DNA of 41,336 nt from an uncultured Lachnospiraceae bacterium. Its GTDB lineage: Bacteria; Bacillota; Clostridia; Lachnospirales; Lachnospiraceae. Below, in pieces: positions 1 through 41,336 of this stretch (position 1 is its first letter; every line of letters starts with the position of its first letter). Below the pieces are notes generated by a model that was not told the origin of the DNA, searched no databases, and worked only from the letters and a program-made list of their open reading frames with translations. The translations under genes and the position numbers were made by a program. The stretch is from contig CAMWLV010000012.1 of assembly GCA_947175175.1 (NCBI GenBank), positions 1-41,336 on the forward strand, written 5' to 3'.

Positions 1-577
1 GTGTTGTCTCGTTCATGCCTGCCATTGGATAATCTTCATGCATGCGGGCATTTGTCAGGTGTTTATAGGATTTCATAGCCGCATTATCTGCTTCTTTGAG
101 GTATAGTTCCTTTTTGGTGGCAGCATCGGGAGCGTCATCAGGGATTTCATCCGCAAGGGCTTGATACAACCAGCTTATTTTGAGGCATACATTTCCGATT
201 TCGCTGTCCTTAGCCTCTTTTGTGATGGTGCACAGCAGCGCTATCTTCATGCGGCTGATTGCCATTTCTGTTGTATAGAAGTCACATTCCGTTTCTTCAT
301 GGGATTTGTAATTTGCCTGTATTTTGTCCTGGATAAGTTTTTTCTGGGTTAATGTAAGGTTGTTGAAATTTGGGGTTAGGGCAGCATAGCCACAGTATGG
401 GCAGCATACAGCATCATATTTTGTGACATTGATATTGCTGTAGATCGGTCTTAAATCAGCCATTGTATTGACAAATCGCGCAGAGTTAGATTTCACTGCC
501 TTGGCGCGTATCTGTTTCTCACAGATCGGGCAGGTATATCGCTTGTCAATAAGTAGTGTTTTTTCGTTTGTTTCCAT
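1..577 (-). CDS. DUF2225 family protein, 3' end outside the window
   Basis: The reading frame opens at an ATG at 577 and stays open for 192 codons to the left edge, so the C-terminus is missing. A strong GGAGGG ribosome site lies about 10 bases upstream. The N-terminal part has two zinc-ribbon-like cysteine pairs, C16-x2-C19 and C59-x2-C62, the latter in a CPYCGYAA motif followed by a helical region with many charged residues. This matches DUF2225, a widespread Firmicutes family of unknown function with a zinc-finger-like start and a TPR-like remainder. It follows the DUF1292 gene by 31 bases on the same strand and is probably cotranscribed. Function is unknown; metal binding is inferred from the cysteines. 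Confidence 0.8.
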   Translation of the reverse strand, partial: METNEKTLLIDKRYTCPICEKQIRAKAVKSNSARFVNTMADLRPIYSNINVTKYDAVCCPYCGYAALTPNFNNLTLTQKKLIQDKIQANYKSHEETECDFYTTEMAISRMKIALLCTITKEAKDSEIGNVCLKISWLYQALADEIPDDAPDAATKKELYLKEADNAAMKSYKHLTNARMHEDYPMAGMNETT

Positions 578-608
578 TTCGTTGTATCCCTCCAGATTAT
601 TGCTTTTA

Positions 609-941
609 TTAATCATTTGTGCTATCGACGAGTTCGTCAAATTCAACATTATCGAGATACTCATCAAAAGCATCTGCGACGAGTTCGTATTCTTCATCAT
701 CGTCAATGTAGGTTAATTTGGGTTCCGCATTAGGATTTTCTTCATCTTCTTCGTATTGATAAAACCATACTTCGCCGTCGTCATTGTTTCCGTCTTCATC
801 AAGCGGGAGCAGGGCAATGTAGTCTTTTTTACCAACAGTCAAAATTGTGATGACCGCGCAATTAACGATCTGACCATCATCAAGCTCAAGCTCAACGGTC
901 ATTTCTTCATCGTCATAACCATTTGTGTCTATGTCCGTCAT
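609..941 (-). CDS. DUF1292 family protein (YrzB-like)
   Basis: A 110-residue, very acidic protein. The core (residues 15-75) has the pattern of DUF1292: a Val/Leu-rich strand with Asp/Glu clusters, an ILTVGKKDYIALLPLDED segment, then a YQYEED stretch, and an acidic tail. The family is small, soluble and of unknown function; in Bacillus the homologue is YrzB. It is longer than typical members (about 90 residues) because of the acidic C-terminus. It sits between the HD hydrolase gene (155 bases upstream) and the DUF2225 gene (31 bases downstream), all on the minus strand. No strong ribosome site is close to the ATG at 941, so the start is less certain than the family call. Confidence 0.8.
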   Translation of the reverse strand: MTDIDTNGYDDEEMTVELELDDGQIVNCAVITILTVGKKDYIALLPLDEDGNNDDGEVWFYQYEEDEENPNAEPKLTYIDDDEEYELVADAFDEYLDNVEFDELVDSTND

Positions 942-1000
942 AGTTTAGTATACCAAGCCTTTCCTAAATAATATGCAGTTATTCAGCTGCCAATACCTAT

Positions 1001-1030
1001 ATCTTACTCCCAATGATATAGACAAATCAA
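1001..1030 (-). promoter_or_regulatory. Possible promoter for DUF1292-DUF2225
   Basis: On the minus strand TTGATT (1030-1025) and TAAGAT (1006-1001) are separated by 18 bases. This would give a leader of about 54 bases before the DUF1292 start. Both hexamers are imperfect and the DNA is AT-rich, so this is a weak call. Confidence 0.3.
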
Positions 1031-1096
1031 GAAAATTCTGTAATTTTATTAAAAACCTTTCCTGCCTATGCAAAATTTTTAGGGTTTTCATAGTGG

Positions 1097-1678
1097 TTAT
1101 GTCTCTTGATACTCCAAGATTCTGTAAATGTCCTTTCCGGCTTTCGCTGAGAAATAGTCTTTCAACGCCATATTTTTATCCCATTTTTCCTGTGGATAGT
1201 TCCCATATCGGCGCGCCACATCTGACATGCGGTCTTCCATCGTCATGACACCCCCGGCACCTGCCATACTGTCGCAGAGCTGGATCAGGCGGTCATAGTC
1301 GTCGTATTCTGCCGCGGCAAGTGCTTGCTCAAGCTCCTTGATCTCATCGTCCTTGATATCGAAATTGCCGATATAATCATGGATATTCTGGACACTGAAA
1401 GAGTGTGTCAGACAGATTTTGGCAGCTTCGTCATAGCCGAGCTTTAGCATGTAGTGATAACCGTCATAGACATGTCCCAAGTGCTTTACACCAAACTTCC
1501 TGCCGATATCATGCAAAAGCCCTGCAATATAAGCTTTTTCGCTGTCCATGTCCGCACAGGCGCTGGCAATCTGTTCGGCACACCAGGCCGTTATTTTGCT
1601 GTGGTTCACCCATGCTCCCGGGTTACATTGTTCTGCATCTTTTAATAATTCTTCTGCGGTATTTCGATCTGGTAACAT
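1097..1678 (-). CDS. HD domain phosphohydrolase
   Basis: A 193-residue soluble protein with the HD-superfamily metal-binding pattern: His26 in NHS, the His56-Asp57 pair in LLHDIGR, a following His in HLGHVYDG, His92 in LTHSF and an Asp in QLCDSMAG near residue 134. HD proteins of this size are metal-dependent phosphohydrolases, often acting on nucleotides; the substrate cannot be told from the sequence. The ATG at 1678 is preceded by AAGGAGG at good spacing, which fixes the start. The gene is divergent from the sugar transporter at 1862. It is not one of the well-known HD enzymes YqeK or Dgt by length and motif order. Confidence 0.85.
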   Translation of the reverse strand: MLPDRNTAEELLKDAEQCNPGAWVNHSKITAWCAEQIASACADMDSEKAYIAGLLHDIGRKFGVKHLGHVYDGYHYMLKLGYDEAAKICLTHSFSVQNIHDYIGNFDIKDDEIKELEQALAAAEYDDYDRLIQLCDSMAGAGGVMTMEDRMSDVARRYGNYPQEKWDKNMALKDYFSAKAGKDIYRILEYQET

Positions 1679-1700
1679 ATTAGCCTCCTTGTATATCTAT

Positions 1701-1718
1701 CAGAGCGTTCAGAGCGTT
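1701..1718. repeat. 9-bp tandem repeat in the HD gene leader
   Basis: Two perfect adjacent copies of CAGAGCGTT (1701-1709 and 1710-1718) lie between the HD gene's likely promoter and its ribosome site. They might be a protein or RNA recognition site, or chance. Confidence 0.5.
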
Positions 1719-1736
1719 TCTGATCTTTTTGTCCTT

Positions 1737-1766
1737 AGTATACCATTGTCAGGATGCAAAAGACAA
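1737..1766 (-). promoter_or_regulatory. Likely promoter of the HD gene
   Basis: On the minus strand TTGTCT (1766-1761) and TATACT (1742-1737) are spaced by 18 bases, about 50-60 bases before the HD gene start. TATACT matches the -10 consensus at five of six positions. Confidence 0.5.
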
Positions 1767-1779
1767 GAGGGGGCTGTAC

Positions 1780-1815
1780 TTGACGCTGTTAAAAAAATGC
1801 GATAGTATTACTATC
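1780..1815 (+). promoter_or_regulatory. Promoter with palindromic operator for the transporter gene
   Basis: TTGACG (1780-1785) and TAGTAT (1803-1808) are separated by 17 bases. A 15-base palindrome, GATAGTATTACTATC (1801-1815, odd centre), covers the -10 hexamer. A repressor bound there would block RNA polymerase, so this is probably the operator for sugar-responsive control of the transporter, hydrolase and arabinofuranosidase genes. The regulator is not encoded nearby in the window. Confidence 0.6.
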
Positions 1816-1861
1816 AAAAGTGGGAGACTTGGAGGTTTATATTGAATTTGGAGGGAAAGGT

Positions 1862-3211
1862 ATGAAATCATTATCTACAGGGAAAATGTGGCTTTTTGCG
1901 ACAGGGCAGTTTGGCTGGTCATTATTGTCTGGTCTGATCTCAAACTGGCTGGTCTATTTCTATCAGCCAGATGAGGCATCAATTGCGCAGGGACAGATAT
2001 TGTTTATTCCACAGGGACTGGTCATTCTTGGCATTTTTACGGTGATCGGGGGTATTACAGCTTTCGGGCGGCTCTTTGATGCAGTTACAGATCCATGGAT
2101 TGCGTCTTTGTCAGACCGCTGTACTTCGGAACAAGGGAGACGCATTCCGTTCTTAAAATGGGCTTCTCTGCCGCTTGCACTCTCCACAGTGCTTGTGTTC
2201 TGGTCGCCGGTAAATCAAAACAGCTGGGTGAATGCAGTCTTTTTATTTGTGATGGTGATGGCGTATTATCTATCGATTACGGCTTACTGCACGCCCTATA
2301 ATGCCCTGATACCAGAGTTGGGACACAACCAGCAGGAGCGTTTAAACATTTCTACCGTGATCTCCTTCACGTTTATTGCGGGAACGGCAGTCGCTTATCT
2401 GGCTCCAGTAATCTGGGGAACATTGATTCCGGTGTTCGGGCGTGTCAATGCAATTCGCGCGACATTTGCAGTCATGGCGGTGATTGCCTTTGTGTGTATG
2501 CAGATTCCAGTCTGGTCGATCAGGGAGAAGGAGTATGTCAATACAGTGCCCTCGCAGGATACAGCGTTTTCTTCTCTGGCTTCGACGTTTAAAAACAAGG
2601 AATTCTGCAAGTTTGTCGGTTCAGATATTCTGTACTGGATTGCGATCACAATGTTTCAGACAGGACTTCCGTTTTTCGTGACAAGTCTTTTGAAACTCCC
2701 AGAGACGATGACGACGATCTATTTTGTTGGCATGACAGCACTGTCGCTGGTATTTTATATCCCGATCAACAAGCTGGCTCCAAAGCTTGGGAAAAAGAAG
2801 CTGATACTGGCGGCGTTTGCAATATTTGCGTTATCTTACCTGTATACAGGATTCCTTGGAAGGATTTCTGTGATTCCGGCAAATGTACAAGGACTGATTT
2901 TGATGGTGGTGGCTTCTCTTCCAATGGCGGTATTCGGTATTCTTCCGCAGGCGGTTGTTGCCGATATTGCACAGAGTGATGCGAAACGCACAGGAAGCAA
3001 CAGGGAGGGGATGTTCTATGCGGCAAGAACCTTTGCATTTAAACTGGGACAGAGTCTTTCCATGCTGCTGTTTACGGCAGTTTCCACGATCGGAAGCGCA
3101 TCTGGGGCGGGATACCGTATTGCGGCGTTTGGGGCAGCATGTTTCTGTCTTTTGGGAGGAATTGTATTTCTCTTTTACAATGAACGCAAGATTAATAAGG
3201 ATATCATATAG
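1862..3211 (+). CDS. MFS sugar symporter, GPH family
   Basis: A 449-residue polytopic membrane protein with about 12 hydrophobic segments. The N-terminal half has the GPH (glycoside-pentoside-hexuronide:cation symporter) signature: a first helix near FATGQFGWSL, then FGRLFDAVTDPWIASLSDR followed by GRRIPF. GPH proteins import sugars or oligosaccharides with Na+ or H+. The start at 1862 is chosen because GGAGG lies 7 bases upstream; a GTG at 1820 in the same frame would add 14 residues with no membrane-protein character. A hydrolase gene begins 12 bases after the stop, and a GH51 arabinofuranosidase follows, so arabinosides or arabino-oligosaccharides are the likely cargo. The cargo is inferred from neighbours only. 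Confidence 0.88.
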   Translation: MKSLSTGKMWLFATGQFGWSLLSGLISNWLVYFYQPDEASIAQGQILFIPQGLVILGIFTVIGGITAFGRLFDAVTDPWIASLSDRCTSEQGRRIPFLKWASLPLALSTVLVFWSPVNQNSWVNAVFLFVMVMAYYLSITAYCTPYNALIPELGHNQQERLNISTVISFTFIAGTAVAYLAPVIWGTLIPVFGRVNAIRATFAVMAVIAFVCMQIPVWSIREKEYVNTVPSQDTAFSSLASTFKNKEFCKFVGSDILYWIAITMFQTGLPFFVTSLLKLPETMTTIYFVGMTALSLVFYIPINKLAPKLGKKKLILAAFAIFALSYLYTGFLGRISVIPANVQGLILMVVASLPMAVFGILPQAVVADIAQSDAKRTGSNREGMFYAARTFAFKLGQSLSMLLFTAVSTIGSASGAGYRIAAFGAACFCLLGGIVFLFYNERKINKDII

Positions 3212-3223
3212 GAGGTTATGGAG

Positions 3224-4225
3224 ATGGACAAAAGAACGGTACGTGATATGATATTGCCAGATGAAGGGTACACGGAGGCAATGGAGACAGTCGTTGAACC
3301 GTATCTTGCAAAGCGGATGACGACTGGATACTGTGAGCGAGAGACAGGAAGGCGGATTTTTTACGCACGCTGTCTTGCGGACCAGCCAAAAGGGATCGTC
3401 GTCATTTCACATGGCTATACAGAGACGATAGAAAAATACAAGGAAAATATATACTATTTTCTTCGCGGGGGCTATCACGTTTTTATGCTGGAGCACTGCG
3501 GTCATGGACGCAGTTATCGCTTGTGCAGTGATGCGGAGGATTTATCGCTTGTACATGTGGAGGATTATGAGCGATATGTGGCTGACCTGCTGTTTGTGAG
3601 CCGCATGGCGGCGGCAGAGTTTCCCAAACTGCCAATCTGTCTGTATGGGCATTCCATGGGCGGCGGAATAGCGGCAGCTGCAGCAGCGCAGGCACCAGGA
3701 TTATTTTCCAGACTGATTCTGTCCTCTCCAATGATACGCCCAAGCAGCACACCGGTTCCATGGGCTTTGGCCTGTGTGATAGCAAAGGTTTTCTGCATCG
3801 TGGGAGAGGCTGAGCAGTATGTGAAGGGGAATCAGCCATATAGTGGTCCAGAACAATTTGCCGACAGTGCATCGGTGTCAGAAGTAAGATTTGACTATTA
3901 CCAGAAAAAACGGAGTCGGGAGCCCTTGTTTCAGATGAATGCGGCGTCTTACGGGTGGCTCTGGCAGACAGCACGGCTAAATCGTTATCTTCAGAGAAAG
4001 GCATGGCGTGAAATTATCTGTCCGGTGTTGGTCTTTCAGGCTGAGTGCGAGACGTATGTCTCCAAGAAAGAGCAGAATCGATTTGTGAGAAAATTAAGCC
4101 AGCGTATGAAGGGACAGGTAAAGCTTGTCAGAGTATGCGGAGTGAAACATGAGATCTTTAACGCAGGGGCTGGTGTGTTGGAGCGTTATTGGTATAAAGT
4201 GCTACATAGTGCGGGTTGTAATTAA
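3224..4225 (+). CDS. Alpha/beta hydrolase, lysophospholipase-like
   Basis: A 333-residue cytoplasmic hydrolase of the serine alpha/beta-hydrolase fold (Hydrolase_4, PldB/monoglyceride-lipase-like). Visible are the oxyanion-side motif VVISHGYTE (near residue 62), the nucleophile elbow GHSMGG with Ser144, an acidic candidate in FQAECETYVS, and the C-terminal catalytic His in VKHEIFNAG. No signal peptide. The ATG at 3224 has GGAGG 8 bases upstream; the ATG at 3218 is only 2 bases from it. The gene follows the transporter closely. It could de-esterify imported substrates, or be a lipase-like housekeeping enzyme; the sequence does not decide. Usual members have Asp where this protein seems to use Glu in ECETYV. 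Confidence 0.82.
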   Translation: MDKRTVRDMILPDEGYTEAMETVVEPYLAKRMTTGYCERETGRRIFYARCLADQPKGIVVISHGYTETIEKYKENIYYFLRGGYHVFMLEHCGHGRSYRLCSDAEDLSLVHVEDYERYVADLLFVSRMAAAEFPKLPICLYGHSMGGGIAAAAAAQAPGLFSRLILSSPMIRPSSTPVPWALACVIAKVFCIVGEAEQYVKGNQPYSGPEQFADSASVSEVRFDYYQKKRSREPLFQMNAASYGWLWQTARLNRYLQRKAWREIICPVLVFQAECETYVSKKEQNRFVRKLSQRMKGQVKLVRVCGVKHEIFNAGAGVLERYWYKVLHSAGCN

Positions 4226-4246
4226 TTCAAAGACTGTCAAAAGAGC

Positions 4247-4274
4247 TTGAAAGAGTCTGCAAGTCTGTTATAAT
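4247..4274 (+). promoter_or_regulatory. Promoter of the arabinofuranosidase gene
   Basis: TTGAAA (4247-4252) and a perfect TATAAT (4269-4274) are 16 bases apart, just after the hydrolase gene. The GH51 gene can therefore be transcribed on its own as well as from upstream. No copy of the 1801-1815 palindrome is seen here. Confidence 0.7.
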
Positions 4275-4310
4275 GGGAAATAAAGTATCATGATCAGGAG
4301 GAAATCATAT

Positions 4311-6302
4311 ATGCAGCTGACAATTACGGGAAAAAAGGGTGCAGACATTTCGAGAGAATTTGTGGGACTTTTCATTGAGGATATTAACTATGCTGTAGAC
4401 GGCGGACTGTATGCGGAGTTGTTGGAGAACAGGAATTTTGAAAGCCTGGAAGCTTTTGGAGGCGAAAGAAAAAAGGATTATTATGTAAAGCATGGCGGAC
4501 TGTATGCATGGAAAACCTATCCGGTAAATGCGCCTGTACAGCTTTCCGTTGTACAGGGAAGTCCTGTATCCATCAATAATCCACATTATCTCAGGGTAGA
4601 AAATGGACAGGAAAAGAGTGGTTTTGCGAACAAGGCATATGATGGGATTTATATGCGTCCTGATATAAATTACGCAGTCTCTTTTTATGCGAGAAGTGTA
4701 AAATATCAGGGAGAAGTAACGATTGCCATTGTAAGAGATGGAAATATGATCTGCGAAAAAAGTATCGCGCTCGATAAGGCAGATGCCTTTGGCTGGAATA
4801 AATGGGTTCAGTATGAGCTTGAGCTGTGTGTTGAGAAAGAAGTTCAAAATGCAGAGTTTGTAGTTCTGTTAGAGAATCAGGGGATTGTGGAGTTTGATCA
4901 CTTTTCCATGATGCCGGAGGATGCAGTGTGTGGAGTCTTTCGAAGAGATCTCGCAGAGCGCCTGAAAGACTTACAGCCTGGTTTTCTGCGGTTTCCGGGT
5001 GGGTGTGTCGTGGAGGGTTCAACGCTTGCCAACCGCTATCGATTCAAGGATACGCTTGGAAACAGGGAGGAACGTCGGTACAACTGGAATCGCTGGGCAA
5101 CGCATGAGAACAGTGAGGAGAACAATTATCACAGCCGTTATGCCCACTATGGTCAGACCTATGGGATTGGTTTCTACGAATATTTTTTGCTGTGTGAGTA
5201 TCTGGGCGCAAAGCCGCTTCCGGTACTTGGTGTGGGATTGGCATGTCAGTTCCAGTCACATGAGAAGGTGGATCTGGATTCACCAGAGATTTGCGAGTAT
5301 ATACAGGAGTATCTTGATCTGATTGAATTTGCAAACGGTGGAATGGATACAAAATGGGGGGGCGTTCGCGCAAAGATGGGCCATGAAGCGCCTTTTGGAC
5401 TGGAAATGGTCGGTGTTGGAAATGAGCAGTGGGAAGACGGAGAAAGCCGTTTTTTTGAGCGGTATGAGCTGTTTGAGAAAGAGATTCATAAGGTGTATCC
5501 CGAGATCAAGTTGATCGGCACAGCGGGACCTGAGTTGGATTCTGCGCGGTTTCATGCGGCGTGGGATTTCTATCATGCGCATGAAGACGAGGAAAAATTC
5601 GTATATGCGGTGGATGAGCACTATTATATAAAGCCAGAGTGGTTCTTTGCGCATACTGATTATTTTGACAAGGTATCACGCAGAACGAAAATTTTCTTTG
5701 GGGAGTATGCAGCTCATTCGACGGAGCCCGTTAAGCCAATTCCTGAGAAAGCTACAGAGCGAAATACGCTGGAAGCAGCGCTTGCAGAGGCGGCATTTAT
5801 GACAGGAATGGCGCGGAACAGCGATGTAGTAGTAATGACCTGCTATGCACCGCTATTGGCACGCGTTGGATATACGCAGTGGAATCCCGACCTGATCTGG
5901 TTTGATGAAAGGAAGGTATGCAGTACACCGAGTTATTATGTGCAGCAGATGTTTGCAAAGAATCTTGGCGATTATAATATCGATATGGAAATGGATGCGG
6001 AAAGCGGGAAACTGCCCTGCCAGGTAAGTTATGATGAGAATGCAAAGGAGCTGATCGTCAAGCTTGTCAATACATCGTCGGAAGCACAGAGCATTACCCT
6101 TGCTCTCGATAACACTTGGAAAAGACCAGATCTGCATGTAAAAGTAAAACTGTTAACCAGCAAACAACTTTCAGATATCAATACGCTCGAAAAAGAGCTG
6201 ATACAGCCAGAAGAAAAAGTTTTGCTGCTGGAAAAGGATCAATACCGGATGCCGTCTTATTCCTTTTCTGTATTGAGAATTCCAGTGGACGCGAAGGTGT
6301 AA
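4311..6302 (+). CDS. Alpha-L-arabinofuranosidase, GH51
   Basis: A 663-residue GH51 retaining arabinofuranosidase that removes terminal alpha-L-arabinofuranose from arabinoxylan or arabinan fragments. Domains in order: an N-terminal strand segment typical of the family (EFVGLFIEDINYAVDGGLYAE would be its core), a carbohydrate-binding-like beta domain (about 85-205), a (beta/alpha)8 barrel (about 210-500) and a C-terminal beta domain. The acid/base is Glu372 in GNEQW and the nucleophile Glu465 in FFGEYAAH. No signal peptide is present, so it acts in the cytoplasm on imported oligosaccharides, in keeping with the upstream symporter. Start: AGGAGG at 4296-4301, 9 bases before this ATG; an ATG at 4290 would place that site inside the gene. 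Confidence 0.93.
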   Translation: MQLTITGKKGADISREFVGLFIEDINYAVDGGLYAELLENRNFESLEAFGGERKKDYYVKHGGLYAWKTYPVNAPVQLSVVQGSPVSINNPHYLRVENGQEKSGFANKAYDGIYMRPDINYAVSFYARSVKYQGEVTIAIVRDGNMICEKSIALDKADAFGWNKWVQYELELCVEKEVQNAEFVVLLENQGIVEFDHFSMMPEDAVCGVFRRDLAERLKDLQPGFLRFPGGCVVEGSTLANRYRFKDTLGNREERRYNWNRWATHENSEENNYHSRYAHYGQTYGIGFYEYFLLCEYLGAKPLPVLGVGLACQFQSHEKVDLDSPEICEYIQEYLDLIEFANGGMDTKWGGVRAKMGHEAPFGLEMVGVGNEQWEDGESRFFERYELFEKEIHKVYPEIKLIGTAGPELDSARFHAAWDFYHAHEDEEKFVYAVDEHYYIKPEWFFAHTDYFDKVSRRTKIFFGEYAAHSTEPVKPIPEKATERNTLEAALAEAAFMTGMARNSDVVVMTCYAPLLARVGYTQWNPDLIWFDERKVCSTPSYYVQQMFAKNLGDYNIDMEMDAESGKLPCQVSYDENAKELIVKLVNTSSEAQSITLALDNTWKRPDLHVKVKLLTSKQLSDINTLEKELIQPEEKVLLLEKDQYRMPSYSFSVLRIPVDAKV

Positions 6303-6340
6303 GAATTGAGTAAAATATATGTTGTGTATGATGATCGGAA

Positions 6341-7930
6341 ATGGGGATGCATATGGGAATTTACTTAAATCCAGATAATGATGGCTTCTGGACATCGGTT
6401 CGTTCAAAAATATATGTTGATAAGACAGGTTTGATTGCATGTACAAATGAACTGCTCAATACAGAACAAAAATTTATCTGTGTCAGCAGGCCACGTCGTT
6501 TTGGAAAGTCGATGGCGCTGAAAATGCTTGCCGCCTATTACAGCTGCGGCTGCGATTCGGTAGATTTGTTTAAAGGATTAAAAATCGAGAGAGAGAAATC
6601 TTTTCGAGAACATCTGAATCAATTTGATGTCATTTATCTGAACATGCAGCAGTTTTTGATTGAAGCGGAGAGTCAGGAGCTGACAAAGTATCTCGAACAG
6701 GAAGTGCTCGAGGAGATTTTGGAAGAATATGGAGAAGTATTCAAGCGACAGGATATAGGACTTGCCTATGCGCTTCGAAAGATCTATGCAAAAACGAGGA
6801 AGAAGTTCATTTTTTTGATTGATGAATGGGATTGCGTGATGCGCGAGAGGAAGGAGTCAGAGACACAGCAGAAGCAATATCTTGACTTCCTGAGAAATCT
6901 GCTGAAAGACCAGTCCTATGTGGCGCTTGCCTATATGACGGGGATTTTACCAGTAAAGAAGTATGGGGAACACTCCGCACTGAATATGTTTACTGAGTAT
7001 TCGATGACAGACCAGGGAACGTTTGAAGAATATACTGGTTTTACAGAAGACGAGGTAAAGATGCTTTGCGGACAATTTAGTATGGACTTTGCTGAGGTGA
7101 GCAGCTGGTATGATGGATATATGTTTACGAAGTTTCAGCATATCTATAATCCAAGGTCAGTCGTGGAGGCGATGCGCTGTCACAGATTATCAAATTACTG
7201 GACTTCTACAGAGGTTTACGACGCATTGAAAACATATATCAATATGAATTTTGACGGACTTCGCGCGGACATCGTGAGAATGCTTGGCGGCGGACGTGTT
7301 GGGGTTAATACACGCAGTTTCCGAAATGATATGCGCAATTTTGAAGTGAAGGATGATGTGCTGACGCTGTTGATTCATCTGGGGTATCTGGCATACGATG
7401 CAGAGACAAAGGAAGTGTTTATCCCAAACAAGGAGATTGTTGAGGAATTTGAGACCGCGATGAGTGTGAAGGGATGGTGCGAGGTCATGCGCGTCGTAAA
7501 AGCGTCCGAAAAACTCCTTGAAGATACTTTGGCATGCAGAGAAAAAAGTGTCGCAGAGGGACTTGACAAGGCACATACAGAGGTGTCATCGATATTGACT
7601 TACAATGATGAGAATTCATTGGGGTGTGCAATTGGGCTTGCGTATTACAGTGCAAGGAAGGATTATATTCTCATTAGGGAGCTGCCAACAGGACGCGGAT
7701 TTGCAGATGTCGTATTTCTGCCGCTCCCACACGCGGGAAAGCCCGCACTTGTAATCGAACTGAAATATGACAAGACTGCTGACACTGCCATACAGCAGAT
7801 TAAGGACAGGCAGTACACACAGGCGCTTGAGAATTATATCGGGGAAATATTGCTTGTCGGAATCAGTTACAATAAAGATAACATGGACAAACCGCACAGC
7901 TGCGTGATCGAAAGAGTAGAAAAGACATAG
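6341..7930 (+). CDS. AAA-ATPase-like / PD-(D/E)XK nuclease-like protein
   Basis: A 529-residue protein of the two-domain family with an N-terminal AAA-ATPase-like domain (PF09820) and a C-terminal PD-(D/E)XK nuclease-like domain (PF08011). Seen: a short N-terminal YVDKTGLI motif, a Walker A variant RPRRFGKS at residues 50-57, a Walker B FLIDEWD near residue 163, and a C-terminal GFADVVF followed by a VIELKYDK motif (about 452-477) that supplies the D...E-x-K nuclease residues. The family is frequent and multicopy in gut Firmicutes and Bacteroidetes; its role is unknown, with mobile or defence functions suggested. The ribosome site is weak; ATGs at 6347 and 6353 are alternative starts. It overlaps the kptA ribosome site, so the two are probably coupled. 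Confidence 0.85.
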   Translation: MGMHMGIYLNPDNDGFWTSVRSKIYVDKTGLIACTNELLNTEQKFICVSRPRRFGKSMALKMLAAYYSCGCDSVDLFKGLKIEREKSFREHLNQFDVIYLNMQQFLIEAESQELTKYLEQEVLEEILEEYGEVFKRQDIGLAYALRKIYAKTRKKFIFLIDEWDCVMRERKESETQQKQYLDFLRNLLKDQSYVALAYMTGILPVKKYGEHSALNMFTEYSMTDQGTFEEYTGFTEDEVKMLCGQFSMDFAEVSSWYDGYMFTKFQHIYNPRSVVEAMRCHRLSNYWTSTEVYDALKTYINMNFDGLRADIVRMLGGGRVGVNTRSFRNDMRNFEVKDDVLTLLIHLGYLAYDAETKEVFIPNKEIVEEFETAMSVKGWCEVMRVVKASEKLLEDTLACREKSVAEGLDKAHTEVSSILTYNDENSLGCAIGLAYYSARKDYILIRELPTGRGFADVVFLPLPHAGKPALVIELKYDKTADTAIQQIKDRQYTQALENYIGEILLVGISYNKDNMDKPHSCVIERVEKT

Positions 7931-7942
7931 GAGGTGGTATTT

Positions 7943-8491
7943 GTGAAGAATAAGAAAGATAGTATGAGTAAGTTCATCAGTCTTGTTCTGCGTCATCATC
8001 CGGAAGCTGCATATATTCAGCTGGACGAACATGGATGGGCGGATGTTGAGCAGTTGATATCAGGGATAAAAAAGACTGGAAGAAAGATTAACAGAGAAAC
8101 TTTAGAGGAGATCGTCAGGACAGACGAAAAGCAAAGATATTCGTTTAACGAGGACAAGACCTTGATCCGTGCAAATCAAGGCCACAGCATTTCTGTCGAT
8201 GTCGGTTTAAAGGAACAGGAACCGCCGGAATTTTTGTATCATGGGACTGCTGCCGGATTTTATGAAAGTATTAAAAAGCAGGGGATCAAACCGATGTCAC
8301 GATTGTATGTGCATCTGTCGAAGGATATCGAGACGGCAGTCAATGTGGGAAAACGGCATGGGAAGCCGATCGTTCTCAAAATACACAGTGGTATTATGTA
8401 TCAGGATGGCGTTTCCTTTTATCTGTCCGAAAACGGAGTATGGCTCACAAAGAAGGTCGAACCAAAATATTTTGAACAGATCAAAATATAA
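7943..8491 (+). CDS. kptA: RNA 2'-phosphotransferase, Tpt1/KptA family
   Basis: A 182-residue homologue of yeast Tpt1. The family transfers an internal RNA 2'-phosphate to NAD+, giving ADP-ribose 1'',2''-cyclic phosphate. In the sequence: the N-terminal winged-helix half with LVLRHHP (Arg17, His18), GWADVEQLI, and the NAD-binding half with FLYHGT, YVHLS and a terminal WLTKKVEPKYF. Eukaryotes use it in tRNA splicing; bacterial substrates are not established. The start is a GTG at 7943 with AGGAGG 8 bases upstream, overlapping the stop of the AAA-like gene; a GTG at 7934 lies inside that ribosome site. A tRNA gene follows 82 bases downstream but has its own promoter. Confidence 0.92.
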   Translation: MKNKKDSMSKFISLVLRHHPEAAYIQLDEHGWADVEQLISGIKKTGRKINRETLEEIVRTDEKQRYSFNEDKTLIRANQGHSISVDVGLKEQEPPEFLYHGTAAGFYESIKKQGIKPMSRLYVHLSKDIETAVNVGKRHGKPIVLKIHSGIMYQDGVSFYLSENGVWLTKKVEPKYFEQIKI

Positions 8492-8533
8492 ATATGTGTT
8501 CTGTCATTTTCTGGTATTTTTATCAAAAAACAG

Positions 8534-8562
8534 TTGACAAAAACGATGATGTGCGATAAGAT
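8534..8562 (+). promoter_or_regulatory. Promoter of the tRNA-Leu gene
   Basis: A perfect TTGACA (8534-8539), a 17-base spacer and TAAGAT (8557-8562), ending 11 bases before the mature tRNA 5' end. Confidence 0.75.
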
Positions 8563-8573
8563 AAAACTTGTTC

Positions 8574-8657
8574 GCGGAAGTGCTGGAATTGGCAGACAGG
8601 CAAGACTAAGGATCTTGTGTCGGTAACGACGTGTGGGTTCAAGTCCCATCTTCCGCA
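8574..8657 (+). tRNA. tRNA-Leu, anticodon AAG
   Basis: An 84-base class II tRNA. The acceptor stem pairs GCGGAAG (8574-8580) with CTTCCGC (8650-8656), followed by discriminator A at 8657. The anticodon stem CAAGA/TCTTG encloses the loop CTAAGGA (8606-8612), so the anticodon is AAG at 8608-8610, reading CUU. A long variable arm (GTCG-GTAA-CGAC) and the T loop TTCAAGT are as expected for leucine. The 3' CCA is not encoded. Adenosine at position 34 is uncommon in bacteria outside tRNA-Arg(ACG). Confidence 0.95.
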
Positions 8658-8666
8658 TATGACGTG

Positions 8667-8698
8667 CTCTGGAATGAACTGGATTCCAGAGTTTTTTT
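8667..8698 (+). terminator. Terminator after tRNA-Leu
   Basis: A 9-bp stem CTCTGGAAT / ATTCCAGAG (8667-8675 and 8683-8691) with a 7-base loop, followed by seven T (8692-8698). A clear intrinsic terminator. Confidence 0.92.
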
Positions 8699-8759
8699 CA
8701 TGCGCAGGGGAGAAGTGTATTCCCAAACTCGATTATATTAGTAAAGAGAGGGTAATGTT

Positions 8760-9620
8760 ATGAGAAAGTATATAAAAATCATCAGTATCACTATTGTTAT
8801 CGTACTGGCAGCAGCAGGCTGTGGGGGAAATGCAGCTCGAGAATCCGAGGTGCCGGTTATAGAAGATTTCGATGCAATACTGCATGACCAGAGAACACAG
8901 GTGATTGTGCGGGATGAACCAGATACAGTCAATGTGGAATCCACAGAGGAGGAGGCAGAGACTTCCACGGAAGCTGAGACCGAGATGGTCGTACCATATG
9001 CAGACCGCATCGCAGGCGGCAACAGTATTACATATAATATAGAAACGGCAGTATATGAAAACGGTGTTGTGAGAGTGGAGTATCCGCAGCTTACGGGTAT
9101 GGCAGATGGGACAAGGCAGCAGGAAATCAATGAACAGATCAGAAGGATAGCAGTTGATAGTAGCTCTGCCGAAAATTTAAGTTCTTATGAATTAAAGTAT
9201 GAGACTGCTACGAAAGGTGGCGGCATTGTTTCCTTTATTTTCAGGGGGACGGAGTACTATGCGGGCAGTGCATACTCGAATCATCTCATCAAAACGCTGA
9301 ACATTGACCTGAATACGGGAAAGAATGTCAGACTGAAAAATTTCTCCGATCTGGCTTTGATCGTGAGCAGTCTGGAGAATGCCAATGGATACACAATTTT
9401 AAACGAAGGTGTCGATGCAGCAGATTTCTCCGCCTTTTTAAATAATGGTGCAGTGACAGACTATGCCATAACACTGCTTGACTATGATATGGACTTTGAT
9501 AATCCAGAGATGGTTCCAGCAGGTTTTTCGGCGATCAGGGACAATCATCTGATCCTTTTTATCAAGGCAGAGCATGCTATGGGAGATTTTGTTGAGCTGG
9601 AATTTGGTAAAAATCTGTAG
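8760..9620 (+). CDS. Lipoprotein with DUF4163/DUF3298-like region
   Basis: A 286-residue exported protein. The first 21 residues form a signal sequence ending in AAAGC, a lipobox-like site with Cys21, so the mature protein is probably membrane-anchored. A Thr/Glu-rich linker (about 50-85) precedes a folded region whose pattern (TYNIETAVYENGVVRVEYPQL, then a segment with a tyrosine-rich GTEYYAGSAYSNHL and LNIDLNTGKNVRL) resembles the DUF4163-DUF3298 arrangement seen in PdaC and RsiV-like proteins. The residue before the invariant Cys region is Ala rather than the usual Leu, so lipidation is likely but not certain. It stands alone between the tRNA and dgt. Function unknown, perhaps cell-envelope sensing. 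Confidence 0.7.
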   Translation: MRKYIKIISITIVIVLAAAGCGGNAARESEVPVIEDFDAILHDQRTQVIVRDEPDTVNVESTEEEAETSTEAETEMVVPYADRIAGGNSITYNIETAVYENGVVRVEYPQLTGMADGTRQQEINEQIRRIAVDSSSAENLSSYELKYETATKGGGIVSFIFRGTEYYAGSAYSNHLIKTLNIDLNTGKNVRLKNFSDLALIVSSLENANGYTILNEGVDAADFSAFLNNGAVTDYAITLLDYDMDFDNPEMVPAGFSAIRDNHLILFIKAEHAMGDFVELEFGKNL

Positions 9621-9728
9621 AAATTAAGATAAAAAAAGGAATTTCGGAATTTGTGTGGAATATATGAAATAGGGAAAGTATGAAGAGAAATTTGGAAACA
9701 TTACACGATTGTTAAATGGAGGATTGAC

Positions 9729-10736
9729 ATGACAATACGTGAAAACCTTGAACAGTGGGAGAGCGAATATTTAAGTCCATATGCCACACTCAGCGCCAGG
9801 TCAAGAGGAAGGGAGAGAGAGGAAGAGCAGTGCGATATCAGACCTGTATTTCAGAGAGACAGGGACAGGATACTCCATTCCAAGTCATTTCGGCGCCTCA
9901 AGGATAAGACGCAGGTTTTTTTATCGCCAGAGGGCGATCATTATAGAACGAGACTCACACATACTCTTGAGGTGTCACAGAACGCGAGGACGATCGCGAG
10001 GGCACTGCAGCTAAATGAAGAGCTGGTTGAGGCGATCGCATTAGGACATGATTTGGGGCACACTCCCTTTGGACATGCCGGGGAGCGTGCTTTAAATGAA
10101 ATCTGTCCATATGGATTCAAACACAATGAGCAGAGTGTGCGCACCGTGGAGCTTCTCGAGAAAGATGGGGAAGGCCTGAACCTGACATGGGAAGTACGCG
10201 ACGGGATAAGGAATCATCAGACTTCAAGCATGCCGGCAACGCTGGAAGGTAAGATCGTACGTTTTTCAGACAAGATTGCATATACCTATCATGATATGGA
10301 TGATGCTGTCAGGGCAGGTATCCTCAAGGAGCGGGATATACCAAGGGAGATTGGTGAGATCATCGGATATAGTCCGAGGGAGCGGCTCAACAATTTCATA
10401 CATGATATCGTGACGCAAAGCAAGGGAACGGATGATGTGCGGATGTCGGATGAGGTGGAACTTGGCATGCGCAACCTGCGGCGCTTTATGTTTGATAAGG
10501 TGTACAGCAATTCCGTGGCAAAGTGCGAGGAAAACAAGGCGGTAGCGCTGGTCAAAACCCTGTATGAATATTACATGAGACATACAGATGCGCTGCCAAA
10601 GTTTTTTGTGGAGCTGGGACTGCAGGGAGAGCCGCGCGAGAAGGTTGTGTGTGATTACATTAGCTCTATGACAGACCGGTTTGCGATTTCTTTGTATGAA
10701 GAGATATACATACCGAAATTTTGGATGGGATATTAG
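9729..10736 (+). CDS. dgt: dGTP triphosphohydrolase-like protein
   Basis: A 335-residue HD-superfamily enzyme of the Dgt family, which hydrolyses dGTP (or other dNTPs) to the nucleoside and tripolyphosphate. Metal ligands are seen at His78 in RLTHTLEV, the pair His107-Asp108 in LGHDLGHTPFGHAGE, and a late Asp in FSDKIAYTYHD; RNHQTS is also typical. The length fits the shorter, type-2-like form common in Clostridia, whose true substrate is not always dGTP. The start ATG at 9729 has GGAGG at 9719-9723. It lies 29 bases before dnaG and is probably the first gene of the dnaG-rpoD operon; this placement is common in Clostridia. Confidence 0.9.
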   Translation: MTIRENLEQWESEYLSPYATLSARSRGREREEEQCDIRPVFQRDRDRILHSKSFRRLKDKTQVFLSPEGDHYRTRLTHTLEVSQNARTIARALQLNEELVEAIALGHDLGHTPFGHAGERALNEICPYGFKHNEQSVRTVELLEKDGEGLNLTWEVRDGIRNHQTSSMPATLEGKIVRFSDKIAYTYHDMDDAVRAGILKERDIPREIGEIIGYSPRERLNNFIHDIVTQSKGTDDVRMSDEVELGMRNLRRFMFDKVYSNSVAKCEENKAVALVKTLYEYYMRHTDALPKFFVELGLQGEPREKVVCDYISSMTDRFAISLYEEIYIPKFWMGY

Positions 10737-10765
10737 GAATAGTTTAGAAAGAGAGTTGGATATCG

Positions 10766-12556
10766 ATGTATTATCCAGAAGAACTGATTGAGGAAATCAG
10801 ACAGAAAAGTGATATTGTGGATGTGATTTCCAGTTATATATCACTACAGAAAAAGGGCAGTAATTATATGTGCTGCTGCCCCTTTCACGGTGAGAAGACA
10901 CCCTCCTTTTCTGTAAACCGAGCAAGGCAGATCTACAAGTGTTTTGGCTGCGGCGAGGGCGGAAATGTGCTCACTTTTGTGATGAAATATGAGAACTGTA
11001 CATTTCCAGAGGCATTGAAGGTGCTAGCGGAGAAGGTTGGCGTGGAGCTTCCCAAGGCGGAGTACTCAGAGGAGGCAAAGCGGCGTGAGAGCAGGCGGCT
11101 AAGACTTCTGGAGGTCAATAAGGAAGCGGCAAAGTTTTATTATGTCATGCTGCGGAACGAGCGGGGGACAAAGGCAAAGGAGTATTTGGACAAGCGTCAA
11201 CTCTCCGATGAGACGCGCAAGAACTTCGGACTTGGCTATGCACCCGCGAGAGGAGAAGAATTGCTGGCATATCTGCATCAAAAGGGCTTCACGGATGATC
11301 TGATCCGCGATGTGGGACTTGCAAAGACGGATGAGCGGAGAGGAACGACAACGCAGTTCTGGAACCGGGTAATGTTTCCGATACAGGATATCAACCACCG
11401 TGTCATAGGTTTTGGCGGGCGCATTATGGGAGAAGCTGACAGTGGCCCTAAGTATCTGAACTCGCCGGAGACAGAAATCTTTGACAAAAGCAGAAACTTG
11501 TATGGTATGAACTATGCGCGTACTGCCAGGACAGGGAATATGATATTGTGTGAGGGATATATGGATGTCATCAGCATGCATCAGGCGGGTTTTATACAGG
11601 CGGTGGCATCACTTGGAACAGCATTTACTCCGGGGCAGGCGGGATTGATCAAAAAATATACAAAGGATGTCCTTCTGGCATATGACAGTGACGGTGCAGG
11701 TGTGAAAGCGGCACTCCGCGCAATCCGGATTCTTCGCGACGCGGGGATGTCTGGCAGGATCATCAATATGTCGCCCTATAAAGATCCCGATGAATTTATC
11801 AAGAATCTGGGGCAGGAGGCTTTTCAGGATCGTATCGACCATGCAGAGAATTCTTTTATGTTTGAGATACGGATGCTGGAGCGCGAGTTTGATCTGAACG
11901 ATCCGGAAGGGAAGACTAATTTTCACAATCAGATTGCGCGAAAGCTCTGCGATTTTGGCGAGGATGTGGAGCGTGAGAATTATATCGAAGCGGTGGCAGA
12001 GAAATATCACATAGGATTTGACAATCTGAGAAAGCTGGTAGTGAATATGGCGGCAAAGACGGGGGGCTATGCAGTGCAGACAGTAGAGCGCCCAAAATCA
12101 GGGATACAGAGTAGAAATAAAAATACCCCTGAGGAAAATGCCAAGAAATCACAGCGTCTGCTGCTTACGTGGCTGACGGATTATCCACAGCTCTATGCGA
12201 AGATCAAAGGTTATCTATCTGCGGAGGATTTTACTGTGGAATTATATAGCAAGGTTGCAAGGAGGATGTTTGAGGATATCGAGAGGAATGCACTTAATCC
12301 AGCGAGTATCATCAATATGTTTGAGGAAGAGAAGGATCAGAGTGAAGCAGCTTCGCTGTTTACGACGAGTCTTCCGGAACTGGAGAGTGAGCAGGAGAAG
12401 GAGAAAGCTTTCCATGATATTCTTGTGAGCGTGAAGAAAAACAGCTATGAGTATTATTCGGCGAGATCCGGCGCAGACATCACGGCGCTCAGCAAGGTGA
12501 TCGAGGGGAAAAAAGCACTGGAAGAACTTAACAAAACGCATATTTCTTTAAAATAA
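10766..12556 (+). CDS. dnaG: DNA primase
   Basis: A 596-residue DnaG primase, which makes RNA primers for DNA replication and acts with the replicative helicase at the fork. The N-terminal CHC2 zinc finger is complete: Cys38, His41, Cys59 and Cys62 in [11 protein letters not shown] and YKCFGCG. The catalytic core has the GYAPARGE region and the TOPRIM motifs EGYMDV and AYDSDGAG. The C-terminal 150 residues are divergent, as expected for the helicase-interacting domain. It is 35 bases upstream of rpoD, the classic macromolecular synthesis arrangement. Confidence 0.97.
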
Positions 12557-12591
12557 GGATAAAAATAATATGGTATGGAGGATTGACCAGA

Positions 12592-13707
<1,116 letters not shown>

Positions 13708-13720
13708 GAGAATAATATAG

Positions 13721-14554
13721 ATGCTGTTATCGGATCGAATGAGGGCTGTGGCGGGACTTGTGCAGCCCTGTAAAAGTATAGCAGATATCGGATGTGACCA
13801 TGGCTATATCGCAATGGAGCTTGTCAGGAGTAAAATATGCAGGCATGTGATCGCGATGGACATCAACAGCGGACCATTGGACAGGGCAAAACAGAATATC
13901 GCTGATTATGATATGCAGGATTATATAGAGACCAGGCTGTCAGACGGTGTCAGTGCTCTCCGGGAAGATGAGGCGGAGGGAATCATCTGTGCCGGGATGG
14001 GAGGCAGGCTGGTCATATCTATATTAGAGCAGGGGAAAAAACTGATCGGAGAGATGAAACAGGTCATATTGCAGCCCCAGTCAGAGCTGAATGAGGTGCG
14101 AAGCTATCTGAGGGAAAAAGGCTATCTGATCGACAAGGAAGACATCATATATGAGGATGGAAAGTATTATCCGATGATGCGTGCACTGCCTGGAGCCTTT
14201 GGAAAGTTGGAATGGCAGATCAGTGGAAACCTGGAACAAAAATGCAGGAAAAGCGGGGTATATATCAATGGTATCCCTGCAAACAGACAGCCGTTTCATA
14301 TCTCAGAAGTGTCAAAGGGAGAGGTACAGCGGCTTACAAGGGTTCAGGATACATATGGTCCATGCCTTCTGGAAATGGCACATCCGATCTTAAAGCGGTA
14401 TTTGTTGTGGCAGAAGGTGAATTATGAGAATATCAGAAACAATCTGCTCAGCCAGAAAGAATTGACAGACCGGCAGCAGAGTCGTGTAGAGGAGCTTGAC
14501 GAAAAGCTGAGCGATATTGTGTTTTGCCTGTATTGCTATTATAAAAACAAATGA
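13721..14554 (+). CDS. trmK: tRNA (adenine22-N1)-methyltransferase
   Basis: A 277-residue class I SAM-dependent methyltransferase of the TrmK (YqfN) family, which makes m1A22 in tRNA. The SAM motif IADIGCDHGYIAME is at residues 20-33, followed by AMDINSGPLDRA (acidic residue for ribose) and an ICAGMGGRL motif typical of the family; the C-terminus is a coiled-coil-like helical region. It starts 13 bases after rpoD and is followed 12 bases later by the Nif3-like gene, the same order as sigA-yqfN-yqfO in Bacillus, which supports the assignment. It is longer than the Bacillus enzyme (about 240 residues) by a C-terminal extension. Confidence 0.93.
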   Translation: MLLSDRMRAVAGLVQPCKSIADIGCDHGYIAMELVRSKICRHVIAMDINSGPLDRAKQNIADYDMQDYIETRLSDGVSALREDEAEGIICAGMGGRLVISILEQGKKLIGEMKQVILQPQSELNEVRSYLREKGYLIDKEDIIYEDGKYYPMMRALPGAFGKLEWQISGNLEQKCRKSGVYINGIPANRQPFHISEVSKGEVQRLTRVQDTYGPCLLEMAHPILKRYLLWQKVNYENIRNNLLSQKELTDRQQSRVEELDEKLSDIVFCLYCYYKNK

Positions 14555-14566
14555 TGGAGAACGCGT

Positions 14567-15361
14567 ATGAAATGCTATGAAATCATTGAAAAACTGGAGT
14601 CACTCTCTCCGACAGCATTTGCGGAAGAGTGGGATAATATTGGTCTGCTTGTAGGCAGACGTGACAAGGAAGTTGAAATAGTTTATATCGCTCTGGATGC
14701 GACGGACAATGTGATTGAGGAGGCAGTGCACATTGGGGCAGATCTGCTGCTTACCCATCATCCACTTATTTTTAAGAAAATTAGCAGGGTTAATACGGAC
14801 GATTTTATTGGGAGACGCGTCTGTGAACTGATCAGAAATGACATCAGTTATTACGCCATGCACACCAACTTTGATGTAATGGGGATGGCTGATGCAGCGG
14901 CTGACATGCTTTTTCTGAAGAACAGACAGGTATTAAATGTTACTTATGGGAATGATATTGAGGACGATATTTCCAAGGAAGGCTATGGCAGGGTTGGAAA
15001 GCTGGAAAAATGTATGAGCGTAGCTGAGCTTGCCGAACTTGTGAAGGAAAAATTTCATGTGCCGAATGTCAGGGTATTTGGTGACCTGGGGGATATTGTC
15101 GAAACAGCGGCAGTGATGCCCGGATCGGGCGGCGGCTATATCCGTGATGCTCTGAATACAGGTGCAGATGTGATGATAACAGGTGATGTCGATCATCATG
15201 AAGGAATTGATGCAGTGGCACAGGGAATTGCAGTGATTGATGCAGGGCATTATGGTATTGAGAAACTTTTCATATTTTATATGGAAGAGTTTATCAAGAA
15301 AGAATTGCCTGAGATACAAATATACAAGGCAGAAATAAAAGAGCCTTTTGTAGTGATATAA
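14567..15361 (+). CDS. Nif3-like dinuclear metal centre protein
   Basis: A 264-residue NIF3/YqfO family protein, often labelled GTP cyclohydrolase 1 type 2, although the activity is not settled for most members. The metal ligands are recognisable: the two His in LLLTHHPLIFK, His and Asp in AMHTNFDVM, and His/Glu late in ITGDVDHHEGIDA and DAGHYGIEKLF. It lacks the PII/CutA-like insert of about 110 residues found in Bacillus YqfO, giving the short form. It sits downstream of trmK, with which it is conserved across Firmicutes, hinting at a shared but unknown role. Confidence 0.88.
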   Translation: MKCYEIIEKLESLSPTAFAEEWDNIGLLVGRRDKEVEIVYIALDATDNVIEEAVHIGADLLLTHHPLIFKKISRVNTDDFIGRRVCELIRNDISYYAMHTNFDVMGMADAAADMLFLKNRQVLNVTYGNDIEDDISKEGYGRVGKLEKCMSVAELAELVKEKFHVPNVRVFGDLGDIVETAAVMPGSGGGYIRDALNTGADVMITGDVDHHEGIDAVAQGIAVIDAGHYGIEKLFIFYMEEFIKKELPEIQIYKAEIKEPFVVI

Positions 15362-15384
15362 TAATATGGAAAGGGGAAGGAGCA

Positions 15385-17067
15385 ATGGATAGAAACAGTG
15401 ATAAAAAGCAAAGTTTTCTGGTAACAGTAAATGGAAAAACCAGGGAATACCCAGCGGGGATAACTTTTGGTGAGATTGCCGGGGTGTATCAGAAGGATTA
15501 TCCTTACCAGATCGCGCTTGCTGTCAGAAATGGAAAAATCAAGGAATTGTTCAAGAAAGTCGACCAAGACTGTACAGTGGAATTTTTGACACTGGCAGAT
15601 GACACAGGGCACAAGACATACAATCGAACAGCGACGATCATCCTTATGAAAGCGATCAATGATGTGATTGGTATGGACAAAATCGAGAAGATCAAGATGG
15701 AATTTGCCATTGGAAGCGGCTACTATTGTGCCAAAAAAGGAGACTTCGAGATAACAGATGAGGTTGTGGCACAGATTAAGGCAAAAATGCAGGAATACAT
15801 AGATAAGGATTTTTGTGTTATCAAAAAGTCCATGCAGTTGGACGATGCAAATATCCTTTTTGCGAAGCAGAAGATGACAGATAAGATAAGTTTGTTTCGT
15901 TACAGGGGCAGTTCGACTGTCAATGTCTACAACCTGGACGGTTACTATGATTATTACTATGGCTACATGCTTCCTAGTACTGGCTATGTGAAATGCTTTG
16001 ATCTTCAGAAATATGAGGATGGTTTGGTTCTGATACTGCCAAACAGAAAAAATCCAACTGTTTTAGAGGAGTTTAAGCCATCACCCAAGCTCTTTAAGTC
16101 CATGGAAATTGCGGTGGACTGGGGCGAAAAGCTGGGGGTGGATACAGTAAGTGATTTGAATGACCAGATACGCCAGGGTGGATTTAATGAACTCGTGCTT
16201 GTTCAGGAGGCGCTGCAGGAGCGCAGAATCAGTGAGATTGCCTCGGATATCGTATCGCGCGGCGGGATTAAATTTGTCATGATCGCAGGTCCTTCCTCGT
16301 CGGGAAAGACTACCTTTTCACACAGATTGTCTGTACAGCTTAGGACACATGGGCTGACGCCGCATCCGATTGCTGCGGATGATTATTTTGTCGACAGGGA
16401 GAAGACGCCGAAACAGCCCAATGGCGACTATGATTTTGAGTGCCTTGAGGCAATCGATATACAGAAGTTTAATGATGACATGTGCGCATTACTGGCAGGC
16501 GAACGAGTGGAGCTTCCTACCTTTAATTTTGTGACAGGAAAGCGTGAGTACAAAGGCAATTTCAAGCAGCTTGGCCCGGATGATATCCTTGTCATAGAAG
16601 GAATCCATGGATTGAATGACAAGATGTCCTATGCGCTCCCAGCTGATAGCAAATATAAGATATATATCAGTGCACTGACGACGTTGAACGTTGATGAGCA
16701 TAACCGTATTCCAACAACAGACGGAAGGCTGCTCAGACGCCTGGTTCGGGATGCAAGGACAAGAGGGGCCACAGCCAAGCGCACGATTCAGATGTGGCCT
16801 TCCGTGCGAAAAGGGGAGACAGAGAATATTTTTCCATTTCAGGAGAGTGCGGATGCCATGTTCAACTCAGCATTGATCTATGAACTTGCAGTGCTCAAGC
16901 CGTATGCGGAGCCGCTGCTCTACAGCATTGAAAAAGGGGAGCCAGAGTACTTTGAGGCGGTGCGGCTCTTGAAGTTTCTGAGTTATTTCCTGGGAGTGGG
17001 TACGGAGGAACTTCCAAAGAATTCCATTGTGCGGGAGTTTGTGGGCGGAAGCTGCTTCAAGGTTTGA
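15385..17067 (+). CDS. TGS-domain nucleoside (uridine) kinase
   Basis: A 560-residue protein joining an N-terminal TGS-like and threonyl-tRNA-synthetase-like region (about 1-230) to a C-terminal P-loop kinase of the uridine kinase/phosphoribulokinase type. The Walker A is GPSSSGKTT (302-310), followed by ADDYFVDREKTP and a VIEGIHGLND Walker B-like segment. The arrangement is common in Clostridia and Thermotoga, where the product is called nucleoside kinase; the N-terminal part does not charge tRNA. It phosphorylates nucleosides for salvage, probably in the cytoplasm. The TGA stop is overlapped by the left target duplication of the element at 17070-17227, so the insertion landed exactly at the gene end without changing the coding sequence. 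Confidence 0.88.
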   Translation: MDRNSDKKQSFLVTVNGKTREYPAGITFGEIAGVYQKDYPYQIALAVRNGKIKELFKKVDQDCTVEFLTLADDTGHKTYNRTATIILMKAINDVIGMDKIEKIKMEFAIGSGYYCAKKGDFEITDEVVAQIKAKMQEYIDKDFCVIKKSMQLDDANILFAKQKMTDKISLFRYRGSSTVNVYNLDGYYDYYYGYMLPSTGYVKCFDLQKYEDGLVLILPNRKNPTVLEEFKPSPKLFKSMEIAVDWGEKLGVDTVSDLNDQIRQGGFNELVLVQEALQERRISEIASDIVSRGGIKFVMIAGPSSSGKTTFSHRLSVQLRTHGLTPHPIAADDYFVDREKTPKQPNGDYDFECLEAIDIQKFNDDMCALLAGERVELPTFNFVTGKREYKGNFKQLGPDDILVIEGIHGLNDKMSYALPADSKYKIYISALTTLNVDEHNRIPTTDGRLLRRLVRDARTRGATAKRTIQMWPSVRKGETENIFPFQESADAMFNSALIYELAVLKPYAEPLLYSIEKGEPEYFEAVRLLKFLSYFLGVGTEELPKNSIVREFVGGSCFKV

Positions 17068-17069
17068 TT

Positions 17070-17227
17070 GTTACTGTTCACGCCTCATCTGATTTTGGCA
17101 TAATTTTGTTTATTGTAGGCGTAAACAGCAACAAATTTTGCACACAAAATGCTAAAGGGAAAAAGCTAAAGCTTTTAGCATTTTGGCGCATGATTTCCAC
17201 TACTTTGATGGATGAGTGAACAGTAAC
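17070..17227. mobile_element. 158-bp MITE-like element with 8-bp target duplication
   Basis: The ends are perfect 12-bp inverted repeats, GTTACTGTTCAC (17070-17081) and GTGAACAGTAAC (17216-17227). Immediately outside both ends is the same octamer GTTTGATT (17062-17069 and 17228-17235), as expected of a target-site duplication. The inside holds no gene but has further dyads: an 11-bp pair AAAATGCTAAA / TTTAGCATTTT (17146-17156 and 17174-17184) and ATTTTG / CAAAAT (17135-17140 and 17145-17150). It is therefore a small non-autonomous element that was moved by a transposase encoded elsewhere. Eight-base duplications are known for IS66 and IS1595, among others; the parent family is not determined. 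Confidence 0.82.
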
Positions 17228-17265
17228 GTTTGATTTTCTTATAGGTTTTGTTTAAAAAGAAATAC

Positions 17266-17294
17266 TTGAAAAAGCAGATGCAATGTGTTACGAT
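17266..17294 (+). promoter_or_regulatory. Promoter of rnpB
   Basis: TTGAAA (17266-17271), a 17-base spacer and TACGAT (17289-17294), which would start the RNA near 17301. A/T-rich tracts just upstream (17228-17262) may act as an UP element; the mobile element ends at their left border. Confidence 0.75.
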
Positions 17295-17296
17295 AG

Positions 17297-17737
17297 GTTG
17301 CGGCAACTGTAGTAAATGATCGCGGCTTACCGGAATTTTACGGTAAGGTGAGGAAAGTCCGGGCTTCACAGGGCAGGATGCCGGATAACGTCCGGTGGAG
17401 GTGACTCCAAGGCCAGTGCAACAGAAATATACCGCCCCGTGCGGAAGCATAGGGAAGAAGCCTGCATGAAGGCTTCTTCGAACACTTCTGTATAGCAGAG
17501 GCGTTTGGTAAGGGTGGAAAGGTGGTGTAAGGGACCACCGCCTCCGCGGTAACGAGGAGGGCACATGTAAACCCCATTCGAAGCAAGACCAAACAGGGAA
17601 CTATAGATTTGCCCGGTCTGTTCCCAGGTAGGTCGCTTGAGGCTGATGGCAACGTCAGTCCTAGATAGATGATCATTCGTGCCGCTGTGAAAATAGCGGC
17701 ACCGACATAACCCGGCTTATCGCTGCGGTTGCCGGCA
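17297..17737 (+). ncRNA. rnpB: RNase P RNA (class A type)
   Basis: The catalytic RNA that trims the 5' ends of precursor tRNAs. All conserved blocks are present in order: GAGGAAAGTCCGGGC (about 17349-17363), ACAGAAATATACCGCC (about 17421-17436), the GGTAAGGGTGGAAAGG and GGACCACCGC arms, AGCAAGACCAAACAGG (about 17581-17597), GGTAGGTCGCTTGAG, CTAGATAGATGATC and the closing CATAACCCGGCTTA (about 17706-17719). The 5' GGCAACT pairs with 3' GGTTGCC to close P1. A GCTGATGGCAACGTCAGT hairpin looks like P18, supporting class A. Ends are approximate by a few bases. Confidence 0.95.
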
Positions 17738-17741
17738 GGAG

Positions 17742-17772
17742 TACTCTGGCTAAGGATGCCAGAGTATTGTTC
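17742..17772 (+). terminator. Terminator of rnpB
   Basis: A 9-bp stem TACTCTGGC / GCCAGAGTA (17742-17750 and 17758-17766) with a 7-base loop, followed by a short broken T tract TTGTTC. Confidence 0.75.
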
Positions 17773-17840
17773 AATTAGAAATTGACAGAAACAGAATATT
17801 GTGTTGGATTATGGTAATGTAATTGATTAGGGGTACTGAT

Positions 17841-19445
17841 ATGCGGAAAATGAAAAGAAGAGTATTATATATTATAATTACAGTGATTACTGCGGCGGCA
17901 GTGTCCTATCTGGGACTTGCATTGTTTTTTACAAGACATTTCTTCTTTAATACGATTATTAATGGTGAAAATTATTCCGTCAGTGCCGTCAATTCTGTAC
18001 AGAATGGTTTTCTGGATACTTCCAGTCAATATGTATTGACGATAAATGGAAGGGACGGATTGACGGACACGATCACTGCGGCAGATATTGCGCTTAGAGT
18101 AGAATTTGATAATGAGTTTGAGAACATTATAGAAGGGCAAGAAGCTTTTCTGTGGCCGACGTCGGTTTTCAAGGAAACAGAGTACACCATTAATACAATG
18201 GTTACATATTCCAAAGAGGCGCTTGACAAGAAGATTGACACCTTGTGCTTTTTTGATTCAGAAAATATCAGGCAGCCACAAGATGCATATTTGAGTGATT
18301 ATACCGATAATGGATATCAGATTATTCCAGAAGATAAAGGGACGGTTCCAATTCGGGAGAAGATTCGCAGTACAGTGGAGGAGGCGGTCAGCCTTCTGGA
18401 AGAGTCCGTTGATCTGGACGCAAAGGAGTGTTATACTAATGCTCAGATTACATCGGAGGATCGTGAGCTGCGGAAAGCGTGCGATGACAGAAACCGCTTT
18501 ACAGATATTACGATTACATATACGTTTGGGGAAGAAACTGAGGTGCTGGATGGCAGTATCATAAAAGACTGGCTGACCATAGACGACAGTGTGATCGATC
18601 TTGATCCTGAGCTCGTGCGGGAGTATGTAAACGGGCTTTCGCGGAAATATGACACATGGGGAAAGAAGCGTGAATTTCAGACGACAAATGGCGAGGTCAT
18701 TACAATCACGGAGGGAGCATATGGATGGTGGATGAACCGTGCAGATGAGACCAGTGAATTGATCGAGCAGATTAAAAGCGGGAAAAGTGGTGAGAGGATA
18801 CCAGTATACTATTCGGAGGGAGCACAGTATGGTGATGATGATATCGGGGATACTTATGTGGAGATCGATCTGACAAGCCAGCATTTATGGGTTTATAAGG
18901 ACGGCGAGTTGGTGGAAGAGACGGATTTTGTATCAGGTAATGTGAGTAAGGGCTATAATACACCGGTTGGTGTGTATGGCATCACATACAAGCAACGCGA
19001 TGCGACACTCAGGGGGGCAAATTATGCTTCCCATGTAGATTACTGGATGCCGTTTAACGGCAATGTAGGGATGCATGATGCTTCTTGGAGAAGTTCTTTT
19101 GGAGAGAATATTTATCTCACAAATGGTTCGCATGGCTGTGTGAATCTTCCGCCCAAGAAGGCAGAGGTGATCTATGAATATGTGGAGAAGGGAGAACCAG
19201 TTATTGTTTACGGAGGAAAAACTTCCATACCGAGACAAGAGACAGTGGAGAATACGGATACAGCAGAGAATCCAGAGGAAAATGCCACTCCTGAATTGAC
19301 ACCAGAACAGCAGATACAGATTCTGATCGAGGCAGGGTTGTTAAATCCAGACGGAACACCAATACAGCCAACACAGGAGATTCAGGAAGAGCCTCCAGTG
19401 GAAGGAAATTCAGTTGAAATGCCACAACAAGTTTCGCAGGAATAG
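17841..19445 (+). CDS. L,D-transpeptidase (YkuD) with peptidoglycan-binding domain
   Basis: A 534-residue membrane-anchored cell wall enzyme. One hydrophobic segment (about 7-30) anchors it with the rest outside. A PG_binding_4-like region (about 100-310) precedes the YkuD catalytic domain (about 335-455), which has the signature His431-Gly-Cys433 in SHGCVNLP and an upstream His in MHDASW. The enzyme makes 3-3 peptidoglycan cross-links or attaches other groups to the stem peptide. The C-terminal 80 residues are Glu/Pro/Gln-rich and look disordered. Start: the ATG at 17841 has AGGGG 7 bases upstream; a TTG at 17823 would add six residues and overlies that site. Confidence 0.92.
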   Translation: MRKMKRRVLYIIITVITAAAVSYLGLALFFTRHFFFNTIINGENYSVSAVNSVQNGFLDTSSQYVLTINGRDGLTDTITAADIALRVEFDNEFENIIEGQEAFLWPTSVFKETEYTINTMVTYSKEALDKKIDTLCFFDSENIRQPQDAYLSDYTDNGYQIIPEDKGTVPIREKIRSTVEEAVSLLEESVDLDAKECYTNAQITSEDRELRKACDDRNRFTDITITYTFGEETEVLDGSIIKDWLTIDDSVIDLDPELVREYVNGLSRKYDTWGKKREFQTTNGEVITITEGAYGWWMNRADETSELIEQIKSGKSGERIPVYYSEGAQYGDDDIGDTYVEIDLTSQHLWVYKDGELVEETDFVSGNVSKGYNTPVGVYGITYKQRDATLRGANYASHVDYWMPFNGNVGMHDASWRSSFGENIYLTNGSHGCVNLPPKKAEVIYEYVEKGEPVIVYGGKTSIPRQETVENTDTAENPEENATPELTPEQQIQILIEAGLLNPDGTPIQPTQEIQEEPPVEGNSVEMPQQVSQE

Positions 19446-19460
19446 ATTTTTAATTTTTCT

Positions 19461-19493
19461 AATTCCAGTATGGTCAATGACTATACTGGAATT
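19461..19493 (+). terminator. Stem-loop after the L,D-transpeptidase gene
   Basis: An 11-bp perfect stem AATTCCAGTAT / ATACTGGAATT (19461-19471 and 19483-19493) with an 11-base loop, 16 bases after the stop. The T tract after it is poor (ATTGATT), so it may be a weak terminator or an RNA-stabilising hairpin. The serine protease gene starts 22 bases later. Confidence 0.6.
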
Positions 19494-19515
19494 ATTGATT
19501 AGGAATGGAACGAAA

Positions 19516-20367
19516 ATGAAAAAATTTTTGCGTGTTATATTGGGCATAATGACAATGATCGGTGTGAGCATGTTTTTGTATTTCATGGGTCACAGGATAC
19601 AATGGGAAAAATATGAATTTGCAGTTAAATTATGCGTATCGGAACAAACTGCGGTCATAATGGCAGAGACAGCTGGATTGAAGACGGCAGGGGCAGGAGA
19701 ATTTGATGCGGAGGATATGGTGATGCAGATTGTTTATCAGCTGGCAAGGCGGAGCATCGTGAAGGTTGTGGTGAAGGATGCTGCGGGCAGCGGCATTGTA
19801 TGGAAGATTGAGGATGGAATTGTGATTGTCTCCAACAGGCATCTGCTTATGAAGGATGTGACAGCAGAAATTGGTTTTGGAAATGGGGAGTCTGTTGCTG
19901 CGGACATAATCGGGTATTCCCAGCAGTATGATATTGGATTTGTCAGAATACCGGAGGAAACCGTGACAGGCAATGTCCTGCGCGATATTTATGAGGCAGT
20001 ACCAGTCTTGTATGAAACGGAATCAGAGGAGGCGAGGGCAGCGTTTGGTTCCAAATATGCAACAGCACGCGTCATGCAGGTCGGGGCTGTAAGTGATCGA
20101 AATACAGCTAATTTTTCAACGGGAAATGTAATTGGTTTAAAGTATATGCCTTTGTTTAATACCATTGTATTGGAGACAGCGTGTTATTCGAAAGCAGGAA
20201 TGTCGGGCGGCGGTGTGTTTGATGAGGGTGGGCATTTTCTTGGTATGATTTCTGGTGGAGAAGTACCAGAGGATGCGGATACGCGAGAGGCTGAGATTAC
20301 GTACAGTATTCCGCCAGCGCTGATCGCATCGGAGTATGAAGCAATTATCAGTAGGACAACACAGTGA
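19516..20367 (+). CDS. Membrane-anchored trypsin-like serine protease
   Basis: A 283-residue protein with an N-terminal hydrophobic anchor (about 4-24) and an extracytoplasmic trypsin-fold domain of the S1C/HtrA-like type without a PDZ domain. The catalytic triad can be placed at His109 in VSNRHLL, Asp139 in QQYDIGFV and Ser230 in AGMSGGGVF; the oxyanion glycines are intact, so it should be active. It is shorter than DegP/HtrA (about 400 residues), and its substrate is unknown. The ATG at 19516 begins a normal signal-anchor; a longer in-frame form from 19414 would overlap the preceding gene's end and the stem-loop. It follows the L,D-transpeptidase, suggesting an envelope role. Confidence 0.78.
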   Translation: MKKFLRVILGIMTMIGVSMFLYFMGHRIQWEKYEFAVKLCVSEQTAVIMAETAGLKTAGAGEFDAEDMVMQIVYQLARRSIVKVVVKDAAGSGIVWKIEDGIVIVSNRHLLMKDVTAEIGFGNGESVAADIIGYSQQYDIGFVRIPEETVTGNVLRDIYEAVPVLYETESEEARAAFGSKYATARVMQVGAVSDRNTANFSTGNVIGLKYMPLFNTIVLETACYSKAGMSGGGVFDEGGHFLGMISGGEVPEDADTREAEITYSIPPALIASEYEAIISRTTQ

Positions 20368-20391
20368 TATTGATGGATAGGAGTAAGAAGT

Positions 20392-20904
20392 GTGGTAAAA
20401 CCAGAAGGAAATAAGAGAATTTCAAAAGTAGATGCATATTTGAACTGTGCAGAGAATTTTGCATATCGTAGCACTTGTATCAAAAGGAAATACGGAGCGG
20501 TTATTGTCAAGGATGACGCGGTCATCTCGACAGGATACAACGGCTCACCCAGAGGTTTTGAGAACTGCTGTGATATCGGGGAGTGCCCGCGGATAAAAAT
20601 GGACATGCACCAGGGGGAGGGGTATGCGATCTGCAGGGCAGTTCATGCGGAGGCGAATGCATTGTTAAACTGTTCAAGGGAACAGACGCTCGGAGCAGAT
20701 CTGTATCTTGCGGGCATCAATCCCGGTGATCTGTCGGTGCACAAGGCAAAGCCATGCCCGCTGTGTGCCCGCATGATCATACAGGCAGGAATCAGGAGGG
20801 TATATTTAAGAAAAGGCGAGGGTGTTGATAATTACGAGGAGATACCAGCAGTCGAACTGCAGTGGTATATACCAAATGAGATAAATAAGGAGAATGATTT
20901 ATAA
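20392..20904 (+). CDS. comEB: Deoxycytidylate deaminase
   Basis: A 170-residue zinc-dependent dCMP deaminase, converting dCMP to dUMP to feed thymidylate synthesis. The zinc site has His85 and Glu87 in AVHAEANAL and Cys122 and Cys125 in PCPLCARM; additional Cys/His in ENCCDIGECPR fit the second zinc motif of the dCMP deaminase branch. The start is a GTG at 20392 with AGGAG 8 bases upstream. The stop overlaps the next start (TAATG at 20902-20906), so the two are translationally coupled. The symbol follows the Bacillus homologue; a competence role is not implied. Confidence 0.93.
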   Translation: MVKPEGNKRISKVDAYLNCAENFAYRSTCIKRKYGAVIVKDDAVISTGYNGSPRGFENCCDIGECPRIKMDMHQGEGYAICRAVHAEANALLNCSREQTLGADLYLAGINPGDLSVHKAKPCPLCARMIIQAGIRRVYLRKGEGVDNYEEIPAVELQWYIPNEINKENDL

Positions 20905-21326
20905 TGGGACAGCTGATGGAGGATATTGTATCTACGGCAAATAATTTTGCAGAAAACTTTAAGGAAGAGGGGGATTATGATTTTTCCATTAAAAGTCTGG
21001 AACTTGTAGATGAATATTTGGACGAATTGGGGGATTTTGACCTGGATGAGAATGCCATTTTCAATATCTCATCTATGATAGGGTGCTATGTTTTTGAGAC
21101 AGCACGCAGAAATTATGGTGGTGAATATAAATGGTCAAAGGAGAAACAACATCCTGTTCTTGTTGCCGGTGCTCCTAATTTTTCTGTGGCGATCTGTGCA
21201 TGGGATAAGGTGAAAGGACGCCTCCTAAAAGGAAGTGAAGACAACATTCCTTTTTATATTGCTGGATATAAAGAGCATATAGAAAAGGGCAGGCAGCAAA
21301 AAGGATATAATGTAGTGATTTTCTGA
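20904..21326 (+). CDS. Unrecognised 140-residue protein
   Basis: I do not recognise the family. The protein is soluble and acidic in its first half (a helical EDIVSTANNFAENF segment, then Asp/Glu-rich YLDELGDFDLDE), with a conserved-looking middle ISSMIGCYVFETARRNYGGEYKW and a beta-rich second half ending in YNVVIF. The GCY-x-E pattern followed by GGEYKW resembles proteins annotated as DUF3806 or immunity-type, but this is only an impression. Its start overlaps the dCMP deaminase stop by one base, so it is made together with that enzyme, though no functional link is evident. Nothing suggests it is a pseudogene. Confidence 0.7.
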   Translation: MGQLMEDIVSTANNFAENFKEEGDYDFSIKSLELVDEYLDELGDFDLDENAIFNISSMIGCYVFETARRNYGGEYKWSKEKQHPVLVAGAPNFSVAICAWDKVKGRLLKGSEDNIPFYIAGYKEHIEKGRQQKGYNVVIF

Positions 21327-21424
21327 ATTTAATTGAATTTTAATATCTCATCTATGGCAAGTTCTATAAGTTTGTGATAAGATAAAAAATTAGGAATAAC
21401 AAACTGTTGAGGAGGTTGTTAAAA

Positions 21425-22585
21425 ATGACAAAGATAGATATTTTTTCTGGTTTCCTGGGAGCTGGAAAGACGACACTGATCAAGAAACTGTTGAAGGAGG
21501 CACTGGATGCGTCAAAGGTTGTATTGATTGAGAATGAATTTGGTGAAATCGGTATCGACGGCGGATTTTTGAAGGAGGCCGGCGTTGAGATTAAGGAGAT
21601 GAACTCAGGCTGCATCTGCTGCTCGCTGGTAGGGGATTTTGGAAGTTCTCTAAAGGAAGTGATTGAGACATATCATCCGGAGAGAATCCTGATTGAGCCG
21701 TCCGGAGTGGGAAAGCTTTCTGATGTTATGAAAGCAGTACAGAATGTGGATACCGATGCAGAGGTGGAGCTGAACAGTGCAGTAGTTGTTGTTGATGCAA
21801 ATAAGTGTAAGATGTATGCAAAGAATTTCGGGGAGTTTTTCCTAAATCAGATCGAACATGCAGGCACGATCATACTCAGCAGAACAGCGGATATCAGCGA
21901 GAGCAAATTAAATACAGCGCTTGGGATTATCCGCGAGCATAACGACAAGGCAACGGTCATCACGACACCTTGGGAAGAGCTTGACGGGAAGAAGATTCTT
22001 GAGACGATAGAGAATGCAAAGGATTTGGAGGCGGAGCTCATGGCGGAGGTCGCAAAACTCCATGATGAACATGAGCATCACCATCACCACGATCACGATG
22101 AGCATTGTCACCATGATCATGACGAACATGAGCACCATCATGATCACGATGAGCATTGTCACCATGATCATGACGAACATGAGCACCATCATCATGATCA
22201 CGATGAGCATGAACATCATCACGACCATGATGAACATGAGCACCATCATGGCCATGGAGATGATTGCACTTGTGGCTGTCATGACCACGATCATCATCAC
22301 CATCATGCGGACGATATTTTTGCAAGCTGGGGATTTGAGACACCGACTGCTTACACAAAGACAGAACTGGAACACATATTAGAGGAGCTTGAGGACGAAA
22401 AGAAATACGGTTCTATTCTTCGCGCAAAGGGCATGGTTCCGGCTGGGGACGGCACATGGCTGAATTTTGACTATGTTCCGGGTGAGGGCAATGTGCGCAC
22501 TGGCGCTGCGGAGGTGACAGGAAAAATCTGTGTGATTGGCGCACAGCTCAACGAGGACAATCTGAAGACATTGTTTAACAAGTAA
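21425..22585 (+). CDS. CobW/P47K GTPase with His-rich metal-binding insert
   Basis: A 386-residue COG0523 (CobW, P47K, ZNG1-like) GTPase. It has the Walker A GFLGAGKTT (9-17), the family metal motif CICC (63-66), an IEPSG switch motif and a C-terminal CobW_C-like domain that ends in ICVIGAQLNEDNL. Between the GTPase and C-terminal domains is a striking insert of about 85 residues made almost only of His, Asp and Glu, with a few Cys. Such proteins are metallochaperones that deliver Zn, Co or Ni. Start: GAGGAGG 9 bases before the ATG at 21425. The next gene encodes a second GTPase of the same family, suggesting joint metal handling. Confidence 0.9.
   Translation: MTKIDIFSGFLGAGKTTLIKKLLKEALDASKVVLIENEFGEIGIDGGFLKEAGVEIKEMNSGCICCSLVGDFGSSLKEVIETYHPERILIEPSGVGKLSDVMKAVQNVDTDAEVELNSAVVVVDANKCKMYAKNFGEFFLNQIEHAGTIILSRTADISESKLNTALGIIREHNDKATVITTPWEELDGKKILETIENAKDLEAELMAEVAKLHDEHEHHHHHDHDEHCHHDHDEHEHHHDHDEHCHHDHDEHEHHHHDHDEHEHHHDHDEHEHHHGHGDDCTCGCHDHDHHHHHADDIFASWGFETPTAYTKTELEHILEELEDEKKYGSILRAKGMVPAGDGTWLNFDYVPGEGNVRTGAAEVTGKICVIGAQLNEDNLKTLFNK
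22091..22192 (+). repeat. Two tandem 51-bp repeats in the His-rich coding region
   Basis: Two perfect copies (22091-22141 and 22142-22192) encode the same 17 residues rich in His, Asp and Glu with one Cys each. A third, diverged copy follows (about 22196-22255). The tract can expand or contract by slippage or recombination without a frame change. Confidence 0.92.
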
Positions 22586-22651
22586 TCATCTGGTGACAAG
22601 AGATCCGAACTGTTGTATGACTTACAGTTTCTTACAAGGATGGGAGAAAAT

Positions 22652-23584
22652 ATGAAACCCGTATATATTATTAATGGATTTTTGGAGAGCGGCAAGACAG
22701 AGTTTATATCCTACACCCTTTCACAGCCCTATTTTCAGACAAGGGGAACAACACTTCTGATACTCTGTGAGGAGGGAGAGGTTGAGTACGATGAGGACAT
22801 TCTCAAAAACAGCCGTACGATTGTGGAAGTGGTGGATGAGGAAGCGCAGATGACTTCGTCAAATCTGCTGGAGCTCGAGAAGAAGTATAAGCCGGAACGC
22901 ATTATCATCGAATATAACGGTATGTGGAACTTCAAAAACCTCAAGCTGCCGTGGCATTGGAGGCTGGAGCAGCAGATCACAACGATCGATACTTCCACGT
23001 TCCAGAATTATTATACCAATATGCGTTCCCTGCTGGCGGAGATGATCAGAAAATCCGAGCTGATTATTTTTAACCGCTGTGATGGGCTGATTGACCAGCT
23101 GAGTAGTTTTAAGAGGAATGTAAAGGCTGTGAATCCTCAGGCTGAGATTATCTTTGAGGACAAGAATGGTGAGGTAAACCAGATTTTCGAGGAGGATCTG
23201 CCGTATGACTTAAAGAGTGAGAAATTAATTCTTGACGATTATGGTTATGGTATTTTCTATCTGGATGCCATGGACAATCTTGAACGATATCTTGATAAGA
23301 CGATTCAGTTCAAGGCGATGGTGCTAAAGCCTGAGGGCAGTGAAAATGCGTATTTTGTGCCTGGAAGGATGGCGATGACGTGCTGTGCGGACGACATGGC
23401 TTTTCTGGGATATGCATGCAAGTATGACAAGTGCGGTGAGCTGACGAATAAGGATTGGGTAGAGGTGACAGCTACGGTTCACAGGGAGTTCTGGAAGGAT
23501 TACAACGGTGAAGGTCCGGTTCTCCATGCAGTCAGTGTCGTGCCGACCAAGAAGCCCAAAGATGAAGTTTTGAATTTTGCATAA
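22652..23584 (+). CDS. CobW-like GTPase fused to a YcgQ-type C-terminal domain
   Basis: A 310-residue protein. The N-terminal part is a CobW-like P-loop GTPase (Walker A GFLESGKTE at 9-17, guanine motif NRCD at 141-144) but without the CxCC metal motif. From about residue 200 a second domain begins, with FVPGRMAMTCCADD (236-248) and a WVEVTATV segment, matching the C-terminal domain of YcgQ/TIGR03943 (DUF1980) proteins, which pair with YcgR permeases and are often under zinc control. A role in metal transfer at the membrane is inferred. The ATG at 22652 has GGGAG 5 bases upstream and gives an N-terminus typical of the GTPase. It follows the His-rich GTPase by 66 bases. Confidence 0.8.
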   Translation: MKPVYIINGFLESGKTEFISYTLSQPYFQTRGTTLLILCEEGEVEYDEDILKNSRTIVEVVDEEAQMTSSNLLELEKKYKPERIIIEYNGMWNFKNLKLPWHWRLEQQITTIDTSTFQNYYTNMRSLLAEMIRKSELIIFNRCDGLIDQLSSFKRNVKAVNPQAEIIFEDKNGEVNQIFEEDLPYDLKSEKLILDDYGYGIFYLDAMDNLERYLDKTIQFKAMVLKPEGSENAYFVPGRMAMTCCADDMAFLGYACKYDKCGELTNKDWVEVTATVHREFWKDYNGEGPVLHAVSVVPTKKPKDEVLNFA

Positions 23585-23619
23585 AAAATATAGCAGGCGT
23601 TAGCCTGCTATATTTTTTT
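23583..23619. terminator. Bidirectional terminator between the GTPase gene and pyrI
   Basis: A 16-bp perfect stem (23583-23598 and 23603-23618, core TATAGCAGGC / GCCTGCTATA) with a GTTA loop and runs of A and T on both sides serves the two converging transcripts. Confidence 0.93.
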
Positions 23620-24061
23620 AGATTTTAAAATTATCTTTGTTCCCATATTTCTCTTCGCAGTATTTGCAGCGGTAAATCTCTTTCTTTTCGTCAGTCAGGA
23701 CGAAGATATGCGGAAGCTCTTGCTCGATCGATGTGATACAGCGGGGATTTTTGCATTTTAGTACATTCTTGATTTCTTTTGGAAGTGATAGCGGAAGCTT
23801 CTGCACGATCTCACAGTTCTTGACGACGTTGACAGTGATGTTGTGGTCAATGAAGCCTAAGATATCAAGGTTGAGCGTATTGATGTCACACTCCACCTTT
23901 AAGATATCTTTCTTGCCCATCTTGTTGCTTCTCGCATTTTTAATGATTGCAACAGTACAGTCCAGTTTATCAAGCCCCAGATGCTTATAGATACTCATGC
24001 TTTTACCGGCTTTTATATGGTCAAGGACGAAGCCCTCCTCGATTTTTCCTACATTTAACAT
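23618..24061 (-). CDS. pyrI: Aspartate carbamoyltransferase regulatory subunit
   Basis: A 147-residue PyrI. The N-terminal domain binds nucleotide effectors (CTP/ATP), and the C-terminal domain holds the structural zinc: Cys103-x4-Cys108 and Cys132-x2-Cys135, all present. The zinc domain contacts the catalytic subunits of PyrB to give the allosteric holoenzyme. The N-terminus is a little shorter than in E. coli (153 residues). It is 33 bases after pyrB in a two-gene operon, ending at the shared terminator. Confidence 0.95.
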   Translation of the reverse strand: MLNVGKIEEGFVLDHIKAGKSMSIYKHLGLDKLDCTVAIIKNARSNKMGKKDILKVECDINTLNLDILGFIDHNITVNVVKNCEIVQKLPLSLPKEIKNVLKCKNPRCITSIEQELPHIFVLTDEKKEIYRCKYCEEKYGNKDNFKI

Positions 24062-24094
24062 GTTCTGATACCTCCTATTTAAAGTTCTAAACGG

Positions 24095-25012
24095 TTATTT
24101 GTCAACAGAATCCAAGAGTGTCAAAAGCAGTGCCATGCGCACATACACGCCGTACTTTACCTGGCGGAAATACACAGCCCGGGGATCGTCGTCGACTTCA
24201 ACGGAGATTTCATTTACGCGCGGGAGCGGGTGCAGGACGATCATATCGGATTTGGCGAGTTCCATTTTTTCTTTGTCGAGGATATAATAATCTTTTAACC
24301 TTACATAGTCCTCCTCGTTAAAAAAGCGTTCCTTCTGGACTCTGGTCATATATAAGATATCAAGTTTTGGTATGACTTCCTCTAACTTACGGACTTCGCT
24401 GAAAGAGACATTTTTCTCGCGGAGCATCTCGATAATATAATCGGGTATCGTGAGCTCTTCGGGAGATATAAATATAAAGTTGATATTTTCATAGCGTACA
24501 AGTGCGTTGATCAGCGAGTGAACCGTGCGGCCGAATTTGAGATCGCCGCAGAGTCCGATGGTAAAGCGGTCAAGACGTCCTTTGATCGCGCGTATTGTCA
24601 AGAGATCGGTAAGTGTCTGCGTGGGATGCTGATGACCGCCATCGCCAGCGTTGATGACAGGGATGGAAGAGCGCGATGCGGCTACCATGGGAGCACCTTC
24701 CTTGGGATGGCGCATCGCACAGATATCGGCAAAGCAGGAGATCACGCGGATCGTGTCTGATACACTTTCACCTTTGGCGGCAGAGGAAGAATTTGCATCG
24801 GAAAAACCCAGAACCTGACCTCCGAGGCTTAACATTGCGGACTCGAAGCTCAGGCGTGTGCGGGTGCTCGGCTCATAGAAGCAGGTAGCAAGCTTTTTCC
24901 CCTCGCAGGCGTGTGCGTACTTGGCGGGATTTTTCTCGATATCCTCAGCAAGGGTAAAGAGCCTGTCCAACTCCTCCGTGGAAAAATCAAGTGGACTCAT
25001 CAAATGTCTCAT
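24095..25012 (-). CDS. pyrB: Aspartate carbamoyltransferase catalytic subunit
   Basis: A 305-residue catalytic subunit of ATCase, the first committed step of pyrimidine synthesis (carbamoyl phosphate plus aspartate). The carbamoyl-phosphate loop STRTR (49-53) with LSFESAM, the [14 protein letters not shown] segment and the C-terminal [10 protein letters not shown] are all intact. The ATG at 25012 is preceded by AGGAGG at good spacing. Upstream is an unusual leader with a short T-rich coding region and a terminator (see those entries), suggesting attenuation by UTP supply. Confidence 0.97.
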
Positions 25013-25047
25013 AAAAACCTCCTAAATAAACAATGGTTAAAGGGAAT

Positions 25048-25071
25048 AAAAAAAGAGAAATAAATTCTCTT
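25048..25071 (-). terminator. Possible attenuator hairpin in the pyrBI leader
   Basis: On the minus strand a 7-bp stem AAGAGAA / TTCTCTT (25071-25065 and 25059-25053) with a 5-base loop is followed by TTTTT (25052-25048). It begins 4 bases past the leader peptide stop, so a ribosome reaching that stop would cover it. The stem is A/U-rich and short, so its strength is doubtful. Confidence 0.5.
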
Positions 25072-25074
25072 GTG

Positions 25075-25173
25075 CTAAATAATATTAATATGAAAATAAC
25101 AGTAAAATGTGTGAAAATGGAAATGACAAATACAACTAAAATCAGACCAAAGAGTGCAAGAAGTATCCAACAT
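25075..25173 (-). CDS. pyrBI leader peptide (putative, 32 residues)
   Basis: An open frame of 32 codons plus TAG, starting at an ATG at 25173 with a perfect AGGAGG (25187-25182) 8 bases upstream. The last 22 codons contain 37 T in 66 bases, many as TTT, ATT and TGT; the product is rich in Phe, His, Cys, Ile and Tyr and begins MLDTSCTLW. It ends 62 bases before the pyrB ATG, immediately before a stem-loop with a T run. This is the layout of the E. coli pyrL leader, where translation coupled to U-sensitive pausing controls pyrBI. The peptide itself probably has no function. A longer hydrophobic frame across the same bases lacks a ribosome site at its start. Confidence 0.6.
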   Translation of the reverse strand: MLDTSCTLWSDFSCICHFHFHTFYCYFHINII

Positions 25174-25212
25174 AACCATTTCCTCCTATTTAACAAGTTA
25201 CATGCTGTTGTT

Positions 25213-25241
25213 ATCGTATCATATCAGGGCAAACCTTTCAA
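25213..25241 (-). promoter_or_regulatory. Promoter of the pyrBI operon
   Basis: On the minus strand TTGAAA (25241-25236), a 17-base spacer and TACGAT (25218-25213) predict a start near 25206. This gives a leader of about 190 bases before pyrB. Confidence 0.75.
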
Positions 25242-25274
25242 GAAAAATATAAAATTTTATTCATAAATTTCATC

Positions 25275-25302
25275 TTGCCTTTTAATAGGGGAATGTTATA
25301 AT
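25275..25302 (+). promoter_or_regulatory. Promoter of the PH-domain gene
   Basis: TTGCCT (25275-25280), a 16-base spacer and a perfect TATAAT (25297-25302), 36 bases before the start codon. Confidence 0.65.
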
Positions 25303-25337
25303 AATTTTATTGATACAAAAACACGAGGAGAAATACA

Positions 25338-25703
25338 ATGGAATTTAAAGAGAGAAAAAGATGGTTGTTCTTCGGACTTCCATTTACTTTTACAGTATAT
25401 ACAGTCAAAGAGGATGTCATTACGGTTAATACGGGCTTTTTGAACAGGGAGGAGAATGACTGCTACATGTATAAAGTGCAGGATGTGACACTCAAAAGCT
25501 CATTAATCGAACGAATATTTGGATTGGGAACAGTCGTGTGCCATACTGGAGATGTCACATCGCCTCTGCTGTTGATCCAGCACATCAAAAATTCCAAAGC
25601 TGTAAAGCAGTTTATCTTAGAAAAGTCGGAGGAGGACAGGAGAAGACGTCGTACGCTGAATACACTGGATATTGGTGTGGTCGAGGTAGACGATGTCGAG
25701 TAA
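25338..25703 (+). CDS. Small bacterial PH-domain protein (bPH_2)
   Basis: A 121-residue soluble protein whose beta-rich core (about 10-95) fits the bacterial PH domain (bPH_2, formerly DUF304): TVYTVKEDVITVNTGFLNREEN, then MYKVQDVTLKSSLIERIFGLGTV with the typical R-x-FGLGT turn, then LLLIQHIKN. It lacks the membrane helices often found with this domain (YdbS/YdbT type). The C-terminus is charged. The stop overlaps the start of the D,D-carboxypeptidase gene by 11 bases, so the two are coupled; what binds the PH domain is unknown. The ATG has GAGGAG 8-9 bases upstream. Confidence 0.82.
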   Translation: MEFKERKRWLFFGLPFTFTVYTVKEDVITVNTGFLNREENDCYMYKVQDVTLKSSLIERIFGLGTVVCHTGDVTSPLLLIQHIKNSKAVKQFILEKSEEDRRRRRTLNTLDIGVVEVDDVE

Positions 25704-27147
25704 ATACAATAATGGAGATCAATACATAGACAGATCAGAGACTAGGGACAAAAACGGTGGAGCAACGGTACAGTTGAGTGCTGAGGAGATTGCAGCAGTC
25801 TTAGCGGAGACATATTTTGGCGGCAGGGTTGTCAGCGGAACGGAAAACGAGGACAATATGGACAGCAGCAGCGACGAGGAGAAGGAAAAGGCAGAAAAGG
25901 AGCGTGAAGCCCGTCGTCGGCAGCGTTTACAGGAAATGCGGCGCAGAAAAAAACAGCAGGATCAGATGCGCAGACTGATGCTGCCTTGTGCTGTTGTTTT
26001 TGTTGTCTGTGTGATTTTGGCGGTTTTTGGAATTAACAGGCTGGTAAGAAGACATAGAATCCAACAGATCGCCCAGCGTAATGAGGGGACAAATGAAATT
26101 ACCCTGAATGAAGATAGTTCAAGTAGTATTGACATAGATGAAAGTAGTTCAAATATTGACAACGCAGATATAGGAAGTTCAGATAAAGACAACGCAAATA
26201 AAGACATTACATATGCCAGCAGTCTGAACATTGCCGGCTGCTATATTGACAGAACCATTGCGGACAGTATAGCAGAGGAGCTTGCACTGGCGGAAACGCT
26301 GGTTGTCAGGACACTGGGAGGAAAGAGCAGGGAACCGCTGCTGGCGGCATCAGCTGACGATGCGACTGCACTGCCGGACAGCGAAGTCGTGAGCGAGAAT
26401 GTTGTTTTTATCGATGTTGAGGCAGGGTATATTCTGGGACAAAGAGGTGCCAGGATCCGCATTCCTCCAGCGTCTATGACAAAGATTCTCACAGTTCTTG
26501 TCGCTGCGGAACATATCACGGACGCGGATGATACATTTGAGATTACACAGGATATCATAAATTACAGCTTTGTGAATCGATGCTCCAGCGCTGGATTTGA
26601 GGTCGGGGAGACAGTCACTGTCAGGGATCTTTTCTATGGGACGGTTCTCCCGTCAGGGGGAGAGGCGGCATTGGGACTGGCTGTTTATGTAGCCGGTTCT
26701 CAGGAGGCGTTTGTCGAGCTGATGAATGAGAAGCTCGAGGAACTTGGTCTGTCTGAAACGACGCATTTTACAAACTGTATTGGCATCTATGATGAAAATC
26801 ATTACAGCACGGTTTATGACATAGCTGTCATATTGAAAGCTGCCTATGACAACAGTTTTTGTCGGGAAGTACTTGGTGTACGCACCTACACGACCTCTGT
26901 CACAGAACAGCACCCTGAGGGGATTGACCTGTCGAATCTGTTTCTCAGAAGGATTGAGGACAAGGATACACATGGGGAGGTACTCTGTGCCAAGACTGGG
27001 TATGTGGATCAGTCCGGGAACTGCGCGGCGAGCTTGGGCATCGGCAATGACGGAAAGATCTACATCTGTGTGACAGCACACTCAAATGACCCATGGCGGT
27101 GCATTTATGATCATGTGGCACTGTACCAGCAGTTTTTACCCAATTAA
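25693..27147 (+). CDS. D-alanyl-D-alanine carboxypeptidase, S11 family
   Basis: A 484-residue low-molecular-weight penicillin-binding protein that trims the terminal D-Ala from peptidoglycan stem peptides. The active-site motifs are SMTK (261-264), SGG (321-323, standing in for the usual SGN) and KTG (434-436). Unusually, the enzyme domain follows a cytoplasmic N-terminal region of about 94 residues, Glu/Lys/Arg-rich and partly coiled-coil, then a single membrane helix (about 95-117) and a Ser/Asp-rich linker (about 138-175). Most homologues have a cleavable signal and a C-terminal anchor instead. It is coupled to the PH-domain gene by an 11-base overlap. Its start has GAGGT nearby. Confidence 0.9.
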   Translation: MSSKYNNGDQYIDRSETRDKNGGATVQLSAEEIAAVLAETYFGGRVVSGTENEDNMDSSSDEEKEKAEKEREARRRQRLQEMRRRKKQQDQMRRLMLPCAVVFVVCVILAVFGINRLVRRHRIQQIAQRNEGTNEITLNEDSSSSIDIDESSSNIDNADIGSSDKDNANKDITYASSLNIAGCYIDRTIADSIAEELALAETLVVRTLGGKSREPLLAASADDATALPDSEVVSENVVFIDVEAGYILGQRGARIRIPPASMTKILTVLVAAEHITDADDTFEITQDIINYSFVNRCSSAGFEVGETVTVRDLFYGTVLPSGGEAALGLAVYVAGSQEAFVELMNEKLEELGLSETTHFTNCIGIYDENHYSTVYDIAVILKAAYDNSFCREVLGVRTYTTSVTEQHPEGIDLSNLFLRRIEDKDTHGEVLCAKTGYVDQSGNCAASLGIGNDGKIYICVTAHSNDPWRCIYDHVALYQQFLPN

Positions 27148-27155
27148 ATTATGAT

Positions 27156-27563
27156 TCAGACGTCAGCAGATTTCCTGTTGCTGGTCAGAATGCGCTCAAA
27201 TAAAAGTCCGGCAAAGAACCAATAAGGGAAATAGTCCATGCGAATCACACCGTTTATGTGCCAGTGATGACGGTTATAGTTCCAGGGGCACAGCTCATGT
27301 TTGGTGAGGAAACGCCCGCAGGCGTATTCTACACTGAAGATCGATAGGGCATAGACTGTTCCGCGCATAATCAGGTGGCAGTGCTTTAACAAGGAGAATA
27401 TCGGCTTGAAAAGAGCAACGCTTCCGTAGATTGGAAACATCCACAGGGAAGTATGCCCGACAAGAGGCAGTTCGCGCCGTCTTAGCGCACCGAGAGCGGT
27501 GAAGGTGATTTCCATACACCAGCCGAGTATGCCGCATTTAACAAAATTATTATAGAAATTCAT
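27156..27563 (-). CDS. Putative ABC-transporter type IV (CmpB-like) membrane protein
   Basis: A 135-residue membrane protein with about four hydrophobic segments. The start FVKCGILGWCMEITFTALG and the following SLWMFPIYGSVALF, plus the C-terminal GVIRMDYFPYWFFAGLLFERI, match the PF06541 ABC_trans_CmpB family, whose function is not known. The frame is open from an ATG at 27605, but that codon sits in the loop of the terminator of the DUF5050 gene; the ATG at 27563, just past the T run, gives the usual family N-terminus and is preferred. Neither has a clear ribosome site. It converges with the carboxypeptidase gene with only 8 bases between the stops. Confidence 0.7.
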   Translation of the reverse strand: MNFYNNFVKCGILGWCMEITFTALGALRRRELPLVGHTSLWMFPIYGSVALFKPIFSLLKHCHLIMRGTVYALSIFSVEYACGRFLTKHELCPWNYNRHHWHINGVIRMDYFPYWFFAGLLFERILTSNRKSADV

Positions 27564-27572
27564 AATACAATT

Positions 27573-27634
27573 AAAAAAAGGTAAAGGAAAGATCGGTTTT
27601 TTCATGCTATCAGCATAACCGGATTTCCTTTACC
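27573..27634 (-). terminator. Terminator of the DUF5050 gene
   Basis: On the minus strand GGTAAAGGAAA-x-CCGGTT-type arms pair with AACCG and TTTCCTTTACC (27634-27617 with 27598-27580) and are followed by seven T (27579-27573). The stem is 16 bp with one internal bulge, a strong intrinsic terminator. Confidence 0.92.
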
Positions 27635-27654
27635 TTATTCAATAGATTGATCTG

Positions 27655-28695
27655 TTATTTCAGATTTTTGTTGATTTCTGCGATGGCGGCCTGTGATGCC
27701 CTGTCAAATGTTGTGACATTCACGGGTCCTGCAACAGGTGTCTTGTATATGGGTGTTTCACTTCCAAACTGTGTGAAATATACATATTGCGAAGTAGTAT
27801 TGATATTGCTGTAGGCACCCTCGGCGACAACTTCCATTCCAGAACCATCACGGCGGACACGCTTTAACTGGGGTGAAGTGCCTGAAGTCTGATAATAAAT
27901 ATAGCTGTCAGTCACATTGAGCAGGTCGATTCTGCCAGTGTCAAGCAGAGTTTTGCTGCCGTCGGTAGTATTGAGACGGATCAGCGAGTAGTTGTCATGA
28001 ATGTCAATGCCGTAGACCGTATTGCCCTCGATAATCGGCATATACACATCTTCGGCGAGTACCTGGCGTGATGTTTTGGTTCGCAGGTCAAGCGCCATCA
28101 GGTGCAGGTTATTCTCATTGTTCAGATAGTAGAAAGTAGAGTTCTGCACGCTGACAGGAAGAATGTCAAGTTCCAGGAGTGTTTCTTTGGTCTTTCCGTC
28201 TGTAGATACCTTTTTCAAGGATACACCGTCGGAAGAGCTGGTATAGTATACATCGTTGTCCGCCAGAAGGACGTATTTGCCGTTTACGCGGTCGAGGCAG
28301 TAGGCATCGCTTGCCTTGTTCTTGTTCACGCGATAGATGCCAGTCGTACTCAGCACAAATCCAAGTCCGGTACCGCTGCCGGATCCCCCCTGATAATAAT
28401 ACAGATATTTGCCGTCTGCATTGATGCTTGCCACTTCTGTGAACGCAATTTTCTCCATCTCGGATTCGTCCGGACGCATGCGGTAGAGCGAAGAAGAATC
28501 GTATGCGTTTGCAAAGTAGACATACCCGTCATTCTCGCAGAAAAGTCCGTTGTTATAGAGATTTCCTGCGGTGTTTCCGACGGTTCCGGCTGGATTTTGC
28601 GGAACCCTGTCGGAGAGGTACTTAAAAACTGCCAGACCGGCAATGATAAGTACTGCACATATAATGCAGACTATGGTGATAACCTTTTTTTTCAT
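27655..28695 (-). CDS. DUF5050 membrane-anchored beta-propeller-like protein
   Basis: A 346-residue protein with an N-terminal membrane helix (about 4-27) and an outside region of repeated four-stranded units of the kind seen in DUF5050/TolB-like propellers: GYVYFANAYDSSSLYRMRPD, KYLYYYQGG, DVYYTSSSDGVSLKKVSTDG, YIYYQTSG and YVYFTQFG. Each repeat has the Y-Y/F-x-N or YY-T pattern followed by a charged turn. Function unknown; such proteins are usually extracytoplasmic. It is divergent from pheA. A GGGGGG ribosome site lies 7-9 bases before the ATG at 28695. Confidence 0.82.
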   Translation of the reverse strand: MKKKVITIVCIICAVLIIAGLAVFKYLSDRVPQNPAGTVGNTAGNLYNNGLFCENDGYVYFANAYDSSSLYRMRPDESEMEKIAFTEVASINADGKYLYYYQGGSGSGTGLGFVLSTTGIYRVNKNKASDAYCLDRVNGKYVLLADNDVYYTSSSDGVSLKKVSTDGKTKETLLELDILPVSVQNSTFYYLNNENNLHLMALDLRTKTSRQVLAEDVYMPIIEGNTVYGIDIHDNYSLIRLNTTDGSKTLLDTGRIDLLNVTDSYIYYQTSGTSPQLKRVRRDGSGMEVVAEGAYSNINTTSQYVYFTQFGSETPIYKTPVAGPVNVTTFDRASQAAIAEINKNLK

Positions 28696-28818
28696 TGTAT
28701 TTCCCCCCTATGTATATTTAGTAGTATATCGGGCCGTGCAATTCAATTCCGCACAGCTTAATGTATAATAATATTATAAATAATTTTTAAGAAAAATGAA
28801 AGATTTCTCTTTTATTTT

Positions 28819-28847
28819 TTTACAAACTTTAATTGGTGTGCTATACT
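28819..28847 (+). promoter_or_regulatory. Promoter of pheA
   Basis: TTTACA (28819-28824), a 17-base spacer and TATACT (28842-28847), 46 bases before the start codon. I saw no T-box or leader peptide for phenylalanine control here. Confidence 0.75.
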
Positions 28848-28893
28848 AAATAAAAACGAAAAGGAAAAAGAGGGATACAGGAGGACAAGTCAG

Positions 28894-30018
28894 ATGGATT
28901 TATCAGAACTCAGAGATACGCTTGACGGTATTGACCGCCAGATTGTCGAACTTTATGAGAAGCGGATGGATGTGTGCGCGCAGGTAGCAGCGTATAAGAT
29001 CGAGACAGGGAAAAGGGTTTTTGACAAGGAAAGGGAGCAGCAGAAGCTCAAGGCTGTCAGTGAGCTGACGCACAATGAATTTAACGCGCATGGTATCAGG
29101 GACTTGTTTGAGCAGATTATGGCGATGAGCAGGAAACTCCAGTATCAGATGATAACAAAACACAACGGTGAAGGAAGGCTCTCTTTTATAGAAATGGGAG
29201 AGATCGACTATGGGAAGTGCCGTGTTGTGTTTCAGGGGGCAGAGGGAGCATACTCACAGGCTGCGATGATGGAGTATTTCGGGGATGAGGTTGACAGTTT
29301 CAATGTCAATACGTTTCGCGATGCGATGCTTGCAATTGATGAAGGCAGTGCGGATTTTGCAGTGCTTCCGATTGAAAATTCGTCAGCGGGGATTGTGAGT
29401 GAGATCTACGACTTGCTTGTAGAGTTTGAAAATTATATCGTTGGGGAGCAGATCATTAAGATAGAGCACTGTCTGATGGCATCGCCAGGCGCGAAGATCG
29501 AAGATATCAGGACGGTATACTCACACCCGCAGTCATTGATGCAGAGTTCGCACTATCTGTTTGAGACAGGCTGGCAGCAGATCAGCATGAAAAATAATGC
29601 CTTTGCAGCAAAGAAGGTTGCAGACGACAAGGACAGGACGCAGGCGGCGATCGCAGGGGAGACAGCGGCAAAGATCTATGGATTGGATATTCTCAAAAGG
29701 GGTGTGAATGATTTAAAAGACAATTCGACGCGTTTTATCATCATCACGAATCAGAAGGTATTTGCAAAGGGGGCTTCTAAGATCAGTTTATGTTTTGAGG
29801 TTAATCACGAGAGCGGGGCGCTTTATCATGCACTTTCGCATCTGATGTACAATGGATTGAATGTGACCAAGATTGAGTCAAGACCGATTGCGGGTAGAAA
29901 CTGGGAGTACAGATTTTTCCTGGATTTTGAGGGGAATCTCACAGACAGTGCAGTTAGAAATGCACTCAGGGGACTGCGCGAGGAGACGCGCAATATGAAG
30001 GTGCTCGGAAATTATTAA
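28894..30018 (+). CDS. pheA: Chorismate mutase / prephenate dehydratase (P-protein)
   Basis: A 374-residue bifunctional enzyme for phenylalanine synthesis: chorismate to prephenate, then phenylpyruvate. Domains: AroQ chorismate mutase (about 1-90, with LRDTLDGIDRQIVELYEKR), prephenate dehydratase (about 108-285, with FQGAEGAYSQAA, VLPIENSSAG and NSTRFIII) and a C-terminal ACT domain (about 292-372) with the phenylalanine-binding ESRP motif. Feedback inhibition by phenylalanine is expected. GGAGG is 10 bases before the ATG. Transcribed from its own promoter; ppx follows 58 bases later. Confidence 0.95.
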   Translation: MDLSELRDTLDGIDRQIVELYEKRMDVCAQVAAYKIETGKRVFDKEREQQKLKAVSELTHNEFNAHGIRDLFEQIMAMSRKLQYQMITKHNGEGRLSFIEMGEIDYGKCRVVFQGAEGAYSQAAMMEYFGDEVDSFNVNTFRDAMLAIDEGSADFAVLPIENSSAGIVSEIYDLLVEFENYIVGEQIIKIEHCLMASPGAKIEDIRTVYSHPQSLMQSSHYLFETGWQQISMKNNAFAAKKVADDKDRTQAAIAGETAAKIYGLDILKRGVNDLKDNSTRFIIITNQKVFAKGASKISLCFEVNHESGALYHALSHLMYNGLNVTKIESRPIAGRNWEYRFFLDFEGNLTDSAVRNALRGLREETRNMKVLGNY

Positions 30019-30076
30019 GACAGAAAAATAGTATATTAATATAATAGTGATACTTTTTAGGGGAAGAGGTGTAACT

Positions 30077-31639
30077 ATGGCATACAAGACTTTTGCAGCA
30101 ATCGATGTGGGCTCATATGAGCTTGCGATGAAGATATACGAGATATCAAGCAAAAACGGCATTAAGGAGATCGATCATATCAGACACCGGATTGAGCTTG
30201 GAACGGACTCGTATTTTATGGGGAAGATCAATAATGACAGGGTTGATGAGCTGTGCAGGATGCTGAACGAATTTATGGCGATCATGAAATCGTATAAGGT
30301 GGACGACTATAAGGCATACGGCACAAGTGCTATCAGGGAATCCCAGAACAGGCTGATTCTGTTAGACCAGATTGAGACTTGGACGGGAATCCATATTGAT
30401 GCTTTAAGCAATTCCGAGCAGCGTTTTCTCGATTACAAATCTGTGGCATCAAGAGTAAAGGATTTTCAGAGTATTATCGAAAAGAGTACAGCTTTTATTG
30501 ATATTGGCGGGGGGAGCATACAGATCTCTCTTTTTGACGAGGACAGCCTCGTTACCTCACAGAATATCAGACCAGGAGTACTCCGTATGAGGGAGGAGCT
30601 GGCGCGCGTGTCTTATCGGAGTTATCAGCTCGAGGACATTGTGGAGGAGATGGTCTGTGACAGTCTTGACAGCTTCCGCGAGATGTTCATAGGAGATAAG
30701 AAGATACAAAATGTGATCCTGGTAGATGACTATGTGTCACTGATCGTGCAGAGAAACTATATCAAGACAATGAAAAAGGGACAGGTCAGCACAGAGAATT
30801 TTCTGGAATTTGTGGATTCCCTGAAAAAGAAAAAGGCGAGGGAGATTGCTATGTCGATGGGACTGGCACAGGAGAATATTTCCCTGTTACATCTCTCTGC
30901 TTTGATGATCAAATATATGATCAGGCTTCTGGGAGCGGAGATGCTGTGGGCGCCGGGGGTATCTTTGTGTGACGGCATTGCATATGAGTATGCAGAGCAG
31001 AATCATCTGCTGCCATCAGATGCCGAGGGCATGCCGCATGATTTTGAGCAGGATATTCTCGACTGCGCAAGGGATATCAACAGGCGTTATCACAGTGGCG
31101 AGTACCGCACCCGCGAGCGTGAGATGACGGCGCTTACGATTTTTGACAGCATGAAAGAAATCCACGGTCTGACCAGGCGTGACAGACTGCTGCTGCAGCT
31201 TGCGGCAATATTGGGTGACTGTGGCAGGTTCATCAGCCTTGCAAGCGTCGGCGAGAATTCTTATCATATTATCACTGCAACGGAAATCATAGGGCTGTCC
31301 CATGTGGAACGCGAGGTTGTGGCAAGCATCGTGAAATACGCTACAGAAAAATTTGATTATTATCATATCATGGACAACAATCCGTCACTCGACAGGGAGG
31401 CGTATCTGAAAATCGCAAAGCTGACAGCCATCATCAGGCTTTCAGATGGACTGGATCTAAGCAACAGGGGTAAATGCAGAAAACTGAAGGTTGTGAACAA
31501 AAACGATGAGTTGGTGCTCACAGTGGAGACAAACGCAGACATGACGCTGGAATTTGGATTATTTGACAGGTATGCCACCTTTTTTGCGGAGGTGTACAAT
31601 ATCAAACCAGTCCTGAGACAGAAAAAGAGTAATATATAG
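30077..31639 (+). CDS. ppx: Ppx/GppA family exopolyphosphatase-like protein
   Basis: A 520-residue two-part protein. The N-terminal Ppx/GppA domain (about 1-300) has AAIDVGSYEL, GTSAIRES with the catalytic-type Glu, and the glycine-rich IDIGGGSIQISLF; it would hydrolyse terminal phosphates of polyphosphate or pppGpp. The C-terminal part (about 305-510) is HD-like, but the usual HD pair reads GD in AAILGDCGRFIS, so that half may not be a phosphohydrolase. Placing it directly upstream of ppk1 strongly favours polyphosphate turnover. Start: GAGG 7 bases before the ATG at 30077; a TTG/ATG-less extension from 30047 lacks a ribosome site. Confidence 0.88.
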   Translation: MAYKTFAAIDVGSYELAMKIYEISSKNGIKEIDHIRHRIELGTDSYFMGKINNDRVDELCRMLNEFMAIMKSYKVDDYKAYGTSAIRESQNRLILLDQIETWTGIHIDALSNSEQRFLDYKSVASRVKDFQSIIEKSTAFIDIGGGSIQISLFDEDSLVTSQNIRPGVLRMREELARVSYRSYQLEDIVEEMVCDSLDSFREMFIGDKKIQNVILVDDYVSLIVQRNYIKTMKKGQVSTENFLEFVDSLKKKKAREIAMSMGLAQENISLLHLSALMIKYMIRLLGAEMLWAPGVSLCDGIAYEYAEQNHLLPSDAEGMPHDFEQDILDCARDINRRYHSGEYRTREREMTALTIFDSMKEIHGLTRRDRLLLQLAAILGDCGRFISLASVGENSYHIITATEIIGLSHVEREVVASIVKYATEKFDYYHIMDNNPSLDREAYLKIAKLTAIIRLSDGLDLSNRGKCRKLKVVNKNDELVLTVETNADMTLEFGLFDRYATFFAEVYNIKPVLRQKKSNI

Positions 31640-31695
31640 CAGCTGTGAAAATAAGGAACAACTGCAGCATATCATAAAGTAATGGGGGAATAGAG

Positions 31696-33897
31696 ATGGG
31701 CGATAAGAACAGTAAGTCAGACAACAAGATTGATTACAGCAGATCTGAATATTATTATAACAGGGAATTGAGCTGGCTCGCCTTTAACAACCGCGTGCTG
31801 GGCGAGGCAAAGGACAAGGATATTCCTTTGTTTGAGCGGCTCAAGTTTTTGAGCATTACCGCGTCAAATCTGGACGAATTTTTCATGGTGCGTGTGGCAT
31901 CGCTAGAGGACATGGTAAATGCGGGCTACACTAAGAAAGACATCGCCGGGATGACACCGGCTGAACAGCTGGAGGGAGTTAACCGGGCAACACATGAGCT
32001 TGTCGACATGCAGTATTCTGTCTATAACAGATCGCTGCTTCCGCTCCTTGCGCAGAACGGGCTGATGGTGGTGGAGAGCCATGAGGATCTCACAAAAAAG
32101 GACTGTGCTTTTGTAGACCGGTATTTTCAGGATAATGTATATCCGGTGCTCACACCGATGGCGGTGGATTCTTCGAGACCGTTTCCGCTCATCAGGAATA
32201 AGTCCCTGAATCTGGGAGCTTTGGTATCGAGAAAAACAGTAAAGAGCAGGAGACATTTATTTAACAAGAAATCTGTCCAGGGAAAGGAAATGGAATTTGC
32301 CACGGTTCAGGTTCCAAGTGTACTTCCACGCATCATACAGCTTCCGGAGGCGGCAGACGGGACAAAGCGCGTGATTCTGCTGGAGCAGATTATTGAGCGG
32401 AATATGGATAAGCTGTTCCTGAATTATAATATAGAGTGCTCTTTCCCGTTCCGGATCATGAGAAATGCGGATTTCTCGCTTGAGGAGGAGGAGACGGAGG
32501 ACTTGTTAAAGGAGATTGAGAAACAGCTCAAGAAGAGAAAGTGGGGGCAGGCAATCCGGCTGGAAGTTGAGGAAGGGATTGAGAAACGTCTTCTCGACAT
32601 TATCAAGAAAGAGCTGATGATAGACGAGAGGGATATTTACAATATTCCCGGACCGCTCGACCTCACGTTTTTGATGAAGATGTATGGACTGGAAGGGTTT
32701 GATCATCTCAAATATAGTTCCTATACCTCACAGCCGGTGCCTGAGATTGAGGCGGCCGATGATATATTTGGACAGATCAGGGAACAGGATATTCTGCTGC
32801 ATCACCCATATCAGACTTTTGCGCCTGTTGTCGATTTCATCAAGCAGGCGGCGAAGGATCCGCAGGTACTTGCCATCAAGCAGACTTTGTACCGCGTGAG
32901 CGGCAACTCGCCGATTATCGCGGCGCTTGCGCAGGCGGCGGAGAATGGCAAACAGGTATCCGTTCTGGTTGAATTGAAGGCGCGTTTTGACGAGGAAAAC
33001 AATATCGTATGGGCAAAAAAGCTTGAGCAGGCGGGGTGTCATGTGATCTATGGACTGGTGGGGTTGAAGACACACTGTAAGATTACGCTGGTGGTCAGAC
33101 GTGAGGAGGAGGGCATCAGGCGCTATGTGCATCTCGGTACAGGAAACTACAATGATGCCACTGCAAAGCTCTATACGGATCTTGGTATTCTCACCTGCAA
33201 TGAAGCGATCGGCGAGGATGCGACGGCAGTCTTTAATATGCTGTCCGGTTACTCGGAGCCGTTGGGATGGAATCATCTGGCGCTGGCACCATTGTGGCTG
33301 AAGGACAGATTTCTGTACCTGATCAACAGGGAAAAAGAAAATGCGATCGAAAAGCGTCCTGCAAGAATCGTGGCGAAGATGAACTCCCTATGCGATCCAG
33401 ATGTCATTAAGGCATTGTATGAGGCGGCGGCAAAGGGTGTGAAGATTCAACTGATCGTCAGGGGAATCTGCTGTCTGCGGACAGGAGTGGAAGGCACGAA
33501 CAACAACATTGAGGTGCGTTCCATCGTGGGCAATTTCCTGGAACACGCGCGGATATTTTATTTTGAGAACGCAGGAGATCCAGAGTTGTATATGGCAAGC
33601 GCGGACTGGATGCCGAGAAATCTTGAGCGGAGAGTGGAAATCCTCTTCCCGGTCCTCAATGCTGAGTTAAAGGAAAAGGTGTGGCATGTCCTGGAAGTGC
33701 AGCTGAGTGACACGCAGAAAGCCCAGTTCCTTCAGGCTGACGGAAGTTATCGCAAAGCGGACAGCAAGGAAAAGAACGGGGTCAACGCCCAGGAATTATT
33801 CTGCAAAGAATATGTGTCACTGGCGGCGAAAAAGGAAAAGGCAGAGCAGCAGGCGCGCACCTTTAAGCCGGAATACAATCAGGCGATACAAAACTGA
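31696..33897 (+). CDS. ppk1: Polyphosphate kinase 1
   Basis: A 733-residue PPK1, which reversibly builds polyphosphate from ATP. The order is standard: N domain (about 1-110, with YYNRELSWLAFNNRVL), head domain (about 110-320) and two PLD-like catalytic domains. The autophosphorylated His is His460 in GLKTHCKITLV, and the second catalytic His is His617 in FLEHARIFYF. Length is slightly over the usual 690, owing to a charged C-terminal tail. It is 56 bases downstream of ppx; the pair controls polyphosphate level, a stress and phosphate-storage function. Confidence 0.97.
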   Translation: MGDKNSKSDNKIDYSRSEYYYNRELSWLAFNNRVLGEAKDKDIPLFERLKFLSITASNLDEFFMVRVASLEDMVNAGYTKKDIAGMTPAEQLEGVNRATHELVDMQYSVYNRSLLPLLAQNGLMVVESHEDLTKKDCAFVDRYFQDNVYPVLTPMAVDSSRPFPLIRNKSLNLGALVSRKTVKSRRHLFNKKSVQGKEMEFATVQVPSVLPRIIQLPEAADGTKRVILLEQIIERNMDKLFLNYNIECSFPFRIMRNADFSLEEEETEDLLKEIEKQLKKRKWGQAIRLEVEEGIEKRLLDIIKKELMIDERDIYNIPGPLDLTFLMKMYGLEGFDHLKYSSYTSQPVPEIEAADDIFGQIREQDILLHHPYQTFAPVVDFIKQAAKDPQVLAIKQTLYRVSGNSPIIAALAQAAENGKQVSVLVELKARFDEENNIVWAKKLEQAGCHVIYGLVGLKTHCKITLVVRREEEGIRRYVHLGTGNYNDATAKLYTDLGILTCNEAIGEDATAVFNMLSGYSEPLGWNHLALAPLWLKDRFLYLINREKENAIEKRPARIVAKMNSLCDPDVIKALYEAAAKGVKIQLIVRGICCLRTGVEGTNNNIEVRSIVGNFLEHARIFYFENAGDPELYMASADWMPRNLERRVEILFPVLNAELKEKVWHVLEVQLSDTQKAQFLQADGSYRKADSKEKNGVNAQELFCKEYVSLAAKKEKAEQQARTFKPEYNQAIQN

Positions 33898-33914
33898 CAG
33901 GAGCATAAAATACA

Positions 33915-34517
33915 ATGATAAAATATATACTTGCATCGGGTTCCCCAAGGCGGCGGGAGCTCTTGGAACAGGCGGGGATAAGCTTTGAGATCTCCCAGGC
34001 GCAAGGAGAGGAAATCAGCACGAAGGAGGCGCCCGCGGATATTGTGGAGGAGCTTTCGTACAAAAAAGCAGACGAGGTGGCACAGCGGTATCTTAAGAAA
34101 TACGAATATGACACAGTTGTCATAATTGGTGCGGACACAATTGTGGCATCTGGAAATGAAATCATGGGAAAACCGAAAAGTGCAGCGGATGCGGAGGCAA
34201 TGCTTGCAAAGCTGCAGGGTGATACCCATCAGGTATACACGGGCGTGACGCTTATTATATTGGAAAAAGGGAAGGAAAAGCGGGGGCGTGAGATTATAAC
34301 CTTTCACGAAAAGACAGATGTCCATATGTATCCGATGACAGCAGAGCAGATTGCGGCATATGTGGCGACTGGAGAGCCGATGGACAAAGCGGGTGCCTAT
34401 GCAATCCAGGGAAAGTGTGCAATCTATATCAGGGGCATCAGCGGGGACTACAATAACGTGGTAGGATTGCCCGTCGCGAGGCTGATGCAGGTATTTTTTG
34501 AAAGACAATTGATCTGA
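33915..34517 (+). CDS. maf: Maf-type nucleoside triphosphate pyrophosphatase
   Basis: A 200-residue Maf family house-cleaning pyrophosphatase, which hydrolyses dTTP, UTP or modified nucleotides to monophosphates. It has the N-terminal ASGSPRRREL (phosphate-binding loop), the metal/base Asp motif GADTIVA, and a KPKSAADAEAML helix. The C-terminal part has the conserved DKAGAYAIQG and GDYNNVVGLP, intact. It starts 18 bases after ppk1 and may be part of that operon. Confidence 0.94.
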   Translation: MIKYILASGSPRRRELLEQAGISFEISQAQGEEISTKEAPADIVEELSYKKADEVAQRYLKKYEYDTVVIIGADTIVASGNEIMGKPKSAADAEAMLAKLQGDTHQVYTGVTLIILEKGKEKRGREIITFHEKTDVHMYPMTAEQIAAYVATGEPMDKAGAYAIQGKCAIYIRGISGDYNNVVGLPVARLMQVFFERQLI

Positions 34518-34531
34518 TTGCAGAAAAAGGG

Positions 34532-34561
34532 TTTACAAAATAGTACACAAGCTGTTACAGT
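34532..34561 (+). promoter_or_regulatory. Possible promoter for the 87-residue gene
   Basis: TTTACA (34532-34537), an 18-base spacer and TACAGT (34556-34561). The -10 is only four of six, so this is tentative. Confidence 0.45.
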
Positions 34562-34609
34562 GTTATTGGATAATTAAATTTATTATTAAATAAAAGGAGA
34601 TTATGAATT

Positions 34610-34873
34610 ATGCACGAGTATGATGAGGCGGTACTGAACTGTTTTTTGGAAAACCAGCTTCAGTTAGTACCGGAAAAGGTAGCAGAGAATATTGACGAGG
34701 CAGAGGCATTTCTTGAGGAATGCATGGCGGTAGTGGTTGATTCACTTGACGAGGTATGGGACTACTTTGACGAGGAAGGAATCGATCTGGAAGGACAGGA
34801 AAAAGAAGAGATAGCAGATGCACCGGAAGTATTTGATATCGGGGATGGAAGATACCTGATCGTAGAAAGTTAG
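34610..34873 (+). CDS. Conserved-type small acidic protein, function unknown
   Basis: An 87-residue very acidic protein, with helical N-terminal EYDEAVLNCFLENQ and AEAFLEECMAVVVDSLDEVWDYFDEEG and a C-terminal GDGRYLIVES. I recall similar short proteins in Lachnospiraceae, sometimes labelled glyoxalase without good reason; no glyoxalase motif is visible here. AAGGAG lies about 10 bases before the ATG. The gene is 20 bases upstream of the 704-residue protein gene and may be its partner. No membrane segment or signal peptide. Confidence 0.75.
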   Translation: MHEYDEAVLNCFLENQLQLVPEKVAENIDEAEAFLEECMAVVVDSLDEVWDYFDEEGIDLEGQEKEEIADAPEVFDIGDGRYLIVES

Positions 34874-34893
34874 GATAGGAATGGGTAGACAAG

Positions 34894-37008
34894 GTGAAAA
34901 GGAAAACAAACATTTCAGTATGGCAGTTGAGATTATTTGAGGGTTTTGACAAGGATATCATGGTCATGCAGCGCGACGAGGAGGAAGTCTTTGACGACGC
35001 GATCCATGTGTTTTTTGAGAAAGAGTACTATGATGCATATGTCGCAAAGGCCACCAGGTACAGCGGACACCGGTATGCGTATCACGAAGACAAGCTGGGC
35101 GAGGTGATCAATCAGGTTTTTGACGAGGACATTCCCGGACTGGTGCTTCATATCAGAACGAATGAAAACGCGCCGAAAAATCTGCTTGGTGATGAGAAAT
35201 ATATTGCGGCAAAGGAGCTTCTCGGATTAAGAGATGCGGCGGACAGCTATCATTTTCTCTATACTGCAGCGATTGACAGATGCAGCAGGGAAGATGCAGC
35301 CGCGCGTCTGTGGACTAAGAATGTCTATATCATAGGGCAGCTTCCTGATTTCCGAGTAAAGCCCAAAGAGGGCGAGAAACCTGCGTTTGAGCTTATGACG
35401 ATGAAGCGGAAGAAAGACGGCGGGAAAGTCACGGCGGACGAGTATGATTATGAGTCGCTGAAAGTATTTCTGACGATGGACAGCGCCATGCACTTCAATC
35501 CAGACAAAAAGCCAGTTAACAAATATAAGCTTGCCATGCTGTCACAGCTGTTTAGGGGAAAACTGCAGATTATTATAGAGCCGCACAGAAATTACTACCT
35601 GGAGTATGACCCTGCCACGCTTGATCTGACAGGGCATTTGAATATACCGCACTACAATGAGGAGATGGTGCGGGCAAGAATCCATGAATATATGCAGATG
35701 GATAAGATCTATATCCTGCTGGCACCGCTGCACAGTGACTATCGAATATCTTGTGGAAATCCTTTCCTGATGAAGGCAGACGGTAAAAATATCGTAATGT
35801 ACTTATTTGAAAAATATGATGACGCTGTCAGCTATGTACTGCAGAATCCTATGATAATGCCTGTATTTGACAGCACGTTTCCAATCGGTGTGCTTGACCA
35901 GAAGGACAAACTGTTTTGCCTGGAGACAATGCTTGCGCTTGCCGCAAAGCTTGGTGTTACTGGGGTAAACCTTGACTTTGACACCGTACACGCCATAGGC
36001 TGCAAGATGGAATATATCCGGGATGTGGCAGGGTATCACCGCGATGTGGAAGTACTTTTGTCTGAGGCTGAGTTGTCACAGGTCATGCGCGAGGAAGATG
36101 GCGGGAAGAAATACCGTATGCCAATTGTTCCATTCTGCGACCAGGACAACGAGTACCTTGTGAGCGAGGAGCGGAAAGCGGAGCTGCTCTCACATATGGA
36201 TCAGGATCAGGGATTTGCATATATGGCGGGATGCACTGTCATCGAGATGATGGTTATGATGCAGGAGGCAGCAGTGCGCTTTGACACGGCAAGAAAGGCA
36301 TCAGATGAGGAGAATACAGAAAAGTATGTCCGCCTGATGAACAGAATTACATTCTTTTTGACAGAGGCCTTGTGTGAGAAACCATATATCTATACTTTAA
36401 GAGAAGAGAACGGTGAGTTTGCCCTTAAGAATAACATTGCTTATCTGATTATAACGAACCGCTATGAGACAAGCAGAAAAGGTGAAGGAAGACTTGTGCC
36501 TGCTGGAATTGATAATCCGCAGTTTATGGAAAAATTGTGCGAGGCCAGTAAGGTGGCAGTGCTGACAGATGGTCCCAGCACATTATGCATGATGGATACC
36601 AAACTGATGAGCGAAGTGGCAAAGCAGTGGAAAAATGCAGAACCACTCCGCGAGGAATTGATGATCTATTTGACACAGGGTTGTGGTCTTTCCTATACCG
36701 AGGCAGGATATTATTACAGAAGGCTGCGGACTGAGAACAGCATTTTTGTTGAGTTCGTCTCTGCTGTCAGAGACGGAGCATATCCATCAGTCGGAATGCT
36801 TACGATCGAAGGTTTTACAGCACAAGAGATTGCTAAGGCACATGGATTCAATATGCTGCAGGCGTATGATGCGCTGCTGTCATTGAAGGAGAATCCGGCA
36901 AATGCGGAGAAGTTCAAGGGAGAAGCAGTATCTAAAGACAGTATGGAAAAGGGGATAGAAGCGGATTCGGACAAGAAAGGACTTTTCGGAAAGCTGTTTA
37001 AGAAATAA
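34894..37008 (+). CDS. Unknown 704-residue protein (no recognised family)
   Basis: A large soluble protein of unknown function. The N-terminal third is mixed alpha/beta with WQLRLFEGFDKDIMV and a long ENAPKNLLGDEKY segment. The middle (about 160-330) contains FLTMDSAMHFNPDKKPVNKY and GNPFLMKADGKNIVMYLFEKYDDA, which loosely recall SseB-type domains. The last third is helical, with an extended stretch around MAGCTVIEMMVMMQEA and a DALLSLKEN repeat-like end, and the tail KKGLFGKLFKK is basic and could bind a membrane. The start is a GTG at 34894; the ribosome site is weak, so the N-terminus is not certain. Codon use is like its neighbours, so no transfer is evident. It probably acts with the 87-residue protein upstream. 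Confidence 0.75.
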   Translation: MKRKTNISVWQLRLFEGFDKDIMVMQRDEEEVFDDAIHVFFEKEYYDAYVAKATRYSGHRYAYHEDKLGEVINQVFDEDIPGLVLHIRTNENAPKNLLGDEKYIAAKELLGLRDAADSYHFLYTAAIDRCSREDAAARLWTKNVYIIGQLPDFRVKPKEGEKPAFELMTMKRKKDGGKVTADEYDYESLKVFLTMDSAMHFNPDKKPVNKYKLAMLSQLFRGKLQIIIEPHRNYYLEYDPATLDLTGHLNIPHYNEEMVRARIHEYMQMDKIYILLAPLHSDYRISCGNPFLMKADGKNIVMYLFEKYDDAVSYVLQNPMIMPVFDSTFPIGVLDQKDKLFCLETMLALAAKLGVTGVNLDFDTVHAIGCKMEYIRDVAGYHRDVEVLLSEAELSQVMREEDGGKKYRMPIVPFCDQDNEYLVSEERKAELLSHMDQDQGFAYMAGCTVIEMMVMMQEAAVRFDTARKASDEENTEKYVRLMNRITFFLTEALCEKPYIYTLREENGEFALKNNIAYLIITNRYETSRKGEGRLVPAGIDNPQFMEKLCEASKVAVLTDGPSTLCMMDTKLMSEVAKQWKNAEPLREELMIYLTQGCGLSYTEAGYYYRRLRTENSIFVEFVSAVRDGAYPSVGMLTIEGFTAQEIAKAHGFNMLQAYDALLSLKENPANAEKFKGEAVSKDSMEKGIEADSDKKGLFGKLFKK

Positions 37009-37047
37009 TATAAGATATTGTCTATAAATAAACGGAGGTTGTTTTTT

Positions 37048-37320
37048 ATGATGTACCCATATGTAACGCTCAATGACGATACAGAGATTACACATTCGGA
37101 GATGCTGCCGGATGGAAGGGTAAAAGTATATATAGAAACTCCCGATTTAAAGGATGGATTTCATAATGCTACGTGCTATTTGCCAGAATATTCTTGGGAA
37201 GATGTGAATGGATATTCTGACGCAGAGATGGATTACTTTAAAGAGTTTGTTCGTAATAATGCTCATTTGATGATAGAGTTTTCCAAAGAAGGAGGAATTT
37301 TAAATGCCTCAAATTTTTAG
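37048..37320 (+). CDS. Small protein upstream of DUF4160, function unknown
   Basis: A 90-residue protein with a beta-rich start (YPYVTLNDDTEITHSEMLPDG would be its core), a VKVYIETP strand, a CYLPEYSWEDV motif and a C-terminal helix DYFKEFVRNNAHLMIEF. I do not know the family, but I recall this kind of protein next to DUF4160 genes in Lachnospiraceae. The ATG at 37048 has GGAGG 9 bases upstream; a second ATG follows at once. The gene overlaps the DUF4160 gene by 17 bases. The pair is richer in A/T than the neighbours, hinting at separate origin. Confidence 0.7.
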   Translation: MMYPYVTLNDDTEITHSEMLPDGRVKVYIETPDLKDGFHNATCYLPEYSWEDVNGYSDAEMDYFKEFVRNNAHLMIEFSKEGGILNASNF

Positions 37321-37582
37321 GATTGGCTCATATATCATTTATTTTTGGTCAAATGAAAATGCTCCGCTTGAACCAGTACATGTACACATTGCGGAGGGAA
37401 AAGCGACGGCAAATGCAACTAAAATCTGGATAACAAGTTCGGGAAAGGCTTTAGTCTGTAATAATAATTCCCGTATTCCGCAAAAGACATTGAATAATAT
37501 GATAAGATATATTGAAGCAAACAGTAATATAATTATCAATAAGTGGTATTCTCAGTTTAGAGAAAACGGTTATTATTGTTGA
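37304..37582 (+). CDS. DUF4160 domain protein
   Basis: A 92-residue protein with the DUF4160 pattern: MPQIFRIGSYIIYFWSNE, then PVHVHIAEGKA (the conserved P-x-H-x-H), a short KIWI strand and a C-terminal helix with NNMIRYIEAN and a WYSQF motif. The family is small and often forms two-gene units with DUF2442 or similar partners, and has been proposed as toxin-antitoxin-like; this is not shown here. Start: GGAGG 8 bases before the ATG at 37304, inside the upstream gene. Function unknown. Confidence 0.8.
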   Translation: MPQIFRIGSYIIYFWSNENAPLEPVHVHIAEGKATANATKIWITSSGKALVCNNNSRIPQKTLNNMIRYIEANSNIIINKWYSQFRENGYYC

Positions 37583-37643
37583 TACACTTACAGTGATGCG
37601 GATTATTTCATATACGTTCTTTTAATGAAAAAAATAATTCTCC

Positions 37644-37671
37644 TTGAAATATCGCCCTTTTTATGTATAAT
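37644..37671 (+). promoter_or_regulatory. Promoter of the ABC-F gene
   Basis: TTGAAA (37644-37649), a 16-base spacer and a perfect TATAAT (37666-37671), 53 bases before the start. Confidence 0.75.
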
Positions 37672-37724
37672 AAAAAGAGTGCGTAACAAATAAGTAATCA
37701 TAAGAAATTAAAGAGGAATTTATC

Positions 37725-39371
37725 ATGATAAGTGCAAACAATGTAACCTATAGAGTTGGGAAGAAGGCATTATTCGAGGATGTAAACATCAAGTTTACAG
37801 AAGGAAACTGCTATGGACTGATCGGTGCAAACGGGGCAGGCAAATCCACCTTTTTAAAAATCCTGTCAGGAAAACTGGAGACGACAAAAGGGGATATTAC
37901 AATCACGCCGGGACAGAGACTTTCTGTGTTAGAGCAGGATCATTTCAAGTATGATGAGTATCCTGTAATGGACGTTGTCATTATGGGAAATGCCCGTCTC
38001 TATGAGATTATGAAGGAAAAGGATGCCATCTATGCCAAGGAGGACTTCACAGACGAAGATGGGATTCGCGCCAGCGAGCTTGAGGGTGAATTCGCCGAGA
38101 TGGACGGCTGGGAAGCGGAATCCAATGCGGCACAGCTGTTAAATGGTCTGGGAATCGACACAGAGATCCACGATTCCCTGATGAAGGACTTAAATGGTAG
38201 TGAGAAGGTGAAAGTGCTGCTTGCCAAGGCGCTTTTTGGTAATCCGGATATCCTGCTTCTCGACGAGCCGACGAACCATTTGGATCTGGATGCGATCGCG
38301 TGGCTTGAGGAGTTTTTGATCAACTTTGACAATACAGTCATCGTCGTGTCGCATGACCGCTATTTCCTGAATAAAGTATGTACGCAGATTGCGGATATTG
38401 ATTATGGCAAGATTCAGCTCTATGCCGGAAACTATGATTTTTGGTACGAGTCAAGCCAGCTGCTTGTCAAGCAGATGAAAGAAGCAAACAAGAAGAAAGA
38501 GGAAAAAATCAAGGAATTGCAGGAGTTCATCTCACGTTTCTCCGCAAATGCTTCCAAGTCAAAGCAGGCGACTTCGAGAAAGCGTGCTTTGGAGAAGATT
38601 GAGCTTGATGATATCAAGCCGTCGAGCCGCAAGTATCCGTACATTGATTTTCGCCCGGACCGTGAGATCGGAAACGAAGTGCTCACGGTTGAGAATCTTT
38701 CCAAGACAATCAATGGTGAGAAGGTGTTAGACAATATTTCGTTTATTTTAGGGCGTGAGGATAAGGTTGCGTTTGTGGGGGCAAACGAGCTTGCCAAGAC
38801 GACGCTGTTTCAGATATTAATGGGAGAGATGGAGCCGGACGAGGGTACTTACAAGTGGGGAGTCACAACCTCGCAGGCTTATTTTCCAAAAGATCCGACG
38901 AATGAGTTTAACAATGATTACACGATCGCGGACTGGCTGATGGGTTATTCGCCGGTGGACGATATCACGTATGTGCGCGGTTTCTTAGGGCGTATGCTCT
39001 TTGCGGGCGAGGACGGCGTGAAGAAGGTAAAGGTGCTTTCTGGCGGTGAGAAGGTGCGCTGCCTGCTGAGTAAGATGATGATAAGCGGGGCAAACTGTCT
39101 GATTCTTGACGAGCCGACAAACCATCTTGATATGGAGTCCATTACAGCGCTCAACAACGGATTGATCAAGTTTCCTGGTATGGCAATGTTTGCCTGTCAC
39201 GACCACCAGTTTGTGGAAACGACTGCGAATCGTATCATGGAGATCCTGCCGGATGGCACACTGATCGACAAGATTACGACTTATGATGAGTATCTTGCAA
39301 GTGATGAGATGGCAAGAAAGAGGACTTCCGTATACACTGCGGAGGCAGAGGATGAGAGCGGCGAGGAATAA
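37725..39371 (+). CDS. ABC-F ATPase, YkpA/YbiT type
   Basis: A 548-residue protein of two ATP-binding cassettes with no membrane segments, the ABC-F layout of translation factors that act on the ribosome. First cassette: Walker A GANGAGKS (34-41), signature LNGSEKV in place of LSGGQ, Walker B LLLDEPTNHLD, and VSHDRYFLN. A charged linker (about 235-310) joins them. Second cassette: the Walker A reads GANELAKT (352-359), with both expected glycines lost, but LSGGEKV and LILDEPTNHLD are intact and the switch His is present in CHDHQF. Closest to YkpA/YbiT. A terminator-like stem-loop lies at 39406. Confidence 0.93.
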   Translation: MISANNVTYRVGKKALFEDVNIKFTEGNCYGLIGANGAGKSTFLKILSGKLETTKGDITITPGQRLSVLEQDHFKYDEYPVMDVVIMGNARLYEIMKEKDAIYAKEDFTDEDGIRASELEGEFAEMDGWEAESNAAQLLNGLGIDTEIHDSLMKDLNGSEKVKVLLAKALFGNPDILLLDEPTNHLDLDAIAWLEEFLINFDNTVIVVSHDRYFLNKVCTQIADIDYGKIQLYAGNYDFWYESSQLLVKQMKEANKKKEEKIKELQEFISRFSANASKSKQATSRKRALEKIELDDIKPSSRKYPYIDFRPDREIGNEVLTVENLSKTINGEKVLDNISFILGREDKVAFVGANELAKTTLFQILMGEMEPDEGTYKWGVTTSQAYFPKDPTNEFNNDYTIADWLMGYSPVDDITYVRGFLGRMLFAGEDGVKKVKVLSGGEKVRCLLSKMMISGANCLILDEPTNHLDMESITALNNGLIKFPGMAMFACHDHQFVETTANRIMEILPDGTLIDKITTYDEYLASDEMARKRTSVYTAEAEDESGEE

Positions 39372-39405
39372 ATGCTTAGGGGCAGTTGCTTACAACGGTT
39401 TTATG

Positions 39406-39433
39406 AAAAAGAGGCAGTTATACTGTCTTTTTT
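39406..39433 (+). terminator. Terminator of the ABC-F gene
   Basis: AAAAAGAGGCAG (39406-39417) pairs with CTGTCTTTTTT (39423-39433) through a TTATA loop, with two G-T pairs. The T run is part of the stem. This is an intrinsic-terminator shape 35 bases past the stop. Confidence 0.8.
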
Positions 39434-39497
39434 CATTAGGGACTATGAACCGTTCTCACAGATTGTTATAGATAGGGAGTACAAGGAGAAATTGGAA

Positions 39498-41165
39498 ATG
39501 GGATTTGTTGACTTACATGCGCATTCGCGCTGTTCTGACGGCACACTCACGCCTAGTGAGCTAGTGGACTATGCCATAGAAAAAGGCTTGAGTGCAGTGG
39601 CGCTCACAGACCATGACACGGTAGATGGTCTGGATGAACTGATGGAATATGCGAAGGGAAAACCGATTGAGGTGATTCCGGGGATCGAGTATTCGACAGA
39701 ATACAATAACCGCGATGTGCATATCGTAGGATTGTTTATTGATCATAAGGCACCTGTCTTTCTGGAATATCTAACGCGTTTCAGGCAGTCGAGGACGGAT
39801 AGAAATTATAAGTTGTGTGCAAATCTGCGCGGGGCTGGCATTGATATTACTTATGAGGCGCTTGTGGACGCATTTCCGGATGCGGTGATCACGAGGGCTC
39901 ACTACGCCGCATTTTTGCTGGACAAAGGTTATGTGAAAAGCAGGAGTGAGGCTTTTGAAAGATATCTTGGCGACAACACGCCGTATTTTGTGCATCGCGA
40001 GAAGGTGACGCCGGAGGAAGTGATCGAGGTGACGCTGAAAGCCGGAGGGATACCGATTCTGGCACACCCCACACTGTATAAGCTTGGGCGTGAGCAGCTT
40101 GATGTGCTGGTGGGGCGGTTAAAAGATGCAGGTCTTATGGGAATAGAGTGTTTTTACAGCACATATTCGCCGTCAGAGGAAAAACAGATGCGTGCGCTGG
40201 CAGAGAAATTCAATCTGCTGCCAAGCGGCGGTTCGGATTTTCACGGTGCGAATAAACCAGGGCTTGACCTTGCTGTAGGGTATGGAAAGCTTTACGTGCC
40301 AGACACGCTTCTCGCAGATTTGAAAAAGGCTTTGAACACAAAAATCCTGTTTACAGACCTTGATGACACACTGCTGAATTCGGAGAAAGAAATATCAGAA
40401 AAGACAAGAAATAAAATCATAGAAATGCTGGCAGGGGGAAATCATTTCGTGCTGGCAAGCGGCAGGTCAGTGAACAGTATTCTTGATGTGTTAGCGGCAC
40501 TCGATGTACAGAGAAGTGATTCTATAGGGAAAATTTATATGGCTGCATATAATGGTGCGGTTATTTATGACTGCACGGACAATTCTGTCATAGAACAGTA
40601 TGATGTACCGATATCGACCGCACAGGCAATTTTTGACATGGCTATGAAAAAAGGGATCCACATTCAGACGTACACAGATACACATATTATAAGCTGTGCG
40701 GACGACAGGGAGATTGCCTTTTACAAGAAAGCAATCAAATCGCCGTATAAAGTCGGGACAGACCTGGCGAAAGAACTTACCCATGCTCCGTTTAAGCTGC
40801 TTGCGATCGATATCGATGACAGGTCCCGACTGGAGGATTTGCGCAGGGAGGTAGAGGCATCAGATTTTGCCAAGGATATTACCTGTGCTTTTTCAAATTC
40901 CCGTTATCTTGAATTTTACAATAAAAAGGCAGGAAAAGGAAATGCACTTCAGAATCTGTGCAGCGCGATACATGTCCATATCAGGAATTCCGTTGCGGCG
41001 GGAGATGAGGAAAATGATATCACGATGATCGAGGCTGCTGCAGTAGGAGTCTGCATGGTAAATGGCAGTTCGATCGTGAAGGAATATGCGGATTATATTA
41101 CAAAACATGACAATGATCATGATGGAATCGTTGAGATTATCGACAGATTTATTATGAAAGGATAG
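39498..41165 (+). CDS. Fusion of PHP phosphoesterase and Cof-type HAD phosphatase
   Basis: A 555-residue cytoplasmic protein. Residues 1-280 are a PHP domain like YciV/RNase AM and TrpH: LHAHSRCSDG, LTDHDTVDG, GIPILAHP and GGSDFHG give the metal-binding His and Asp. From about residue 283 a complete HAD IIB phosphatase follows: motif I DLDDT (287-291), motif II ASGRS, motif III Lys in KAGKGNAL, and motif IV GDEEND (about 502-507). Both halves have full active sites, so two hydrolytic activities on phosphoesters are expected. The ATG at 39498 has AGGAG 9 bases upstream; the longer frame from 39372 would translate through the terminator and is not used. Substrates are unknown. Confidence 0.85.
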   Translation: MGFVDLHAHSRCSDGTLTPSELVDYAIEKGLSAVALTDHDTVDGLDELMEYAKGKPIEVIPGIEYSTEYNNRDVHIVGLFIDHKAPVFLEYLTRFRQSRTDRNYKLCANLRGAGIDITYEALVDAFPDAVITRAHYAAFLLDKGYVKSRSEAFERYLGDNTPYFVHREKVTPEEVIEVTLKAGGIPILAHPTLYKLGREQLDVLVGRLKDAGLMGIECFYSTYSPSEEKQMRALAEKFNLLPSGGSDFHGANKPGLDLAVGYGKLYVPDTLLADLKKALNTKILFTDLDDTLLNSEKEISEKTRNKIIEMLAGGNHFVLASGRSVNSILDVLAALDVQRSDSIGKIYMAAYNGAVIYDCTDNSVIEQYDVPISTAQAIFDMAMKKGIHIQTYTDTHIISCADDREIAFYKKAIKSPYKVGTDLAKELTHAPFKLLAIDIDDRSRLEDLRREVEASDFAKDITCAFSNSRYLEFYNKKAGKGNALQNLCSAIHVHIRNSVAAGDEENDITMIEAAAVGVCMVNGSSIVKEYADYITKHDNDHDGIVEIIDRFIMKG

Positions 41166-41212
41166 ACAATAACCCAGCAAAACGGTATACTCTAATTACA
41201 GATTGGAAGATA

Positions 41213-41269
41213 AGGAACTGTTCAGAAATAGACAAGTCAGGATGCATAGGTTATTTTTGAACAGTTCCT
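41213..41269. repeat. 18-bp inverted repeat, possible small mobile element
   Basis: AGGAACTGTTCAGAAATA (41213-41230) and its reverse complement (41252-41269) match at 17 of 18 positions around a 21-base centre. It has the trinucleotide TAA on each side if the first and last bases are counted as flank. A diverged direct copy lies at 41271-41288. It follows the PHP-HAD gene and could also act as a terminator-like hairpin. Confidence 0.65.
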
Positions 41270-41270
41270 A

Positions 41271-41336
41271 AGGAGCTGTCCTGAAATAACTTTCAATTTT
41301 GACGCAGAATAAATTCACACAGGCTAGGCGGAGGAA
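41271..41336. mobile_element. Possible end of an insertion sequence running off the window
   Basis: AGGAGCTGTCCTGAAATA (41271-41288) matches the neighbouring 18-mer at 15 of 18 positions and is followed by gene-free sequence to the window edge. This could be the terminal repeat of a complete element whose transposase is outside. The family cannot be told from 66 bases. Confidence 0.35.

Follow-up and report, generated by a model that had tools for sequence, protein, structure and literature searches.

The control of pyrimidine genes in Firmicutes is usually exerted by PyrR. The pyrBI operon of an uncultured Lachnospiraceae bacterium is preceded by a short T-rich open reading frame (ORF) and a terminator-like stem-loop, which raises the question whether its expression is adjusted in another way, similar to the pyrL-pyrBI system of enteric bacteria, as the first-pass annotation of this DNA had proposed. 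The operon was analysed within a window, i.e., the whole stretch of 41,336 nt (GCA_947175175.1, contig CAMWLV010000012.1) taken from a source assembly of 4.1 Mb that is 86.5% complete. According to the analysis the pyrBI leader is predicted to be a translation-coupled transcription attenuator which matches pyrBI expression to UTP, and a probability of roughly 0.7 can be given to this reading.

Architecture of the pyrBI leader

The leader and its surroundings in the window are composed of the following features:

25338..25703, divergent upstream neighbour, bacterial PH domain protein
25213..25241 (-), sigma-70-type promoter-like site TTGAAA-17-TACGAT with TG before the -10, 9/12 matches
25182..25187 (-), Shine-Dalgarno (SD) sequence AGGAGG of the leader ORF
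25075..25173 (-), leader ORF of 32 codons and TAG, MLDTSCTLWSDFSCICHFHFHTFYCYFHINII; in relatives the frame is largely kept and the peptide is not
25078..25143 (-), T-rich tract of the leader ORF, 37 T in 66 nt, proposed UTP-sensitive slow zone
25053..25071 (-), terminator-like stem-loop AAGAGAA-TTTAT-TTCTCTT with a 7-bp stem
25048..25052 (-), T-run TTTTT 3' of the stem, seven T when the end of the 3' arm is counted
25018..25023 (-), SD sequence AGGAGG of pyrB
24095..25012 (-), pyrB, aspartate carbamoyltransferase catalytic subunit (NCBIfam TIGR00670, 2.9e-106)
23618..24061 (-), pyrI, aspartate carbamoyltransferase regulatory subunit (NCBIfam NF002063, 1.9e-60)

As the neighbouring gene on the upstream side points away from it, the leader can be assigned to pyrBI only. 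The promoter-like site TTGAAA-17-TACGAT (25241..25213), the perfect AGGAGG with a 32-codon frame holding 37 T in its last 66 bases, and the ribosome site of pyrB, which starts at 25012, were all found as previously claimed. The stop codon is close to the stem-loop, as stated, with a measured gap of 3 nt in place of the 4 bases given earlier, and the five T after the stem belong to a run of seven, the last two letters of the 3' arm being T as well. The short A/U-rich stem, already suspected as the weak point of the proposal, has a predicted energy of -5.8 kcal/mol and 2 G-C pairs; a generic terminator scanner, which asks for 3 G-C pairs, reported no terminator in this stretch, the hairpin and its T-run being nonetheless present.

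Promoter-like sites are more frequent in positions 24990-25400 than in shuffled sequence (7 vs 2.4 +/- 1.7), and similar sites are located upstream of other pyrB genes of the genus, leader-bearing and leaderless alike. Two further sites on the same strand (25115-25087 and 25106-25079, 9/12 matches each) fall within the T-rich tract, where they may have arisen by chance in such an A/T-rich stretch; if real, they could bypass the leader. These two sites and a stem weak enough to leak would suit an ordinary small-protein gene with its own terminator, pyrB then being reached without regulation by leaky readthrough or from an internal promoter; against this explanation, the 40 nt that separate the stem from pyrB yielded no promoter-like site.

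Elsewhere in the window positions 21407-22585 encode a GTPase of the CobW family that contains a long His-Asp repeat (HHDHDEHCHH...) and may be a metal chaperone, followed by a second CobW-domain protein at 22613-23584, and the class A RNase P RNA (RF00010, 292 bits) is located at 17304-17735 (+).

Distribution of the leader and the search for PyrR

The search in the genus covered 38 genomes, which yielded 32 full-length pyrB genes (that of the source included), one fragment, and weaker paralog matches only in five cases. The first-pass annotation had suggested looking for the short frame and the stem in relatives, and both do recur: a leader ORF, a T-tract, and a hairpin with a T-run are present in 20/32 loci, the peptide varying freely. 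In this set L144 has only a weak SD sequence and was added by hand, while L129, being the same as L128 in the upstream stretch compared, was omitted from the ORF-frame and T-content comparisons.

Eight of the 32 loci are leaderless (L090, L132, L133, L136, L139, L141, L142, and L143), with a promoter-like site and no leader terminator; L133 is counted here since the weak hairpin that the scanner gave for it, at a distance of 97 nt from pyrB, is positioned upstream of the promoter-like site. The leader is therefore dispensable, and the eight congeners provide a natural comparison. The remaining four loci comprise L134 with a hairpin and no ORF, L130 with another design, and two that are not scorable: L119, cut by the contig end, where only 76 nt are available upstream with the hairpin present, and L123, where the upstream sequence is unrelated. 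In the pyrB DNA tree of 36 rows (L147 being cut one base off) the leaderless loci form two clades with support of 100 and 99 among leader-bearing rows, which would correspond to two leader losses, given a midpoint root and several weak deeper forks.

Some individual loci deserve description on their own. In L130 (G397) the stem includes the leader SD (AAAGGGGGAA / TTCCCTCTTT followed by a T-run), with the ORF start in the loop and the ORF apparently running into the pyrB start (by eye). In L134 (G430) and L181 a promoter-like site precedes a terminator-like hairpin, and the leader ORF is missing; L134 looks like a leader from which the ORF was deleted. The run TATNATATCAAAAGT at the expected pyrB transcription start in L124, L131, L132, L133, and L136, leader-bearing and leaderless, is possibly involved in start-site or slippage control. 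A TwoAYGGAY RNA (Rfam RF01731, 50.9 bits, over the gathering score) is located at L131:1-128 (G411), upstream of the pyrB promoter-like site.

The arms of the stem vary by subclade, yet they are complementary: AAGAGAA/TTCTCTT in the window clade, A/U-extended arms in L135-L140, AAAGAAGAGA/TCTCTTCTTT in L144, L146, and L147, and AGAAGAGATAATT/AATTATCTCTTTT in L148, while the stems of L030 and L169 are richer in G-C. The 19-letter hairpin of the window is also the scanned hairpin in seven other genus leaders (L120, L121, L124, L125, L128, L129, and L131), and the pattern AAGAGA-N(3-8)-TCTCTTTTTT has one match in the 4.1-Mb source assembly, which is at the pyrBI leader. Predicted stem energies extend from -5.3 to -16.9 kcal/mol across the leaders, with the scanner having mis-assigned the stem of L202, which by eye starts 5 nt after the stop, so that the energy, T-content, and TTNTTT figures of this row use the wrong stem. 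RNAalifold returned zero consensus pairs with both MAFFT alignments, probably owing to unequal loop and arm lengths, and no conserved RNA structure beyond the terminator was found. In the minimum-energy fold of the window the leader SD pairs with the U-rich tract; this pairing was rejected, being mismatched in L121 and L126 (by eye).

Outside the genus four more leaders (L030, L061, which has the same sequence as L162, L169, and L202) were identified in 182 distinct upstream regions of the family, i.e., in 190 rows representing the best pyrB matches out of 388 genomes with a match. The loci L100 and L018, with T fractions of 0.50 and 0.44, were excluded from the leaders, their hairpin being preceded by the end of a nitroreductase gene. 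A pyrB 100% alike was found in record JAIEEY010000246.1. At the class level a hairpin is present in 18 of 60 pyrB upstream regions, none of them with T above 0.40; these 60 were chosen by the highest pyrB scores found outside the family, with G571 skipped, and not at random.

Other pyrimidine genes of the genus were inspected as well. No such leader was found upstream of carA in 30 loci (one with only 48 nt upstream), where the scanner hairpin occurs in 2/30 with T fractions of 0.10 and 0.30 before it, nor upstream of pyrF in 30 loci (215 nt each, by eye). Therefore, among the pyrimidine genes examined (pyrBI, carA, and pyrF), the leader is on pyrBI only. The uracil/xanthine permease family ncs2 was over the cut-off only in the source genome. 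As a separate observation, the gene preceding pyrF (L268-L297) ends in a similar GVMQAPTL...YVN.SNI..Y block in nearly all 30 loci, L292 being different (by eye).

The PyrR-type attenuation, in which UMP-bound PyrR binds the leader and favours the terminator, is the usual form of control in Firmicutes, and in other families of the class 13 of the 18 pyrB upstream regions with a hairpin are matched by the PyrR RNA model at E 0.01 or better, a single one exceeding the gathering score. In the genus, however, the RNA (RF00515) was found in 0/38 genomes at E 0.001, whereas the controls B. subtilis, L. lactis, and Thermus composti were matched, and neither the window stretch nor 17 leader loci gave a match. 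The PyrR protein was over the cut-off in 0/38 genomes of the genus and in 4/150 genomes of the family, and the best match to the PyrR model in the source genome, the assembly of which is 86.5% complete, is a hypoxanthine phosphoribosyltransferase (TIGR01203, 3.9e-69). PyrR control was rejected for the genus on these grounds, and a PyrR-based explanation of the leader is hardly credible. The contrast with usual Firmicutes control that had been drawn in the first-pass annotation is thus borne out: PyrR-like pyrB leaders in other families of the class stand against the U-rich ORF in the genus.

Reading frame, leader peptide, and U content

The leader ORF extends to the terminator in every genus leader (20/20), its stop being positioned from -9 to +108 nt relative to the first stem base. 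In 13/20, including the window, the ORF stops at the stem without crossing it, and in 7/20 (L122, L125, L128, L129, L135, L137, and L138) it reads through the hairpin. When the leaders were aligned by MAFFT with no codon information supplied, the distance between the ATG and the block just before the stem was divisible by 3 in 18/19 rows and took 9 different values (57-96 nt); the exception, L145 (73 nt), is out of phase throughout, its stop being still 9 nt before the stem. At the CCATTTTCAGAC block, farther upstream, only 15/19 rows share one phase, and L144, L146, and L147, shifted at this block, are in phase again before the stem. A single leader would be open by chance with a probability of 0.07-0.55 (dinucleotide shuffling), so that the weight of the ORF evidence is in its recurrence across lineages and in no single row.

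The peptide behaves in a different manner from the frame. The pS/pN values of six leader pairs were 0.06/0.06, 0.14/0.11, 0.20/0.18, 0.34/0.15, 0.26/0.27, and 0.25/0.21, i.e., pN was close to pS in 5/6 pairs. Each comparison involves only 15 to 22 silent sites, and the remaining four of the ten pairs were not comparable owing to unequal lengths. Leader peptides also differ between subclades, and the peptide looks unconstrained by this comparison. These data bear on an amino-acid- or peptide-sensing attenuator, where the ribosome would stall on Phe, His, or Cys codons or on the nascent peptide: the window peptide is indeed rich in F, H, C, Y, and I, and the length of the leader is typical of such systems, but neither the drift between subclades nor the pN values suit a sensing peptide, RNAalifold revealed no conserved pairing, and the third-position T bias described below is unneeded by any peptide. 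Sensing of this kind is accordingly very improbable.

In the 60 nt before the stem the T fraction is 0.43-0.65 (mean 0.54) in 23 leaders, and the A fraction in the same stretch is 0.17-0.32. As a control, 36 nitroreductase-terminator-pyrB loci were used, and their last 60 coding nt showed no enrichment, with a mean T of 0.21 and a maximum of 0.32; the number of these loci is a minimum, as they were collected by a regular expression (37 hits, of which 36 have a terminator), with the nitroreductase Pfam-confirmed for L018 only. In the 13 window genes only 5 of 4806 overlapping 60-nt coding windows contain 31 or more T. Leader T is raised at all three codon positions and most at the third, where it reaches 0.62 vs 0.28 in the 13 window genes. 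Over the last 20 codons 318 third-position T were counted vs 208.8 expected from the peptides and the window codon usage, with an sd of 9.5 that understates the error because the rows are related. The third-position T/(T+C) ratio was 294/347 (0.85) in the leaders and 1787/3645 (0.49) in pyrB of the same loci, being higher in the leader in 20/21 loci with the exception of L125; the comparison includes 21/23 leaders, as L169 and L202 have no pyrB in the stretch fetched. Such a preference for T over C points to selection of U itself and not of pyrimidines or of a hydrophobic peptide.

A scan of the window together with L009-L088, which amounts to 1,131,112 strand-nt centred throughout on pyrB (T-rich leaders elsewhere being possible), detected 156 terminators. 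A short SD-led ORF extends to 8 of them, and in 5 of these 8, all of them pyrB leaders, T is at least 0.5 before the stem.

In 29/36 of the nitroreductase-terminator-pyrB loci (L017, L018, L024, L042, L048, etc.) at most 56 nt separate the end of the terminator from pyrB, which leaves little room for a promoter, and pyrB may depend on readthrough there.

In 26/36 of the same loci the stop codon is 12 nt or less before the terminator, so short gaps are ordinary in the family, and closeness alone proves nothing; the argument is based on the preference for U and on an ORF that is kept while its peptide drifts. The ordinary gap would be expected if the leader were an unregulated small-protein gene, as considered above for the internal promoter-like sites and the leaky stem. 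Such a gene agrees poorly, however, with a peptide that drifts while the frame is largely kept and third-position T is favoured, and with the eight leaderless loci, where a promoter-like site is present and no leader terminator is found; this explanation is improbable.

Pausing set by NusG at TTNTTT, as in tlrB of B. subtilis, would turn the leader into a coupling device that responds to translation speed or a different cue in place of UTP. According to a passage of PMC12288461, an N-T pair of B. subtilis NusG is named for T-rich motif recognition, and in the source NusG an N-T pair aligned to the N-T of the best PDB chain, residues 81-82 (hand-counted, the chain species not being named). The motif occurs in 20/23 leaders, at -28 or -29 in L089, L120, L122, L124, L125, and L131, and tlrB is a Firmicute precedent for a leader peptide combined with pausing, as stated in part of PMC6851288. 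On the other side, TTNTTT is rarer than in shuffled leaders (43 vs 62 +/- 9, the observed number being reached by 198/200 shuffles), the third-position T over the last 20 codons fits UTP demand better than a single motif, and the controlled gene acts in UTP synthesis. NusG-set pausing with a signal other than UTP is hence considered unlikely, while NusG may assist a UTP-dependent slow zone, given the N-T pair of the source NusG, although the motif count is below the shuffles.

Taken together, the sequence comparison indicates an ORF that is maintained with a drifting peptide, a stem that is reached or crossed, third-position T favoured over C, and a stem that is kept. With the three elements recurring in 20/32 loci, these features support the earlier pyrL-pyrBI-like reading. 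As an observation, the leader is a real and conserved candidate for a pyrL-like attenuator in PyrR-lacking Lachnospiraceae, with a predicted function.

Putative mechanism and known systems

On the basis of the sequence, UTP as the signal, polymerase pausing, ribosome masking, and coupling can be proposed for the pyrBI leader. Transcription would start at the 25241-25213 promoter, and a ribosome would load at AGGAGG and translate the leader ORF. When UTP is ample, the polymerase would cross the U-rich tract fast and ahead of the ribosome, the hairpin 25071-25053 would form, and transcription would stop before pyrB. When UTP is low, the polymerase would be slowed in the U-rich tract, the ribosome would catch up and, on reaching the ORF end, cover the 5' arm of the stem, with readthrough into pyrBI as a result.

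Several elements of this scheme were described in other bacteria. In E. coli pyrL, which is 49% U-requiring, abundant UTP results in termination, while under limiting UTP the coupled ribosome blocks hairpin folding (passage of PMC10135430), and ribosomes in E. coli repress a terminator nearly completely when it is located very close to a stop codon (passage of PMC4824070). In B. subtilis, a section of PMC7858274 reports that the polymerase mostly outruns the ribosomes and that terminators are located a few nt behind stop codons, which makes coupling less plain in Firmicutes and counts against the pyrL-like reading. Conditional coupling, where UTP shortage slows the polymerase and the lagging ribosome catches up, would reconcile a pyrL-like leader with uncoupled B. 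subtilis, and the B. subtilis tlrB leader indicates that a ribosome near a stop codon can interfere with a terminator hairpin (part of PMC6851288).

More tentatively, and with about even odds, it can be hypothesized that a PyrR-less lineage of Firmicutes, in which the polymerase usually outruns the ribosome, acquired a UTP sensor based on conditional coupling separately from enteric bacteria, perhaps with more than one origin in Lachnospiraceae and possibly with NusG-assisted T-rich pausing, where the peptide serves only as a ruler, and selection acts on the open frame and U content but not on the amino-acid sequence. Since the leader is sensible only if a ribosome can catch the polymerase, it would present a case of conditional coupling in a Gram-positive group. 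Attenuation of the pyrL type is already known, and its Gram-positive form in a genus where no PyrR was found looks new: among open-licence papers on pyrBI or pyr attenuation in Firmicutes, Lachnospiraceae, and Clostridia, considered by title and abstract start, no Gram-positive leader of such kind was found.

Among known systems, the trp and his attenuators likewise place a short translated leader before a terminator, but neither a regulatory codon run nor a conserved alternative pairing was found in the pyrBI leaders. The PyrR attenuator (RF00515), as predicted for the pyrBI leader, controls pyr transcription through an intrinsic terminator; in the genus, whose genomes gave no passing matches to the PyrR protein and RNA (0/38 each), a short ORF takes its place. 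The tlrB (yxjB) leader of B. subtilis combines, as proposed for the leader studied here, a Firmicute leader peptide, polymerase pausing, and a terminator, whereas it responds to a ribosome stalled by tylosin on a peptide of 9 aa that carries a conserved motif (part of PMC6851288); in the pyrBI leader the peptide drifts and the T content is kept.

The enteric pyrL-pyrBI leader shares, by its described features, the promoter, the SD-led ORF reaching the stem, the U-rich tract before the terminator, which in the genus is a predicted one, and the downstream pyrBI genes. In pyrL the ORF reads through the hairpin, as in 7/20 genus leaders; in contrast to pyrL, the peptide in the genus is unconserved, 13/20 ORFs stop at the stem, the stem is short and A/U-rich, and the host NusG has the N-T pair. 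The genus leader is regarded as analogous to enteric pyrL, with no shared ancestry claimed, and would represent a second UTP-sensing solution beside the enteric one.
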